A DNA stretch of 64,000 nt, taken from Prolixibacteraceae bacterium (GTDB lineage Bacteria; Bacteroidota; Bacteroidia; Bacteroidales; Prolixibacteraceae). This document shows positions 1 through 64,000 of this stretch, one piece after another. The first letter of the stretch is position 1, and each line of letters begins with the position of its first letter. The stretch covers positions 117,209 through 181,208 of the forward strand of contig JAIOZY010000002.1 of the NCBI GenBank assembly GCA_021740385.1, read 5' to 3'. The translations under genes and the position numbers were made by a program. A model generated the notes under the pieces. The model made no database searches. It had not been told where the DNA came from and saw nothing but the letters and a program-made list of their open reading frames with translations.

Positions 1-78
1 GGTTTCAAATATCAGGCGACAGGCATACTCAATGCGCGGAGTAAGTTCGGTGGAATAAACATTTATCATAACCAGTAA
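1..78 (+). CDS. 3' end of an unidentified gene (partial)
   Basis: An open frame runs from the first base to a TAA at 76-78, giving 25 residues that end in SKFGGINIYHN-Q. The F-G-G-x-N pattern resembles the glycine loop near the C-terminus of beta-ketoacyl-ACP synthases, but 25 residues are too few to assign a family. It could also be chance coding. The upstream part lies outside the window. Confidence 0.3.
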   Translation, partial: GFKYQATGILNARSKFGGINIYHNQ

Positions 79-257
79 TTCTGGGCGTAAATGTACAATT
101 ATTTTGGGATAGTCCGCCTATTACTCAAATCAAGATACCTGGGATTGTTAATAAAAAGAGTTATGCGTAACGATTTTATAAAAGTTATCCAATAACATTT
201 ATATGCTTTATTCCCTTTTTACCACAAATTTTACCGAAGCGTCGGTTTGTCCGTTGG

Positions 258-794
258 TTATTTTAATTTTGTGAAATAGGTTTCAAGTGTGCCGTTTTCG
301 GCCATCTGGTTTATTTCCCCAAGGGTAAAATCCCTGCCTAATCCTTCACTAATATGATAATATTCTACAAAGGGGTTTTTATCAATGATCCTTGGTTTGT
401 AATATAAATCAGCATTAAAATTGTCGCTATTATCTTTAATATATTCAATTTGTTCCTGAAATGTAACGTCAGTAAAGCTATTTATAAAAATCATTTCTCT
501 ATCAACAATGTATCCCGACTTCAATTTCCATCGTTCGGTATACTGTATTTTGTTGTCCTTATCCTTAATAATATGAATAGAATTCTCATTATATACAGGG
601 CATATTGCAATGTTTTCGTTGCTGTCAAGGTATACAGCAATGTAGTTGAAATAATCCCCTTTTGTTTTGTAAACCGCAAAGCCGGGCATTGAGCTGCTAA
701 TTGTGATGTCCTCATCGGCAAAAGGCGGTGTGTCTTTTTCGCAAGCTGTTATCAACAGGAAAATGATGCAGGTGAAAATTACAATTGGTTTCAT
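258..794 (-). CDS. Hypothetical lipoprotein
   Basis: A 178-residue protein with a lipoprotein signal: Lys3, a hydrophobic core and a lipobox ending L-I-T-A-C with the acylated Cys at residue 18, followed by acidic and lysine residues (EKD). The mature part is rich in Tyr, Ile and Asp and has no motif I recognise. It is probably anchored in the outer or inner membrane facing the periplasm. A GC-rich hairpin (836-853) lies just upstream of its start. It shows no obvious operon link to radC, which is 259 bases further right on the same strand. Function unknown. Confidence 0.7.
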   Translation of the reverse strand: MKPIVIFTCIIFLLITACEKDTPPFADEDITISSSMPGFAVYKTKGDYFNYIAVYLDSNENIAICPVYNENSIHIIKDKDNKIQYTERWKLKSGYIVDREMIFINSFTDVTFQEQIEYIKDNSDNFNADLYYKPRIIDKNPFVEYYHISEGLGRDFTLGEINQMAENGTLETYFTKLK

Positions 795-1053
795 ACGATT
801 AAATTATTTATTTCAATTGGCATCGTATGGAACTCGCCCCGACAATTCGGGGCTCGTTTCATAGCGGATTTTTTATTTTAGTATTTGTAAATATTATTTT
901 CTAATGAAGAAAACTTATCTTTTTTTCAATATTGAATACGCTGTGGATTTTTATGTATTTTAGTTATGTGGTTTGTTGATTTAGATATGCAATTTAAATA
1001 ATAAAAGTCTAAGTACAAAATATATATTTATTTACAGTACATATTTTTACTTT

Positions 1054-1749
1054 TCATATCAGCCCCTCATCCGCCAAACTTGTATAATTGTTCCCGGCAA
1101 CAATAATATGGTCGAGCACGGCCATATCGACCAGTTTCGCGGCTTCGGAAGTTTTCCGGGTAATTTCGAGGTCGCTTTGGCTGGCCCTTAGGTTCCCGCT
1201 GGGGTGGTTGTGGGCAAGTATGATGGATGATGCCGATTTTTCGATGGCTTTTTTAAGTATAACCCTTACATCGATAACCGTCCCGCTAATTCCGCCCAGA
1301 CTGATCCTGGCCTTATCGATTACCTTGTTGGCACGGTCGAGGTAGAGTACCCAGAATTCTTCGTGGTCAAGGTGTGAGAGATCAACTTTTAGCACGTCGA
1401 AGGCATCGCGGCTGCTTTCGATGCGTGCAGCTTTGTTGGGCGAGCCCAGTTGCCGGCGGCGTGCCAGTTCAAGCGCTGCCAGTATGTTAATGGCTTTTGC
1501 ATCGCCAATGCCCTTATATTTGGTTAATATATCAACCGAACATTTTCCCAGCAGGTCAAGGTCGTTTTTATAATCGGAAAGGATGCGCCGCGAAAGTTCC
1601 ACGGCCGATTCGGTCAGGTTGCCCGACCCGATAAGGATGGCCATGAGCTCGGCATCGCTGAGTGCTGCAAATCCGTGTTTCAGCATTTTTTCACGCGGGC
1701 GGTCTTCCACTGCCCACTGTTTGATCGACAGTTTTTTATAGTTTGCCAT
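1054..1749 (-). CDS. radC: RadC family JAB/MPN-domain protein
   Basis: A full-length 231-residue RadC protein. The N-terminal half has a helix-hairpin-helix-like segment (GIGDAKA at residues 80-86). The C-terminal half is a JAB1/MPN domain with the metal-binding signature H-N-H-P-S-G (His180 and His182) and the downstream Asp193. Family knowledge: RadC was once thought to act in DNA repair; a metalloprotease-like fold is clear but the substrate is not settled. The gene is divergent from the DUF3108 gene at 1918 and stands alone. The start MANYKKLSIKQW matches the usual family N-terminus. Confidence 0.93.
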   Translation of the reverse strand: MANYKKLSIKQWAVEDRPREKMLKHGFAALSDAELMAILIGSGNLTESAVELSRRILSDYKNDLDLLGKCSVDILTKYKGIGDAKAINILAALELARRRQLGSPNKAARIESSRDAFDVLKVDLSHLDHEEFWVLYLDRANKVIDKARISLGGISGTVIDVRVILKKAIEKSASSIILAHNHPSGNLRASQSDLEITRKTSEAAKLVDMAVLDHIIVAGNNYTSLADEGLI

Positions 1750-1917
1750 AAGCGCAAATTAAGCGATGGGATGAAAAAAAACAAGTTTCGCGATTATTAT
1801 GTGTTTTTTTTGAAAGCGTTTTTTAATTTTATACGAACATAAGCATTCTTGTCGTTTAATAATTAAATTTATGGAATAGGGGGCCAATGCTCATCCTGTA
1901 TTTAAAAAGTAACAATT

Positions 1918-2634
1918 ATGCGGTGGTTTGTATTCCATGTTTTTTTGCTTAGCGGGCTTTCCATTTTTGCCCAGCCCCGTTATGAAAAGTTGCTGTTCGA
2001 TCTGCATTTTGGGTTTGTAAAAGGGGGCGAGGCTGTTTTTCTTATAAAAGACACGGTGGTAGGCAATAACGGGGAGATTCATGCCGTTTTGCACGGCTAT
2101 ACCACAGGCCTGGCCGATTGGTTCTACTCGGTGAACGACCGTTTCGAAAGCATCATTTGCGAAGAAAACGACCTGCCAAAAAAATCGTTAAAACAGTTGA
2201 AGGAGCAAAAGTACCGGTTTTACAACGAAGTAACTTTCGACCACGAGGCCGAAAAAGCCTACAGTAAGGTGTCGGGCTGGCATGATGTGGAAAGCGGCAT
2301 TTGCGATTTGTCATCGTTATTGTACCATTTGCGTTTCTCGGGCAAACTTGAGGGGTTGTTGTTGGGCCAGATTATTGAAATCCCCTTTTGGGATACCGAT
2401 GAATGGTACACGCTTGAATTGAAATACACGGGCCTGGATAAGGTGCAAACGCCCATGGGCCACGTTGAGTGCATCAGGCTGGAGCCACAGCATGTATCGG
2501 GGCGTTTTTTTAACCGCCGCAACCCCATGAATGTCTGGATTACAAACGATCATCAAAAGGTGCCGGTTTTAATGGAATTGAATTTCAGTATAGGAACCGT
2601 ACGGTGCATTTTGCGCGAAGTCCCTTCTTCGTAA
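1918..2634 (+). CDS. DUF3108 family exported protein
   Basis: A 238-residue protein with a Sec signal peptide (MRWFVFHVFLLSGLSIFAQ, cleavage after Ala-Gln). The mature part has the DUF3108 pattern: an opening beta strand ending in F-x-x-G-x-x-K-G-G-E, then Y-S-V-N-D-R-F-E-S and a late segment in which sugar-beta-barrel-like strands precede V-P-V-L-M-E. DUF3108 proteins are periplasmic or outer-membrane associated in Bacteroidota; their molecular role is unknown. It converges with tsaB, with only 8 bases between the two stop codons. Confidence 0.8.
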   Translation: MRWFVFHVFLLSGLSIFAQPRYEKLLFDLHFGFVKGGEAVFLIKDTVVGNNGEIHAVLHGYTTGLADWFYSVNDRFESIICEENDLPKKSLKQLKEQKYRFYNEVTFDHEAEKAYSKVSGWHDVESGICDLSSLLYHLRFSGKLEGLLLGQIIEIPFWDTDEWYTLELKYTGLDKVQTPMGHVECIRLEPQHVSGRFFNRRNPMNVWITNDHQKVPVLMELNFSIGTVRCILREVPSS

Positions 2635-2642
2635 AAAACGGG

Positions 2643-3356
2643 TTATTTTTTGCCCAACACGCTGTTTTTAGGGGTGGTGGCAATAAAATATTTCAAATAA
2701 AACGGTTCGAAATAGGCCAGGTCGGCAAATTGTTTTTTCAAAAAGGCAGTGTTTGCCAACGGCGCCATGTTTTTTGCCGAGGCATACACCCCGTCGATAA
2801 AACGGATGTTTTCCTTTTTTAATTCTTCCCTGCATTTTGCCGATCCATTGCCAAACAGCCACAGGGTTCCTTTTTCAGTAAACTCACTGAAAGAATTTTC
2901 ATCGACAACCGTAGCTGAAACATTTTGCAATTTTCTCATGTTTTGATTGAAAACGGCCGAGTAAACTTCCATCCTGCGGGCATCAATCATGGGAATAAAA
3001 AAGTTTTCACCCGAAAGGCTTTTAGGGTCAATTTGTTGCTGCACAACGTGATTGGCCATGGCCTCGAGCGGGCAAACGGTAATTAATGGCAACGCGGCCC
3101 CGTAACAAATGCCTTTTGCAACCGATACGCCAATGCGCAGTCCGGTATACGAGCCCGGTCCCTTGCTAACGGCAACGGCATCGAGGTTTGATGTTTTCAG
3201 GTTGTTGCTTTTCAGCAGTTCGTCAATAAAAACCGTGAGCAGCCTGGAATGGTTCAGCCCGCTGAGGTCTTCACGTAAATCGGCAACAGTGTCCTTTTTT
3301 ACAAGGGCTACCGAACATACTTCGGTGGTTGTTTCGATGCATAAAATTGTGGCCAT
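2643..3356 (-). CDS. tsaB: tRNA threonylcarbamoyladenosine biosynthesis protein TsaB
   Basis: An ASKHA-fold protein that partners TsaD in making the t6A modification at position 37 of ANN-decoding tRNAs. The diagnostic stretch G-P-G-S-Y-T-G-L-R-I-G is present, and the N-terminus M-A-T-I-L-C-I-E-T-T-T is the usual family start. I chose the ATG at 3356 over an in-frame upstream start at 3407 because the extra 17 residues do not look like the family. The product is 237 residues. It lies 53 bases downstream of the YiiX-like lipoprotein gene and is probably co-transcribed with it and with the phosphoesterase gene. Confidence 0.9.
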   Translation of the reverse strand: MATILCIETTTEVCSVALVKKDTVADLREDLSGLNHSRLLTVFIDELLKSNNLKTSNLDAVAVSKGPGSYTGLRIGVSVAKGICYGAALPLITVCPLEAMANHVVQQQIDPKSLSGENFFIPMIDARRMEVYSAVFNQNMRKLQNVSATVVDENSFSEFTEKGTLWLFGNGSAKCREELKKENIRFIDGVYASAKNMAPLANTAFLKKQFADLAYFEPFYLKYFIATTPKNSVLGKK

Positions 3357-3409
3357 AACAAATCGGTTTCGGGGCAAAAATAGTGAAACTAATGAAACGG
3401 GGTTCAAAT

Positions 3410-4717
3410 TTAATCAAGGGTATCGTCGATAATTTTCACGTTTTCGGAAAGGAAAATATCAACCGGGTAAACCGAAGGGCCCCATCCATCATCAATAATT
3501 ATTTCCGTTGCTTCTTTAACGGCGTACCAAACCAGGCTGCTGCAAATAAAACTTTCGGGAACCGTGTATTTCGAATAAAACGCTTCGGCAGCATTGCAAT
3601 ACGGCACGCCAATGTACTTTGATGTTTCCGTTAGAATAGCTTCGTTATCGGCATCGGTCATGATTTTTTTCCAGGCTGTCAGCCCGTTGTTTTCATCATA
3701 TACCGGTTCCCATTTTACATCGCAAACCTGGCAAACAAAAGCCAGCCCGTGTTTGTACAGCCATGCACGCCCAAGCTGTTCAAAGCTGGTATCGTATTTA
3801 ACGCCCGATCCGATCGAGAAAGAGGCATCGCTTGTAATCGTTTCCGGCAGCTCGTTGGCATTTTTTGTAAAAACGGCAACATGGCCTACATCGTACCAGT
3901 GTTTGTGGGGGTAGAAAACAATGGGCGAGCGGGTATTCCAGCCGCCTGGCAATGCCAGCATAAACCGGCCTTTTTTTATCGAAGGTCTTATCCGGTCGAC
4001 AAAGCTTTGGGCCGAAAGTTGCGGTGGTGACCCCTGTATCATTGAAAAGGAGAGGTTGTAATTCGAAACAACCGTTTCCCAAAAACGATCATCGGTATAT
4101 TCTTCGTCATCTTCACCGCCCCCTTCTGACCGGAAGATGGTTCCCGCTGCGTTTTCAGGTTGCCGGGCTGAATGCAGGGCTTCCATGTCGGCCATCACTT
4201 TCAGAAAAGGGTCTTCGGCTACCCCGGCCGATTTCAGGTTTTCATACTTTCCCGACAAAGCACTGTTTCGTATTTCAAACAAAACCAACGAATTCCCCGA
4301 GGGGTCTTTGCGGAATTTACGCGATAATCCGGCGGCTTCAATTTTTTTCCAGCTTTGCAGGAAAACGGTTAACGCTTTTTCATCCAAATCGAAAAGCGAA
4401 CAGGTCTTCCCGTTTTTGTCGACTATTTTCAATGCATTCATTTTTTGAAGGATCGGGTTGTGGGTGAGGGGGGTTTTCAGCTTGTCGCCTTTTGTAAGGG
4501 CCGGGTGTTTGACATACCATTTGGCGGCTATCGAGAGGTTTTCGTAATATTCGGCAATTTCCGGAAAGGTATTTGAATCGTCAATTTCATCGGGGTGAAT
4601 TATTACCGTATCGGCAAGCAGCGGGGTGTAGTCAACGGGCAATATGTCATCGTTGGTGCACGATGCTAAAAAAGAAACGGTTAATATGAAAACAAGTGGC
4701 CTCAACCTTTTATTCAT
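3410..4717 (-). CDS. YiiX-like permuted NlpC/P60 (papain-like) lipoprotein
   Basis: A 435-residue lipoprotein; the signal peptide ends F-L-A-S-C (Cys20). The C-terminal half looks like a circularly permuted papain-fold hydrolase of the YiiX/YebB type: the catalytic His comes first (His279 in V-G-H-V-A-V-F) and the Cys later (Cys392 in F-I-C-S-S-L-V-W). Proteins of this group are predicted amidases or peptidases acting on cell-wall or lipid substrates; the substrate here cannot be read from sequence. The N-terminal 250 residues are not recognised. The gene sits between a phosphoesterase gene and tsaB on the same strand. Confidence 0.75.
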   Translation of the reverse strand: MNKRLRPLVFILTVSFLASCTNDDILPVDYTPLLADTVIIHPDEIDDSNTFPEIAEYYENLSIAAKWYVKHPALTKGDKLKTPLTHNPILQKMNALKIVDKNGKTCSLFDLDEKALTVFLQSWKKIEAAGLSRKFRKDPSGNSLVLFEIRNSALSGKYENLKSAGVAEDPFLKVMADMEALHSARQPENAAGTIFRSEGGGEDDEEYTDDRFWETVVSNYNLSFSMIQGSPPQLSAQSFVDRIRPSIKKGRFMLALPGGWNTRSPIVFYPHKHWYDVGHVAVFTKNANELPETITSDASFSIGSGVKYDTSFEQLGRAWLYKHGLAFVCQVCDVKWEPVYDENNGLTAWKKIMTDADNEAILTETSKYIGVPYCNAAEAFYSKYTVPESFICSSLVWYAVKEATEIIIDDGWGPSVYPVDIFLSENVKIIDDTLD

Positions 4718-4758
4718 GTGTTTTTTTTACGGGTGCCAAATATAAGAAAACAAAAAAA

Positions 4759-5274
4759 TTACAACGGTGCGTCAACCGCTTTTTTTCGGGGAATTTCCAT
4801 GATTTCAAGGTTTTGGATGTTTTTCCCGTCAATTTCGAAACGCAACAGGGTTTTTACCTGATGGAAGCCCGAGTTACCGGCAGCGCCCGGGTTCATGTGC
4901 AACAGGTTGAATTTTTTATCGTACATCACTTTCAAAATGTGCGAATGCCCCGAAATAAAGAGGTCGGGCGGATTGTCGGCCAATGTTGGTTTTACCGACT
5001 TGTCGTAGTGGCCCGGGTACCCACCAATGTGGGCAATCATTACCTTAACATCCTCGCAGCGGAATTTCAGAATTTTGGGAAAAGTTTTCCTGATTTCAGT
5101 TCCGTCGATGTTACCAAAAACACCCCTGAGGGGCTTAAAACCACCCAGTTTTTCAACCACTTCCATGTTCCCGAAATCGCCGGCATGCCATATTTCATCG
5201 CATTTTTCAAAAAAAGAAAAAACCCGATGGTCGATAAAACCATGTGTGTCCGAAAGCAGGCCAATTCGCTTCAT
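4759..5274 (-). CDS. YfcE/MJ0936-type metallophosphoesterase
   Basis: A 171-residue calcineurin-fold phosphoesterase. Metal-binding blocks are visible in order: S-D-T-H-G (Asp9, His11), H-A-G-D-F-G-N, G-N-I-D-G (the family often has G-N-C-D) and the C-terminal G-H-S-H-I. Length and motif order fit small cytosolic phosphodiesterases such as YfcE. The true substrate is unknown. It is probably the first gene of a leftward unit with the YiiX-like lipoprotein and tsaB, and it is divergent from sixA at 5378. Confidence 0.88.
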   Translation of the reverse strand: MKRIGLLSDTHGFIDHRVFSFFEKCDEIWHAGDFGNMEVVEKLGGFKPLRGVFGNIDGTEIRKTFPKILKFRCEDVKVMIAHIGGYPGHYDKSVKPTLADNPPDLFISGHSHILKVMYDKKFNLLHMNPGAAGNSGFHQVKTLLRFEIDGKNIQNLEIMEIPRKKAVDAPL

Positions 5275-5377
5275 AATGCATTCATGTTTGTTTGCAAGGC
5301 AAAGGGAGCAATATTTTTTTGTAATTTCATGGAAAATTTGAAAAAACCGGATTTTGCCGAATCATAAATAAATAACC

Positions 5378-5881
5378 ATGGAACAATTGAAACGATTAAT
5401 TATTGTGCGTCATGCCAAAGCCGAACGGGGCGGTTACGACAACGATTACTACCGTGAACTGACCGAAAGGGGCGTAAACGATGCCCACAATGTGGCAAAA
5501 GACCTGCTCGAATGGGACATCGTGCCCGGTAAAATGGTATCGAGCCCGGCCACCCGTGCATTGACAACAGCCCGCATATTTGCCGGGGAACTCAATTTTG
5601 ATGAAAAAAATATTGTTGAGATAGAAGAACTCTATTTTGAATACACTTCGGGCGAGTTTGTTGAACTTGTGCAGGAAACCCCTGATGATGTTGCGAACCT
5701 TTTCATTTTCGGGCACAACCCGTTTATGTACTACATGGCAAAATACATGTGCAACAATTTTATGGGCGACATGCCAACCTGTTCAACGGTTGTGATCGAT
5801 TACAAAATCGAAAGATGGAAACAGGCCCAACCCGGGGAAGGAAACTTCTTCTTACATTTGTACCCAAAATTGTACAAGTGA
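5378..5881 (+). CDS. SixA-like histidine phosphatase
   Basis: A 167-residue histidine-phosphatase superfamily protein with the catalytic R-H motif at Arg11-His12 (V-R-H-A-K-A-E) and a second catalytic His in F-G-H-N-P-F. The size fits the short SixA branch, which removes phosphate from phosphohistidine in signalling or phosphotransfer proteins; the partner is not evident. Its TGA stop overlaps the GTG start of rsmE (GTGA), so the two are translationally coupled. Confidence 0.88.
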   Translation: MEQLKRLIIVRHAKAERGGYDNDYYRELTERGVNDAHNVAKDLLEWDIVPGKMVSSPATRALTTARIFAGELNFDEKNIVEIEELYFEYTSGEFVELVQETPDDVANLFIFGHNPFMYYMAKYMCNNFMGDMPTCSTVVIDYKIERWKQAQPGEGNFFLHLYPKLYK

Positions 5882-6582
5882 ACATCTTTTTTGCACCAAA
5901 TATTTCAGGAAAAAGTTGTGTGCTCGATGAACAGGAATCGAGGCATTGTATACGTGTACTCCGACTGACAAAAGCTGATAGCATTACTCTTGTCGATGGC
6001 AAGGGGGGCTTGTACACGGGCGTTATTACCGACCCAAACCCGAAAAAGTGCCGGGTTGAAATTACCCGCATCACAAAAGATTTTGAAAAGCGGGATTACC
6101 GCTTACATGTAGCCATAGCCCCACCCAAAAGCGCCGACCGCTTTGAATGGTTTCTCGAAAAAGCCGTTGAAATTGGCATCGATGAAATTACACCCTTATT
6201 ATGCGAACGTTCGGAGCGGCGAAAGCTCAATACCGGACGGCTTGAAAAAATCATTGTTTCGGCCATGAAACAGTCGTTGAAAACGTATATGCCCGTTTTA
6301 AATAATTTAACTAATTTTGAAGCGTTTTGTAAAAAAGCATTCAAGGGGGGAAAATACATTGCACATTGTGACGGGTACCATAAAATGTTCCTGGGAAATG
6401 AATTGAACATTGGTTCGGAGTATGTTGTTCTTATTGGCCCCGAGGGGGATTTTTCTCCGGGCGAAATTAACATAGCAAAAACGAACAGTTACCGTGAAAT
6501 TTCACTGGGCAACAGCAGGCTCCGCACCGAAACAGCAGGCGTGGTAGCCTGCACAATAGCTGCAATGGTAAACACAAAGTAA
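5878..6582 (+). CDS. rsmE: 16S rRNA m3U1498 methyltransferase RsmE
   Basis: A 234-residue SPOUT-family methyltransferase that methylates U1498 of 16S rRNA using S-adenosylmethionine. The knot region shows G-P-E-G-D-F-S-P-G-E and L-G-N-S-R-L-R-T-E-T-A, both diagnostic. I start it at the GTG at 5878, giving V-N-I-F-F-A-P, which matches the family N-terminus. A longer in-frame reading starting at 5749 would overlap sixA by 130 bases and adds unrelated sequence. It overlaps sixA by four bases and is followed one base later by the DUF4159 gene. Confidence 0.92.
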   Translation: MNIFFAPNISGKSCVLDEQESRHCIRVLRLTKADSITLVDGKGGLYTGVITDPNPKKCRVEITRITKDFEKRDYRLHVAIAPPKSADRFEWFLEKAVEIGIDEITPLLCERSERRKLNTGRLEKIIVSAMKQSLKTYMPVLNNLTNFEAFCKKAFKGGKYIAHCDGYHKMFLGNELNIGSEYVVLIGPEGDFSPGEINIAKTNSYREISLGNSRLRTETAGVVACTIAAMVNTK

Positions 6583-6583
6583 G

Positions 6584-7264
6584 ATGATTAAGAGATTTTT
6601 GATATTGATTATGTTCGTTGCTGCCACATTTTTGGCATCGGGGCAGCAAAATACAACCGTAAAAATTGCATTGCTAAAATACAGCGGCGGGGGCGACTGG
6701 TATGCCAACCCCACTTCGCTGCCAAACCTCATTGAATTTTGTAACAACACCCTTAACACAAATATTTACCCCGAACCGGCTACCGTTGAGGTTGGCAGCC
6801 CCGAACTATTTAATTACCCGCTTGCACACATGACCGGCCATGGGAATGTGGTCTTTTCTAACCGCGATGTGGAAATGCTCAGGGCGTACCTTATGGCGGG
6901 CGGGTTTCTGCACATCGACGATAATTACGGGCTCGACCCATACATCCGAAGGGAAATGAATAAGATTTTCCCCGATCAGGAATTTGTCGAGTTACCGGTT
7001 AGCCACCCCATTTACCATCAGGCTTTCGATTTTGACAAAGGCCTGCCAAAAATTCACGAGCACGACAACAAACCGGCCCAGGGTTTCGGCCTTTTTTTCG
7101 AAGAGCGACTGGTTGTGTTTTACTCGTACGAATGCGACCTTGGCGACGGCTGGGAATCGTATCCCGTGCATAAAGACCCGGAGCACATTCGCTTGCTGGC
7201 TTTAAAAATGGGAGCCAACATTATTTCGTATGTGTTTGACCGGGAAGATAATATAATCCCGTAA
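6584..7264 (+). CDS. DUF4159 family exported protein
   Basis: A 226-residue protein with a signal peptide (hydrophobic residues 3-19, cleavage near S-G-Q-Q). The mature part matches the DUF4159 pattern: K-Y-S-G-G-G-D-W-Y, M-T-G-H-G, G-G-F-L-H-I-D-D and a C-terminal S-Y-E-C-D-L-G-D-G-W-E. DUF4159 has a glutamine-amidotransferase-like fold in family descriptions, but no activity is established. Starting one base after the rsmE stop, it ends the sixA-rsmE operon. Confidence 0.85.
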   Translation: MIKRFLILIMFVAATFLASGQQNTTVKIALLKYSGGGDWYANPTSLPNLIEFCNNTLNTNIYPEPATVEVGSPELFNYPLAHMTGHGNVVFSNRDVEMLRAYLMAGGFLHIDDNYGLDPYIRREMNKIFPDQEFVELPVSHPIYHQAFDFDKGLPKIHEHDNKPAQGFGLFFEERLVVFYSYECDLGDGWESYPVHKDPEHIRLLALKMGANIISYVFDREDNIIP

Positions 7265-7336
7265 CCCCTTGTGCCTTTTTGTCTCCTGATATGATGCTAT
7301 TGAACAGAATTCATTATTTTTGATAAAAATATTTAA

Positions 7337-7843
7337 ATGAAACCGGCCAAACCCATTTCCATAATTGGCCCCAATGCCAATAAATGCACCGATGAAATGT
7401 ACCGTTTCGGACTTGAGTTAGGAAAAGCAATGGCCGAAGCCGGGTACATTATTGTTTGCGGGGGCATGTATGGCATTATGGAAGCCGTTTGCAAAAGCGC
7501 ACGAGAAGCAGGTACAGGCCGCGAAGTGAATTCAATAGGGATTATTCCCGGAAGCGATAAAACGGAAGCAAATTCATATTGTGATCTGGTTATTCCAACC
7601 GGAATGGGCATTGCCCGTAATGTGCTGGTTGTAAACAGTGGCGATGCTGTTGTTGCAGTTGCCGGAGGGTCAGGTACTTTGTCGGAACTGGCCATGGCCT
7701 GGCAATTGGGCAAAAAAGTGATTTGTTATACCGGCTTTGAAGGCTGGGCAAGGGAACTTGCCGGGAAAGGCTTAGATTCAATAGAAAGGCCTTCATTTTT
7801 ATATGCTTCAACAATTGAAGAAATCCTTTCGTTACTTAAATAA
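7337..7843 (+). CDS. LOG-like nucleotide-binding protein (TIGR00725 type)
   Basis: A 168-residue Rossmann-fold protein of the group once labelled lysine decarboxylase. It has C-G-G-M-Y-G-I-M-E-A (residues 41-50) and the phosphate-binding signature G-G-S-G-T-L-S-E (110-117). Relatives include LOG proteins that release cytokinin-like bases from nucleotides. The TIGR00725 branch has no assigned substrate. It has its own 72-base upstream gap and lies just before the decayed channel gene. Confidence 0.85.
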   Translation: MKPAKPISIIGPNANKCTDEMYRFGLELGKAMAEAGYIIVCGGMYGIMEAVCKSAREAGTGREVNSIGIIPGSDKTEANSYCDLVIPTGMGIARNVLVVNSGDAVVAVAGGSGTLSELAMAWQLGKKVICYTGFEGWARELAGKGLDSIERPSFLYASTIEEILSLLK

Positions 7844-7855
7844 TGCAAAGTAACA

Positions 7856-8190
7856 ATGAATAATGCAAAGCAAAATATCCGCTCCCGGCTTCAGGAAATA
7901 ATTTTTGAAGCCGATACGAAAGCAGGAAAATTGTTCGATGTATTGCTTTTGTGGGCCATTGCAATAAGCGTGGTTGTTGTTGCTTTGGAAAGTGTCCCTT
8001 CATTAAATGCATTGTATGGCAATGTTTTTCATCCATACCGCGAAGTATTTATTGGGCCATTGTAACATTAACGACAGTTGGTTATGGCGATATTACGCCC
8101 CAAACCGTAATGGGACAGGCGCTGGCTTCGGTGATCATGATCATTGGTTATGCCAACATGACAATCAGGATGTTAGCTCATTCATCTTAG
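7856..8190 (+). pseudogene. Decayed voltage-gated potassium channel
   Basis: The first frame (7856-8065) encodes a cytosolic start and one hydrophobic helix like S1 of a six-helix channel ([15 protein letters not shown]). The overlapping second frame (to 8190) carries the pore helix and selectivity filter [12 protein letters not shown] and the start of S6 (M-I-I-G-Y-A), then ends abruptly. Helices S2 to S5 and the C-terminal domain are missing and the reading frame changes between the halves. The most economical reading is an internal deletion that fused S1 to the pore, plus loss of the 3' part. The remnant cannot form a channel. Confidence 0.8.
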
Positions 8191-8282
8191 TCGATTACTA
8201 TGTTTTAAAATTTTTACCGGACAACAGTGTTTCAAAATCCTATAAATGTTTGTAAATTTAGGACAAACCTAACTTTTCACTT

Positions 8283-9095
8283 ATGGAAAAACTCAACAAA
8301 AAATTTTATGAAAGTGAGCTCAAACGCTTATACATTGAGTTAATAAAACTACAGGCCACCATAAAAAAGCAGGGGCTAAAGGTTGTTGTTTTGTTCGAGG
8401 GCAGGGATGCCGCCGGTAAAGGAGGCACAATAAAACGAATAGCCGAAGCCCTGAACCCCAGGGTTTGTCGGGTTGTGGCGCTTGGTGTTCCTACCGAAAA
8501 AGAAAAATCGCAGTGGTATTTTCAGCGTTATGTGCAGCATTTGCCGGCAACCGGCGAAATTGTGCTGTTCGACCGTAGCTGGTACAACCGTGCAGGCGTT
8601 GAGCGTGTAATGGGTTTTTGTACCGATGATGAATACTGGGACTTTCTGCGCTCGTGCCCCGAGTTTGAACGGATGCTGATACGTGCCGGTGTTATCCTTG
8701 TAAAGTTCTGGTTTTCGGTGAGTGAGGAGGAACAGGAAAAACGCTTCCAGGACCGCATAAACGACCCGACGAAACGTTGGAAATTCAGCGATATGGACGT
8801 AATATCCCGCAAGAAATGGGTCGAGTACTCAAAGGCAAAAGATGAAATGTTTGCCTATACCGACACCAAGCAATCGCCCTGGTGGGTAATTGAAAGCGAT
8901 GAAAAACGCCGCTCGCGGCTGAATTGCATCCGCCATCTTCTTTCGCTCATTCCATACGAAGATGTTGTGCCTAAAAAAATTGAGCTTGGCCCACGGCCTA
9001 AAGTAACCGGTTACGTGCGTACGCCCATAAACGAACAGACTTTTGTTCCCGATTATTATGAAAACGGGGAAGCCGATAATTTTAACAAAATCTAA
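8283..9095 (+). CDS. ppk2: Polyphosphate kinase 2
   Basis: A 270-residue PPK2 enzyme that transfers phosphate between polyphosphate and nucleotides. The Walker A region is F-E-G-R-D-A-A-G-K-G-G-T (residues 38-49), and the Walker B/lid region begins F-D-R-S-W-Y-N-R-A-G-V-E-R (Asp97, Arg98). Length and motifs fit the short single-domain class I branch, which favours nucleoside diphosphate substrates; that subclass call is inference. It is followed 14 bases later by the sirtuin gene, which is probably co-transcribed. Confidence 0.93.
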   Translation: MEKLNKKFYESELKRLYIELIKLQATIKKQGLKVVVLFEGRDAAGKGGTIKRIAEALNPRVCRVVALGVPTEKEKSQWYFQRYVQHLPATGEIVLFDRSWYNRAGVERVMGFCTDDEYWDFLRSCPEFERMLIRAGVILVKFWFSVSEEEQEKRFQDRINDPTKRWKFSDMDVISRKKWVEYSKAKDEMFAYTDTKQSPWWVIESDEKRRSRLNCIRHLLSLIPYEDVVPKKIELGPRPKVTGYVRTPINEQTFVPDYYENGEADNFNKI

Positions 9096-9109
9096 AAATT
9101 CATTTTTTT

Positions 9110-9829
9110 TTGGAAACACCATTTTCTCTGAACAGGATTAACAAGCAGAAAAAACTGGTTGTATTAACCGGCTCGGGAATGAGCCAGGAAAGCGGTATCC
9201 GCACCTTTAGGGAAACCGGCGGATTGTGGGAAGAATACGATGTTACTGAAGTGGCCACACCCGAAGCCTGGCAGCGAAACCCGGAACTGGTTATGCGCTT
9301 TTATAACGACCGGCGCAAACAACTCTGTGAATGCAGGCCAAATGCCGGACATACAGGCCTGGCTAAACTCGAAACGTTATTCGATGTTCACATCATTACA
9401 CAAAATGTTGATGACCTGCACGAACGGGCAGGAAGCAGCAAGGTGCTACACCTGCACGGCGAACTAAAAAAAGCCCGTAGCACGGTTGATCCCTCGCTGG
9501 TTTACAACATTGATGGCTGGGAGCTGAAATTTGGCGATGTATGTGAAAAAGGCAGCCAGCTCAGGCCGCACATCGTATGGTTTGGCGAACCCGTCCCGGC
9601 CATTGAAGAGGCCGTGCAAATAGTACAGCAGGCTGATGTTTTTGCGGTTATTGGAACCTCGTTAAACGTTTACCCGGCAGCAGGTTTGCTGAATTACGTT
9701 TCGGACGGGGTACCACTCTACCTCATTGATCCCAACCCGTCGAATGTTTACTGGCAGGTAGACATTATAAAAGAGAAAGCGGGCAGGGGGGTTGAAATAC
9801 TCACACGCGAACTCGAAAAATTTTTGTAG
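9110..9829 (+). CDS. Sir2-family NAD-dependent protein deacylase
   Basis: A 239-residue sirtuin. NAD-binding L-T-G-S-G-M-S-Q-E-S-G-I lies at residues 19-30, T-Q-N-V-D-D-L-H at 97-104, and the catalytic His116 is in H-L-H-G-E-L. Tyr65 and Arg68 (F-Y-N-D-R) form the Tyr-x-x-Arg pair that marks class III sirtuins, which prefer succinyl or malonyl lysine. The four zinc-binding cysteines expected after the catalytic His are absent, with only one Cys in that stretch. The start appears to be TTG at 9110; the only later in-frame ATG falls inside the NAD motif. Confidence 0.88.
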   Translation: METPFSLNRINKQKKLVVLTGSGMSQESGIRTFRETGGLWEEYDVTEVATPEAWQRNPELVMRFYNDRRKQLCECRPNAGHTGLAKLETLFDVHIITQNVDDLHERAGSSKVLHLHGELKKARSTVDPSLVYNIDGWELKFGDVCEKGSQLRPHIVWFGEPVPAIEEAVQIVQQADVFAVIGTSLNVYPAAGLLNYVSDGVPLYLIDPNPSNVYWQVDIIKEKAGRGVEILTRELEKFL

Positions 9830-9847
9830 TTTCATTCCCTTAAAATA

Positions 9848-10513
9848 ATGAAAATGCACAAACGGTTTATATTATTATTTCTGTTAATATTTTCTTCCCT
9901 TCACATGTTCCCGCAACGTTTTCAGGGTGGTGTGCTGGCAGGTTTTAACGGCAGCCAGGTAGAGGGCGACCTTGCCAGGGGCTATCATAAAATGGGTTTC
10001 ATTGGCGGGGCATGGATCCAAACACCCATAACCGAAAATTTTTTCTGGGGCATGGAGTTGAAGTACAGTCAGAAGGGGAGCCAGATTAACCCAACAGTTA
10101 AGAACAATTACCGTTACTATATTTACAACCTCAATTATATCGACATGCCTGTAATCTTAGGCTATCACTACAAAGATATTTTCTCTGTTTTTGGCGGCCT
10201 TTCGTTCAATTACCTCATCGATAAATGGGGTGAGGACAATTACGGCACCGATCCCACGGTGTTGTATGCCGCTGTGAGTGAGTGGGAGCTGGGAATGCTG
10301 GCAGGGATTAAAGTGCCTTTCGAAAGCATGATAAACAGGCGGTGGGCACGAAACTTTTTTGTCGATTTGCGGTTTCAGTACTCGGTGTTGTCCATTTTTG
10401 GCGACCCGAACCCATTTTTTAGTTACAATTACGATTATTGTCAATTTAATAACCTTATATCAACCACGCTTTATTACCGCATAGATATTCAGCGGCGAAG
10501 CGGTTTGTTTTAA
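9848..10513 (+). CDS. Outer membrane beta-barrel protein
   Basis: A 221-residue protein with a signal peptide (cleavage near M-F-P-Q) and a run of alternating strands typical of the OMP_b-brl_2/PorT-like group: G-V-L-A-G-F-N-G-S-Q, then M-E-L-K-Y-S-Q-K-G-S, then Y-I-D-M-P-V-I-L-G-Y and L-R-F-Q-Y-S. The Y-x-D-x-P-x-x-x-x-Y step is characteristic of small eight-stranded barrels in Bacteroidota. No specific function can be read. It lies 18 bases after the sirtuin stop and 30 bases before rnr. Confidence 0.78.
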   Translation: MKMHKRFILLFLLIFSSLHMFPQRFQGGVLAGFNGSQVEGDLARGYHKMGFIGGAWIQTPITENFFWGMELKYSQKGSQINPTVKNNYRYYIYNLNYIDMPVILGYHYKDIFSVFGGLSFNYLIDKWGEDNYGTDPTVLYAAVSEWELGMLAGIKVPFESMINRRWARNFFVDLRFQYSVLSIFGDPNPFFSYNYDYCQFNNLISTTLYYRIDIQRRSGLF

Positions 10514-10543
10514 AAAAATACCTCACTATCAAAAAATAGAATT

Positions 10544-12706
10544 ATGGCGAGAAAAGGAAAAAAATCATCTAAAAAGAAAAGCGGCTTCAACAAAAAAGAG
10601 CTGAAAAAACAGATACTGGAGCTTTATTACAACGCACCCGGCCGTTTGTTGAATTACAAACAGATATCTTCGGCGTTAAAAATTAAAGATACTTCAACAC
10701 GGCAACTCATAAACGTTGCCCTGCAGGAACTGACCGATAACGGTTATCTGGTTGTTAAAGAGCGGGGTAAATATCAGCTTAAAGCCCAAACCGGATACGT
10801 GGTAGGTACCGTTGAAATGACCCAAAAAGGTTTTGGTTTTATCATTTCAGAAGAGATGGAAGAAGACATTTTCGTAGCCGGGCCTAACCTGAACCGGGCG
10901 CTGAATGGTGACAAGGTTAGGGTTTACCTTCATGCCATCAGTAAACGCAAACAGCCCGAGGGCGAAGTTGTTGAAATCATTGAACGGGCCAAAACAAGTT
11001 TTGTTGGGATCGTTTCAATGTCCCGAAATTTTGCGTTCGTGGTTCCTGCCGGGAAAAGTAATTTCGATATTTTTATCCCGAAAGATAAACTGAACGGGTC
11101 CAAACAGGGCCAAAAGGTCGTGGCAAAAATTATCGACTGGCCGGTTAACGCGAAAAACCCCTTTGGCGAAATTGTTGATGTGCTGGGTGAAGTAGGTGAA
11201 AACGATACCGAAATGCATGCCATCCTGGCCGAGTTTGATTTGCCCTACAAGTTCCCGGGCAGGGTTGAAAAATCGGCAAAACGGATTAATGTTGACATTA
11301 CGAAGGAAGAAATTGCAAAACGCCGCGATTTCCGTAACGTGCCAACATTCACCATCGACCCCGGCGATGCAAAAGATTACGACGATGCCCTGTCGTTACA
11401 AAAACTCCCAAACGGGAACCTCGAGGTGGGCGTGCACATTGCCGATGTAAGCCATTACGTGCAACCGGGTTCGCTTATCGATAAAGAAGCTTTCGACCGG
11501 GCAACATCGGTTTACCTTGTCGACCGTGTGGTGCCTATGTTGCCCGAAGTGCTATCGAACGGGGCATGCTCGTTAAGCCCAAACACCGACAAGTTATGTT
11601 TTTCTATTGCCTTTGAAATGGACAAGGATGCCAACATTAAAAATCAGTGGATTGGCCGTACCGTGATCCATTCAAACCGCCGCTTCGATTATGAACAGGC
11701 GCAGGAAATTATTGAAACCGGCAAGGGCGATATGAACCATGAAATTGTGACGCTAAACGAGCTGGCCTTGAAACTCAGGGAGCGGCGGTATAAAAACGGA
11801 TCGATCGATTTCGACCGGGTTGAAGTGAAATTCATTCTTGATGAAGAAGGGAGGCCAACCGGCGTTTATTTCAAAGAAGCGAAAGAGGCCAACCATTTAA
11901 TTGAGGAGTTCATGTTGCTGGCCAATAAACGGATTGCTGAATTTATTGGGAAACCAAAAGAAAAGGGTAAAGCCAAAACTTTTATATACCGTATTCACGA
12001 CCGCCCAGACCCCGAAAAACTGGAATCGTTTAATAACTTTATCAACAAGTTCGGGCTTGGCATCGATCTCAACACCCCGGCCAGCATATCGTCATCGATG
12101 AATAAATTGTTGGCACATGTGAAGGGCAGCAACGAGGAAAATGTGGTTTCCAACCTGGCGGTACGATCAATGTCAAAAGCCGTTTATTCAACACGCAACA
12201 TTGGTCATTACGGGCTCTCGTTCAGTCATTACACCCACTTTACATCGCCCATAAGACGTTACCCCGATTTAATGGTTCACCGTCTGCTTGAACGTTACCT
12301 TAGCGGAGGGCGCTCGGTAGGGGGCGAAGGCCTCGAAGAACAATGCCGCCACACATCGAACATGGAGCAACGGGCCGTTAATGCCGAAAGGGCTTCCATA
12401 AAATACAAACAGGTTGAATTTATGCAGGATAAAGTGGGCAAAGAATTTACCGGAACCATATCGGGTGTAACCGACTGGGGCATTTATGTTGAACTGAACG
12501 AAAACAAGTGCGAAGGCATGGTATCCATTAGAGACCTTACCGGTGATTTTTATTTCTTCGACGAAAAGAATTACTGCATTTCGGGCATGCATACCAACAA
12601 ATGTTACCAGTTGGGTTCCGAAGTAAACGTAAAAGTGACCAATGCAAACCTCGAAAAGAAACAGATCGATTTTAAGTTGGTTGAAGGAAGACAGGGTGAT
12701 GTGTGA
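10544..12706 (+). CDS. rnr: Ribonuclease R
   Basis: A 720-residue 3'-5' exoribonuclease of the RNB family. The order is a lysine-rich N-terminus, a winged-helix segment (about 25-85), two cold-shock OB folds (about 85-240), the RNB catalytic domain from about residue 265 with the acidic motif D-P-G-D-A-K-D-Y-D-D-A (about 272-282), the S-P-I-R-R-Y-P-D motif, and a C-terminal S1 domain. It degrades structured RNA in mRNA and rRNA quality control. It is somewhat shorter than the E. coli enzyme, as is usual in this phylum. Confidence 0.95.
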   Translation: MARKGKKSSKKKSGFNKKELKKQILELYYNAPGRLLNYKQISSALKIKDTSTRQLINVALQELTDNGYLVVKERGKYQLKAQTGYVVGTVEMTQKGFGFIISEEMEEDIFVAGPNLNRALNGDKVRVYLHAISKRKQPEGEVVEIIERAKTSFVGIVSMSRNFAFVVPAGKSNFDIFIPKDKLNGSKQGQKVVAKIIDWPVNAKNPFGEIVDVLGEVGENDTEMHAILAEFDLPYKFPGRVEKSAKRINVDITKEEIAKRRDFRNVPTFTIDPGDAKDYDDALSLQKLPNGNLEVGVHIADVSHYVQPGSLIDKEAFDRATSVYLVDRVVPMLPEVLSNGACSLSPNTDKLCFSIAFEMDKDANIKNQWIGRTVIHSNRRFDYEQAQEIIETGKGDMNHEIVTLNELALKLRERRYKNGSIDFDRVEVKFILDEEGRPTGVYFKEAKEANHLIEEFMLLANKRIAEFIGKPKEKGKAKTFIYRIHDRPDPEKLESFNNFINKFGLGIDLNTPASISSSMNKLLAHVKGSNEENVVSNLAVRSMSKAVYSTRNIGHYGLSFSHYTHFTSPIRRYPDLMVHRLLERYLSGGRSVGGEGLEEQCRHTSNMEQRAVNAERASIKYKQVEFMQDKVGKEFTGTISGVTDWGIYVELNENKCEGMVSIRDLTGDFYFFDEKNYCISGMHTNKCYQLGSEVNVKVTNANLEKKQIDFKLVEGRQGDV

Positions 12707-12719
12707 AAAGAATAAATGC

Positions 12720-12881
12720 TTTTATTTGCCCGTTATATAAATCAGAAAAAGGAAAAATTAAGTCGTAATCGTTCCAATTTAAGTTTCCATCAATCAATGA
12801 AAAATTCGAAAAATTATTTTCATCTAAATATTTCTTAATCGAAGGATGAAGAGATGTTGATAAAAACGGCTTTACAAAATC
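12720..12881 (-). pseudogene. Remnant of a small gene, DUF2442-like
   Basis: The 335-base gap between rnr and dapL is not empty. On the minus strand from 12,881 an open frame reads D-F-V-K-P-F-L-S-T-S-L-H-P-S-I-K-K-Y, then D-G-N-L-N-W-N-D-Y-D-L-I-F-P-F-S-D-L-Y. The G-x-L-x-W-x-D-x-D-x-x-x-x-x-x-L-Y ending recalls DUF2442 proteins, which are often partners in toxin-antitoxin-like pairs. A TGA stands directly before the Asp codon and there is no start codon, so the 5' part is lost or frameshifted. The family call is tentative. Confidence 0.4.
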
Positions 12882-12998
12882 TCAATCTGAACTGAAATTC
12901 AATGTTTGCAGTCGGTCTCTCACCATGAACCACAACCTTAAAATATCGTTATCGTTTTTGTATCCAACATGTAAAAAACCAATTCTTCCTTATTTTTT

Positions 12999-13006
12999 TA
13001 TCTTTG
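12999..13006 (+). promoter_or_regulatory. Putative Bacteroidota -7 box of dapL
   Basis: TATCTTTG matches the Bacteroidota -7 consensus TAnnTTTG and lies 35 bases before the dapL ATG. I do not see a clear TTTG -33 box at the usual distance, so this is suggestive only. Confidence 0.4.
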
Positions 13007-13041
13007 CAAAACTGAAAAAATTAAATCGAAAAAAATAGTTT

Positions 13042-14271
13042 ATGGCAATCATTAACGAGAATTATTTTAAGTTGAAAGCAGGATACCTGTTTCCCGAAAT
13101 TGGGCGCAGGGTAAAAGAGTTTAGCGAAAAGAATCCCGATAAGAAGGTGATTAAAATGGGGATTGGCGATGTTACACAACCGCTTGCCCCGGCCATTGTC
13201 GAAGCCTTTCACCAGGGAGTGGAAGAGCTGGCATCGGCTTCTACCTTCAGGGGTTACGGCCCCGAACAGGGTTATGCTTTTCTTCGTGAAGCCATTGCGG
13301 AAAACGATTACCAGTCGCGCGGGGTAAACATCAGCCCCGACGATATTTTTATATCCGACGGATCGAAATGCGATACCGGAAACATCCAGGAAATATTTGG
13401 CAGCGACAATGTAATTGCCGTGGGCGACCCGGTGTACCCGGTGTATGTCGATACCACCGTGATGTCGGGCAAAACCGGCAGTTGCAACAGTAAGGGCTAT
13501 TTCGAAGGCATTGTTTACATGCCGTGTACCGAGGCAAACAATTTTGTACCGGAACTTCCAACGGAAAAAGCCGACCTGATTTTCCTCTGTTACCCCAACA
13601 ATCCTACCGGAACAGTGGCAACCAAAGAAGAGTTAAAAAAATGTGTCGATTATGCCCTGAAAAACAAGAGCATTATTCTTTACGATGCTGCATACCAGGC
13701 ATTCATTACCGATGACAGCATCCCGCGCAGTATTTATGAAATTGAAGGCGCCGAAAAGTGTGCCATCGAATTCAGAAGTTTTTCAAAAACAGCCGGGTTT
13801 ACCGGAACACGTTGCGCCTTTACTGTAATACCCGAAGGGGTAATGGCTTATGACAAAGCGGGGAATGCCCATCCGGTTAAGCCCTTGTGGAACCGCCGCC
13901 AGTCGACAAAATTCAACGGCGTGTCGTATCCGGTACAAAAAGCCGCGGCTGCTGTTTATTCTCCCGAGGGTAAAAAGCAGGTTAGTGAAACCATTGCTTA
14001 TTACCTCGAAAACGCGCGAATTATGCGCGAAAGCCTCGAGGAAGCGGGTTATACCGTTTTCGGCGGAGTGAATGCCCCCTACGTTTGGGTGAAGACCAAA
14101 GGCGGAATGACCTCGTGGGATTTCTTCGATAAAATATTGAATGAAGCCAATGTTGTTGGTACACCCGGCTCGGGCTTTGGGCCTTCGGGCGAAGGCTATT
14201 TCCGTTTTTCGGCTTTTGCCGACCGGGATAATGTACATGAGGCGATGAAACGGGTCAAAAACCTGAAATAA
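13042..14271 (+). CDS. dapL: LL-diaminopimelate aminotransferase
   Basis: A 409-residue PLP-dependent class I/II aminotransferase. The N-terminus has K-A-G-Y-L-F-P-E-I, then [10 protein letters not shown], both typical of DapL. The PLP lysine is Lys249 in [13 protein letters not shown]. The enzyme converts tetrahydrodipicolinate directly to LL-diaminopimelate for lysine and peptidoglycan synthesis, bypassing the acyl-blocked route. The gene is alone here; no dapF neighbour is in view. It is followed by a hairpin. Confidence 0.94.
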
Positions 14272-14306
14272 TATAATCGCTTGTATTTATACAGTGAATT
14301 TCGGAG

Positions 14307-14352
14307 AGCGAATGACGGTAAAGTTTAGAGGGTCATTCGCTTTCTGTATTTT
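14307..14352 (+). terminator. Terminator-like hairpin after dapL
   Basis: AGCGAATGAC (14,307-14,316) pairs with GTCATTCGCT (14,332-14,341) across a 15-base loop, and T-rich sequence follows. It sits 36 bases after the dapL stop. The interrupted T tract makes it a moderate rather than a textbook terminator. Confidence 0.6.
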
Positions 14353-14389
14353 AAACTCTGTTAAAATGGGTGTTAAATTATGTTAGCTG

Positions 14390-14422
14390 TTTGTTTTGCC
14401 GTTCTCAAATAAATTACATTTG
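14390..14422 (+). promoter_or_regulatory. Promoter with TTTG and TAnnTTTG boxes
   Basis: TTTG at 14,390-14,393 and TACATTTG at 14,415-14,422 are separated by 21 bases, fitting the Bacteroidota -33/-7 promoter consensus. The ATG of the next gene is at 14,430, only 7 bases past the -7 box, so transcription should start at or within a base or two of the start codon. Confidence 0.6.
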
Positions 14423-14429
14423 CCATTGA

Positions 14430-15206
14430 ATGAAAAAAATACTCGGAATAACATTCATCATTTCGCTGCTTGTAAGCGTGTCGGTCAATTTGTATTCACA
14501 AGCCGGCGAGTTGTATCTCGTTACGGTGAAAGGAAAAGTGATCAGTGCCGAAACGGGTGAGCCAGTATCTTATGCACATGTGATTAACCCGCGTGTGCAC
14601 GGTGGTACCACAACCAACAGCGAAGGCATTTTTACCATCAACATGCTTACCGAAGATACGTTAACTGTGCGTGCGGTAGGTTTTGTCGACAGCAAATTTT
14701 ACGTTACCGAATTCCCGCCAAAGCCGCTTTACGAAATTAAATTGAAACCGCAGCGTTACCTGCTCAACGAGGTTACCGTATCGGAGAAATCATCGTTACG
14801 AAAAAGTTTGGGCCTGCCCGAGGCGAAACCGCTCGATATACCGGTTGAGTACCGTGGCGATTCGTATAACAAAGACCCATCGGTGTTGGCCGCTGTTTTT
14901 AGCCCGCTATCGTATTTGCAATACAAAACAAGCGATAAAGAAAAAGATAAGCGTGCAACCCGGAATGCCATACAGACCCAGAAAGAGTGGGTGCAATTTT
15001 CTAAATACCACAACCTGCGTACCATTAAACGTCTTACCGGCCTCAATGGCCCCGATGCCGAAGAATTCATGATTTACTGTAACATAAATAACCGTCTGCC
15101 CTATAATGCCAGCCAAATGGAGATCGAATTCCAGATTATGAGCCTTTTCTTTGAATACAAAAAAGAAAAGGAAGGAGAAGAAAAAGAAAAAGCAGGTAAA
15201 GAGTAA
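14430..15206 (+). CDS. Exported carboxypeptidase-regulatory-like domain protein
   Basis: A 258-residue protein with a signal peptide (cleavage near N-L-Y-S-Q) followed by a CarboxypepD-reg-like beta-sandwich: V-K-G-K-V-I-S-A-E-T-G-E-P-V-S-Y-A-H, G-G-T-T-T-N-S-E-G-I-F. The same fold precedes the plug of many TonB receptors, but here it stands alone. The C-terminal 120 residues are charged and end in a Lys/Glu-rich tail. Similar stand-alone proteins occur widely in Bacteroidota envelopes without an assigned function. It lies before the sigma factor gene. Confidence 0.75.
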   Translation: MKKILGITFIISLLVSVSVNLYSQAGELYLVTVKGKVISAETGEPVSYAHVINPRVHGGTTTNSEGIFTINMLTEDTLTVRAVGFVDSKFYVTEFPPKPLYEIKLKPQRYLLNEVTVSEKSSLRKSLGLPEAKPLDIPVEYRGDSYNKDPSVLAAVFSPLSYLQYKTSDKEKDKRATRNAIQTQKEWVQFSKYHNLRTIKRLTGLNGPDAEEFMIYCNINNRLPYNASQMEIEFQIMSLFFEYKKEKEGEEKEKAGKE

Positions 15207-15257
15207 TGCAATCATTCGTTTTTTACTTTTTGGGATTTTAAATCAAACACTGCCAAC

Positions 15258-15755
15258 ATGTTTTCTTTGATAGAGAAATTGTTCGATGTTTATTATTCAC
15301 CGCTTTGCAACTATGCCTCACGTATTGTTGGTAATGCCGATGATGCTGAAGACATTGTGCAGTCGCTGTTTGCACAGTTCCTTCAAAAGAATAATTTGCA
15401 GGCAGTAAAAGTAAGCGAAGCATATTTGCTGAGGAGTGTAAAAAACAAATGCATTGACTTTATCAGGGCACAAAAAAAACTTTTCAGAAATGATTCTGAC
15501 ATAAATTATCCGGCATTGGAACCCAACGACATTAGCGAAGAAGAAATTGAACCGCTGTTTTATTACTACGCGGCCAAGCTGCCACCCAAAACACGCGAAG
15601 TTTTTTTAATGAGCCGCGTAAATAAACTCACCTACAAAGAAATAGCCGAAGAACTTAGAATTTCACAAAAAACCGTTGAGAACCAAATGGGGAGTGCCCT
15701 GAAAAAGCTAAAAATCATTTTGCAGAAGGAACATTACTTTTTGTTGATGGTATAA
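15258..15755 (+). CDS. ECF RNA polymerase sigma-70 factor
   Basis: A 165-residue extracytoplasmic-function sigma factor. Region 2 is visible as L-C-N-Y-A-S-R-I-V-G-N-A-D-D-A-E-D-I-V-Q, and region 4 as L-T-Y-K-E-I-A-E-E-L-R-I-S with a helix-turn-helix and K-T-V-E-N-Q-M. It belongs to the Bacteroidota expansion of sigma factors that pair with FecR anti-sigma proteins and TonB receptors. The FecR and receptor genes follow, but a 425-base repeat-filled gap separates them, which is unusual. Confidence 0.9.
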   Translation: MFSLIEKLFDVYYSPLCNYASRIVGNADDAEDIVQSLFAQFLQKNNLQAVKVSEAYLLRSVKNKCIDFIRAQKKLFRNDSDINYPALEPNDISEEEIEPLFYYYAAKLPPKTREVFLMSRVNKLTYKEIAEELRISQKTVENQMGSALKKLKIILQKEHYFLLMV

Positions 15756-16180
15756 TAAATTATTTTTTGTTAAAATGGGTGGGATCAATTTTTTTATTGT
15801 AGAAATCTAATATGTTGTTTAAAAGATTTTGGGTTCTAAAGCCCGGTTGTGATGTTTATATATTATCCGTCGGTTCAAACCGACGGCAATTCAAAAAAAT
15901 GACAACTGCAATATGAAACGAAAATGACCCCAACGGGGTCAAATAATAGTAGCCCCGGGCAATCCCGACCTTAAGTCGGGAGCAACCCGGGGTTAAAAGT
16001 AGCAACAAAAAAACCGGCCACGGTAACCCTTTCAAAAAAATGCACACTTTGTATGGCCGGAATTTAGTACCGCAGAAAAAGGAGATATTTTATTATTATT
16101 TTTCATCCACGAATAGGGGTATCCCCGATTTTTTACGACTTGTTAATAAACACTGTTGTTTTAAACAAAAAACCTGAAAA
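15756..16180. repeat. Gap with three stacked palindromes
   Basis: No gene is seen in this 425-base gap. It contains hairpin 1 at 15,867-15,886 (CCGTCGGTT, CA loop, AACCGACGG), hairpin 2 at 15,925-15,941 (TGACCCC/GGGGTCA), and a nested hairpin at 15,953-15,992 whose outer stem is CCCCGGG/CCCGGGG and inner stem TCCCGAC/GTCGGGA. GC-rich palindromes of this style are dispersed in many Bacteroidota genomes. They probably form RNA hairpins between the sigma and anti-sigma genes. Confidence 0.75.
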
Positions 16181-17122
16181 GTGGTGAAAAATATTTATAC
16201 AATTCTTGAAAAGCATTTTCAGCAACATACAACGTCGGACGAAGAAAAAACCATTGCCCGTTACAGGGAGGAAAATCCGCAGGAATACATCGTGTTGAAA
16301 AACCTTTGGTACAGCAATGCCAAAATTGACGTCAAAGATTTCGATGCAGTAAAAGCCTGGCCAAAAGTGCAACGCAAAGCGCCCCAAAGAAAAATTTACC
16401 TGCCGTACAATATTAAACGCATTGCCGCTGTCGCCCTCGTCATTATTATTGGCAGTATGCTTGCATATTTCATTTCAGCAAAACATGTTGGCAAACCGGT
16501 CATGGTTGAAATTCATAACCTGACCATGCAAATTGACACGATCATCCTTGCCGATGGTACCACTGTTTGGCTGAACCGCGATTCGAAACTGCTGTATCCC
16601 GAAAAGTTTAAAGGCAAAACCCGCGAGGTAAAACTCTTGGGCGAAGCTTTCTTCGATGTAGCCAAAAAAACGGGAAAACAATTTGAAGTGAACACCGGTT
16701 TTTCAACAGTAACGGTCTTGGGCACCTCGTTCAACGTTTTTGCCGATTCGTTGCAAACCGAAATTTCTGTAGCTTCAGGAAAGGTAAAAGTGCGGTCGGT
16801 TTTTTCTGAAGAAGAAGTGTATTTGTTGCCCGACGATAAAGTTATTGCTACACGAGATAACCTGGTAAAATCCCAAATAACAAACCCAAATTATTTATCG
16901 TGGAAAACCGGGGTGTTTTTGTTTGAAGATACCCCGTTGACCACGGTCGTTAATGATTTAAACCGCTATTACCCGAAACCAATACGGCTAAAGGGTGATA
17001 AAAACGAATTGCTTTTTTCTGCAAAGTTCGACCAGGCCAAACAGGAAGACATATTAGAAATTTTAAAAATCACTTTAAACCTCAATATCACAGAAAACAC
17101 AAACTTTTATGAAATCAATTAG
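16181..17122 (+). CDS. FecR family anti-sigma factor
   Basis: A 313-residue inner-membrane regulator. Residues 1-80 are cytosolic and would hold the sigma factor; a single membrane helix lies at about 81-99; the periplasmic part has a FecR domain (about 118-215: L-A-D-G-T-T-V-W-L-N, G-E-A-F-F-D-V, T-V-L-G-T-S-F-N-V) and a C-terminal DUF4974-like domain. It relays the state of the TonB receptor to the sigma factor. The start is GTG (16,181 or 16,184). Its end overlaps the receptor gene by 14 bases, indicating coupling. Confidence 0.92.
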   Translation: MVKNIYTILEKHFQQHTTSDEEKTIARYREENPQEYIVLKNLWYSNAKIDVKDFDAVKAWPKVQRKAPQRKIYLPYNIKRIAAVALVIIIGSMLAYFISAKHVGKPVMVEIHNLTMQIDTIILADGTTVWLNRDSKLLYPEKFKGKTREVKLLGEAFFDVAKKTGKQFEVNTGFSTVTVLGTSFNVFADSLQTEISVASGKVKVRSVFSEEEVYLLPDDKVIATRDNLVKSQITNPNYLSWKTGVFLFEDTPLTTVVNDLNRYYPKPIRLKGDKNELLFSAKFDQAKQEDILEILKITLNLNITENTNFYEIN

Positions 17123-19823
17123 ACTACGTTTTCTGCTTTTGACAGGGATGATACTAACCATCCCTTTCAGAAGCTACACACAGGAAGCGCCCCTTGAACA
17201 AACAATCACCATTTCGTTTGAAAACGAAACCCTGAAAACGGCCGTTAAGCGCATCGAAAAAGAAACGGGCATTTCGTTTGCTTACTCCAACCACAGGGAC
17301 ATGGCAAAAAAAGTAACCGCGACTTTTACCAACCAAAAATTATCGGTTGTGCTGACCTCTCTTTTAGCGAGCACTTCCCTTTCGTTTAAAGAAATTGCAG
17401 GCAAAGTCATCCTGTATGAAGTATCCCGAAAGGAAAAGAAACCCGACAAGGCCACCATCCACGGGTACGTTACCGATAGCGAAAGCGGTGAGCGGCTGAT
17501 CAATGCCAACATTTTTAATCCCGATACCTACATCGGGACTATCTCGAACAATTTTGGCTTTTACAGTTATTCGTCCCAAACCGGGAAAATCCCACTGGTT
17601 TTTAACTACATGGGCTATCAGTCGCAATCATTCACGCTCGATTTGAAAAGCGATACATCCCTTAACGTTGCCCTACGGCCAAGAATAGATGAATTGGGTG
17701 AAGTAACGGTTATTGGTTCCCAAACAAGCCAGGTTGAAAACACCCAGATGAGCATGATTAATCTTCCGGTTCAAAAACTTGAAAAAATCCCGGTAATACT
17801 TGGCGAGGCTGATGTGTTGAAAGTTATTCAGTTACTGCCCGGGGTTCAGACCGGGATGGAAGGGACGAGCGGTATATATGTACGCGGTGGCGGCCCCGAC
17901 CAAAACCTTTTCCTGCTTGATGGTGTGCCTGTATATAATCCCTCTCATTTGCTGGGCATTTTTTCGGCATTTAATCCCGAAGCGCTCAAATCGGTAAAAC
18001 TGTACAAAGGAGGTTTCCCCGCCAGGTTTGGAGGCCGACTTTCATCGGTTGTTGATGTGAGCATGAAAGACGGGAACATGAAAGAACTGCATGGGAATAT
18101 ATCTGTCGGGATTATTTCGTCAAAATTGTCAATAGAAGGGCCTATTATAAAAGATAAAACCTCTTTCATCCTATCAGCAAGAAGAACATACCTCGATTTA
18201 GTTGCTCAACCGTTATTGTGGTATTATAACGACGAAAACGGCACAGACAACGATGTCAGCGCTTTCTTTCACGATATAAATCTTAAACTGAACTACATTA
18301 TTAATGATAAAAACCGGATTTTCATCAGTGGGTATCATGGGAAAGATTATGGTAAAGTAGGTTTTACAGAAAGCCTTTCAAGTAGTGAACATGGAGACAA
18401 TGCCGACTTTGAAATGACGACCGATATTGGTTTGGGCTGGGGGAATGTGATTGGATCAATTCGTTGGAACCACCTTTTCAGTAACCGTTTGTTTAGCAAT
18501 ACTACTTTGACCTATAGTAAATATAATTTCCTTACTGAATCCAAATTTATAACCAGTGGTTTGTTTGAAGATAAACAAATTGAAGATTTCTTTCGCTATT
18601 CGTCGGGTATCGAGGATATAAACGCTAAGATAGATTTTGATTATTACCCGGTGCAGGGACATAACATGAAATTTGGTGTTGGGTATACCAATCATTATTT
18701 TACGCCCGGTGTTACCAGGTTAAAGTTTGAAAATGAGCTGGCAGGCTTTATCGATAATGCAATTGATACAACTTACGGGAACCGGGAAATCTATGCAAAC
18801 GAAATTTCTTCATTTGTGGAAGATAACTTTTCAATAAGAAAGAACCTGAAAATAAATGCGGGCTTACATCTTTCTGTCTTTTTTGTAGATGGGGAAACCT
18901 ATATTAACCCGCAACCCCGGTTAAGCCTTCGGTTCAAGGCAAACGACAATTGTTCTCTAAAAGCATCTTATTCCAGGATGGCACAATATGTTCACCTGTT
19001 AACGACCTACAATATAAGCATGCCCAGCGATTTATGGTTGCCTGTAACCAAGGACTTTGATCCTCCCGTTTCTGATCAGTTTGCATTAGGTTCGGCCTTT
19101 AACCTTCCCCAAAATATAAGTTTAACGGTTGAAGCTTATTATAAAAAGATGAAGAACCTTATCGAATATAAAGAAGGAGCTTCGTTTATGGGTACTGCCA
19201 CTAACTGGGAGAGTAAAGTTGAAAAAGGAATGGGATGGTCTTACGGGACAGAATTTATGCTGGAAAAGAAAACCGGGAAAACCACGGGTTGGATTGCCTA
19301 TACCTTTTCGTGGAGTAACCGTAAATTTGAAAACCTGAACTTTGGTGAAACATTTCCTGCAAAGTACGATAACCGCCATGATATCAGCATTGCTTTAACC
19401 CATAAATTTTCCGACCGTTGCGACATTGGCGGTACATGGGTTTACCGCACAGGCAATGCATTCTCGCTGGCTGTGATGGAGTATCCCCAGGCTGCAATTC
19501 CAGCAGCAAACAATGACAATTCCTATTCAACACCTTTGCTTGAATACGACGGCCGGAACAACTATCGGATGTCTGCTTACCATCGTCTGGATTTGGGAAT
19601 TAATTTCCATAAAAAGAAAAAACACGGGACAAGGACGTGGAGTTTCTCGGTTTATAATTGTTACAACCACCAAAATCCATTTATTGTGATTTATGGTACT
19701 AAAACAATCAAGGGAGATGATCTAACAACTCCCGATATTAATGAAAGCCAGGCATCAGTTATCCTGAAACAGTATAGCCTCTTCCCAATAATACCGTCAA
19801 TTTCTTACTCTTTTAAATTCTGA
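17109..19823 (+). CDS. TonB-dependent receptor with STN signalling domain
   Basis: A 904-residue outer-membrane receptor. The order is a signal peptide (about 1-24), STN domain (about 33-98, the contact for FecR), a CarboxypepD-reg-like domain (about 113-195), plug (about 220-330, with G-I-Y-V-R-G-G-G-P-D-Q-N and L-D-G-V-P-V-Y-N) and a beta barrel to the C-terminal F-K-F. It imports a ligand using TonB energy and signals its presence through FecR. The DUF4249 partner, rather than SusD, suggests a non-glycan or unknown ligand. Confidence 0.92.
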   Translation: MKSIRLRFLLLTGMILTIPFRSYTQEAPLEQTITISFENETLKTAVKRIEKETGISFAYSNHRDMAKKVTATFTNQKLSVVLTSLLASTSLSFKEIAGKVILYEVSRKEKKPDKATIHGYVTDSESGERLINANIFNPDTYIGTISNNFGFYSYSSQTGKIPLVFNYMGYQSQSFTLDLKSDTSLNVALRPRIDELGEVTVIGSQTSQVENTQMSMINLPVQKLEKIPVILGEADVLKVIQLLPGVQTGMEGTSGIYVRGGGPDQNLFLLDGVPVYNPSHLLGIFSAFNPEALKSVKLYKGGFPARFGGRLSSVVDVSMKDGNMKELHGNISVGIISSKLSIEGPIIKDKTSFILSARRTYLDLVAQPLLWYYNDENGTDNDVSAFFHDINLKLNYIINDKNRIFISGYHGKDYGKVGFTESLSSSEHGDNADFEMTTDIGLGWGNVIGSIRWNHLFSNRLFSNTTLTYSKYNFLTESKFITSGLFEDKQIEDFFRYSSGIEDINAKIDFDYYPVQGHNMKFGVGYTNHYFTPGVTRLKFENELAGFIDNAIDTTYGNREIYANEISSFVEDNFSIRKNLKINAGLHLSVFFVDGETYINPQPRLSLRFKANDNCSLKASYSRMAQYVHLLTTYNISMPSDLWLPVTKDFDPPVSDQFALGSAFNLPQNISLTVEAYYKKMKNLIEYKEGASFMGTATNWESKVEKGMGWSYGTEFMLEKKTGKTTGWIAYTFSWSNRKFENLNFGETFPAKYDNRHDISIALTHKFSDRCDIGGTWVYRTGNAFSLAVMEYPQAAIPAANNDNSYSTPLLEYDGRNNYRMSAYHRLDLGINFHKKKKHGTRTWSFSVYNCYNHQNPFIVIYGTKTIKGDDLTTPDINESQASVILKQYSLFPIIPSISYSFKF

Positions 19824-19834
19824 AAATTGATATT

Positions 19835-20902
19835 ATGAACAGAAATAAAACATTTATACTCACATTACTTTCATTTTTTATGCTCATCGCTTGCGAAAAG
19901 GAAATTGAAATAAGTATAAAAGCAAGCCAACCCAAACTGGTGATTAACGGTTTTGTTGCTGCCGACAGCATTATCGACGTTATTATCGCATCGAGCAAAA
20001 CCGTATTTGGCGTTGATACCGACTTTGTTTGGATTGACGACGCTGTTGCAACGCTGTATGTCGATGGCGAAGAAAAGGAACAACTTGACACGTACCCTAT
20101 TGAACTATCGGACGATTTCATATATACATACCACGGGATACCCCAACCGACTGTTGGTTATCGTACTTCATTTACTAAAGGTGAAATTGAAAAAACGTAT
20201 ATGCTGGTGGTTACCCATCCCGATTTTGAGACGGCAACCTGTGAAACAACTATACCCATACCACAAAAGATCATTGGTGTTTCCACATCAACAGAATTTT
20301 ACGATTATGGCGCTTATAGTAATCTTCACCTAAATTTTCATCTTACATTATCCGATGATATTGAAAACAAAAACTATTACAGAATTATATCAAAATCGAC
20401 AGATGCCCGTTGGAAAACAAACTCCGACACAAAAGATGATTCGACTGGATATATTTCAGTTGTTACAAGTATTGGAAGATTATCATCTGATGATCCTATT
20501 CTGAATCCTTCCGAAACTGATGTTAATGATTTTTTAATTGAATCACCCAATAATTACTATTCAATTTTTACAGATGATTTAATTTCTGATGATACTTATG
20601 GATTAGTTGTCTACAGGAACTACAATGCATGGGTATTAGAAAACAATCAGTTAAATACCCATTACGGTGAATTTTACAGCTATACCATTTATTTACATAC
20701 CCTGAGTAAGGAGGCCTATTTATACATGCAATCGAGCCATGCACAACACTGGTATAGCGATGATTATTTTGCGGAACCGGTTCAGGCCTATTCAAATATT
20801 GAAAACGGCGTGGGCATTTTTGCCGGGTACTCCGCCTCCCAAATTACAATAACTGATGGCGAATACCCGGTGGATGGAGTTGAATACAAATTTTATCAGT
20901 AA
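19835..20902 (+). CDS. DUF4249 family lipoprotein
   Basis: A 355-residue lipoprotein (lipobox M-L-I-A-C, Cys20) of the DUF4249 family: the mature start E-K-E-I-E-I-S-I-K-A-S-Q-P-K-L-V-I-N-G and the beta-rich body are typical. DUF4249 proteins regularly follow STN-type TonB receptors and are presumed to be surface partners of the receptor, as SusD is for SusC; direct evidence is limited. It starts 11 bases after the receptor stop. A rightward 29-codon open frame after it (20,923-21,012) has no support. Confidence 0.88.
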   Translation: MNRNKTFILTLLSFFMLIACEKEIEISIKASQPKLVINGFVAADSIIDVIIASSKTVFGVDTDFVWIDDAVATLYVDGEEKEQLDTYPIELSDDFIYTYHGIPQPTVGYRTSFTKGEIEKTYMLVVTHPDFETATCETTIPIPQKIIGVSTSTEFYDYGAYSNLHLNFHLTLSDDIENKNYYRIISKSTDARWKTNSDTKDDSTGYISVVTSIGRLSSDDPILNPSETDVNDFLIESPNNYYSIFTDDLISDDTYGLVVYRNYNAWVLENNQLNTHYGEFYSYTIYLHTLSKEAYLYMQSSHAQHWYSDDYFAEPVQAYSNIENGVGIFAGYSASQITITDGEYPVDGVEYKFYQ

Positions 20903-21034
20903 AAATAAAAAATACCCTTTCAATGAAATACACCAAACAATGCATCCTGTTTTTGGCCTATTACCTGAAAATGATATATTGGGGTAACAAAATCAAAATG
21001 CATTTGAAATGATCGTTTAATAGCCGGAATAACA

Positions 21035-24000
21035 TTACCTGTAATTCAAATTGGCATTCAGGAAACGTTCCACTTCGTCAACGGTCATTTCTTTGCGGCG
21101 GGCATAATCTTCAACCTGGTCGCGGCCAATTTTATCAATCCCGAAATAATGTGAATCGGGGTGGGCAAAATACTGGCCGCTTACCGATGCTGTTGGGTAC
21201 ATGGCAAAATTTTCGGTTAGCCTTATCCCTGTCCGGTCGGTAGCCTGCAAAAGCCTGAACAGTTCCTGTTTTTCGCTGTGTTCGGGGCAGGCCGGGTAAC
21301 CCAGTGCAGGGCGTATGCCCGAATATTTCACTTTAATGAGCTCCTCATTGCTGAGGTTTTCATCGGGGGCATATCCCCATAATTCTTTTCGAACCTTTAG
21401 GTGGATGAGTTCGGCAAAAGCTTCGGCCAGGCGGTCGCTCAGGGTTTGCAATAAAATGGCCCGGTAATCGTTGCCTTTTTCTTTGGCCTGCGCCACCCAC
21501 TTTTCCATACCCACCCCGGCAGTTACGGCAAAACCGCCAACGTAGTCGGTAATCCCCGTTTCTCTGGGTGCAATAAAATCGCTCAGGCACAGGTTGGGTT
21601 TTCCGGGCTTCGGCTTAACCTGCTGCCGCAGGTGATGAAATGTTCCGATCACTTCCGAGCGGTTTTCATCCTTGTAAATTTCAATATCGTCGCCTGTTGA
21701 ATTGGCCGGCCACAATCCCACCACGGCATTTGCCCGAAACAGGTTGCGATCAACAATCTCGTCCAAAAGGGTGTTGGCCTCCATGAAAAGTTTGCGGGCT
21801 TCGGTGCCCTGTTTTTCATCGGTAAAAATTTTGGGGTAAACACCTTTCAGTTCCCAGGCCATAAAAAAGAAGGTCCAGTCGATGTGTTTTCTGATCTCTT
21901 CCAGCGAATAACCCGGGAAAGTTTTGAGTCCCGTGAAATTTGGCTTGTAAACCGGGGATTTTTGCCAATCGATTCTGAGTTTATTTTCGCGGGCTTCCTT
22001 CAGCGTGATGTATTGCTTCTTTTTACGCCCGGCGTTTACTTCGCGCAAGTGGTTGTATTCTGACCGAACGGAGTTGATAAAATCCGTATTTCGGTTTGCC
22101 AGTTTTGAAGCAACTCCGGCACTTAACGAAGCATCTTTTACATGCACCACGGGGTGATCGTATTCCGGGGTGATTTTTACAGCGGTATGAACTTTTGATG
22201 TGGTAGCACCGCCAATCATCACGGGCAGGTCGAGCCCGCGTTCTTTCATAACGCGAGCAAAATTGACCATCTCTTCGAGCGAAGGGGTAATTAAACCGCT
22301 AAGCCCGATCACATCTACTTGTTCATTCAATGCCGTTTCGATGATCTTTTCGGTGGGTACCATCACGCCCATGTCGATAACATCGAAATTGTTACAGCCC
22401 AACACCACCCCGACAATGTTTTTGCCTATATCGTGCACATCGCCTTTAACCGTGGCCATCAACACTTTTTTCAGTTTTGTTGGTGCGGCATTTTCAGCCT
22501 TTTCGGCTTCGATGTATGGCAGCAGAAAAGCCACGCCCTTTTTCATTACCCGTGCCGATTTTATAACCTGTGGCAGGAACATTTTCCCGGCGCCAAACAA
22601 TTCGCCCACCACGTTCATTCCGTTCATTAGCGGGCCTTCAATAATGGTTAATTTGGGTGAATAGTCGGGAAGGATTTCTTCAAGGTCGGTTTCAATATAT
22701 TCGGTTATCCCTTTTACCAGCGAATGTTCAATTCGTTTTAAAACGGGCAGTGTGCGCCATTCGTCAACTTTTTTTGTACCGTTGCCGCTGTTTTTCACAT
22801 TTTCGGCAAAATCGACTAAGCGTTCGGTGGCATCGGGCCTGCGGTTCAATATAACATCCTCTGTTTTTTCGAGCAGGTCGTTGGGTATTTCATCATAAAT
22901 CTGCAACATGCCGGGGTTTACAATGCCCATATCGAGGCCGGCCTGAATGGCATGGTATAAAAACACCGAGTGCATGGCTTCGCGCACTACATTATTGCCC
23001 CTGAACGCGAACGATACGTTGCTAATGCCGCCGCTAACTTTCGCGAAAGGCAGGTTTTCCTTAATCCATTTAGTGGCTGCAAAAAATTCAACCGCGTAGT
23101 TGTTGTGTTCCTCAATGCCTGTGCCGATGGTGAGTACGTTGGGGTCGAAGATGATGTCTTCGGGCGGAAAACCGACTTTTTCGGTAAGGATTTTGTAGGC
23201 CCTTTGGCAAATATCAATTCGCCGCTGGTACGAATCGGCCTGGCCGTTCTCATCGAAAGCCATGACCACCGCAGCCGCACCGTATTTCAATATTTTTCCG
23301 GCCTGTGAAATGAATGCTTCTTCCCCCTCTTTTAAACTTATCGAGTTCACAATTGACTTGCCTTGCAGGCATTGCAAGCCGGCTTCGATTACTTCGAATT
23401 TCGATGAGTCGATCATGATTGGCAGGCGGGCAATATCGGGCTCGCTCATGATGAGGTGCAGAAAGGTAACCATCTCTTTTTTTGCATCGAGCATGGCATC
23501 GTCCATGTTTACATCAATAACCTGGGCCCCGCCTTCAACCTGGTTGCGGGCAACCGAAAGGGCTTCTTCGTATTTTTCTTCGCTTATTAGGCGGGCAAAT
23601 TTGCGCGATCCGGCCACGTTACAACGCTCGCCAATATTCACAAAGTTTGTGGTTTTTCCAATTGATAAGGGTTCAAGCCCGCTTAAAAATGTTTCGTGTT
23701 TTTTTGCCGGGCATGTATGCGGACTAGCCTTTTCGGCCAACAGGGCAAAAGATTGGATATGTTCGGGTGTTGTGCCGCAACATCCACCTATGATGTTTAC
23801 GGTACCTTTTTGGAGGTATTTCTCAACCTGAACAGACATCAGCTCCGGGGTTTCGTCGTATTCGCCAAACTGGTTTGGCATACCGGCATTGGGGTGTGCG
23901 CTAACGTAATAAGGCGATTTTGAAGCAAGGGTTTCAACATGGGGGCGCATGTCTTCGGCACCCATCGAGCAGTTTAGCCCGATTGAAAGGGGTTTTACGT

Positions 24001-24694
24001 GTGAAAGCGAGTTAAGGAACGCTTCAACGGTTTGTCCCGAAAGGGTGCGGCCACTGGCATCGACTACTGTCCCCGATATCATCACGGGAATTTCAATATT
24101 TCGTTCTTCGCAAGCTTCTTCAATGGCCATCAAGGCGGCTTTCCCGTTTAGGGTGTCAAAAATGGTCTCGACCAGCAGCAAATCAATCCCGCCGTCAAGC
24201 AGGCCGTCAACCTGGGTACGGTAAGCTTCTTTAAGCTGATTAAAGGAAATGGCCCTGTATCCGGGATCGTTTACATCGGGGCTTAGCGAGCAGGTTTTGT
24301 TCGTGGGCCCTAATGATCCGGCAACAAAGCGGGGCTTGCCGGGGGTTGAGTATTTGCCGGCCGTTTCTGTGGCAATGCGTGCAGCGGCAAGGTTAATGTT
24401 GTAGGCCCGGTCTTCCATGCCGTAATCGGCCAGGGATATGCTTGTGGCATTGAAGGTATTTGTTTCGATAATATCGGCGCCGGCCTCGAGGTATTGGGAA
24501 TGAATTTCGGCAACAATGCCGGGCTGGGTAAGGCAAAGCAGGTCGTTGTTCCCTTTTTGATCAACAGGGAAACCGGCAAACTCCTCACCCCTGTAATTGG
24601 CTTCGGTGAGCTTGTAGGTTTGTATCATTGAGCCCATGGCGCCATCAAGCACCAGCACACGCTGATTAAGTTCTTTTCGAATATCTTTTTCCAT
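21035..24694 (-). CDS. metH: Cobalamin-dependent methionine synthase
   Basis: A full-length 1,219-residue MetH. Module 1 (homocysteine) has zinc ligands Cys242 (G-L-N-C-S-M-G) and Cys305/Cys306 (G-G-C-C-G-T-T). Module 2 (about 345-610) binds methyltetrahydrofolate. Module 3 carries the cobalamin ligand His754 in D-V-H-D-I-G-K-N. The C-terminal S-adenosylmethionine activation domain runs from about residue 910. It transfers a methyl group from folate to homocysteine. I see no cobalamin or SAM riboswitch in the 199 bases upstream. Confidence 0.96.
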
Positions 24695-24838
24695 ATTGTT
24701 ATTCTTAAAGAGGTAAACGACAAAGAAATTTCCCTTTAATAATTGAGTTTCTTCAAAGGTGCAAAGTTAATATAAGAATTAGAAGGGATGTTTTGTTTAT
24801 GCTATTGACTGCATTTAATAGCGATTTATTAAACAGAT

Positions 24839-24869
24839 AAAAAAAGCCGCCCGGAATCCGGACGGCTTT
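24839..24869 (-). terminator. Intrinsic terminator of hsp20
   Basis: On the minus strand AAAGCCGTCCGGA pairs with TCCGGGCGGCTTT with one mismatch (24,843-24,869), followed by a run of T residues (24,845 down to 24,839). It lies 25 bases after the hsp20 stop. Confidence 0.85.
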
Positions 24870-24893
24870 GCATGCCTCTTTTTAAAAAACCTG

Positions 24894-25343
24894 TTACGAA
24901 ATTTTAATTTCCCTTGCAGGTTGCGGTTTCACTTCGTCGCGCTTGGGAAGTTCAATGTGCAATATCCCATCGTTGTATTTGGCCGAAATTTTATCGCCAA
25001 GGATATGGCCTTCGGGCAAATTGAACGAGCGCTGGAACGATTGATAGCTGAATTCCCTGCGGGAATAATTTTCGTTTTTTTCGTTCTTTTCATCTTTGCG
25101 TTCCGAGCAAATGGTCAGTAAATCGTTTTCAAGTTTTACCCTGAAATCGTCTTTTTTCATGCCCGGAGCGGCAACTTCAATCTCGTATTTATTGTCGTCT
25201 TCCTTTACATTTACAGCCGGGATGGTTGTATCGGTTTCCGAAAAATTGCTCGTGTTCCAATCCATAAGGTCCCTGCCGAAAAATGAATCGAAAATTGACG
25301 GGAACGAGGGTGCATAATTGTTTGATCTGCGTACTAATGTCAT
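24894..25343 (-). CDS. Hsp20/alpha-crystallin small heat shock protein
   Basis: A 149-residue small heat-shock chaperone. The alpha-crystallin domain spans about residues 40-145, with A-A-P-G-M-K-K-D-D-F, Y-S-R-R-E-F-S-Y and the C-terminal Y-N-D-G-I-L-H-I-E-L-P-K that contains the family G-x-L-like step. It holds unfolding proteins in oligomers without ATP. It is a single-gene unit closed by its own terminator; the AT-rich 260-base upstream gap should contain its promoter. Confidence 0.95.
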   Translation of the reverse strand: MTLVRRSNNYAPSFPSIFDSFFGRDLMDWNTSNFSETDTTIPAVNVKEDDNKYEIEVAAPGMKKDDFRVKLENDLLTICSERKDEKNEKNENYSRREFSYQSFQRSFNLPEGHILGDKISAKYNDGILHIELPKRDEVKPQPAREIKIS

Positions 25344-25553
25344 GGCTAAATCCTCCTTATTTTTAAGTTTAACATTTTAAATTTCTAATTGTTTTTTTTC
25401 AAAAGAAATGCCAATGTTTAAATGCGGTAATTATGTCATTTTTCCGATATTTGGTCGGTCTTTTTGTCGTTGTTTATCAATAAGTTATGACAATTTTGCA
25501 GTTTTTTTATTTTTCTCTCTTATTCCTTTAATAAAAATATTTCCCGTTTTTAT

Positions 25554-25586
25554 TTTGAAAGAATCAAATTTATTCATCTATATTTG
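25554..25586 (+). promoter_or_regulatory. Promoter of the tyrA leader transcript
   Basis: TTTG (25,554-25,557) and TATATTTG (25,579-25,586) are 21 bases apart and fit the Bacteroidota -33/-7 consensus. Transcription from here would start just before the leader peptide ATG at 25,610. The remaining bases 25,344-25,553 are AT-rich and hold nothing else I can name. Confidence 0.65.
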
Positions 25587-25609
25587 TAGCGTTAATAATT
25601 ACAGATGCG

Positions 25610-25672
25610 ATGAATACTATAAGCAACACTTTTTTTTACTTTTATTACGGATCCATTGACGGAATCGTGTAA
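25610..25672 (+). CDS. Phe/Tyr-rich leader peptide of the tyrA operon
   Basis: A 20-codon frame encodes M-N-T-I-S-N-T, then F-F-Y-F-Y-Y at codons 8-13, then G-S-I-D-G-I-V and a TAA stop. Six consecutive aromatic codons in a tiny frame directly before prephenate dehydrogenase are the hallmark of a ribosome-mediated attenuator. The promoter is just upstream and a terminator just downstream. The peptide itself is not expected to have a function; ribosome pausing on the Phe and Tyr codons would be the sensor. Confidence 0.85.
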   Translation: MNTISNTFFYFYYGSIDGIV

Positions 25673-25736
25673 ATGTGTGTTGCAAGAAGTAAAAGATACA
25701 GTTTATAGGGTTCCGGAAACGGAGCCCTTTTTTTTT
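25660..25736 (+). promoter_or_regulatory. Aromatic amino acid attenuator (antiterminator and terminator)
   Basis: Terminator: GGGTTCCG (25,708-25,715), a GAAA loop and CGGAGCCC (25,720-25,727), then nine T residues (25,728-25,736), ending 11 bases before the tyrA ATG. Antiterminator: CGGAATC (25,660-25,666), inside the last codons of the leader peptide, can pair over all seven positions with GGTTCCG (25,709-25,715), which is the 5' arm of the terminator. A ribosome that finishes the leader would cover the antiterminator and allow termination. One stalled on the aromatic codons would leave it free and permit read-through. Confidence 0.82.
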
Positions 25737-25747
25737 AAATACTATTT

Positions 25748-26647
25748 ATGATTGTTACAATATTGGGATTGGGATTAATGGGTGGCTCAATGGCAAAAGA
25801 CATCCGCAAAAAAAAGTTTGCAACTGAAATAGTCGGCATTGATTCAAACCCGTTACATGCACAAAAAGCCATTGAACTTGGCTTGGTTGACCGGTGTGAA
25901 GATTTTGAGACCGGCATAAAAACTGCCGATATGGTAATTGTTGCCATTCCGGTTGATAAAATTGCTGAAATGATGCCAGCTGTGCTTGGTTTAATCAACC
26001 CATCGGCCACGGTTACCGATGTAGGGTCGACAAAAGGCACGATAGCTTCAGCCGTTGAGGATCATCCCATGAGGGGAAATTATGTAGCAGCACACCCCAT
26101 GTCGGGTACTGAAAATTCGGGCCCCGGTGCAGCCATCGAAGGCTTGTTTGAAAACAAAATATGCATTGTTTGCGATCACGAAAAAAGCCGTCCCCAACAC
26201 CTTGCCCTGGTCGAGAAAATGTTTCATGCCATTGGCATGGACATCGCCTATATGACTTCCGATGAACAAGATCACAGCACGGCACACGTCTCGCACCTGC
26301 CTCACGTTACGGCTTTTGCGCTGGCCAATGCCGTACTTGAAAGCAACAACCGTAAAATTATTTTCGAACTGGCCAGCGGGGGTTTCAGGTCGACAGCCCG
26401 CCTGGCAAAAAGTTCGCCCGAAATGTGGGGGCCTATTTTCAGGCAAAACCGTCAATACGTTGTCGAATCGATTGACCAATATATAAAACACCTGGAAGAA
26501 TTCAGGGACAGCATTCAAAACAACGATCCGGAAAAGATGAACAAGCTGATGAACAATGCAAACCGCATTCGGGAAATACTCAATGGCGAAAACAAGGAAC
26601 TCATTATGAAAAAACAAACAACAACGAAATTATATCCAAAACAATAA
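25748..26647 (+). CDS. tyrA: Prephenate dehydrogenase
   Basis: A 299-residue NAD(P)-dependent enzyme of the TyrA family. The Rossmann motif is G-L-G-L-M-G-G-S-M (residues 7-15). The catalytic region shows A-H-P-M-S-G-T-E-N-S-G and D-E-Q-D-H-S-T-A-H-V-S-H-L-P-H, both typical. It converts prephenate to 4-hydroxyphenylpyruvate for tyrosine. The C-terminal M-K-K-Q-T-T-T-K tail looks like run-on sequence. It is preceded by the attenuator and followed 28 bases later by the DAHP synthase-chorismate mutase gene; the pair forms the regulated operon. Confidence 0.93.
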   Translation: MIVTILGLGLMGGSMAKDIRKKKFATEIVGIDSNPLHAQKAIELGLVDRCEDFETGIKTADMVIVAIPVDKIAEMMPAVLGLINPSATVTDVGSTKGTIASAVEDHPMRGNYVAAHPMSGTENSGPGAAIEGLFENKICIVCDHEKSRPQHLALVEKMFHAIGMDIAYMTSDEQDHSTAHVSHLPHVTAFALANAVLESNNRKIIFELASGGFRSTARLAKSSPEMWGPIFRQNRQYVVESIDQYIKHLEEFRDSIQNNDPEKMNKLMNNANRIREILNGENKELIMKKQTTTKLYPKQ

Positions 26648-26675
26648 AGTAGAAACATCAAAAAATAGAAGCAAT

Positions 26676-27773
26676 ATGACTTTTCAACTTGACATTTTAC
26701 CTGTTAAAAGCTGGTTGCCAAATATCGACAACCCCTTGCTGGTTGCAGGTCCCTGCAGCCTCGAAAGCGAAGAACAAACCCTGGCCACTGCCCGTGAGCT
26801 TGTAAAAGACAAACGCGTTTTTGTATTCCGTGGCGGTGTATGGAAACCCCGCACCCGGCCGGGATCGTTTGAAGGGGTAGGAGCGGTTGGCCTCGAGTGG
26901 ATGAAACGTGTAAAAGAAGAAACCGGGTTGCCCGTTGCAACCGAAGTAGCCAACGCGTACCATACCGAAGCATGCCTCAAGGCCGGAATTGACGTGCTGT
27001 GGGTTGGTGCCCGCTCAACCGGTAGCCCTTTTGTAGTGCAGGAAATTGCCGATGTTCTTAAAGGAACCGATTCGGTAGTGATGGTGAAAAATCCCATGAA
27101 CCCCGACCTTTCGCTCTGGATGGGCGCCCTTGAACGCCTCAACAAGGTTGGTATTAAAAAACTGGTAGGTATACACCGTGGATTTTCGCCTTACCAGGAA
27201 ACAAAGTACCGGAACTACCCCGGCTGGAAAACGTACATCGAATTGAGGCGATCGATGCCCAACCTGCCCATCATTTGCGACCCCAGCCACATTGCAGGCA
27301 AACGGGAATTCCTGTACGACATTTCCCAGAAAGCATTCGATATGGGCTTCGACGGGCTGATTGTGGAATCGCACATCGACCCGTCAAAAGCGCTAAGCGA
27401 TAAAGAGCAGCAACTTACACCCCCCGACCTGAAAACACTGCTCGATAAACTAATTATCCGCAAACACCATGTAGCCAATTCCGAATATGAATCGAAACTT
27501 GATATGCTGCGCAGCCGGATAGATACCCTTGATGCTGAATTGATTGAAATTTTATCGGCACGGACCGAAATTGTCAACCAAATTGCGTTATACAAAAAGA
27601 CAAATAACGTGATGGCGCTTCAGATTGACCGCTGGACAAAAATGATGAACGATCGCGTAAACCTGAGCTCGAAACTGAACCTGGACCCGGTCTTTATAAA
27701 AATTCTTTTTCAGTTGATCCATGAAGATTCGGTAAGGCAACAAACCGAGCTGATTGATAAAGAAGAAATGTAG
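26676..27773 (+). CDS. Bifunctional DAHP synthase-chorismate mutase
   Basis: A 365-residue fusion. Residues 1-265 are a KDO8P/AroG-type DAHP synthase (A-G-P-C-S-L-E-S, F-R-G-G-V-W-K-P-R-T-R-P, D-P-S-H-I-A-G-K-R), which makes the first shikimate-pathway intermediate. Residues about 275-360 are an AroQ-type chorismate mutase (L-R-S-R-I-D-T-L-D-A-E-L-I). The fusion places entry and branch-point steps in one protein, as is common in Bacteroidota. With tyrA and the attenuator it couples pathway entry and the tyrosine branch to Phe/Tyr supply. A strong terminator follows. Confidence 0.95.
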   Translation: MTFQLDILPVKSWLPNIDNPLLVAGPCSLESEEQTLATARELVKDKRVFVFRGGVWKPRTRPGSFEGVGAVGLEWMKRVKEETGLPVATEVANAYHTEACLKAGIDVLWVGARSTGSPFVVQEIADVLKGTDSVVMVKNPMNPDLSLWMGALERLNKVGIKKLVGIHRGFSPYQETKYRNYPGWKTYIELRRSMPNLPIICDPSHIAGKREFLYDISQKAFDMGFDGLIVESHIDPSKALSDKEQQLTPPDLKTLLDKLIIRKHHVANSEYESKLDMLRSRIDTLDAELIEILSARTEIVNQIALYKKTNNVMALQIDRWTKMMNDRVNLSSKLNLDPVFIKILFQLIHEDSVRQQTELIDKEEM

Positions 27774-27828
27774 CCCGTTGTTTATTGGGCGAAGGCCAGA
27801 ACAGGATAGAAAAACGAATACAAACAAA

Positions 27829-27870
27829 AATAACCCGGGCCATCAGTAAACAGTGCCCGGGTTATTTTTG
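27829..27870. terminator. Bidirectional terminator
   Basis: AATAACCCGGGC (27,829-27,840) pairs perfectly with GCCCGGGTTATT (27,855-27,866), flanked by T-rich sequence on the right and A-rich sequence on the left. It separates the convergent DAHP synthase-chorismate mutase gene and the thioredoxin-domain gene and can serve both. Confidence 0.88.
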
Positions 27871-27904
27871 TTGCTTTCGGTGAAACCACCCCGACGGGCG
27901 GTCG

Positions 27905-30469
27905 TTATTTTATCATAAACTCTTCAAAAAGTTTTTTCATGCCACCATGATCCCAAACAGACATACCGTTGTTCTTGGCTACTTTTCCGTCTTTGTCGAC
28001 CAGCACATAATGAGGAATGCCTGAAATGCCAAAACGGTTCGAGAGTATATTCCATTCATCGCGGTTTACCCGGTAGTGTTCCCCCCCAATTTCGGCAACC
28101 ATGTTTTTCCAGGTCCCTTCGGGCGAGGTTTCGTTGGTGATGTAAACAAACACGATGGGCTTGCCTTTTAATTCTTCTTTGAGTGGTTTTATCCGTTGCA
28201 TCCCGCTTCGGCAGGGGCCGCACCAGGTGGCCCAGAAATCGACAAAAGCAACCTTACCCTTAAATTTTTCCATCATTTTCTCGAACAGTTGATCCGTATC
28301 AACATCCGGTACCTGGTTGACAATGTAATCCGATTTTTCTTTGAGTTCGGCTACCCTGCGGATGGTTTGATCGTTACAATAGCGAATATAGTCGGCAATA
28401 AAAGGAGTGGAAAAGCCTGCGGTAATATTGTTCAGCTCTTTGTCGGTAACGGGGGTCAGTTCTTCAACAATTCCCCGGAGTTTATCCTGCGCGTTCATAA
28501 TGTCCACAACCAGCCCTTTATCTGTACCTAATTTTTCTTTCATTGCCTTAGCCCGCGCCTTTTCCCGTTTTTCCTGGATATAGGCTTTCTGTTGGGCGGA
28601 ATACTTAGTGTAAAATGCCTGTAATTCCTGCTCGTTTTGTTTCTGAAATTCTTTAAGTGCTATTGCATCCTCCCGGCTTTGATTCTTTTGGGCAGCATCG
28701 ATCATTTCCTTTTCATCGGCAGTTAGTTCCTTGCCATTTCTTTTTACAAAGTCTTCAACATCGTGCCATAGGGAAAAAGATTCATCTTTGTTTAAAACAG
28801 ACATTGAATCCTGGTATTTCGTAAAAAATGACTGGAGAATGTCACGATATTTTTCATTAAAAGATGTCCAGTTATAACTATGCTCGTCATTTTTTATTGT
28901 TTTTTCAACAAAAACCAACTCATCCGGTGTCAACTCAACCCCTTTCACCTTTAGTGCTTCAACAAATTCTGCAAAATTAAATGAGACTTGAGTGTTTTCG
29001 CGCAAAAAATCGGAATACTTTAAGCGGTTTGTAAAAAAGTAATAAGTGTTCGACAATAATCCCAGTTCATTGTTCAGTAAATCGGGGGTCAAAAAGTTGT
29101 AATATGAAGGTTCCGGTTTCGGTATGTCGTTAATCGAAACGGGGCCACCATCCTTGTTCTGCTGCTGTAACGCACTTCTGTATTGCATGCTGTAGCTTAA
29201 AAGGTTTTCATAATAGCGGAACTGAATATTTTTCTCTTTTACCTGTCGGGCTTTTTGGGAAATAAATTTTTTCTGAATCGTATCCTTCATGGCCAGCATT
29301 TCGCGGTCGCGTATATTCTTAAAATACACTTTGTATTCCTCGGGATCCATTTTCAAAACAGAATCCCTAAACTCATTGTAATTCATGAAGTTAATGTCTT
29401 TCATTTCAAACAGCCCGTTGTTTACCGGAGCCATCTCCCCCTGGTAAAGCAATCCGTTATATACACTAGCCCCGTCAACCAGTTGAAACGTTTCTTTCCC
29501 GGGTTCCAGGAAAACGGTACGGTGCATGAAAGGGATATCGAGGTAAACTTCTTCGGGGTTTACCAGGGGAACCGAGGCCGAGAAATAGCCATTGGGTTCA
29601 ATTTTCACAATGTAGGATTCCTGTTCCCCAATCACAGCATTGTTCGCATGAATTAGACCGGAAACGAAACCGGCCCTGGGTGTGTAATTTCGGATGTACC
29701 CGGAAAAAACTGCTTCCCCGTTGTTCAGGATTGGTGCAGAATAGGGTTCGTCGCCCGGTAGTTTATACCCTTTTTTATCTTGTGGCCAGTCGTACAATTC
29801 GACCATTTTATTGCTACTTGGGCCCATTTTGCAAATATGTTCATTAACACTTTCAAAAAACAGCGTATGGGTGTTTTCATCATTTACCAGTTCCAGTTGT
29901 GTTACAGATCCCTTCTGCTTCATATCGCCGTATGACCACAACCGGCTTTTATAAACAGCTACCGTGTCGTAAAGGGCAATTATCATCTGTTTGCTTCCGG
30001 CAGTGTCGAACCAGATGTTTTGTAATTCGGGAGGGATTTTCCCCGTTTTCGGCATTTCGGTTAACCATATATCGTAAATAAACCAGCTTCCGCCATCATT
30101 GTCTTCCAGAAAATCAATTCGTTCCGTTTTTGGATCGATGGGCGGGAAAAAAGTTTTGTATTCAACCAGGCCGCTGTTGTCGAGCCAATATTGTTTTTCA
30201 AAGGGAATGCCTTTGGTACGGGTGATATAATGGCGTTTTTCCGAGCCTACCGGTTGGATACAGCTTCCACCCGGTATTAAAATCCAGGTGCCGGGAGTTC
30301 CCCGGTATGTAAAAGACAATACCGTGGCAGTATCGGAGAGTTCAATTTCAGTGAGGGTTAAACCGTTCGCTAAATTTAACCCGCATTTCGGGTTGTCGAT
30401 AATTTTTTGTGAAAAAAGCGTGAATGAAAATGAAAACAACAGCGAAAAAAGAAGGAAAAACTTTTTCAT
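27905..30469 (-). CDS. Large TlpA-type thioredoxin-domain protein
   Basis: An 854-residue exported protein with a signal peptide (M-K-K-F-F-L-L-F, cleavage near T-L-F-S-Q). The last 140 residues are a TlpA/thioredoxin domain with the redox motif W-C-G-P-C (Cys750, Cys753) and the cis-Pro segment G-I-S-G-I-P-H-Y. The first 700 residues are not recognised beyond a probable N-terminal beta-sandwich and a Lys/Glu-rich helical stretch around 580-650. It is likely periplasmic and reduces disulfides or reads redox state. I use the ATG at 30,469; an in-frame TTG lies three codons upstream. Confidence 0.85.
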   Translation of the reverse strand: MKKFFLLFSLLFSFSFTLFSQKIIDNPKCGLNLANGLTLTEIELSDTATVLSFTYRGTPGTWILIPGGSCIQPVGSEKRHYITRTKGIPFEKQYWLDNSGLVEYKTFFPPIDPKTERIDFLEDNDGGSWFIYDIWLTEMPKTGKIPPELQNIWFDTAGSKQMIIALYDTVAVYKSRLWSYGDMKQKGSVTQLELVNDENTHTLFFESVNEHICKMGPSSNKMVELYDWPQDKKGYKLPGDEPYSAPILNNGEAVFSGYIRNYTPRAGFVSGLIHANNAVIGEQESYIVKIEPNGYFSASVPLVNPEEVYLDIPFMHRTVFLEPGKETFQLVDGASVYNGLLYQGEMAPVNNGLFEMKDINFMNYNEFRDSVLKMDPEEYKVYFKNIRDREMLAMKDTIQKKFISQKARQVKEKNIQFRYYENLLSYSMQYRSALQQQNKDGGPVSINDIPKPEPSYYNFLTPDLLNNELGLLSNTYYFFTNRLKYSDFLRENTQVSFNFAEFVEALKVKGVELTPDELVFVEKTIKNDEHSYNWTSFNEKYRDILQSFFTKYQDSMSVLNKDESFSLWHDVEDFVKRNGKELTADEKEMIDAAQKNQSREDAIALKEFQKQNEQELQAFYTKYSAQQKAYIQEKREKARAKAMKEKLGTDKGLVVDIMNAQDKLRGIVEELTPVTDKELNNITAGFSTPFIADYIRYCNDQTIRRVAELKEKSDYIVNQVPDVDTDQLFEKMMEKFKGKVAFVDFWATWCGPCRSGMQRIKPLKEELKGKPIVFVYITNETSPEGTWKNMVAEIGGEHYRVNRDEWNILSNRFGISGIPHYVLVDKDGKVAKNNGMSVWDHGGMKKLFEEFMIK

Positions 30470-30650
30470 TTTGGTCAATTTTAGTGATTAATTATATTGT
30501 CAAATGTAAGAAACGAGCGAACACCAAAAATAGTATTTGATGTAATTTTATTTTATTTAACAATATTTTGGAAAAGAAACACTTTTTCAATGGAAAAGGG
30601 AAAACTGCCGAAAAGTGATTAATTTTGATTCCAATAAATAAAATGAATCC

Positions 30651-31649
30651 ATGTTTGAAAAATCAATAGACCTCGAAGGAGTTGATCTCCTCGAATTTTA
30701 CGGACCCAACAACACAAAGCTCGATTTAATACGATCGTTTTTTCCAAAACTAAAAGTATTTGCCCGGGGCAACCAGGTAAAAGCCCGGGGAAGTGAGGAT
30801 GACATCCTGAAATTCGAAAAAAAACTGAACGAATTGATCGACCATATTTATGAGCACAATACACTGCCTGAGCAAACCATTATTCAAATCATTTCGGAAG
30901 AGCATGCAGATCAGAAAAAGATATCTGAAAATTCCGATATCATTGTATTTGGCAACAGCGGCAGGCCTGTAAGGGCACGTACACCCAACCAGCGCAAACT
31001 GGCCGGGTCAATTGATAAGAATGATTTAATATTTGCCATCGGCCCTGCCGGTACCGGCAAAACATACACCGCCATTGCCCTGGCAGTGAGGGCTATGAAG
31101 AATCGTGAAATACGGAAAATCATTCTTAGCCGCCCGGCCGTGGAAGCCGGCGAACGCCTCGGTTTTTTGCCCGGTGATTTGAAAGAAAAAATTGACCCGT
31201 ACCTGCAGCCCCTGTACGATGCGCTGGGCGATATGATCCCCCCAAAAAAACTCGAGGAATACCTGAAAGACAAAATCATTGAAATTGCGCCACTCGCCTT
31301 TATGCGCGGACGTACGCTCAGCAACGCTTTTGTAATTCTTGATGAAGCGCAAAATACAACCCTTAACCAGCTAAAAATGTTTTTAACACGGATGGGCCTT
31401 AATGCAAAATTCATCATTACCGGCGATATTACCCAGATAGACCTCCCGCGCAAAACCGACTCAGGACTTGTGCAGGCAATGCGCATCCTGAAAGGGATCG
31501 AAGATATTTCCATCGTGAAATTCGATGAGAAAGACATTGTCCGCCACAAACTTGTCCGCGATATTGTAAATGCCTACGACCGCTATTATACCGAAAAGGA
31601 TGAAGAACGGAAGACCAAAACAGAGAGTGGAAAAAAAGAGGAAAGTTGA
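30651..31649 (+). CDS. PhoH family ATPase
   Basis: A 332-residue PhoH-like P-loop ATPase. A KH-like N-terminal region (about 1-90) is followed by Walker A G-P-A-G-T-G-K-T (131-138), S-R-P-A-V-E-A-G-E-R-L-G-F-L-P-G, and Walker B F-V-I-L-D-E-A-Q-N (Asp231, Glu232). PhoH proteins are linked to RNA metabolism, with the precise role unsettled. In many relatives the next gene is purC. Here an ATPase and a small gene intervene. Confidence 0.92.
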   Translation: MFEKSIDLEGVDLLEFYGPNNTKLDLIRSFFPKLKVFARGNQVKARGSEDDILKFEKKLNELIDHIYEHNTLPEQTIIQIISEEHADQKKISENSDIIVFGNSGRPVRARTPNQRKLAGSIDKNDLIFAIGPAGTGKTYTAIALAVRAMKNREIRKIILSRPAVEAGERLGFLPGDLKEKIDPYLQPLYDALGDMIPPKKLEEYLKDKIIEIAPLAFMRGRTLSNAFVILDEAQNTTLNQLKMFLTRMGLNAKFIITGDITQIDLPRKTDSGLVQAMRILKGIEDISIVKFDEKDIVRHKLVRDIVNAYDRYYTEKDEERKTKTESGKKEES

Positions 31650-31663
31650 GTATATTTGCTGAC

Positions 31664-32689
31664 ATGGAACATTTTATCGACCATATATCAATTAAAAACT
31701 TTAAATCGATACGCGATCTGAAAATTGAAGGGTTAAAACGGATTAATCTCTTTATTGGTAAACCCAATGTGGGGAAATCGAATATTCTTGAAGCTTTTGG
31801 GGTTTTTAGTTTGCCATTTTTAAAATTTTCTTCGAACAAAAACATTTCCAATTTTATCAGGATGGAAAATTATCCTGAGATCTTTTATGATGGGATTGTT
31901 GATAATAGAATTGAAATAGTAACAAATAAATACAATGCCATAATTAATATTGAAAATAAGGTACAACTTCACCATACATCTTTAGAGTCAGAATACATAA
32001 ACATTAATATTGAAACAACAAAGGGAAAATTCTTAATTCAATGTTCTGCATTTAAAGAACCATTAAAAGCGGTTATCAGTTCGACAGGAAAGGAAGAATT
32101 ACCAATAAAAAAATATGATTTTAAAACAAACGTTCATTCAAAAAAGAACGGGAATGGTTTTTTAGTTCCTCCTTTTGGTTCTAATCTTATGAAAATAATT
32201 GAAATTTCTTCTGCCTTAAAAAAAGAAATAACCGAACTTTTTAATGAATATGGTTTAAACCTTGTATTTGATAAAAGTAGTAGTGAACTGAAGGTAGCAA
32301 AACCGCCTAAAAACAATGAAATATTTCTTATCCCCTTTAATTCCGTTGCAGATACTTTACAGAGGGTCATTTTCTATAAAACTGCTATTGCTTCAAATAC
32401 CAACTCTGTATTAATTTTTGAAGAACCCGAGGCTCATGCCTTCCCTCCATACATCGTCCACATAACCCAGGAAATTGTTGAATCAAAAACAAATCAGTTT
32501 ATGATTTCAACACACAGCCCATACGTGCTTAACCATTTCGTTGAAAATGCAAAAGACGACCTTGCAATATTCATGGTCGATTATAAAAATGGTAAAACGG
32601 TGTTAAATTGCCTCAAACAAGAAGATATTGACCATGTTCAAAAATACGGTATTGATCTTTTTACAAACTATGAAACGTTTTTGAAATGA
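31664..32689 (+). CDS. AAA family ATPase (OLD/RecF-like)
   Basis: A 341-residue SMC/RecF-like ATPase: Walker A G-K-P-N-V-G-K-S-N (residues 32-40) after I-K-N-F-K-S-I, Walker B V-L-I-F-E-E-P-E-A-H (about 248-257) and the later S-T-H-S-P-Y motif. This is the AAA_15/AAA_21 group that includes OLD-type and abortive-infection ATPases. The start is the ATG at 31,664; an in-frame TTG at 31,646 overlaps the phoH stop and is less likely. It is visibly more AT-rich than its neighbours and overlaps the next small gene by four bases. Confidence 0.85.
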   Translation: MEHFIDHISIKNFKSIRDLKIEGLKRINLFIGKPNVGKSNILEAFGVFSLPFLKFSSNKNISNFIRMENYPEIFYDGIVDNRIEIVTNKYNAIINIENKVQLHHTSLESEYININIETTKGKFLIQCSAFKEPLKAVISSTGKEELPIKKYDFKTNVHSKKNGNGFLVPPFGSNLMKIIEISSALKKEITELFNEYGLNLVFDKSSSELKVAKPPKNNEIFLIPFNSVADTLQRVIFYKTAIASNTNSVLIFEEPEAHAFPPYIVHITQEIVESKTNQFMISTHSPYVLNHFVENAKDDLAIFMVDYKNGKTVLNCLKQEDIDHVQKYGIDLFTNYETFLK

Positions 32690-32877
32690 ACGTAGATTAT
32701 TGCATTATCCCTGAATGTTATACCGATACGAATTTGATCGAAACCATTGCTCCTCCACTAAATAAAAAGGGATACAATCATCAAATGGGCTGCAATAAAG
32801 TAAGCAGCAAAATGCGATTCAATTTAAAAAACAGTTTTTCAGATGTAGAAGAATTGAGAAAACTTTTAATCAAATAA
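32686..32877 (+). CDS. Small ATPase-partner protein, probably truncated
   Basis: A 63-residue protein whose ATG overlaps the ATPase stop (ATGA), so the pair is translationally coupled. The start [16 protein letters not shown] looks like a metal- or nucleotide-binding opening of a larger protein. The end [13 protein letters not shown] looks like a normal C-terminus. I infer an internal deletion that removed the middle of a longer effector. An intact short protein cannot be excluded. Confidence 0.6.
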
Positions 32878-32879
32878 TT

Positions 32880-33827
32880 ATGAGCAACACAATCGTACGT
32901 ACCAATTTTAACTTCCCGAAACAGAAAAGCGTTTACCACGGTAAAGTGCGCGATGTATACAACATCGATGACGAACTGATGGTAATGATCGTTTCCGACC
33001 GCATTTCGGCATTCGACGTGGTATTGCCCGAAGGCATCCCCTACAAAGGACAGGTATTGAACCAAATTGCCTCCAAATTCTTAGATGCCACGGCCGATAT
33101 TGTACCCAACTGGAAAATGGCATCACCCGATCCGATGGTCACCGTGGGGCACAAATGTGAACCGTTTAAGGTTGAAATGGTCATACGCGGCTACCTTACC
33201 GGCCATGCCTGGCGTGAATACCGCGATGGCAAACGCTCCCTTTGCGGAAATTCGCTACCCGAGGGCATGGTGGAAAACCAGAAATTTGAAAAGCCCATTA
33301 TTACCCCTACAACCAAAGCCGATGTTGGTCACGATGAAGACATATCGAGAGAGGAAATAATGGCACAAGGCCTCGTTTCAAAAGAAGACTACGAAATGCT
33401 CGAGAAATATACCTTCGCGCTGTTTCAGCGGGGTACCGAAATGGCTGCCGATAAAGGTTTGATTCTGGTCGACACTAAATACGAGTTTGGCAAAAAAGAC
33501 GGGAAAATATACCTGATCGACGAAATACATACCCCCGACTCTTCACGTTACTTTTATGCCAACGGTTACGCGGAAAGGCTTGCAAAAGGCGAAGCCCAGA
33601 AACAGCTTTCGAAAGAGTTTGTTCGCCAGTGGCTTATCGAAAACGGATTCCAGGGAAAAGAAGGACAAAAAGTACCTTATATGAGCCCTGAATTTGTAAA
33701 CAGTGTGAGCGAACGCTACATTGAACTTTATGAAAGCATTACCGGCGAAAAGTTCATAAAAGCCGATATTGCCAATGTTATGGCACGTATTGAAAAAAAC
33801 GTAACAAACTTTATCGGATCGGTATAG
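32880..33827 (+). CDS. purC: Phosphoribosylaminoimidazole-succinocarboxamide synthase
   Basis: A 315-residue SAICAR synthetase. The ATP-grasp-like fold shows G-K-V-R-D-V-Y near the N-terminus, [22 protein letters not shown] and [13 protein letters not shown]. It joins CAIR to aspartate in purine synthesis. Length fits the longer family branch. It starts two bases after the small partner gene, so the inserted pair may now share its transcript with purC. Confidence 0.96.
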
Positions 33828-33868
33828 TACTTGCTTTGTCCCGGTTTTTCGATATAAAATATGTTTTT

Positions 33869-34315
33869 GTGAAAGGTACTTTTCTTGTAATATGTTTTGC
33901 TGCCTTAGCGCTGTTTTTTTCGTGCAGCAAAGATGATGAAAAACTTTCAGACACTTATGTGTTGGATAAGATCATGTTTTTCAACACGAGCCTCGATGAT
34001 TTAAAATATATAACCATTGTAGGCTATGAACAAGGAAGTAATTTGAGTACGGTTATGGACAGCACCTATTATGTTCTGGAGTTTGAAGAAATTGAAAATC
34101 CCTACTACAATTATTATGGCTATCTGAATAAAGATTTAAGGACTGATCTTGATTATAAAATTTCATTTCTATCATTGGGGTTAATATGTGAAATCACAGA
34201 AATAAAAGTTAAAAAATACGGCTCTTTCATTGGAGGATATAGAAGATCATTTGACGGCTATAAAATGAACGGTTTAGATTTTGCCTGTCAAATAATTAAA
34301 GTATTCCCGGAATAG
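33869..34315 (+). CDS. Hypothetical lipoprotein
   Basis: A 148-residue lipoprotein starting at GTG 33,869: K-G-T-F-L-V-I-C-F-A-A-L-A-L-F-F-S-C gives a clean signal with Cys19, then S-K-D-D-E-K. A longer TTG start at 33,836 would add 11 residues before the signal and is less likely. The mature part is Tyr-rich and unrecognised. It follows purC by 41 bases. Its last 20 bases overlap the end of the HAD-like remnant on the other strand. Confidence 0.65.
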   Translation: MKGTFLVICFAALALFFSCSKDDEKLSDTYVLDKIMFFNTSLDDLKYITIVGYEQGSNLSTVMDSTYYVLEFEEIENPYYNYYGYLNKDLRTDLDYKISFLSLGLICEITEIKVKKYGSFIGGYRRSFDGYKMNGLDFACQIIKVFPE

Positions 34316-34649
34316 AGAAATATACATGATTAATCATGATCTGATTATTTGGAAAGAATCCTGAAAATTCCTGTGCGCCGGTAAAAACCAGGTCGGCTCC
34401 GGCTTCTCTTAAAATAAAAGGGTCGAGTGGGTCGGTGTTCAATGCAATGGTAAACAAGCTGGCAGCTTTTGCCGAACGTACTCCAAGTGGCGCATTTTCA
34501 ACAACAATGCTTTCCGAAACTGTGTAACCCGATTTTTCCATTGCCCTAAGATATGGTTCTGGATGTGGTTTGCCATGATGAACATCAAGGGTTCTATGGG
34601 TATGAATAATTTTCCGCACTGAAAGGGCATCTAATTTATTATTTATTAA
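34296..34649 (-). pseudogene. 3' remnant of a HAD-family phosphatase gene
   Basis: The frame encodes the second half of a beta-phosphoglucomutase-like HAD hydrolase: H-H-G-K-P-H-P-E-P-Y (motif III lysine) and V-V-E-N-A-P-L-G-V-R-S-A (motif IV region). The N-terminal part with the nucleophile D-x-D is missing; a TGA occurs at about 34,650-34,652 and the upstream sequence is repeat. The C-terminal tail also looks like run-on. It is non-functional in all likelihood. Confidence 0.75.
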
Positions 34650-34654
34650 TCAAT

Positions 34655-34800
34655 TAAACTGAGCCTTCAGCCCGCTCTGTTTTGCACCTCTTAATTACCC
34701 AAGGTGTTACCTTGGGCTGAAATGATTAAGCCCTTCAGGCTTATGCTAACAAATTATAAGTTACTTGTAATACAAATCTACTTTTGAGACAGCCTCCTTT
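34655..34800. repeat. Palindromic intergenic repeat
   Basis: It contains CCCAAGGTGTTACCTTGGG (perfect 7-base arms around a short loop, near 34,698-34,716) and AAGCCCTTCAGGCTTA, followed by TTTGAGACAGCC near 34,780. These are the kind of short mobile-looking repeats seen between Bacteroidota genes. It abuts the truncated end of the HAD remnant. Confidence 0.5.
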
Positions 34801-34822
34801 TTTTATCTGTTGAATTTTAAAA

Positions 34823-35830
34823 TTACAATCCATTATTTGCAATCAGCCATTCGGCAATTTGCACGGCATTCAGGGCGGCACCTTTTTTAATCTGGTCGCC
34901 TACGCACCAGAAAGTGATGCCGTTTTTCACGGCAATGTCCTTGCGAATGCGGCCAACGTAAACATCGTCCTTACCCGAAACGAACAACGGCATGGGGTAT
35001 TCTTTTTCCGCCGGGTTATCAACCACGGTGATGCCTTTAAAATTGGCGAGGGCATTTTTCACCTCTTCAACCGAAAGCTCTTTTTCGGTTTCTACCCATA
35101 TCGCTTCCGAGTGTGCCCGTGCAACCGGTATGCGCACGCATGTAGCCGATACTTCGGCATCGGTGTGCATGATTTTTTTGGTTTCCCAGTTCATCTTCAT
35201 CTCCTCTTTGGTGTAATCGTTGTCGAGGAAAATATCGATGTGCGGGATGATGTTCATGGCCAGTTGGTACTGGAATTTATTTACAGTGGTATTTTTCCCG
35301 TTTGCCACTTCCTGTATCTGATTTTCGAGCTCGGCAATGCCCTGCGCCCCGGCACCGCTTGCAGCCTGATATGTAGCCACGTGTGAACGTACAATTTTCG
35401 ACAAGTCGTTGATCGGTTTCATGGCCACAACCATCTGGATGGTTGAGCAGTTGGGATTTGCTATGATGTTCCGTGGGCGGTCAAGCGCGTCTTTGGCATT
35501 CACTTCGGGAACCACTAACGGAACGTCATCGTCGTAGCGGAAAGCGCTCGAGTTGTCGATCATAATGGCGCCGTGTTTTGTTATGGTTGATGCAAATTCT
35601 TTTGAAATGGATCCGCCTGCCGATGTGAGGGCAATGTCGATATCTTTGAAATCGTCGCCGTGTTTGAGTTCCTTAACAGTTAGTTTCTTTCCCCTGAAAG
35701 GATATTCATTTCCTGCACTTCGCGACGAACCAAACAACACCAGCTCGTCGAGGGGGAAATCACGTTCTTCCAATACACGAAGAAATTCTTGCCCTACGGC
35801 ACCGCTGGCACCTACAATTGCGACTTTCAT
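34823..35830 (-). CDS. asd: Aspartate-semialdehyde dehydrogenase
   Basis: A 335-residue enzyme that reduces aspartyl phosphate to aspartate semialdehyde for lysine, threonine, methionine and diaminopimelate. The N-terminal NADP motif is [15 protein letters not shown] binds phosphate; the catalytic Cys128 is in [14 protein letters not shown] is in the C-terminal half. It supplies the same pathway as dapL but is a separate unit. Confidence 0.95.
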
Positions 35831-35949
35831 AATCTAAATTTTTAAATTTGTTTTTTAATAATGCAAATTTTTATTTGTTTGCCTAAAAAATGATAAACTT
35901 TACAAACAAACGTGTCAAAAATAGAAATTGCAGGTTAAAAACCCTGAAT

Positions 35950-38900
35950 ATGCGTCATTTTATTCGGTTTTTCGGTGTTTTCTTCATCTTAACTTTAAGT
36001 TTAAGCCTTAAAGCCCAAATGCTTTGGGAGGAACATTTCGATATTCCCGATAAGGGGATATCGATTGCAGAAGATGGTTCGGTTACTTTCGATTTATCGG
36101 GTGTGGAATGGAATATTGACACAATGGGCTGCTCTTTTTCCGATGAAAACGACTATGCCAAAACCGTATCCACTTCGGGAGGGCGCTTCGATGTACTCGA
36201 CAGCGATGGTGAAGTAAAATGGTATTCCCCGGTAATCGATATTGAGGGGTACGATGTTGTAAATGCTTCTTTTCGAACATGGGAAACGGGTAGCAGCGAA
36301 AATGCCGATAAGAAATATTTGAAAGCTTTCTATATTTTAAATGGTAACCATCCGGAACCTTTTGAGCCCGATTCGATGGTATCGGGCAACTGGGACGAAA
36401 CCCTTTTGGTGCAAAGCGGACTGCAGGGGGAAAACCTGCAATTGCTTATTTGCCTGAATTCGTCGTATGCCAACGACAAGGTTATCATTGATGATGTAAT
36501 GGTGGAAGGGATCGATTCGGCCCTGCTTCGGCCAAGTCTGGTTAAAGTGGTTGAAGCCCCGGCATTTGCTTTCCCGGGCGATACTTTTGCCATAAGTGCA
36601 GCGGTTTTTAATGCCTTGGATGAAATTGTTGATGATTCCGGTTTCGGGTTAACGCTTGCCGGGGAGGGGTTGTCAATTTTAAGCAACAACCGCTCAAACG
36701 GCCTTTTTACCTGGCATGTAAGCAGCAACGACCCCGGTAAGGTTCATTATTCAATTGTAAGCGTAACGCATGATGTTGAGGAAGCAGATGGGGAAATAAC
36801 CGTTTATGACGTTTCGGGCCGTATTGTGTGGGAAGATTTTGAAAATGCTTCGCTACAAAACTGGGATACCGGCGGGCAGTGGCAAATTGATTCCGTTGGT
36901 GCAATAGCCGGCATTTTTTCTGCCCGGCACATCGAAAGCGACGAGGGAGGATTTTCGGTTTTATCGTATAACAAGCTTACAGAAGATATCATTGTTGGTG
37001 CATCCGAATTGCTTTTTTCATTCAAAATCAGTAACAGTGGTTGGGCTCCCTCTTCGTCAAATTACTTTTATTTCAGGATTGGGAATGAAGGTTTCAATAC
37101 CGGACTGGCCATTGGCGTAAATGCACAAGGCAGCACCGAAAGGGTTACGGTGTGGAATGTTGAAAACGGGGAAGTTGAAAACTTACTGGCCGAAACCGGT
37201 TTCGTGTGGGCAGAAAATACAACGGCACAAATCGACCTGATTTTGCAACCCAGGGGCAATTGCACGCTATCGGTTCGAAATAATGCTGATGAAGCTTTTT
37301 TTGAAAGCCCGTTTTTCTACAACTCAACGGGCAGTATTCAGCAATTGGAGTTGGTATTTAATTATTCCAAAACCCGTTCAGGGGGGTTGTGGTTCGACGA
37401 TTTTCTAATAGTTGGGCAAAATACACCACCCATTGTTTCAACGGTTGAGGTAATTGATGCCGGTGTGTTGAAGGTTGCTTTTAATGAACCGGTATTTGGT
37501 GAAAAAATGGAGACCGGAAGTTTCGGCATTACAGGTGCCGATGGGGGCAGGTATGGAATCAACAACGTGGAGGTTGCCGATTCGGTTTCGGTCATCATTT
37601 ATACTGACGAAATTGAAGGCTTTCAACTTGAGCTTTCGGCGTTCAATATTGAGGATATGGAAGGCACAATTAACCCACTGTCAAGCTTTAATTTTCAGTA
37701 TTTATTGCCCGTTGAACCGTTCGATGTTGTGTTTAACGAAATCATGGCCGACCCTAACCCGCCTGTTGGTTTGCCCGAAGCAGAATACCTTGAAATAGTG
37801 AACCTTTCGGGGAAATACATCAATCTGGAAGGCTGGGAGCTTACGGTCAAGACAACGGATTTTGAACTGCCGGGTGTTATTCTTCCTCCGCATGAATACC
37901 TGGTGATATGCCCCCGGGCCGATACCGCGTTTTTTGCCCGGTGGGGAAATGTTTGCGGGTTGTCACGGTTCCCTTCGTTGCTTAATTCGGGAACTTTTCT
38001 GAAGTTAACAGCGCCCGGCAATGTTATTGTTGATGAACTCCACTATTCTGATAATTGGTACAGCGATACTGAAAAAGACGATGGGGGCTGGAGCCTTGAA
38101 AAAATCGACCCGGGGCGTAACTGCGGCAACCGGGGCAACTGGGTGGCTTCTGTAGATACCTCGGGGGGAACGCCCGGCAGGCAAAATTCGGTTTATGCCG
38201 AAAACCCCGACCTGGCTGCACCGTTGTTGGAAACGGTTGAAGTTGTCAGCGCCAATGCAATTAAATTGTCGTTTTCCGAACCGGTTGATAGTTTGAGTAT
38301 CCTTCAGTCAGGAAACATCGGTATTGAGGGATTGGGTGTTCAGGATGTTTTTCCGGAAAGTAACGGATTCACGGTTGTAATAATATTTGACGAAAAAATT
38401 GAAATTAACCGCGAATACGTGGTGTCCATCAATGAACTGGCCGACGAATGCGGGAATATTGCGACGGAACAAACCGGCCGTTTTTCGCTCATTGTATTGC
38501 AACCCGGCGATGTGGCCATTAACGAAGTGCTTTTTAACCCATTCGGCAACGGGGCCGATTTTGTTGAACTGTATAACTGTTCGGGATTGACGCTTGATTT
38601 GTCGAAACTGTACCTTGCCAACCGGGACGATACCCTTGGTCTTCGGTCGGTTTATGCACTTTCCGGTGTTTATGCACCTTTTTACGATCAATCTTTGCTG
38701 GCTTTCACTGCCGATAGCGGGAATATTGCAGCAACTTATCCCGTGCTTTATCCCGAAAACATTGTTCAGGCTGAAAGGCTTCCGGCCTATTACAACGATG
38801 AGGGCAGGGTTGTTTTGATCGATGATTCGCTCACGGTTATTGACGAATTTGTATACAATGAGTCGATGCATTCGGAATGGTTAACCGATTACGATGGTAT

Positions 38901-39345
38901 TTCGCTGGAACGTGTTTCGGTTGAAGCGGCTACCAATGATGAAGGTAACTGGCATTCGGCTTCGTCGCTTTGTGGTTGGGCAACGCCGGGCTATGATAAT
39001 TCACAGGTCGAAATTCCGGAAGAGGTATCCCTTGAAGTTACAATTGAGCCCGATGCCATTTCGCCTAACGGAGATGGTTTTCACGACGAGCTCACGCTTA
39101 CTTTTCAGTTAGATGGGCCCGATTACCTCGCCAATGTTTTTGTGTTCGATGCGGCGGGCAGGGAAGTGCACCGTTTGCTGAACAACCAGTTACCGGCAAA
39201 TGGCTGCACCCTGGTTTTCGATGGCAGGAATTCGAACGGGGAATTATTGAAACCCGGAATATATATCCTGTTTACAGAATTGTTCCATCCTTCAGGGAAG
39301 AAAAAATCCTTTAAAAATGCATTTTTGATTACCGACCGGTTGTAG
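35950..39345 (+). CDS. Secreted lamin-tail-domain protein with a T9SS-type C-terminus
   Basis: A 1,131-residue exported protein (start at ATG 35,950, signal cleavage near L-K-A-Q). Two lamin-tail domains are clear: about 592-715 (F-N-E-I-M-A-D-P-N-P, Y-L-E-I-V-N) and about 852-960 (I-N-E-V-L-F-N-P, F-V-E-L-Y-N). Ig-like strands lie between them. The C-terminal 100 residues (S-P-N-G-D-G-F-H-D-E ... N-G-E-L-L-K-P-G-I-Y) resemble the FlgD/CHU_C-type sorting domains used by type IX secretion. It is probably cell-surface or released. It faces the leftward secretion block. Confidence 0.85.
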   Translation: MRHFIRFFGVFFILTLSLSLKAQMLWEEHFDIPDKGISIAEDGSVTFDLSGVEWNIDTMGCSFSDENDYAKTVSTSGGRFDVLDSDGEVKWYSPVIDIEGYDVVNASFRTWETGSSENADKKYLKAFYILNGNHPEPFEPDSMVSGNWDETLLVQSGLQGENLQLLICLNSSYANDKVIIDDVMVEGIDSALLRPSLVKVVEAPAFAFPGDTFAISAAVFNALDEIVDDSGFGLTLAGEGLSILSNNRSNGLFTWHVSSNDPGKVHYSIVSVTHDVEEADGEITVYDVSGRIVWEDFENASLQNWDTGGQWQIDSVGAIAGIFSARHIESDEGGFSVLSYNKLTEDIIVGASELLFSFKISNSGWAPSSSNYFYFRIGNEGFNTGLAIGVNAQGSTERVTVWNVENGEVENLLAETGFVWAENTTAQIDLILQPRGNCTLSVRNNADEAFFESPFFYNSTGSIQQLELVFNYSKTRSGGLWFDDFLIVGQNTPPIVSTVEVIDAGVLKVAFNEPVFGEKMETGSFGITGADGGRYGINNVEVADSVSVIIYTDEIEGFQLELSAFNIEDMEGTINPLSSFNFQYLLPVEPFDVVFNEIMADPNPPVGLPEAEYLEIVNLSGKYINLEGWELTVKTTDFELPGVILPPHEYLVICPRADTAFFARWGNVCGLSRFPSLLNSGTFLKLTAPGNVIVDELHYSDNWYSDTEKDDGGWSLEKIDPGRNCGNRGNWVASVDTSGGTPGRQNSVYAENPDLAAPLLETVEVVSANAIKLSFSEPVDSLSILQSGNIGIEGLGVQDVFPESNGFTVVIIFDEKIEINREYVVSINELADECGNIATEQTGRFSLIVLQPGDVAINEVLFNPFGNGADFVELYNCSGLTLDLSKLYLANRDDTLGLRSVYALSGVYAPFYDQSLLAFTADSGNIAATYPVLYPENIVQAERLPAYYNDEGRVVLIDDSLTVIDEFVYNESMHSEWLTDYDGISLERVSVEAATNDEGNWHSASSLCGWATPGYDNSQVEIPEEVSLEVTIEPDAISPNGDGFHDELTLTFQLDGPDYLANVFVFDAAGREVHRLLNNQLPANGCTLVFDGRNSNGELLKPGIYILFTELFHPSGKKKSFKNAFLITDRL

Positions 39346-39349
39346 GGAA

Positions 39350-39421
39350 GGATGATTGGGACGTGAGATTTTAAATCTCACAAATTCGGGCGATTGAAAA
39401 TCGCCCGTCCCAAAAACATCC
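39350..39421. terminator. Three-way-junction repeat between convergent genes
   Basis: Outer stems GGATG/CATCC (39,350-39,354/39,417-39,421) and GGGACG/CGTCCC (39,358-39,363/39,406-39,411) enclose two hairpins: TGAGATTT/AAATCTCA (39,364-39,380) and CGGGCGATT/AATCGCCCG (39,387-39,407). It fills almost the whole gap between two convergent stop codons and may terminate or protect both transcripts. Confidence 0.75.
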
Positions 39422-39428
39422 TTATTTG

Positions 39429-41435
39429 TTAGAAGTAAAATATACTCCGCGAATCTCGTTTTGTTTTGTATTTACCCCTGCGTACAACCTTGATGATTGA
39501 CCGCCGGTTAATGGCATGTTCTGCATCGTTACACTCAACACCATCATCGCAATGGTTCAGCAACTGGGTTTCCCCGTAACCGGAGTATTCAATGGTGTTT
39601 GGGTCAAGGCCTTTTTTAACGAGGTAGTTGTACGCCGAAGTTGCCCTTCTTTTTGAAAGTCCCAGGTTATACTCGTCGCTTCCTTTGGCATCGGTATGCG
39701 ATTCAATGATGATTTCAAGATCACCGTACTGGTTTACAAGGTTAACCACTTTATCGAGTATAAATGCAGCATCGGAATCGATCCTGTCGCTGTCGAAACC
39801 GTAATTGATGTGCTCAATCTGGATGATTTGCAGTTGATTGCCATCAACCATTTCGAGGCTAAGCGGTTCAAGCTGGTCGGGTTTTTCAAGCAGGATGAAA
39901 TCCATTTCGATGAAAATTTCAACTTCAATTTTTTCGTTGGGTAATTTGTTGTAAGTTGAAATGTCTTTTCCGGCCGTTACATAATCCGGTTTTGATACTT
40001 CGACGTAATAATTCCTTTGTTTTAGCGCGTTAAAAGCAAATTCGCCATCTTCTTTCGAGTACGAGACTTCAATTGTGTCGCGGTTTTCATCGAGCAGGGC
40101 CACGCGGGCATCCGATACTTCATAGGTGTTGATACGGTCGCGTACGGTACCCTTTATTTGCACGGGTATCCATAAAATTTCTACTTCATAAATATCGTCG
40201 TACCCTTTTCCCCCGGGCCTGTCGGACGAAAAATAGCCGCTCATCCCGACATCATCGAGGTAAATACCGAAATCGTCGCGAGAGCTGTTAACCGGGTACC
40301 CCATGTTTTCGACGGTAGTGAACACGCCCCGGTCGGGCAGTGCCATGTAAATATCGAGGCTGCCCATGCCGCCATGTCCATTTGATGAAAAGTAGAGCAC
40401 TCCTTCGGCTGAAATGAAGGGGAAGAGTTCTTCGCCCGGGGTGTTAATGTCTTCAAGGTTTATGGGTTGTGACCATTCGCCGTTTTCTTTGCGGCAAAAA
40501 TAAATGTCGTTGCCACCTTTTCCCCCGGCCATGTCGGAGGCAAAATAAAGCACATTTCCATCGGGGCTAAGTGAAGGGTGTCGCAGGTTAAACTGTACAT
40601 CGTTGTATTTGAAGCCACCTTTAAATACCCATTCGCCGTTTTCCCAGTCGGCATAATAAATTTGCAGGTTGTTTTCCTGTCCCTGTCTGGAGGAATTTTT
40701 TGTCGACCGGTTACTGTTAAAATACATGCGCTTGTTTTTTTCATCGAAAACTGCCGGACCATCGTGGAAAGAGGTCATGAGTTCTTCTGCATATATTTTG
40801 GGTTCGGTGTAATTCCCATATTCGTCAATTTCAACGTAGTAAAGGTCAAGGAAGGGGAGCTCGTCCCAGTTGTATTTGATATCGCGGCTTGCATCGGGGT
40901 CGCCTGTAGAAACATATATCAGTTTGTTTTCATAAAGAGTGGGGCCCCAGTCGGAACCTTTGGTGTTAAAGGGTACCGGGTTTACCTCGTAGCGGACCGA
41001 GTCATCGAGCAGGAAATTGATGTACTCAAGCAGCGACTGATCACGTTGTATCCTTCCGTCTTCGGGTCGTAAAACAGCATATTCATTCAGTGCTTCTTCC
41101 GATTCTTTGTATTTCCCGTTTACTTTCAGTGCCATTGAAAAATGGTAATAATCTTCGGGCACCCATTCGCCCATTTCAATTAACATTTCCAACCATTTTT
41201 CAACCTCTTCGGTATTCCCTATGCTCCGGTAACATTCGGCCAAACGGCGAATAACGTATGTGTTTTCCGGGTTACGCTCATGTGCATAAGTATAAAGGTC
41301 GATGGCTTCGTTCCACGAAAAATCTTCCCTGGCCTGATCGGCCAGACGAATAGTCAGCTTTTGTGCAGGTGAAGCTAATGAAATGAACAAAAGCAAAATA
41401 AACCAGCCTGATGATATTTTTATTCTTTTCCACAT
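39429..41435 (-). CDS. OmpA-family protein with TPR and PD40 repeats (T9SS-associated)
   Basis: A 668-residue envelope protein. A signal peptide is followed by TPR-like helices (about 25-140), PD40/WD40-like beta-propeller repeats (about 160-420; H-P-S-L-S-P-D-G-N-V-L-Y-F-A-S-D, Y-F-S-S-N-G-H-G-G), a carboxypeptidase-regulatory-like domain (about 430-500) and an OmpA peptidoglycan-binding domain (about 540-655; S-H-T-D-A-K-G, S-K-R-R-A). This architecture recurs downstream of porP/sprF genes and probably anchors the outer-membrane complex to the cell wall. It starts 11 bases after the PorP/SprF stop. Confidence 0.92.
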   Translation of the reverse strand: MWKRIKISSGWFILLLFISLASPAQKLTIRLADQAREDFSWNEAIDLYTYAHERNPENTYVIRRLAECYRSIGNTEEVEKWLEMLIEMGEWVPEDYYHFSMALKVNGKYKESEEALNEYAVLRPEDGRIQRDQSLLEYINFLLDDSVRYEVNPVPFNTKGSDWGPTLYENKLIYVSTGDPDASRDIKYNWDELPFLDLYYVEIDEYGNYTEPKIYAEELMTSFHDGPAVFDEKNKRMYFNSNRSTKNSSRQGQENNLQIYYADWENGEWVFKGGFKYNDVQFNLRHPSLSPDGNVLYFASDMAGGKGGNDIYFCRKENGEWSQPINLEDINTPGEELFPFISAEGVLYFSSNGHGGMGSLDIYMALPDRGVFTTVENMGYPVNSSRDDFGIYLDDVGMSGYFSSDRPGGKGYDDIYEVEILWIPVQIKGTVRDRINTYEVSDARVALLDENRDTIEVSYSKEDGEFAFNALKQRNYYVEVSKPDYVTAGKDISTYNKLPNEKIEVEIFIEMDFILLEKPDQLEPLSLEMVDGNQLQIIQIEHINYGFDSDRIDSDAAFILDKVVNLVNQYGDLEIIIESHTDAKGSDEYNLGLSKRRATSAYNYLVKKGLDPNTIEYSGYGETQLLNHCDDGVECNDAEHAINRRSIIKVVRRGKYKTKRDSRSIFYF

Positions 41436-41446
41436 AACTCTTAAAA

Positions 41447-42379
41447 TTAAAAATAACGTGGAGATCTCACACGACCTCTTCCAAAACTAAAGTCAAAATT
41501 CAAATATATTTCATGAGTCCCCGAGTTGTACTGCCCCAATTCTGTTGTCGTTAAATCGTATGCATACCCAATTTTTAACTGCTCTGTTACCTGCATTTGA
41601 ACCATTGCTGCTACGGCATTGCCAATTCTGTAAGTAACACCTGCCCAGAGCTTATCGATAAATACGGCCTGGGCTGTAATATCGGCCGAAATGGGCGAAT
41701 TGGGTGTAAACCTTACCATGAAATATGGTTTAAATTTAATAATTCTATTAACATCAAACACATACCCTCCCATAAAAAATGCATGTAATTGTTCGCGGGT
41801 GACGGTTTCTGTTTCAACGGTCGATTCAAATATTTTATTGGAAATGAGCTTTGGTACCGATAAACCAACGTAATAAACGGGGGATGAAAAATAGACACCC
41901 ACGCCGGCATTGGGTAAAAATTTATATTTAAGGTCTTGCTGAAACATGGGGTCGTTCGGGTTGGTATTTCCCAGATCGTACTCGGTTAGCGGATGGGTTA
42001 AAAAAGCAAAACCGGCTTTTAAACCAAACGATAAATACCGTTCGCCCGGGTAGGTGATGGTGTATGAATAATCGCCAAAAATACCCGTGTTTGCTTTCTT
42101 CCCGATTTTATCATTCAATATCGAACCGCCAATACCCATTTCATTGTTCAGTGGTGAATGAACAAACAGGGTTTGTGTTTGTGGGTTATCGGGCCACGAT
42201 GCCCATTGCTCCCTCACAATAAGCGAGGCACTGGTAACACCTTTGGCGCCCGCGTAAGCCGGGTTTGCACACAGCAACTGGTTCATGTACATGGTGAACA
42301 TGGGATCCTGCTGTGCTTTGGCGCTAAAACCAAACACGATTAGAAAAAACAGTACTATGGTTATTCTCTTTTTCAACAC
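41447..42379 (-). CDS. PorP/SprF family type IX secretion membrane protein
   Basis: A 310-residue outer-membrane barrel of the PorP/SprF family: signal peptide to A-K-A-Q, then D-P-M-F-T-M-Y-M-N-Q-L-L-C-A-N-P-A-Y-A-G, the diagnostic opening, and strands to the C-terminal R-S-P-R-Y-F. PorP/SprF proteins are dedicated outer-membrane partners for type B T9SS substrates. The GTG start follows the upstream giant gene's TAA with no gap, so the adhesin-like protein and its exporter are coupled. Confidence 0.93.
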   Translation of the reverse strand: MLKKRITIVLFFLIVFGFSAKAQQDPMFTMYMNQLLCANPAYAGAKGVTSASLIVREQWASWPDNPQTQTLFVHSPLNNEMGIGGSILNDKIGKKANTGIFGDYSYTITYPGERYLSFGLKAGFAFLTHPLTEYDLGNTNPNDPMFQQDLKYKFLPNAGVGVYFSSPVYYVGLSVPKLISNKIFESTVETETVTREQLHAFFMGGYVFDVNRIIKFKPYFMVRFTPNSPISADITAQAVFIDKLWAGVTYRIGNAVAAMVQMQVTEQLKIGYAYDLTTTELGQYNSGTHEIYLNFDFSFGRGRVRSPRYF

Positions 42380-45300
42380 TTATCTTGTATCGGATGCTAT
42401 ATAAATATTTCCTTTAATTATTCTTCGTTCTTCTTCCAGTTTATCTTCATCGCCCAGGTCGAGCACGAAAAGGTAAACGCCCGAAGGCAACGGGCCTGAA
42501 CCTATCCTTACCCCTTTATTGGCTATGCCGTCCCAGGGCTCGTCGTTCGTATATCTTTCTTTCTCGTACACAATGTTGCCCCAGCGGTTAAACACGATGA
42601 GTTTATTGTATTCATATTTCTCAATGTTCTCGATGATCAGGAAATCGTTAATACCGTCGCCGTTGGGCGAGAAACCCTCGGGCACGAATGGTGACCTCTC
42701 GAGTACCAGTATGCACACTTTTGCTTCATCGGAATTAGCGTATTGGGTACTGGCAATATAGGTAAAAGTATCGGTGCCCACAAAATAGTCATCGGGTACG
42801 TAGGTAAACATCGAATCGTAGGGGTGTTCAATAACATATCCGTTGGAAGGTTGTTGGATCACCATCAGGTAATCGAGGTTGTATTCGTCTTCGGGATCGA
42901 TGGAATCGTTGCGGAGCACGTAAATATCAACCGGTTCCTGTTGGGGTGTTACCACGTAATCATCGCCACAATCGTCGTAAGCAACAAATTCTTCGATGGG
43001 ATACCCCACGTGCATCAGGTCGGTAGCTTCGCAACCAAACCTGTCGGAAACCGTAAGGAAATAGTCGCCACTCTTGTTAATGGTAACGGTATCGTGATAA
43101 CCCACGTACTCTTTATCACCTTCGTAATCTTCTATCCACCACGAGTATTTTAACGGGCCGGCACCGGTGCTTTCCCCTCCATCGAGTAAAACGGGATCAT
43201 TTATTTCAGGCCATTGATCGTCGCCTGCCCTTGCCACAGGTGTTTCTGCCCTTTCAACCCAGATGCTGGCCGAATCGACATCGGTATATCCCCGGTGTGT
43301 GCTGGTTACAATCAATACGAATTCCCGTACCTCTTCCGGTTCAAGCGTGAAGCTGGTAACCGGTTCGTCCGGGTTATCCACATAACCTGCCGGGCTCCAT
43401 CGGTATTCCAGCCCGGCCATTCCGAGGCTCGCTGTGCCGTTGAGCATGAAATCGGTATTGCATGAACCAATCAGTGTATCGTTGCCTGCACGGGCAATAA
43501 CACGCTGGTATACTTCGGTTACCCATGTTGAACTGTTGTTTGCGGGTGCGGTTTCGTTCATGTCGTGGCTAACATAGGCCGTATTGGCAAGTTGTCCTGA
43601 AAATTCATCGGGAATGCGTGCCCTGATGAGTATACGTCTTTGTTCATACAACATCATTTGTTCAAATTGCCGGTCGGAGAGGACGGTATTCCAGTCGTTC
43701 CAGGTAATGCCGCTATCGGGTGAGTACTGCACATTGCTCAGTGCTGCCAGCAGTGTGTCTGAAAGCACAATGTCGTTGGCAAGCGTGGGCCCTTCAACCG
43801 TAACATCGAGCGCATACTGTATCCTTGTTCCCGAAAGGGTATCAACCGGACCGGTTTTGGTTATGGCCACATCGGTATTGTAACGGCTTTCATCGAGCGA
43901 TACAATCAATACTGTTGCCTGTGTGGCAATGGTGTCCGACATTTCATATACCCGATAAACAAACTGGTCGGTTCCTTCAAAATCTGTATAGGGGGTATAT
44001 GTAAAGTTTCCGTTTTGACGAATTTCAACATGGCCGTGAGATGGTTCAATAACCGGGTATGGCGAGATGAGAAAGAAATCGCCGTCGGGGTCGTAATCGT
44101 TCAGGAGCAAATTCCCCGAAACGGCTTTTTCAACCATGAAGTAGGCATCGTCGACAGCTACCGGACGGTGATTTTCCTCGGGTATTTTGTGAATTTCGAT
44201 GGTTACCGTTGCTGTATCGTATGCTGCCGGGTTGCCGTTGTCCCATATGCGGTAAGTAAACTGTTCCCTTGTTACGCTACCGGGGTGCGGCACATAGCGT
44301 ATATCCCCGTTTTCGTTGATTGTGAGGCTGCCGTGTTGTACACCTTCAATTAATACATCGTCAAGGGTGATCTGTCCGCCATCGAAATCGAAGTCGTTTT
44401 CCAAAATGTTGCAACGCAGTGTATCGTTCATGTTTACGAACAGGTTATCGTGGTTGGCAACGGGTGGGCTGTTTGTCGGGTCGACATCGATAATCTTCAG
44501 GTAAACAGTTCTTTCATAGCACAGGTCGGGATTGTTGTTATCGCATACTGCGTAGGTGAATTGATCGAACCCTTCGTAACCGGTATCGGGCGTGTAAACG
44601 TACGACCCGTCGGACGAGAGCAGGTTCGACCATGGGTTGCCTGTATCGCTGCCGTCGCGGTTTGGCGGGTTGGGCGTCAGTGTGCCATGTACGGGTTCAC
44701 GTACAATGTTTTTATAATAGATCGAATCGCCGTTGGGGTCGTAATCGTTGGTGCCTACGTTGCCCGTAACGGTTTCGTTTACAAGCACCACCATGATGTC
44801 GTTGAGGGCAAACAACTGGTTTTCGCGGATGATGACGGTATCGGCATCGATACACCCGTGCATGTCCTCGGCCTCGAGCCTGTACGATCCCGGTGCATAA
44901 ACAATGGGCAATAGCGGGTTCCCGCCTTCAAAATCGGTCAATAGTTCAGCCCCGCGGTACCATCGGTATGTGGCTTCGGCCCCCTGGCTGTTGGTGCCGT
45001 CAATGGTAAGTGGTTCTCCGCCGTTCATTTTCCGGTCGGGACCTGCATCGGCAATCACATTGGGCGAGAAAGTTACATTTACAGTACTTGTGCTCACGCG
45101 GTCGCCAACTCCCACGGTAAGGATAAACTGAACGGTTGTGTCGTACACGGCATGGTTAAAGGTTGTTATTGAATCAGAAGGATTGGTGACAAACTCGCCG
45201 GGTTCCCACTGGAAGAAATCGAAGCCGGTAAGGCTCTGGCTTTTGCTGCCATCGAGGTACGATTCATCGTCGCAGGGACCGATTATATGGTCGAAATGGT

Positions 45301-48300
45301 CGGGGTCGCTGTCCATATCTTCCTTTAGCGTGGCGATAGCATGTAAATCGGATGTGATGGCAATTGATGCGGTATCGACATTCCGGTTCGTCACATCGTC
45401 CCATTCAAACAGCGGATCGAAAATATCGGATGCCACGGTAACGGCATTGTATACCCGGTCGGGGGCATCGTTGGTTACCGTTGCCCGTATGTAAATGGTG
45501 ATGCTGTCACCAACTGGCAAATCTCCGGGTTGCAACGATCCGCGCCAATTGTTGTGGAAATCTGTTCCGTTGAATGAATATTGAGCATTGGCAAGGTATT
45601 TCGACAACGAGTCGGTTATGAGCACCCCTGTTGCCACATCGGGGCCATTGTTCCTGGCAGTTATTTTAAACAGGGTACTGTTCCTGTAACCAATCAAAGC
45701 GGTTGACTGAACAGCCTTTTTGGTGACCGAAAGGTTGGCCTGCCGCAAGGTGTTGTTCACCGTTATTTCGACATACCCCCTCGAACAATTGGGCGGATAG
45801 GCATCGTTGCAAACCTGGTAGGTAAAATAATCGATATCGCCGCTAAAGCCTGCTGGCGGGGTATAGGTGAAATTCCCATCAGCATCAATGCGCACGTTTA
45901 CCCCGTTGGCCGATCGGTACACGCCTTCGGTAACAGCGAGTTCAAACTTTTCATTGGGGTCGTAATCGTTGTCAAGCACGTTTCCCGTTATGGGACGGCC
46001 AATTTGGGTGCTGTAATAATCGGGTATGGCAAAGGGGTCGTAGTAGAACCAGTATACGTTAACGGTATCGGTATCGGTACAGCCCACCTGGTCGGTAACG
46101 GTAAGGATATACGTGCCCACGGTATCGATAATACACCGGGGTTCTGTAACCCCCGAAACAATATGCCCGTTTGGTGTTTCCCATGAATATGTAATTTGCG
46201 AGCCGCTGCTGCCCGACCCGTTAAGTGAAATGGGATGGTTCTCCCTTATGAATTTATCGGTACCTGCATCGGCCAGGGGTGGTGGCAGTACCAAAACGTT
46301 CATTTCGTCGGTATCCTGAATACCGTCGTCATCGGTAACGGTGAGGGTGTATGTGGTGGTTTCGCCAATATTAAAGACCGGTACCGGGCTCGTGGGGTTG
46401 TCGAGGTAGGTCGACGGGCTCCAGCGGAAAGTAATGATTTCGCCTTCGCTTCCCGATCCGTCAATCTCAACCGATTCCTGGCATTGGCCCACGATAAGGT
46501 CGGGGCCGGCACGGGCAATTACCTTTTCCTTAATTTTTGTTTCCCAGCGCGAGGTATCGTTTTCAAAATTGTTTTCAATAATGTCGGTTTCGATCCAGGC
46601 CGTGTTGGTGATGTAACGGTCGGCTTCGGGATGGATGAATGCCCTGATCCGTAACCTGAACACCTGTTCTTCAGGCAACAGGCTGTCGGGGAACGTTATA
46701 AAGCCGCGCCATGCCTGCCATGTACGCCCATCGTTAATGCTGTACAGCGGGTTGATGAAAGAGGGCGAAAGTTCGTCGTAAACCGTAACGAAAGCCGTAT
46801 CGGGCCCGTGGTTGTACAGGGTAATGTCGTATTCAATGCTGTCGCCCCAGAAGTCGATCTGGTCGCCGGTTTTGTTAATTTCCACATCGGCATTAAGGGG
46901 TGGCCTTACACATTTGATGAACAACCAGCCGGTGCTGCACTGTTCGGGATACCCGTTGTTACAAACTTCGTATTGGATACTGTCCCACAACCAGTAATCG
47001 ATATCGGGCATAAAGTTAATGTTGCCCGAATAGGTGGTATCGTCCCAGCTCCAGGTGCCGTGGTTGGGTGGGGTAACGATATTTGTCATGCGCAGGTCGA
47101 AGCCGTTGATGTCGTAATCGTTATCGAGAACATTTACAGTGGAATCGGTTCCGGCAACAATCCATACCGTATCGCTAATAGTTACCGGTGGATGTGATTC
47201 GAGTAATACTACTACCGAGTCAATGGATTCACAACGCAGGTAGTCTTCTACCTCCAGGAAATAAGTACCCGTTGTGTCTGTTTCGATGGAATCGCCGGTT
47301 TGAAAGCCGGTAATGTTTCCATCGTCGGTCCACCAAAAATAGGACAATCTGTCGCCGGAACTTTCCGACCCACTGATGTGTATGTTCTCTCCAATATCTT
47401 TGAATAATGTATCGCTTTCAATTTGTGCCACGGGCAGTTCGGTAACCTGTACCATCATGGTATCCTGTGCCGTATTCCCGTTAATATCGGTAATGCGCAG
47501 CACGTAAGGCAGGGTTTTGCCCAGGGTGTTTTCATCGGGGGTAAATACCGGACTGGCCAGTGTTGAGTCGTTTAGTCCTGTGCCGGGAATCCAGGCATAC
47601 GATTCGATTTCGCTGTTTGCATTGGAAATATTAGGGAATTCTTTTGACTTGCAACCGGGTACCAGCAGCATGTCGGGCACGGTTACGTATATATCAGCAA
47701 TTTCGGTGTACCAAATCGAGTCGTTGTCGGAAAAATCGGGGTCGTAAACCGGCGAAAAAGCCAGGGCCTGGTTCCATATACCCCGGGGCGAGTTGGGGCT
47801 GATGGTTGCCCTAAGTGTGACGATAACTGAATCGTCGGGTGAAATATCGCCGATCATGAGTGAATCTTCCCAGGGTTGAAGCGGGCCGCCCAGTGAGTAT
47901 TCCGGGGTGAAAAGGCCAAAGGGTATTGAGTCGGTCAGTACCACATCTTCGGCAATGTCGGGGCCGTTGTTTTTTACAACGATTGAATATTCAATGCGTT
48001 CGCCAAACAAGGCTTTTTCGGGACCGGTTTTTTCCACGTACAGGTCGGCAACGGCATCGTCGTCCCTTACAACAATGGTTACAAGGGCTGTGGCATACAT
48101 GCTGGGGTCGGCATCGGTGCGAACTTCGTATATGAAATGGTCGACACCAACAAACCCCGGGTCGGGGGTATAGGTAAACTCGCCGGTTGGACCCAACAGG
48201 TCTGATTCGAGCGATCCGTTCGAAGGGCCTGAAACCAGGGTCGGGGTATAGATCAGGTTAAGCCCCAGTTCATCAAAGTCGTTTTCGCTTACATCGCCGG

Positions 48301-48697
48301 TAACGGGTTCTTCAACACGGGTATAGTACACATCATTAAACGCATGCAGCGAGAGGTAATCGACGGTGTAAACCCGCATTTGCACCGGTTCACCGAGGCA
48401 GCCAACCGAATCGAGCACCGGGTAAACGGTAATGTCGTAAAAGGTGTTCTGGCGGTCCCAGCGGATGTTTTCGGTTACGTTTGTTTTGGAATTTATTATA
48501 ATGGGCCGTGCCTGGTTGCCCCAGGTCATTGTCCATTCGAAGCGGTATGCCGGGTTCTCGGGCACCGACAAGGCATGGGTGGAGTTGTACTGCACATAGC
48601 GCACCTTTTGGGCATGGGCAAAGTGCGGCCAGGCTGAGAGCAGGATGAGTGCTGTCAGAATAATTAATGTTTTCGCTATGTTGAGTGCCCGTGTCAT
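42380..48697 (-). CDS. Giant DUF11/Ig-like repeat protein with type B T9SS sorting domain
   Basis: A 2,105-residue surface protein. Signal peptide to A-H-A-Q (about 1-29); an N-terminal module (H-A-L-S-V-P ... F-E-W ... G-C) shared with the smaller proteins of the block; then alternating cadherin-like/Ig tandem domains (Y-T-P-D-P-G-F-V-G-V-D-H-F, repeated), DUF11 domains (E-K-T-G-P, N-K-T-G-D, T-K-T-G-P openings) and PKD-like G-S-G-S-x-G segments. The end (F-S-P-N-G-D-G-I-N-D-F ... F-N-R-W-G-N-I-V-Y) is the CHU_C type B sorting domain. It is an adhesin or gliding-type filament candidate exported with PorP/SprF. Confidence 0.92.
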   Translation of the reverse strand: MTRALNIAKTLIILTALILLSAWPHFAHAQKVRYVQYNSTHALSVPENPAYRFEWTMTWGNQARPIIINSKTNVTENIRWDRQNTFYDITVYPVLDSVGCLGEPVQMRVYTVDYLSLHAFNDVYYTRVEEPVTGDVSENDFDELGLNLIYTPTLVSGPSNGSLESDLLGPTGEFTYTPDPGFVGVDHFIYEVRTDADPSMYATALVTIVVRDDDAVADLYVEKTGPEKALFGERIEYSIVVKNNGPDIAEDVVLTDSIPFGLFTPEYSLGGPLQPWEDSLMIGDISPDDSVIVTLRATISPNSPRGIWNQALAFSPVYDPDFSDNDSIWYTEIADIYVTVPDMLLVPGCKSKEFPNISNANSEIESYAWIPGTGLNDSTLASPVFTPDENTLGKTLPYVLRITDINGNTAQDTMMVQVTELPVAQIESDTLFKDIGENIHISGSESSGDRLSYFWWTDDGNITGFQTGDSIETDTTGTYFLEVEDYLRCESIDSVVVLLESHPPVTISDTVWIVAGTDSTVNVLDNDYDINGFDLRMTNIVTPPNHGTWSWDDTTYSGNINFMPDIDYWLWDSIQYEVCNNGYPEQCSTGWLFIKCVRPPLNADVEINKTGDQIDFWGDSIEYDITLYNHGPDTAFVTVYDELSPSFINPLYSINDGRTWQAWRGFITFPDSLLPEEQVFRLRIRAFIHPEADRYITNTAWIETDIIENNFENDTSRWETKIKEKVIARAGPDLIVGQCQESVEIDGSGSEGEIITFRWSPSTYLDNPTSPVPVFNIGETTTYTLTVTDDDGIQDTDEMNVLVLPPPLADAGTDKFIRENHPISLNGSGSSGSQITYSWETPNGHIVSGVTEPRCIIDTVGTYILTVTDQVGCTDTDTVNVYWFYYDPFAIPDYYSTQIGRPITGNVLDNDYDPNEKFELAVTEGVYRSANGVNVRIDADGNFTYTPPAGFSGDIDYFTYQVCNDAYPPNCSRGYVEITVNNTLRQANLSVTKKAVQSTALIGYRNSTLFKITARNNGPDVATGVLITDSLSKYLANAQYSFNGTDFHNNWRGSLQPGDLPVGDSITIYIRATVTNDAPDRVYNAVTVASDIFDPLFEWDDVTNRNVDTASIAITSDLHAIATLKEDMDSDPDHFDHIIGPCDDESYLDGSKSQSLTGFDFFQWEPGEFVTNPSDSITTFNHAVYDTTVQFILTVGVGDRVSTSTVNVTFSPNVIADAGPDRKMNGGEPLTIDGTNSQGAEATYRWYRGAELLTDFEGGNPLLPIVYAPGSYRLEAEDMHGCIDADTVIIRENQLFALNDIMVVLVNETVTGNVGTNDYDPNGDSIYYKNIVREPVHGTLTPNPPNRDGSDTGNPWSNLLSSDGSYVYTPDTGYEGFDQFTYAVCDNNNPDLCYERTVYLKIIDVDPTNSPPVANHDNLFVNMNDTLRCNILENDFDFDGGQITLDDVLIEGVQHGSLTINENGDIRYVPHPGSVTREQFTYRIWDNGNPAAYDTATVTIEIHKIPEENHRPVAVDDAYFMVEKAVSGNLLLNDYDPDGDFFLISPYPVIEPSHGHVEIRQNGNFTYTPYTDFEGTDQFVYRVYEMSDTIATQATVLIVSLDESRYNTDVAITKTGPVDTLSGTRIQYALDVTVEGPTLANDIVLSDTLLAALSNVQYSPDSGITWNDWNTVLSDRQFEQMMLYEQRRILIRARIPDEFSGQLANTAYVSHDMNETAPANNSSTWVTEVYQRVIARAGNDTLIGSCNTDFMLNGTASLGMAGLEYRWSPAGYVDNPDEPVTSFTLEPEEVREFVLIVTSTHRGYTDVDSASIWVERAETPVARAGDDQWPEINDPVLLDGGESTGAGPLKYSWWIEDYEGDKEYVGYHDTVTINKSGDYFLTVSDRFGCEATDLMHVGYPIEEFVAYDDCGDDYVVTPQQEPVDIYVLRNDSIDPEDEYNLDYLMVIQQPSNGYVIEHPYDSMFTYVPDDYFVGTDTFTYIASTQYANSDEAKVCILVLERSPFVPEGFSPNGDGINDFLIIENIEKYEYNKLIVFNRWGNIVYEKERYTNDEPWDGIANKGVRIGSGPLPSGVYLFVLDLGDEDKLEEERRIIKGNIYIASDTR

Positions 48698-49404
48698 TTT
48701 ATTGATTATCTACCCTTCAGCTTCCGCCAGCTGGCGGAGAGCCTGGTAGGTGTTGTTTGTTAATTTCTACCTTTTAATTTTTTAAATATTTCAATCTCTA
48801 AAGAACGTTACTACCTAACTGGCAGCCCTTGTTCCCCTCTTGGGAGGGGTTAGGGGTGGGTTTTCCCCTCCTGTGGAGAGCCTTCCGGCAAACCGGAACA
48901 GGTCGTCCCGGCTTGTCGGGAGGTTAGGGGTGGGTTTCCCCTTCCGCCAACTGTCGGAGATTAGGGCAAATAATTTTTTTCAAAACTTCTACCCTGTGGC
49001 CGATACAGCAGGCTGCCATTTTTCGGCGGCGGTTGATCGGCCTTTGGTTGTTTTGGCCTTTTATCCCCCGGCATAAATGCCGGGGCTACAAAATGATCGC
49101 CCCTACGAGGCTTTAGGTCTCAGCCAAAATTATGTTTTCACCATTTTAAGAACGTTAGTGCCTGTCTTGCAGCCCTGTTCTCCCCCTTGGGGGAGTTAGA
49201 GGGGGCCTTTAAAGAACGTCACTACCTGTCTTGCAGCCCCTGTTCTCCCCCTTGGGGGAGTTAGAGGGGGCCTTTAAAGAACGTCACTACCTGTCTTGCA
49301 GCCCCTGTTCTCCCCCTTGGGGGAGTTAGAGGGGGCCTTTAAAGAACGTCACTACCTTTTGGCAGCCCTTATTCCCTCTCCTTTGGAGAGGGTTAGGGAG
49401 AGGC
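48698..49404. repeat. Repeat block: head unit and four 65-bp units
   Basis: No gene is seen in these 707 bases. A partial AAAGAACGT unit lies near 48,800. A head unit starts at 48,998 with GGCCGAT and closes at 49,042 with ATCGGCC, then a CCCCGGCATAAATGCCGGGG-type palindrome. Four tandem units begin at about 49,148, 49,211, 49,276 and 49,341, each with AAAGAACGT (the first AAGAACGT), and units 1-3 with a CTCCCCC-(t/a)-GGGGGAG hairpin. The array ends directly at the stop codon of the next leftward gene. Confidence 0.85.
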
Positions 49405-50841
49405 CTAATTTGCAAAATCAATATCATCCAAAATGATGGGTTTCGGATGGATCATGATAATCCGTTCGTCCCGTCCGCCTTCTATATCACTGTCGAGGAT
49501 CAATACCTCTACATCGCTTTCTTCGTTGCCGGCCGATGTTATCACTACCTTCCACGGCCGGTTTTCGGGTGGCAGTTCATCGTTAATAAAATTGTTTTCG
49601 ATGGCAATGATGTTCTGCCGATACGTTTGGTATTCCAATTCGCCGCTGTCAACCAAATTGCCGTTATAGTCGTATACTTCCCAGGTAAAGCTGTAACTGC
49701 GGGCCCCGTAATATTCTACAATGAACTCAAATACCTCATCGGGGATGAGCGATACGGCCGAACAGTTTTTAATGCCCGGTGTTGAATCGGAGAACATGAT
49801 GTAGGGCTGGTTGAAAATTTCAATCCACAAGGTGTCGGGCAGGCTTACACAGCCAAAATTGTCGATATATGTAGCTTGCCAGTAATACTGCGCGGCATCA
49901 AAATTCATAGCAACATCGATATTTGGCAAAAAGTCTTCGTATACCATTGCATCGCTTTCGTGGAACAATTGCCAGTGCCACGATTGCGGGTTTACGCCCC
50001 GGTCGAGCAACGAGTAGTTGCGGGTATGGCCGCGTGTAACTTCCTGGTTGGAGGGGAATATTTGCGGTGGCGGCGGTTGCACATGCCCGATAACGGTATG
50101 ATCGGGGAAATCGGGTAAAATATCACCGGGAACACCCCCGCTCGAGGCTTCGAGAAGCTGGTAATAAATGACTGTGTCGGATGTAATGCCGCTCATGCCG
50201 TCAACAAGGAATGACACGTTGTTTATTTCGCCGTCGCCGTCCCAGTCATAAAGGTCGTCGCTGGTGATGTGCATGTTTTGGGTTTCCCCGTTCAGTGCAT
50301 ACACGATGTCGTAGGGCGGCATGCCCTCAATTTCGAGGAAGACGCGGGCGCTGTCGTCGTACGAGCATATAATGGTTTCGTTGGCGAGGAAGCGCACTTT
50401 GGGCGGTGCCGATATTTTGATGCGCATGCCACGGTACTTGCCAAAGTCTTTCGAGCTTCGCTCGCAGCCATCGGCCGAAATTTCCCATACGTAAACATAG
50501 CCCGTATCAAGCGCCGTACCAATGTCCCAGCGCACGAACATGGATGTGTGGTTACGTGCATTGCCCACCACGGTATCGGTAAGCCCGTCGCCGGCCATCA
50601 TGGTGGCTTCGGCATCGTGATAAAGCATTCCGCCCGATACTTTCCATACAAAACGCGAGGGCAGGCGGTAGTTTTCGTCACCCGGAACCTGGTAACGATG
50701 AACCGACCAGTTCACCACGCTGTCTAACGGCCATGTGGGATTTGGAATGGGAACCCGTTGGGCAAAGGCAGCCTGAACGGCCATAAATAGTATGGTCGCG
50801 ATCATGAAGGTTTTTATGTTTATGTACCGTTTCATCTGCAT
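49405..50841 (-). CDS. Secreted family protein A (PKD-like module, Cys-led C-domain)
   Basis: A 478-residue exported protein (signal to A-A-F-A-Q). The shared module is clear: H-R-Y-Q-V-P-G-D-x-N-Y ... S-R-F-V-W, then Cys in A-D-G-C-E-R-S-S and a second Cys in I-I-C-S-Y-D-D. Further PKD-like strands follow, ending I-H-P-K-P-I-I-L-D-D. Its module is closest to that of the gene just to the right. It has no T9SS sorting domain, so it may reach the periplasm or outer membrane only. The start may be 50,841 or the ATG two codons in. Confidence 0.78.
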   Translation of the reverse strand: MQMKRYINIKTFMIATILFMAVQAAFAQRVPIPNPTWPLDSVVNWSVHRYQVPGDENYRLPSRFVWKVSGGMLYHDAEATMMAGDGLTDTVVGNARNHTSMFVRWDIGTALDTGYVYVWEISADGCERSSKDFGKYRGMRIKISAPPKVRFLANETIICSYDDSARVFLEIEGMPPYDIVYALNGETQNMHITSDDLYDWDGDGEINNVSFLVDGMSGITSDTVIYYQLLEASSGGVPGDILPDFPDHTVIGHVQPPPPQIFPSNQEVTRGHTRNYSLLDRGVNPQSWHWQLFHESDAMVYEDFLPNIDVAMNFDAAQYYWQATYIDNFGCVSLPDTLWIEIFNQPYIMFSDSTPGIKNCSAVSLIPDEVFEFIVEYYGARSYSFTWEVYDYNGNLVDSGELEYQTYRQNIIAIENNFINDELPPENRPWKVVITSAGNEESDVEVLILDSDIEGGRDERIIMIHPKPIILDDIDFAN

Positions 50842-50931
50842 TTACTGGTCACTGGTTACTGGTCATTAGTCACTGGTCTCATGTCTCAATTCTCACAGTC
50901 TCATTGTCTCACACTTTCACCGTCTTACTTA
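50842..50931. repeat. Short degenerate microsatellite
   Basis: The 90-base gap is built of imperfect repeats of ACTGGTC/ACTGGTT-like and TCTCA/TCTCAC words (50,850-50,925). There is no coding sign. Confidence 0.7.
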
Positions 50932-51789
50932 TCAATCCATAGTCATATCGCCTGTTTGTGGCAAGTGCAATATGGTGATTGTGATTTCGGGGAATTGCCC
51001 GTGGGTTGGTCCCAGTGGTGCAATTTTCCCTGTTGAACCAAAGTTGTCCCTCAGGTAATCGATCCCGATGGTATATTCTTCGTCAATTGCCACGTCGAGA
51101 TCCTGTACCCCGGGCAGGTCGAATGTGTATTGCAACGATGCATCCAGGTCGGTTTCTTCAATAACAACTTCCTGGTAATTAAAGGTGCCGTCCATATCGG
51201 GATAGGTGTACACGAAGGTGTACGGGTACGAATTACTTTGCAGCTCGTTAAACTGCACGGTAACGGCGTATTCCTGGTCGGCGCATTCGTCGCGTGTACC
51301 AACGAGGAACCATATTTCAGGCGGAACCTGAATGACGTGCTTGTACCCCGTTATCTGGTCGGCAATAATACAGTTGTCGAAACTGCGCTCGTACACGGCA
51401 ATGTAGCCGTAGTTGCCGCCCGTTCCGTCGTTCCAGCGCACCCATATTTCAGAGGCGTTGTTTGCATCGCCGGCAAGTTCGAGGTAGCTGCCGTCGCCCA
51501 GCGGGTTTGTTCCTGCCGCGGGGGTCCAGGTATCGGTTGCCGGGTCGTAGGTGCCCAGTGTACCGTTTTCAACATACCACACGAAGGTGGAGGCCTCTTC
51601 ATAATTGATATCGCCCTCGACCGAGTAGCGGTGGTACGAGCTTTCGACCACCGGCGTTTCCGGCAGCTTTGCCGGGTCGTCGAGGTTGGCGGGTACAAAC
51701 GGGTTGTACCCATCGGGCGTTTCCTGTGCCAGGGCTGCAATGCCGAGGCAAAGTAAAAACGCCATCCCGTAAATTTTTTTGTACTTCAT
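50932..51789 (-). CDS. Secreted family protein B
   Basis: A 285-residue exported protein (start at ATG 51,789, signal to A-A-L-A-Q; an upstream in-frame start at 51,813 is less likely). The module reads H-R-Y-S-V-E-G-D-x-N-Y ... S-T-F-V-W, nearly the same as protein A, followed by Cys in F-D-N-C-I-I-A-D and a second Cys in D-E-C-A-D-Q. It ends H-L-P-Q-T-G-D-M-T-M-D, the family C-terminal motif. No sorting domain is seen. Confidence 0.78.
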   Translation of the reverse strand: MKYKKIYGMAFLLCLGIAALAQETPDGYNPFVPANLDDPAKLPETPVVESSYHRYSVEGDINYEEASTFVWYVENGTLGTYDPATDTWTPAAGTNPLGDGSYLELAGDANNASEIWVRWNDGTGGNYGYIAVYERSFDNCIIADQITGYKHVIQVPPEIWFLVGTRDECADQEYAVTVQFNELQSNSYPYTFVYTYPDMDGTFNYQEVVIEETDLDASLQYTFDLPGVQDLDVAIDEEYTIGIDYLRDNFGSTGKIAPLGPTHGQFPEITITILHLPQTGDMTMD

Positions 51790-51819
51790 GATCTTATATC
51801 TAAAAAAATTCAAATTTCA

Positions 51820-52020
51820 GATTCTCTTTTTCGGAGTGCTCTTTATGCTCTTGTGTCATATCGAACGAAGCGACCTTCACTTCTGTGTCATTTCGATCCG
51901 CAAGCTGGCGGAGAGAAATCTGTTATTATGAAGGATTCCTCGTCGCAGCGCTTCCCTCGGAATGACACGCTTTTACGAATGACACCCTTTTCGGAGTGAA
52001 CACTCTTTTCTCTTTCACAG
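51820..52020. repeat. GTCATTTCGA-type interspersed repeat
   Basis: It carries TGTGTCATTTCGATCCGC, CTGGCGGAGAGAAATCTG and closing CGGAATGACAC words in opposite orientation, forming a long imperfect inverted repeat. The same element recurs at 53,413-53,740, 54,715-55,018, 55,345-55,460 and 56,935-57,860. Confidence 0.75.
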
Positions 52021-52025
52021 AACTT

Positions 52026-52229
52026 TCACCCAACACGAACCCGCTGTTCGCCCGGGCTTGTTTCTTCCATTTGCGTCTCGGTTACCCAGACAAGGTCATG
52101 GTTTTCCGCTTTGTTTGACTGTGCCGAAACATTTTTCGGTTTTTTTACAAACCAATAATGTTCTCCGCTTACATTTGCTTCAACAATGCGTTTAATCACT
52201 CTCTTTAATCCCTGCAAATATTCCTTCAT
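52026..52229 (-). CDS. Small GEHYWF protein 1
   Basis: A 67-residue protein (ATG at 52,229; a GTG codon precedes it). Residues 1-34 align without gaps to the neighbouring small protein: Lys13-Arg14, Ala18-Asn19, G-E-H-Y-W-F at 22-27, Lys30-Pro31, Val34. The rest is polar and ends R-V-R-V-G. There is no signal peptide, so it should be cytosolic. I do not recognise the family. It lies 44 bases downstream of its paralogue on the same strand, within the secretion block. Confidence 0.6.
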   Translation of the reverse strand: MKEYLQGLKRVIKRIVEANVSGEHYWFVKKPKNVSAQSNKAENHDLVWVTETQMEETSPGEQRVRVG

Positions 52230-52272
52230 CACTTTTCCAACTTTTTTCGTTTACCCAAAATTCGTTTACCCA

Positions 52273-52416
52273 TTAATTTTTCCGGCTGACTGTATTTTGC
52301 GTGTTTTTAATGTGAACATGTGCCGGTTTTGCCAAAAACCAGTAGTGTTCACCCCTGATGTTTGCCATTATCAGGCGCTTAAAAACAGCCAGCACTTTTA
52401 GTAATTCTTTTTTCAT
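52273..52416 (-). CDS. Small GEHYWF protein 2
   Basis: A 47-residue protein (ATG 52,416; a second in-frame ATG at 52,422 would add two residues). It opens M-K-K-E-L-L-K-V-L-A-V-F-K-R and has A-N-I-R-G-E-H-Y-W-F with G-E-H-Y-W-F at 22-27, the same positions as in protein 1, then Lys30-Pro31 and Val34. The two are tandem paralogues. The conserved His-Tyr-Trp-Phe patch suggests a binding surface. Function unknown. Confidence 0.6.
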   Translation of the reverse strand: MKKELLKVLAVFKRLIMANIRGEHYWFLAKPAHVHIKNTQNTVSRKN

Positions 52417-53375
52417 TTTCATTAAATTTTACCCCATTAATTTATTCTTCGTTTAAATTTCCCGTTTACATAAAATTTGCCTGTGGCCGATAAAGCGATG
52501 TGCCATTTTTCATCGCCGGTTGATCGGCCTTTGTTTATTTGTCATTTTTTACACAGGGCGTTGCCCTGTGCTAATAACTATAACCCTTACAGGGTATAGG
52601 TGTTAGCAAAAATGCTTTATCATTCATTTAAAGAACGTCACTACTTTCTAAGGTAGTTACCCAGCTCTCCGCCAGTTGGCGGATCGGGGGTGATGTGGCC
52701 GATACAGCGAGTTGCCATTTTTCAACGACGGCAGATCGGCCTTGGGTTATTTTGACCTTTTTAATCCCCGGCATAAATGCCGGGGTTACAAAATCATCGC
52801 CCCTACGAGGCTTTAGGTCTCAGCCAAAATTTTGTTTTCACCATTTTTAGAACGTTAGTGCCTGTCTTGCAGCTCTTGTTCTCCCCCCTGGGGGAGTTAG
52901 AGGGGGCCTTTAAAGAACGTCACTACCTGTCTTGCAGCCCCTGTTCTCCCCCCTGGGGGAGTTAGAGGGGGCCTTAAAGAACGTCACTACCTGTCTTGCA
53001 GCCCTTGTTCTCCCCCTTGGGGGGAGTTAGAGGGGGCCTTTAAAGAACGTCACTACCTGTCTTGCAGCCCTTGTTCTCCCCCTTGGGGGGAGTTAGAGGG
53101 GGCCTTTAAAGAACGTCACTACCTGTCTTGCAGCCCTTGTTCTCCCCCCTGGGGGAGTTAGAGGGGGCCTTTAAAGAACGTTAGTGTCTGTCTTGCAGCC
53201 CTTGTTCTCCCCCTTGGGGGAGTTAGAGGGGGCCTTTAAAGAACGTCACTACCTGTCTTGCAGCCCTTGTTCTCCCCCTTGGGGGGAGTTAGAGGGGGCC
53301 TTTAAAGAACGTCACTACCAATTTTGCAGTAACTGCCCCCCTCTCCCTGGGAGAGGGGTTGGGGGTGAGGCTTAC
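52417..53375. repeat. Largest repeat block: two head units and eight 65-bp units
   Basis: No gene is seen. Head units start with GGCCGAT at 52,485 and 52,697 and close with ATCGGCC at 52,529 and 52,741; the first carries an ACAGGGCGTTGCCCTGT palindrome, the second a CCCCGGCATAAATGCCGGGG one. Each leads into AAAGAACGT (52,630) or AGAACGT (52,848). Tandem units start at about 52,848, 52,912, 52,976, 53,042, 53,108, 53,173, 53,238 and 53,304 (period 64-66). The last unit diverges. Confidence 0.88.
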
Positions 53376-53412
53376 ATCCATTCGGACCTGAATGCAATTT
53401 GCCCTGTTTCAA

Positions 53413-53745
53413 ATTCTGTGTCATTTCGATCCGCCAGCTGGCGGATCAGGGTGACACGCGTTGATTCTACTGTCATCTTTGTATTGTGCCCAAAATTCAC
53501 TGGGGTTAAACCCTCAGGATGACACTCTCTTACAGGATGACGCTTCACTCTTGTGTCATCTCGAATGGAGCTTTGCGGAGTGAGAGATCTGCTCTTTCAT
53601 GAGATTCCCCGCCTCGCGGGACTTCGCTATGCTTTGCCTCTCTACGTTTGGAATGACACTGCTTTTACGTTGAGATTCCCCGCTTCGCGGGACTTCGCTA
53701 TGCTCCGCCTCTCTGCGTTCGGGATGACACCGATTTTCCTTTAAT
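53413..53745. repeat. GTCATTTCGA-type repeat cluster
   Basis: Several copies of TGTCATTTCGAT/TGTCATCTCGAA and their partner words GGAATGACAC/GGATGACAC, with GAGATTCCCCGC and GCGGGACTTCGCTATGCT segments repeated twice. It abuts the stop codon of protein C. Open frames across it are repeat translations, not genes. Confidence 0.75.
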
Positions 53746-53748
53746 TTC

Positions 53749-54600
53749 TTAGAACGTTTTTGCACCCGTGTACTCGATGCCCGTAATCGTGTATGCCATG
53801 GCCATATCCATGGTACCCGATTGCGGCAGGTGGTTGATCACACGTATCTGCAGGCGTATATCATAGCCCGAGTTGTTCGTGATCTCGGTATCGTACTTAT
53901 CGCGCACCGATGTGATGGTGAGCTCGTACTCGGTTGTCCGGTCAATTTGTCCGGTTGCCTCGGTTACCTGCAGGTAGTAGTCGTTTTCGGCTATATAGTC
54001 TATAACCATGGGGTTACCGCTGTTACCCGGTACCGCGGGTGTTCCCTCGGTAATGTTGCGCACATCGTAGGTGAGGCTAAGCGGGAAGCGGCTCTCGGGT
54101 ATGGGCACGCCTGCCGGCTTGTCCAAAAAGTTGAGGCCCACGCGCAGCGGCGCGTAGTAGTCGCCCATGGCATAGCAGTCCTGTGTTTCGGCCGAAGCAA
54201 ACTCCAGGAACATGTTGTTGGGCTCCAATTGTATGCTTATGGCACGTGTTGTTGAACAGCCGTGCGGGTTTGTTTCGGTTACCGCGAGGTGAACCAGTTC
54301 GGAAACAGTCCTGTCCATATCGTTGAAACGGACGGTTACATCGGTTTCAAACTGTCCTTCGAGGTAGTCGATGCTGCCAACCGGCATGGGGTTGAACGTT
54401 GCATCGTAGTAAGCCCACTCGAAGGAGTTGCCTTCGTGCTCGTCTACTTTAAAACTGTGGATTGAACCTTCGATGAAGATAAAATCCTGTGCAAAAGCCA
54501 TTGTGGCTGTTGTTGTCACGATTATGGTCGTGACTGCGAGGCGGTTTACAACCTTGTTGCGTAACCGCTTGAATGAAAAATAGTCCGAATATTTTTTCAT
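53749..54600 (-). CDS. Secreted family protein C
   Basis: A 283-residue exported protein starting at ATG 54,600 (signal to M-A-F-A-Q). An upstream in-frame reading to 54,717 adds 39 residues of repeat-derived sequence (P-T-P-G-P-S-P-W-G) and is rejected. The module is H-S-F-K-V ... S-F-E-W, then Cys in P-H-G-C-S-T-T-R and a second Cys in Q-D-C-Y-A-M-G-D. The family motif H-L-P-Q-S-G-T-M-D-M is present but followed by 16 more residues. No sorting domain. Confidence 0.78.
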   Translation of the reverse strand: MKKYSDYFSFKRLRNKVVNRLAVTTIIVTTTATMAFAQDFIFIEGSIHSFKVDEHEGNSFEWAYYDATFNPMPVGSIDYLEGQFETDVTVRFNDMDRTVSELVHLAVTETNPHGCSTTRAISIQLEPNNMFLEFASAETQDCYAMGDYYAPLRVGLNFLDKPAGVPIPESRFPLSLTYDVRNITEGTPAVPGNSGNPMVIDYIAENDYYLQVTEATGQIDRTTEYELTITSVRDKYDTEITNNSGYDIRLQIRVINHLPQSGTMDMAMAYTITGIEYTGAKTF

Positions 54601-55018
54601 TTTTTTAAATTTTAAAGCCCCATCCGGCTTTGCCACCTTCCCCCAAGGGGAAGGCCCCGGTGTGGGCTGTATTTCAATTAATTTTTTCACTGCCTTTTCG
54701 GGCAGGTTTTGTGTCATTTCACTTTCTGTGTCATTTCGATCCCGATGTATATCGGGAGAGAAATCTGTTCGTCTAATGATGAGATCCCTCCTAACGTCGG
54801 GATGACAATACTGTGATGAGATTTCCCGCTTCGCGGGACTTCGCTACGCTCTGCCTCCTTCGTCCTCGGAATGACACTCTTTTTTCTTTTGTGTCATCTC
54901 GAACGGAGCTTCGCGGAGAGAGATCTGTCCATTATAGAAGAGATTTCCCGCTTCGCGGGACTTCGCTACGCTCCGCCTCACTGTGTTCGGAATGACACCC
55001 TTTTTCGGAATGACACCG
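54601..55018. repeat. Repeat-filled gap upstream of protein C
   Basis: 54,630-54,665 holds an AAGGGGAAG/CTTCCCCC hairpin of the same style as the 65-bp units, placed in the 5' leader of protein C. 54,715-55,018 holds three GTCATTTCGA-type copies. No gene seen. Confidence 0.7.
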
Positions 55019-55303
55019 TTATATTTCATCATTTAAAAAGAACCTTCCGGGATTTTTGGAAGCAATTAAAGCTTCTTTTTTTTCCCGTCTCCATTTTTTG
55101 AGTTCTTTCTCCCGTTCAATTGCCTGGTCGATCTCGTTAAATTCTTCAAACCATACCAGGTAGTGGCAATTGTACCGGTGAGAAAACCCTTTTAGTTCGC
55201 CCGTTGTATGTTCGTATACCCTTCGGTGTAAATCGTTCGTGACCCCGATGTAAAGAACGGTTTTGTTCTTGTTGGTCATCATGTACACATAATAAGTATT
55301 CAT
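55019..55303 (-). CDS. Small GIY-YIG nuclease-domain protein
   Basis: A 94-residue single-domain GIY-YIG protein: Y-Y-V-Y-M-M near the start, V-L-Y-I-G-V-T-N-D-L-H-R-R-V-Y-E-H and a Lys/Arg-rich tail. This UPF0213-like group is common in Bacteroidota; biological roles are unproved. It is wedged between interspersed repeats, and its last codons lie at the repeat edge. It is not related to the surrounding secreted genes. Confidence 0.88.
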   Translation of the reverse strand: MNTYYVYMMTNKNKTVLYIGVTNDLHRRVYEHTTGELKGFSHRYNCHYLVWFEEFNEIDQAIEREKELKKWRREKKEALIASKNPGRFFLNDEI

Positions 55304-55766
55304 ACATACTTCGGTTTTTCATTTTTGCTTACACATTTCACTTTCTGTGTCATTTCGACGACGTAGGAGGAGAAATCTGCTTGTAACAAGGGATTCCTCT
55401 CCGCCAGCCGGCGGATCGGAATGACACCCTTTTTCGGAATGCCACGTTATTACGAATGACACTGTGCGGGTCAATAACCAGCGTATCCCTATCCGTTCCC
55501 CGTGCGGATAGCGCGCTATCCCGTTCTTACTCTGCAATTGCCGGACAGGAATGTCCGACCTGCGGGATACGCTGTTTCCCCTGTCAAACTTTTTTAGAAC
55601 TTATACCGGTTTCTCCATACCGGGCTTTACTACGGTCTCCCGTCTTTTGTCTTTTTTCTTTCGTCTTATCGCGCGATTAAAAATCACGCGTCCCAATCCC
55701 AAAGGCTAAAGGCCTCCGCCCCGGCAAGCCGGGACGGTGCCTGATGTATGTTTTTAGCCTTATGAG
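55304..55766. repeat. Repeats including a branched palindrome
   Basis: 55,345-55,460 is a GTCATTTCGA-type copy. 55,479-55,574 is a branched palindrome: outer arms CAGCGTATCCC/GGGATACGCTG, inner hairpins GGATAGC.GCGCTATCC (near 55,505-55,520) and CGGACA/TGTCCG (near 55,542-55,557). 55,668-55,690 repeats part of the 39,387-39,411 element. No gene seen. Confidence 0.75.
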
Positions 55767-56756
55767 TTATGGTCCAACAGTAATTACAGAAGTAGCCGGA
55801 GCTGCATAAATTGTAACATCATCAGATGTGTTCGCATCTATATTATTTGTGCCTCCAATGCGGTCACCCTGAGCACCTTCTTTATCCTGTCGTTCTTCGC
55901 CAAGTATTGTTCCAGTACCTCCATCCTCTTCATAAAGGGTAATATTCGTTGCAGTAACAGAATATACTATGTCATTATCATCACCCCATCTATCATTCCA
56001 GCTAATTGAAGTAGTTAAAATGGGACCACCGCCATCAATGGTTGAACTTCCTGTTGCAACAGTTTCAGCATTAAATTGCTGCAAGTCTCCAGTAGCAGAA
56101 CCTGTCCCGCTATATACAGCTGTGACAACATAATCGAAACCAATTGAAGCGTAAACAGGGTCAACATCAATATCCCCATCAAATGTAATCTGAACACTGA
56201 TATAACGGGTTGTTCCAATTGTACCTTGCTCTCCTTGCAATGTTCCATCAGCAGTTGCTGGATCAACAAGTGGTGCTGCACCATCATTTAAAGCATTGTC
56301 GAAAATGTAAGTTGCGTCATCATTATTGTCTCCACAATCGTCCCAGTCTGTTACTTCAGCACCTAGCTCAGTTGATGCATAAACCCAAGCATCGAAAGTA
56401 AATACATCAACATAGAAATCCCTGGTTGTTGTACAAGTTTCAGCACTTTCATCAACCACTCTGACAATGTAACTATCTGCTGCTTCGTCTGTCCATGTAA
56501 ATTGGAAAGTTGCTTCAGCTTGACCTGAGACATCGGTATAATCATCTGGATCAGCTGCAGTGCCTCCAGCATCTCTCAGAATTGACCAAGAATAAGTGCC
56601 ACCTCCATCTGTAGAAACAGTGTAGGTGTGTGTTGACCCTGTTACATGAGTTACAGGATCAGCAGCAGTACCCGTGTTGTACTGTCCCCAGGCATTTGTG
56701 CCCAGCCCTACTCCCAGGGCGAGCACCATCATAATTTTTAATACTTGTTTTTTCAT
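55767..56756 (-). CDS. Secreted family protein D
   Basis: A 329-residue exported protein starting at ATG 56,756 (M-K-K-Q-V-L-K-I-M-M, signal to N-A-W-G-Q); a start at 56,861 would put 35 extra residues before the signal. Module: H-T-Y-T-V ... G-T-Y-S-W, Cys in A-E-T-C-T-T-T-R, second Cys in W-D-D-C-G-D-N-N. It ends A-P-A-T-S-V-I-T-V-G-P. The body is unusually rich in Asp, Gly and Thr. No sorting domain. Confidence 0.78.
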   Translation of the reverse strand: MKKQVLKIMMVLALGVGLGTNAWGQYNTGTAADPVTHVTGSTHTYTVSTDGGGTYSWSILRDAGGTAADPDDYTDVSGQAEATFQFTWTDEAADSYIVRVVDESAETCTTTRDFYVDVFTFDAWVYASTELGAEVTDWDDCGDNNDDATYIFDNALNDGAAPLVDPATADGTLQGEQGTIGTTRYISVQITFDGDIDVDPVYASIGFDYVVTAVYSGTGSATGDLQQFNAETVATGSSTIDGGGPILTTSISWNDRWGDDNDIVYSVTATNITLYEEDGGTGTILGEERQDKEGAQGDRIGGTNNIDANTSDDVTIYAAPATSVITVGP

Positions 56757-57889
56757 AAGACTAACATTTTTAACGTTAAACATTGAATTTTCATTAAAAT
56801 TTTTAAGCCCCCTCCGGTTTGTTTGGCCGGATTCGGCTGTTGTGTAAAATTTTGTTTTCATACATTTTTAATTTTAAGTTATACATTAATATTTTAAGTT
56901 TCAATTTAATTCAGTTCAATAGTGCCTGAGTGCCTGAGTCTCCTTGTGTCATTTCGATCCCGATGCATATCGGGAGAGAAATCTGCTCTTTAAAGATGAG
57001 ATTCCTTCCCGATATCGCTATGCTCATCGGGACAAGCTGTCGCTTCGCTTCCCTCGGAATGACACGCTTTTTACAACTGTCATTTTCGCATTGTGCCCAT
57101 AAAAATGGGTTTCCTCTCGGAATGACACGCTTTGCGATGAGATCCTTCACTTCGTTCAGGATGACACCCTCCTCGGAATGACACCCTTTTTCGGGTGATC
57201 TCCTCTTCTGTGTCATCTCGAATGAAGCTTTGCGGAGTGAGAAATCCGTTGTTACAACAGATTCCCCGCCTCGCGGGACTTCGCTATGCTCCGCCTCACT
57301 GTGTTCGGAATGACACCAAGTCTGGAATGTCGTACTTCCATCGTCAACTGCTCTCTGCCCTGAGCCCTTTGCCCATTGCTCTGTGCCCTGCGCCCTGCGC
57401 CCTCTGCTCTTTGCCCTGTGCCCTGTGCCCTGTGCTCTGTGCTCTGTGCGCTGTGCCCTTTGCCCTCTGCTCTTCGCCACTACAACCTGACTGTTTCCGC
57501 AATTTCCATGCAACACCCTGTATTGCCGGGTTTTGGCCTGCAATGTGTCCCAATATGGGAGGATTGCGGGGCCGGTTTCCCGGAATGACACGCTTTTACG
57601 AATCACACCCTCCTCGGAATGACACCCTTTTACGATGAGATTCCTCCTCGTTCCTCGTCGGAATGACACGCTTTTTTCTTTTGTGTCATTTCGAACAGCC
57701 TGTCCCGCAATAGCGGGAGAGCTTTGCGGAGAGAGAAATCCGTTGTTTATTGAACAGATTCCTCGTCCTTCGTCCTCGGAATGACACGCTTTGCGATGAG
57801 ATCCTTCTCTTCGTTCAGGATGACACCCTTTTTTCGGATTACACCCTGCTTGGAATGTCTCCTTATTTTTCAAAATTTTAAAGAACGTT
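56757..57889. repeat. Long repeat-filled gap with microsatellite
   Basis: The 1.1-kb gap holds many GTCATTTCGA/GGAATGACAC copies (56,945-57,330 and 57,583-57,860) and a microsatellite at about 57,344-57,478 made of GCCCTGT/GCTCTGT/GCCCTTT words. Leftward open frames here are translations of these repeats. I see no gene. Confidence 0.8.
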
Positions 57890-58010
57890 ACTACCTTACT
57901 GGTAGCCCTGTTCTCCCCCTTGGGGGGAGTTAGAGGGGGCTTATTAAAGAACGTTACTACCTAACCGATAGCCCTTTATTCCCCTCCTTGGGAGGGGCTA
58001 GGGGAGGCCT
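57890..58010. repeat. Two 65-bp-type units
   Basis: Units start at about 57,890 and 57,946 with AAAGAACGTTACTACC and carry the CTCCCCC/GGGGGGAG-type hairpin. The second ends directly at the stop codon of the next leftward gene. Confidence 0.8.
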
Positions 58011-59021
58011 TTACGGCGACACGTAAACCACACTGGTGTTGGGTATGCCCCAAAGGGTGCGGGTTTGGGTATAACTGCCCGAACCGTTGTCGCTTGTTTC
58101 TACTATATAAGAACTGCCCGAATATGCTTTGACCGATGACTGCTCTATCGATAGTTGTACTGCATAATCGGATGTTATATCGCCAATGAGTTGTACCTCG
58201 AAGGTAACATCATCGGTATTAAATACTTCGGCATCATCAACGGTAACGGTTAATGTAAACGATGTTTCATCGCCGGTTATCTCCCAGTCGTAGCCTTCGG
58301 GGGAGGTTTGTCCGTTTGTAGCGGCAAAAGGCATAATGGAATGTATGCTGTTATTTACGCTACCCGATGTAACCGTAAACGAACCGGTAAATTCCCAACT
58401 GTTTATGGTGAAATTATCTGCTTTCAACATGCTAACGGTGAAAGGCACCGTTGTAATTTCGTCGCGTATGTTTAACACACCGGCGGCATTGTCCCATATT
58501 GAACCGGTCATGCTGTTACAGGTAAAATCGTTGGCGGGCAGGGTTACATAAAATGTGTTTGCAATAATGTTAATATCAAACCGGCGGCGGGCAAGGCATG
58601 CACCACCGGAATACTCGGCATAGATTAAGTGCAGGGTTGCGCCATTGCTGAAAATATTCACATTTTCATCAAACAATATTTCAATGTAGGCATTTCCTTC
58701 AAGGATGGTCCGCCCTTTTACCCATGAAAGTGCGTTGGTCAATTCATAACTGTCGGAACCGTCGGGTGCCGTACCATTAATTGCTTCGGCTTCGTTATCG
58801 TAAATAATCCATTCGTAGGTGTTTCCTGCATCGCCCATGGGTATTACCGAATACTGGTGCCACGAGTTCAGGTATGGATTATCGGAGGTGTTTTGGGCAT
58901 GGGCATAGCGCGGCATGGCCGAAAGCAGGATGAGAAGCAAGCCCCACCCCAGCCCTCCCCGCCAGCCGGCGGGAGGGAGAAGCCTCTGCCAAATTTTTGC
59001 TATGTTTTGTGCCTTAAACAT
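58011..59021 (-). CDS. Secreted family protein E with a repeat inside its signal peptide
   Basis: A 336-residue exported protein. Its N-terminus M-F-K-A-Q-N-I-A-K ... L-L-I-L-L-S-A-M-P-R-Y-A-H-A-Q matches the signal peptide of the giant protein at 42,380 (N-I-A-K ... A-L-I-L-L-S-A-W-P), but 13 or 14 residues (L-P-P-A-G-W-R-G-G-L-G-W-G-L) are inserted in the hydrophobic core. Module: H-Q-Y-S-V ... N-T-Y-E-W, Cys in G-G-A-C-L-A-R-R, second Cys in D-F-T-C-N-S. It ends I-P-N-T-S-V-V-Y-V-S-P. No sorting domain. Confidence 0.78.
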   Translation of the reverse strand: MFKAQNIAKIWQRLLPPAGWRGGLGWGLLLILLSAMPRYAHAQNTSDNPYLNSWHQYSVIPMGDAGNTYEWIIYDNEAEAINGTAPDGSDSYELTNALSWVKGRTILEGNAYIEILFDENVNIFSNGATLHLIYAEYSGGACLARRRFDINIIANTFYVTLPANDFTCNSMTGSIWDNAAGVLNIRDEITTVPFTVSMLKADNFTINSWEFTGSFTVTSGSVNNSIHSIMPFAATNGQTSPEGYDWEITGDETSFTLTVTVDDAEVFNTDDVTFEVQLIGDITSDYAVQLSIEQSSVKAYSGSSYIVETSDNGSGSYTQTRTLWGIPNTSVVYVSP

Positions 59022-59601
59022 CTATCATTTACTATTCTTAATATTTTTTTCTTTTTCAGACTCTTTCAGGTCTGTTAGACGCTGAAAGGTCGGGATTTTC
59101 ATTTCCAACTCTTTTTATTGTGGCCGATACAGCGTGCTGCCTTTTATCAGCGGCGGTAGATCGGCTCTGGGTTGTTTTGGCCTTTCTTTCCACAGGGCGC
59201 TGCCCTGTGCTATTATCTTACGCCCCCTTGGGGCTTGTGTCTCAATCCAAAATGTTATTTCAAACATTTAAAGAACGTTACTACCTTGCTGGTAGTTACC
59301 CACTCCCCCTTTCCGCGAGCGCCATAGCTACTCGTCCGACGCCATAGGCTTTGGCCGACGGCTGTCAGCGGACCGCGTGCCGCCTAAAGCTTTAGCGGTG
59401 GCGCAGGCGCTAGGGGCTGGGGGGTGACTGAGGCCGATACAGCGTGCTTCCTTTTTGGGGCTGCGGCAGATCGGCCTTGGGTTGAATTATCATTTATATT
59501 CCCCGGCATAAATGCCGGGGCTATTATTATTCAACCCTTTTAGGGTTGTCAATTCCATCGATTTAAAGAACGTGTTTAAATGGAGTGGTTTAGGGTGAGG
59601 C
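59022..59601. repeat. Two head units and partial 65-bp units
   Basis: Head units start with GGCCGATACAGCGTGC at 59,122 and 59,432; palindromes ACAGGGCGCTGCCCTGT and CCCCGGCATAAATGCCGGGG follow; AAAGAACGT occurs at 59,270 and 59,565. Between them, 59,330-59,420 is GC-rich with CGCCATAGC-type words. No gene seen. Confidence 0.8.
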
Positions 59602-62600
59602 CTAATCCATTCCATCGATATTACCCGGTATGGGTAAATTCTTTATTAAATGCAGAACGTTGTTCTGATCGCTGCTGGCATCGTCGCCAACAGTATCGTC
59701 GTTTTCGGTGCCAAGCTGCGTATTTTCATCCACTTCGGTGCTTTGCCCCGTTATATTTGAAAGCGCTACTTCTACCAATTGCGTTGTGCCGTGTATATCG
59801 TTATATTCTACCTCAAGAGTTATTATTGTTGTGGGTGTGCCTGCATTGTACTCAACGGTTACCGTGCCTGTTTCGGTTGCAGGGGCGGTCATTCCCAACC
59901 CGTTTGAGGTAAAGGTAACGGAATTTACCGAAGCATCGTTGCCGCCACCGCCGTTTTCGGCAATGGTGATGGCATAATCGAAGCTCCAGTCGTTTTCATA
60001 GAAATCGGAAACAAGGTTAATGGCATAGGAAACGGTTGTTGTTGTTCCGGTGCCATCCGGTTGTACCCCAATCCCAACCTCGAGTATGTCGGTATCGGTA
60101 TCGGGGCAGATGTCAATTTCATCGTCGATATCGACATCGAAGGGCCCGTTTAGTGTGAAGGTGTAGCTGCGCTCATTGGGGCAACTGCTCACGGCATGTA
60201 TTTCGGTAAAAACCAAATCGAAAGTGTTTTCGGCGGCAAGGGTGCCATCAAAAGTTACGGTTGCCGTAACATCGGTGCCGGCATTGTTTACAGTCAAAGA
60301 ATAATCGACACCTTCGGTATAGGGAGTGGTGCGGTCACCCTGGTCGTAAATTTCCCAGTAAGCATTTCCATTGGAGAGGTTGGCCGCATTTTCCATGGTT
60401 ATAAAATAATCGTGGGTAGAATATTGCAGGGGTTGGTCGGCCCCACCTGTAAACCCTTCATCGGTTGCACCAACTGTTATGTTATCTGACAAATGGGGTG
60501 TGTGTTCAACGGTAACAGTGTAAATGTGTTTCTCTACATCGTTGTTGTTTTGGTCGGTAACACGGTAATACACTTCCGATACCCCTTCCCAAAATGTGAA
60601 CTCATCGGGGTTTCCAACAGTCCAGGGAATGCTGTGGGTATTGTTGGTAGTATGGTAAACCCGGTAGCGTATGGCACCGCTTGCCGCGTTATCGATAAAC
60701 CATTGCCCGGTGTTGCAATTATCCGTAATGTCGGTTGCAATAAGCGCCATGCCCGTTATGGCGATGTTTTGATCGGCCGTGTTTTCGGCACAGTACGTGG
60801 GGGTTGAAAGGTCTTTTACAATTTCGGGGTCGATGCCATCGAGCACGATAAAATCCTGTGTGAGTGTTGAATTTTCATTTCCGCAGGCATCGGTAATGGT
60901 ATAGGTGCGTTCAACGGTGTAGGAGCAACCGGTACCCACGGTTTCATCCTGATCGAATTCAACGATTAAACCGGCATCGCCGGGAGAACAATCGTCGGTA
61001 ACCGTTACACCGGCGGCTTCAATTTCGGCCACCGTGGCATAAGCTGCCGGCAGATCGGCAATTTGGTTGTAGGGCCCCTGCGAGTATACAAGGGTTCCGC
61101 TCCATTCAGGCGCTTGGGTGTCTTCAATGGTAAAAATGGCCGAAGTGTTGTCAGAATTACCTGCCGGATCGGTCACGGTAAAGGTTACTTCCTGCTCTTT
61201 TGCATTGCCGCAATCCGTGGTCCAGCCACCGGCGTCGTAGTCGTTTGTCCATATAAACTGTAAAGGCGAAACGCAGGGATCGGAAGCCACGGCACCGCCG
61301 TGACTGTTCAGCCAGTTGTTGAGTTGGGTAAGGTTCCCTTCACCATCGCATTCCACGGTCAAGGGCGATGCTTCTGTGTCAATTGTGGGCGCAGTTACAT
61401 CTTCTACAGTTATTACCTGTATGTGTTCATTTGCCGCGTTGCAATTGTCCTGGGCGCTCCAGGTACGTGTAATGGAATAGTTGTAATAGGCCGGGTCGGC
61501 CGGGTCGAGAACCCGTGTGCTAACCTGGCTGTAGGAATAGGTTGGGTTAATGTCGCAGTTTTCGTTGTAGGTAAATACCTGCGCTGCGGGTATGTTGTTA
61601 CAATCGACTGTTACAGAAGGAGCTAATGTATTAACGTTTTCATTCCATTCCGGCTGGTCGTTGTCTTCTACCGTAATTTCGCGGGTATGGAAAATGGAAT
61701 TCCCGCAGGCATCGGTCACGGTCCAGGTGCGGAAAATGGTGTATGCATTGTCGTCGCAGGTACCGCTTTCACCGTCGGCATTGCGGTTATTGGATGATGT
61801 GTAGGTGATGTCGGGATCCGGTATGCAATCATCGGCGGCAAAAACATCCGTGCCAATTTCGGCCGGAGTAGGTATCGCGTGACAATCTACGGTAATGTCG
61901 GGCAAAAGGTCGGCAATGGTAACCGGTGTACCCCCTGCATCGGTGAAATAGGGATCGGTCGTGTCGTCGACAATGATATCTGCCTGATAGGTACTGGTTT
62001 GATCACACCCATCGGTTACGGTAAAGGTTACCGTTGTAATGCTTCCTGCGCCGCAGGTTTGGCCGCTTAGGCTGGTATAGTCGTTATCGATGGTAAAGCC
62101 TTCGGTATGGCAGTTATCGGTAATGTCGTTGTCGATGTCGATTCCGGCATAATTGCCGAGCCAGGTGGTAATTGCGGCTGAATGATCGGCACCGTCGGTA
62201 CATTCGAGGGTTAAATCGGTGGGGGTTTCATTAACAACCGGCCCTTCGTTGTCGATGAAATATTCAAATACCTGTGTACATTGGCTGGTGGCTCTTAATT
62301 GCATGGTGGGGCTGCCCTGTATTTGAATGTCGTAAGTGAGGGTAATGTCCCTGTCGCGGCTTACAAGGCATTCGGGGCCATCGGGATCGCCCAGTACGGC
62401 GGACTGGGAGGCAATGAAAGTAAGGATGTTGTATGTACGTAACCACGAGAACCAATCGGGCAGCACCGGGGTTGCATCACCGCCAAAATCTTCGGCTTGC
62501 ATGTTGCATTCATGGTGTGCTTCAACCGTACCGGCTGGGCAAACACTTCCGAAACCAAAATGCGAAGCAACAACAATGTTGTGGGTTACCGATTTTGGGT

Positions 62601-63876
62601 GGTTACCGGTAGCATCGTTATAGTCCCAGCGTACCGTTGTTTGCCCCAGGGCAAAATCGGCATTAAAGGTAAAAATGTCATCTTCCGTTCCGTCATCAAT
62701 GTCTTCAATTACAAATGGGCCGGTTACTGTTTGTGTGCCGTTGTTATGGGTAAGGGTAACCGTAACTTCGCCCATGCTGCAGTTATCGGTAATGGTGGCC
62801 GGAATGCTCAGGTTATAGGTTTCGTCCTCGTTATCGGCAAAAATGTAAAAGCGCTGGCCGGGGTCAAAGGATCCCTCGAAATTGTAATCGCCGGCATCGG
62901 TTGGTTCCGAAGCGTCCACAAAGTCAAATACCGGATCGGTAATGTCCTCGAGCTGAACCGTGTATGTATAGGTGTTGGTATTTCCGGCTTTGTCCTCGAT
63001 GTGCCAGGTTACATCGGTTTCCGAATCGGAGAAATAGTAGCCATCGGTTGGGTCGTTGGGCGTAACAAGGTTCACGTCATACTCCGTTGCATCGCCTTCG
63101 AAAGTGACCCAGATGCGTTCGATCTCGCAGTTGTCATCGCCGGTGAGGCTCATGTCGACCCCCGACCCGGCTTTGTCGTGGGTATAGTCGCAACCCACAC
63201 CGGCATCGAAGGTAAATAGTAGCGGTGAGGTGGTAAACCCGGGGTTTTCGTTATCGCTGACGGTAATGGTATTGGTGCCGGTTGTTACGTTGCCCGAGTA
63301 GTCGGTAATCCTCCATTGAACCTGGGTTTCCCCCACATCGTAACTGTCCGATGCATTGCTGCTTTGGGTATACCCGCCCCAGGCAACCGTGCCCCAGTCG
63401 GTTTCATCGTCGTAACGCCAGCGGGTTTGGTATTCAACGGTTTCCACGTTGCCGCAGTCGTCGTAATAGTTGTCGCCGGCATCCTCGCCCTCATAAATGC
63501 GGAGTATTACGGAACCCTGGCAGGAACCGGGTATGTTGTTCACCGAAACGTCGGCAGGAAGGGTCAGGGTGGGTGGCGTATCATCCCCGACATCGATGGT
63601 TGCAGAAGCCGGTGGATCGGATAAGCAGCCATTTTCATCGGTTACCGTTACTTCAACCGTGGCGCTAACCGGTACCAAAGCAGGTGCTACCACATCCCAT
63701 GAAACGCCGTAGGTGTTGTACAAATCGCCCCCGGAAACTTTTGTGCCTGTGTGCTCGGTGATTTCCCAGTCGTAGGCAGCGTATTCCTGGTCCAGTTCGT
63801 AAACCACTTCGTTTAGGGGGCAGTAATAGCCCGAGTTGGAGGTGACACCGCCATCAACCGTTAGTGTAATAATTCT
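59602..63876 (-). pseudogene. Giant HYR-like repeat protein, 5' end lost
   Basis: At least 1,401 residues are open from a GTG at 63,807, and the frame stays open back to a TAA at 63,877-63,879. No ATG, no signal peptide and no plausible start exist. The protein has repeated HYR-like/Ig segments (D-D-T-P-P-T-L-T-L-P-A-D-V, D-N-E-N-P-G-F, E-D-I-T-D-P-V-F) and Cys-rich D-N-C steps, then the shared module near the C-terminus (H-D-Y-F-I ... A-Y-W-E-I, Cys in V-S-S-C-P-N-E-R, Cys in I-D-I-C-P-D) and the ending N-L-P-I-P-G-N-I-D-G-M-D. A transposase end abuts it, so the gene was probably cut by insertion. It may still be transcribed but is unlikely to be exported. Confidence 0.8.
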
Positions 63877-63884
63877 TTAATAAG

Positions 63885-64000
63885 TTAACTTATTCTCAAA
63901 GCCTCACCAGTGTAAGTCCACCGAAAAGGTTTAGCCCTTGTGTTATTATATATTTTGACATATTCAATTAATTGCGAGGCCAATTGCTCTGATGATTGCC
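63885..64000 (-). mobile_element. C-terminal end of an IS630-family transposase (partial)
   Basis: The last 116 bases encode, leftward, Q-L-A-S-Q-L-I-E-Y-V-K-I-Y-N-N-T-R-A-K-P and then F-R-W-T-Y-T-G-E-A-L before a TAA at 63,885-63,887. The Y-N-x-x-x-A-K-P-F-x-W-T-Y-x-G ending is characteristic of IS630/Tc1-mariner-type DDE transposases. The catalytic part lies outside the window. The element end should be within 63,860-63,884, possibly next to a TA dinucleotide, the usual target of this family. Confidence 0.8.

Follow-up and report, generated by a model that had tools for sequence, protein, structure and literature searches.

The window, by which we mean the whole stretch of 64,000 nucleotides of Prolixibacteraceae DNA under analysis, carries a tyrA gene followed, after a gap of 28 nt, by a gene for a DAHP synthase-chorismate mutase fusion (table 1). 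Directly 5' of tyrA, entirely within positions 25553-25736, lie all the parts of the attenuator considered here: a promoter-like box, a short leader ORF with six consecutive aromatic codons (and, by direct reading, without any Trp codon) and a set of alternative RNA pairings that ends in a terminator. This terminator folds with -16.4 kcal/mol; its core, GGGTTCCG-GAAA-CGGAGCCC, spans 25708-25727, and its eight base pairs become nine when A25707-T25728 is counted. Both the 20-codon leader with its F-F-Y-F-Y-Y run and the 8-bp, GNRA-capped terminator with nine T residues are thus present as the original prediction had read them. When the sequence 25550-25747 was subjected to 20,000 mononucleotide shuffles, an ORF of 10-40 codons containing six consecutive aromatic codons arose once and a comparable terminator twice; the two together never did. 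A DNA search found the tyrA-type element in a single copy in its own genome. We also observed a mini-ORF reading ATG CGA TGA at window positions 25605-25613, which ends within the leader start (ATGCGATGA) and has no obvious conservation in the aligned relatives.

Table 1. Features of the tyrA leader region and of the genes downstream, in window coordinates.
Feature	Position	Strand	Basis or remark
Possible -33 box, TTTTG	25553-25557	+	Sequence reading
-7 promoter box, TATATTTG (Bacteroidota type TAnnTTTG)	25579-25586	+	Sequence reading
Leader ORF, 20 codons, MNTISNTFFYFYYGSIDGIV, stop TAA	25610-25672	+	Direct reading
Six consecutive aromatic codons (F-F-Y-F-Y-Y); predicted sensor	25631-25648	+	Direct reading
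Segment 1, 5' arm of predicted 1:2 hairpin, TACGGATCC	25646-25654	+	-6.5 kcal/mol; RNAalifold consensus helix; pair counts
Segment 2 as antiterminator 5' arm, CGGAATC, within final leader codons	25660-25666	+	Pairs with 25709-25715 (GGTTCCG)
Segment 2 as 3' arm of 1:2 hairpin, GGAATCGTG	25661-25669	+	Folding, RNAalifold, pair counts
Antiterminator inner helix, from the leader stop codon	25668-25681 with 25693-25707	+	Folding
Segment 3, terminator 5' arm	25707-25715	+	25709-25715 doubles as antiterminator 3' arm
GAAA loop, segment 4 and T run	25716-25736	+	3' arm 25720-25728; nine T, 25728-25736
tyrA, prephenate dehydrogenase, predicted controlled gene	25748-26647	+	Pfam PDH_N 132 bits, PDH_C 88 bits
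DAHP synthase-chorismate mutase fusion, second gene	26676-27773	+	Pfam DAHP_synth_1 130 bits, CM_2 64 bits

The promoter consensus of Bacteroidota consists of TAnnTTTG at -7 and TTG at -33. Of 120 elements from the family, 111 have a box of the TAnnTTTG type 10-60 nt 5' of the leader ATG, mostly at a distance of 26-31 nt; control windows placed farther upstream contain it in only 1 of 119 and 5 of 117 cases. Conversely, a TTG at fitting distance (TTG N18-22 TAnnTTTG) is found in only 18 of 121 elements, for which reason we rejected a conserved -33 box. The promoter claimed originally is therefore retained for its -7 box, whereas its -33 part is present in the window without being conserved. 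Transcription would begin about 20 nt before the leader.

The RNA downstream can adopt alternative pairings, since the 5' arm of the terminator is shared with the 3' arm of an antiterminator; the two structures are predicted to exclude each other through this common arm, and the antiterminator to be masked by a ribosome standing at the leader stop codon. The antiterminator had been described as a helix of 7 bases. Its two arms are those originally named, but its length is not: an inner helix prolongs the stem and brings the complete, two-part structure to -19.3 kcal/mol (z -6.1 in the window), so that the version of mere 7 bp was rejected. Among 51 of the 121 elements the antiterminator has a median z of -3.6, with values below -1.5 in 47.

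The conservation of the element was evaluated in the family Prolixibacteraceae, where tyrA is present in 125 of 140 genomes, the own one included; the closest named tyrA sequences are those of Prolixibacteraceae metagenome genomes (69-71% identity), with 65-66% identity for Prolixibacter. We used 122 tyrA upstream regions, leaving out three genomes with partial matches only (G007, G084 and G119). A leader rich in aromatic codons precedes tyrA in 121 of these regions, that of the window included, and the sole exception (G013) is a region cut by a contig end, in which the tail of such a leader is still visible. The automatic choice of leader was replaced by the evident one in a single genome (G094), and the leader of another (G134) is degenerate. 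A terminator follows the leader in all 121 elements, 23-43 nt past the stop codon and, in 107 of them, within the narrower range of 28-34 nt. In several relatives (G001, G011, G012, G017, G021, G026 and others) tyrA lies farther from the terminator, at about 120-270 nt, and in G012 and G021 additional G+C-rich inverted repeats contribute to this wider gap.

For the pairing counts we aligned 40 elements out of the 120 distinct ones; these sequences are related by descent, so that the counts are not independent. The terminator helix is paired in 95.4% of cases and shows changes on both sides in 10 of its 11 pairs. For the antiterminator helix, the arm of which was chosen in the relatives as the best-scoring duplex after the aromatic run, 94.3% of the cells are paired, against 15-64% when the arms are slid along each other. 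Its cells changed on both sides number 14, compared with 4.5 in shuffles, with the caveat that the number of two-sided pairs was equalled in 117 of 500 shuffles and that two slid versions give 14 and 16 such cells. In 3.5% of trials, shuffled leaders match the mean duplex score of the real antiterminators; exchanging the arms among genomes lowers the score from 16.6 to 14.8. Leader codons and pairing arms, the conservation of which in relatives had been proposed as a check of the original prediction, are therefore both conserved, and together with the Pfam domains of the two genes they uphold its central claim, that of a Phe/Tyr leader attenuator before tyrA and DAHP synthase-chorismate mutase.

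The point in which our results depart from the original prediction is the proposed difference from the classical four-segment design. RNAalifold, applied to the 40 aligned elements, returned unprompted a hairpin between the codons just past the aromatic run and the antiterminator arm, that is, a 1:2 hairpin, which in the window is predicted to form with a probability of 0.91 as long as segment 3 has not been transcribed and no ribosome is on the RNA, and to be lost when the ribosomal A site is on any of the last three aromatic codons. In the alignment, 85.3% of the cells of this helix are paired, versus 25-65% when slid, and its covariation score was equalled in just 1 of 500 shuffles. In the 78 genomes with standard spacing, one particular pair of the helix reads C-G 41 times, T-A 33 times and T-G twice, and is broken twice, the T-A form accounting for 28 of 30 genomes in genus g5 and for all 5 across genera g10, g16 and g22. 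On these grounds (the RNAalifold helix, the pairing counts relative to slid versions and the probability computed for the window) we rejected a non-classical, three-segment design, in which no working 1:2 hairpin would exist and the ribosome would just mask or free the antiterminator arm. The C-G/T-A exchange and the folding energy of the hairpin in the window speak in the same direction. We nevertheless regard such an arrangement as unlikely rather than negligible, given that the 1:2 helix is short and weak in stability (mean z of -0.46 over 51 elements), that swapping its arms between genera costs little (the mean falls merely from 5.95 to 5.68 pairs of 7) and that some covariation measures fail to beat their controls: the number of two-sided pairs was equalled in 26 of 500 shuffles, and the 17 two-sided cells are surpassed by two slid versions with 18 and 20. 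Moreover, masking of segment 2 by a terminating ribosome suffices for the switch in silico. The presence of 1:2, 2:3 and 3:4 pairings, in other words of the classical plan, is thus moderately supported, the 1:2 pairing being the least secure of the three. An arm 2 placed inside the final leader codons, as found here, is also a property of classical attenuators.

Considering these features together, the element is very probably a classical four-segment attenuator of the ribosome-mediated type, acting on transcription. Its leader would be translated, and a shortage of Phe-tRNA or Tyr-tRNA would stall the ribosome on the Phe and Tyr codons, where it would cover segment 1; segment 2 could then pair with segment 3 while segment 4 is still to be transcribed, allowing read-through into tyrA and the DAHP synthase gene. 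With charged tRNA available, the ribosome would proceed to the stop codon and cover segment 2, leaving segments 3 and 4 to form the terminator, and transcription would end before tyrA. If no ribosome were present, the 1:2 hairpin would form first and favor termination.

The geometry of the elements fits such a mechanism. Beyond the codon in its A site, a ribosome covers about 12 nucleotides. In 107 of the 121 elements the antiterminator arm lies 13-17 nt downstream of the first base of the last aromatic codon, and most of the remaining 14 have an extra aromatic codon past the main run or a longer arm. We then simulated co-transcriptional folding by considering the ribosome-free part of the RNA made up to, but excluding, segment 4. 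Under these settings the probability of the antiterminator exceeds 0.5 in 113 of 121 elements when the A site is on the last aromatic codon and is 0 at the stop codon in all 121, because the arm then lies under the modeled ribosome. In the window, the computed probability is 0.997 with Tyr13 in the A site, 0.71 with Gly14, 0.21 with Ser15 and 0 from Ile16 onward. With a footprint of 13 nt, 112 of 121 elements (108 with a footprint of 11 nt, 110 with one of 15 nt) permit the antiterminator up to a codon 0-2 positions past the last aromatic one and no farther, so that in the simulation the point at which antitermination is switched off matches the expected position of the ribosome edge in those 112.

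When the whole element is folded at equilibrium, moving the ribosome from the last aromatic codon to the stop codon produces no such switch; a clean one is obtained in only 1 of 121 elements, and the equilibrium calculation thus failed to prove the switching. The mean probability of the terminator is 0.90 with the ribosome at the last aromatic codon, 0.93 at the stop codon and 0.93 with the ribosome absent. In the window, the antiterminator is favored in the presence of segment 4 with the A site on codons 6-11 (probability of 0.53-0.77). Since equilibrium favors the terminator in all three states, the model rests mostly on the timing of folding during transcription, a dependence that classical attenuators share. 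In ribosome-free RNA with segment 3 made and segment 4 still missing, the predicted probability of the antiterminator is 0.84 for the window and 0.54 on average, values which speak against termination by an untranslated leader.

The composition of the leaders provides further information on what is sensed. Comparing pairs of leaders that have the same length, we found 14779 of the 16636 aromatic positions (89%) to stay aromatic, while F, Y and W interchange freely within the run; W occurs within or 5' of the run in 83 of the 121 leaders of the family. The differences among codon positions in these leaders show no simple signature of protein selection, because the F/Y exchange sits at position 2. 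Leaders preceding tyrA contain on average 3.6 F and 3.8 Y (n = 121), and those preceding pheA contain 6.3 F and 2.4 Y in other Bacteroidales (n = 10, picked by hand with omission of tandem pairs and near-duplicates), 5.0 F and 3.7 Y in Bacteroidia outside the order (n = 18) and 4.0 F and 0.7 Y in the own family (n = 6). We rejected the view that leaders before pheA encode Phe only, as this holds for few of them and those of the Bacteroidia class average 3.7 Tyr. In one case (L228, about 1503-1640) a leader with YYYY and without F, MKNLNNTYYYYPILTRRIGQ, is followed by a terminator and by a gene with the Biopterin_H domain, hence a biopterin-dependent aromatic hydroxylase resembling phenylalanine hydroxylase, the kind of enzyme that converts Phe into Tyr. 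The codon content of the leader thus follows the nature of the downstream gene. Because F, Y and, elsewhere in the family, W swap freely in the run, the tyrA leader is likely to sense aromatic amino acids jointly, which would suit an operon that also makes their common precursor.

These properties also bear on a simpler explanation, according to which the sequence would be a constitutive terminator or a small-RNA gene, with an unused leader product and either a fixed level of read-through or a short RNA as its output. The terminator is indeed a strong structure, and over the 121 elements it prevails at equilibrium in each of the three states compared. Against this explanation stand the aromatic codons in 121 of 122 upstream regions, positions that exchange F, Y and W yet mostly remain aromatic, a codon content that tracks the downstream gene and the near-fixed spacing between the run and the antiterminator; we deem it very improbable. 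Even less probable, to the point of being hardly credible, is a metabolite-binding riboswitch or a tRNA-binding T-box with the ORF as a by-product, despite the conserved 5' RNA ahead of amino-acid genes that it would have in common with the element. No Rfam family reaches its gathering score within the window, neither riboswitches nor T-boxes are among the 12 weaker matches to 25540-25760 (E of 10 or lower), the best of which is Phe_leader, and what is conserved is a set of codons and alternating arms, not an aptamer-like core.

The attenuator reading is instead in line with this best match. Phe_leader (RF01859) represents the attenuator of the enterobacterial pheL-pheA system. It aligns with the window element over its full length (1-125) at 37.8 bits and an E value of 2.8e-5, short of the 55 bits set as the gathering score. 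A larger search gives an E value of 0.011, with only 3 of 20 submitted loci matching at an E value of 0.05 or lower, while a pheA leader from another member of Bacteroidales (L209) reaches 45 bits. Shared with Phe_leader are the run of Phe codons, the alternating hairpins, the U-run terminator and a downstream gene of the Phe/Tyr branch. The window leader differs in mixing Phe with Tyr, in preceding tyrA and DAHP synthase, in the sequence of its arms and in belonging to Bacteroidota; it would work in a similar way, but by the Rfam rule it is not a member of that family. In the trp attenuator of E. coli, which likewise has 1:2, 2:3 and 3:4 pairings, a stalled ribosome covers segment 1 and a terminating one segment 2. 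The segment plan is therefore the same as that of the window element, whereas the amino acid, the sequence and the taxon are different.

Within Bacteroidota, the nearest catalogued comparison is Bacteroid-trp (RF01692), a leader-peptide RNA with Trp codons and a different sequence, which is not among the matches of the window element (25540-25760, E of 10 or lower). The own genome has one (L237, G000:C27:154-285, minus strand) scoring 50.8 bits, with the leader MTTRVLNIWWWHILNFQSGS; closely behind its terminator lies part of a group II intron (RF02001), truncated where the contig ends. Bacteroidetes candidates are reportedly mentioned by Vitreschak et al. in 2004. Bacteroid-trp is listed in PMC2864571, and strong clues for leader-peptide attenuation have been presented for amino-acid operons of Flavobacterium psychrophilum (PMC9723704). 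The latter also belongs to Bacteroidota and has structured 5' leaders with a short peptide before such operons, although the accessible part of that text names no operon, layout or comparative test. Leader-like short ORFs have additionally been noted in B. thetaiotaomicron (PMC7366714, in its accessible part). A figure legend in PMC6429828 describes two candidate uORFs with F and Y codons before shikimate-pathway genes, which resemble the window leader in being short, F/Y-encoding, located before aromatic-pathway genes and predicted to be regulatory; they differ in coming from a study of five other bacterial genomes, with no case from Bacteroidota in the available text. In 2010, the authors of PMC2965389 wrote, in the portion available, that to their knowledge no leader-peptide system had been shown outside Proteobacteria and Actinobacteria. 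In the accessible portions of this literature we found no printed description of a tyrA or pheA element of this kind in Bacteroidota. The original remark that no Bacteroidota example of this layout is known has to be qualified, in view of Bacteroid-trp and of what can be seen of PMC9723704.

Related elements extend beyond tyrA. The own genome contains a second attenuator-like leader, MAQLLGFLFFAFRLKLFPAE, before pheA and with a terminator. This locus (L193, G000:C18, about 3603-3725) also has an inverted repeat, ATTTGGTTAT with ATAACCAAAT, which flanks the leader ORF and includes the start codon; by eye, a repeat of this type is shorter in G033, present in G116 and broken in G117. Leaders before pheA are uncommon in the own family, passing the stricter filter in 3 and the looser one in 6 of 34 regions (the 30 best-scoring loci plus 4 chosen ones), with a doubtful TTG-started ORF (L179) counted under both. 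A further pheA leader, MAQVLGYLFAAFIT in G116, was missed by the filter and recognized by eye.

Among 393 genomes of the order, a covariance model designated R1 finds matches in 28; 5 of these belong to the family, and the other 23 make up its matches in the 388 genomes of the order beyond the family. One of these matches (L205) was rejected as false, since by eye it lies inside an ilvD-like coding region, and the other 22 genomes show a leader with a terminator. Two of the loci (L220 and L221) are at contig ends without a visible gene; the remaining ones precede genes which, by their N-terminal sequence, are pheA-like or aminotransferase-like, as confirmed with Pfam for L204, L214 and L225. 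In five loci (L214, L215, L222, L223 and L224) we noted a tandem pair of aromatic leaders, each with its own terminator, before a pheA-like or aminotransferase-like gene. Across the phylum, R1 matches 7 of 395 genomes including the own one (6 of 394 others). Under its strict filters the model finds few genomes beyond the family, and it thus understates the spread of the element.

A direct inspection of pheA upstream regions gave a broader picture. Of 118 genomes of the phylum, 102 have pheA, and we examined all 24 from the class outside the order together with 16 of the 77 from outside the class, the latter serving as the control for the leader filter in place of shuffles. An aromatic leader with a terminator precedes pheA in 18 of the 24 Bacteroidia genomes versus 1 of the 16 genomes from outside the class. 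Ten of the 24 belong to one family (f124), and one of the 16 regions (L306) is only 352 bases long.

Taken together, we predict that the tyrA element is a real and conserved leader-peptide attenuator of the classical type, its spread through Bacteroidia adding to its interest. On balance it also appears probable that an uncatalogued family of aromatic attenuators constitutes the main control of Phe and Tyr synthesis across Bacteroidia. This family would be associated with pheA in most lineages, would have moved to the tyrA-DAHP synthase operon in Prolixibacteraceae, would form tandem pairs in some other Bacteroidales and would guard phenylalanine hydroxylase, with a Tyr-only leader, in one genome or more, while the leader of the DAHP synthase operon would pool Phe, Tyr and often Trp as a joint sensor.

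Such a system would reveal how aromatic amino acids are controlled in a large class of environmental and gut bacteria, for which the accessible literature offers little beyond Bacteroid-trp and passing remarks. The alignment and the covariance model could found a new RNA family. Moreover, the switch requires a ribosome close behind RNA polymerase and would thus provide a natural test of transcription-translation coupling in Bacteroidota; if the proposed control is true and based on timing, transcription and translation would have to be tightly coupled in Bacteroidia.
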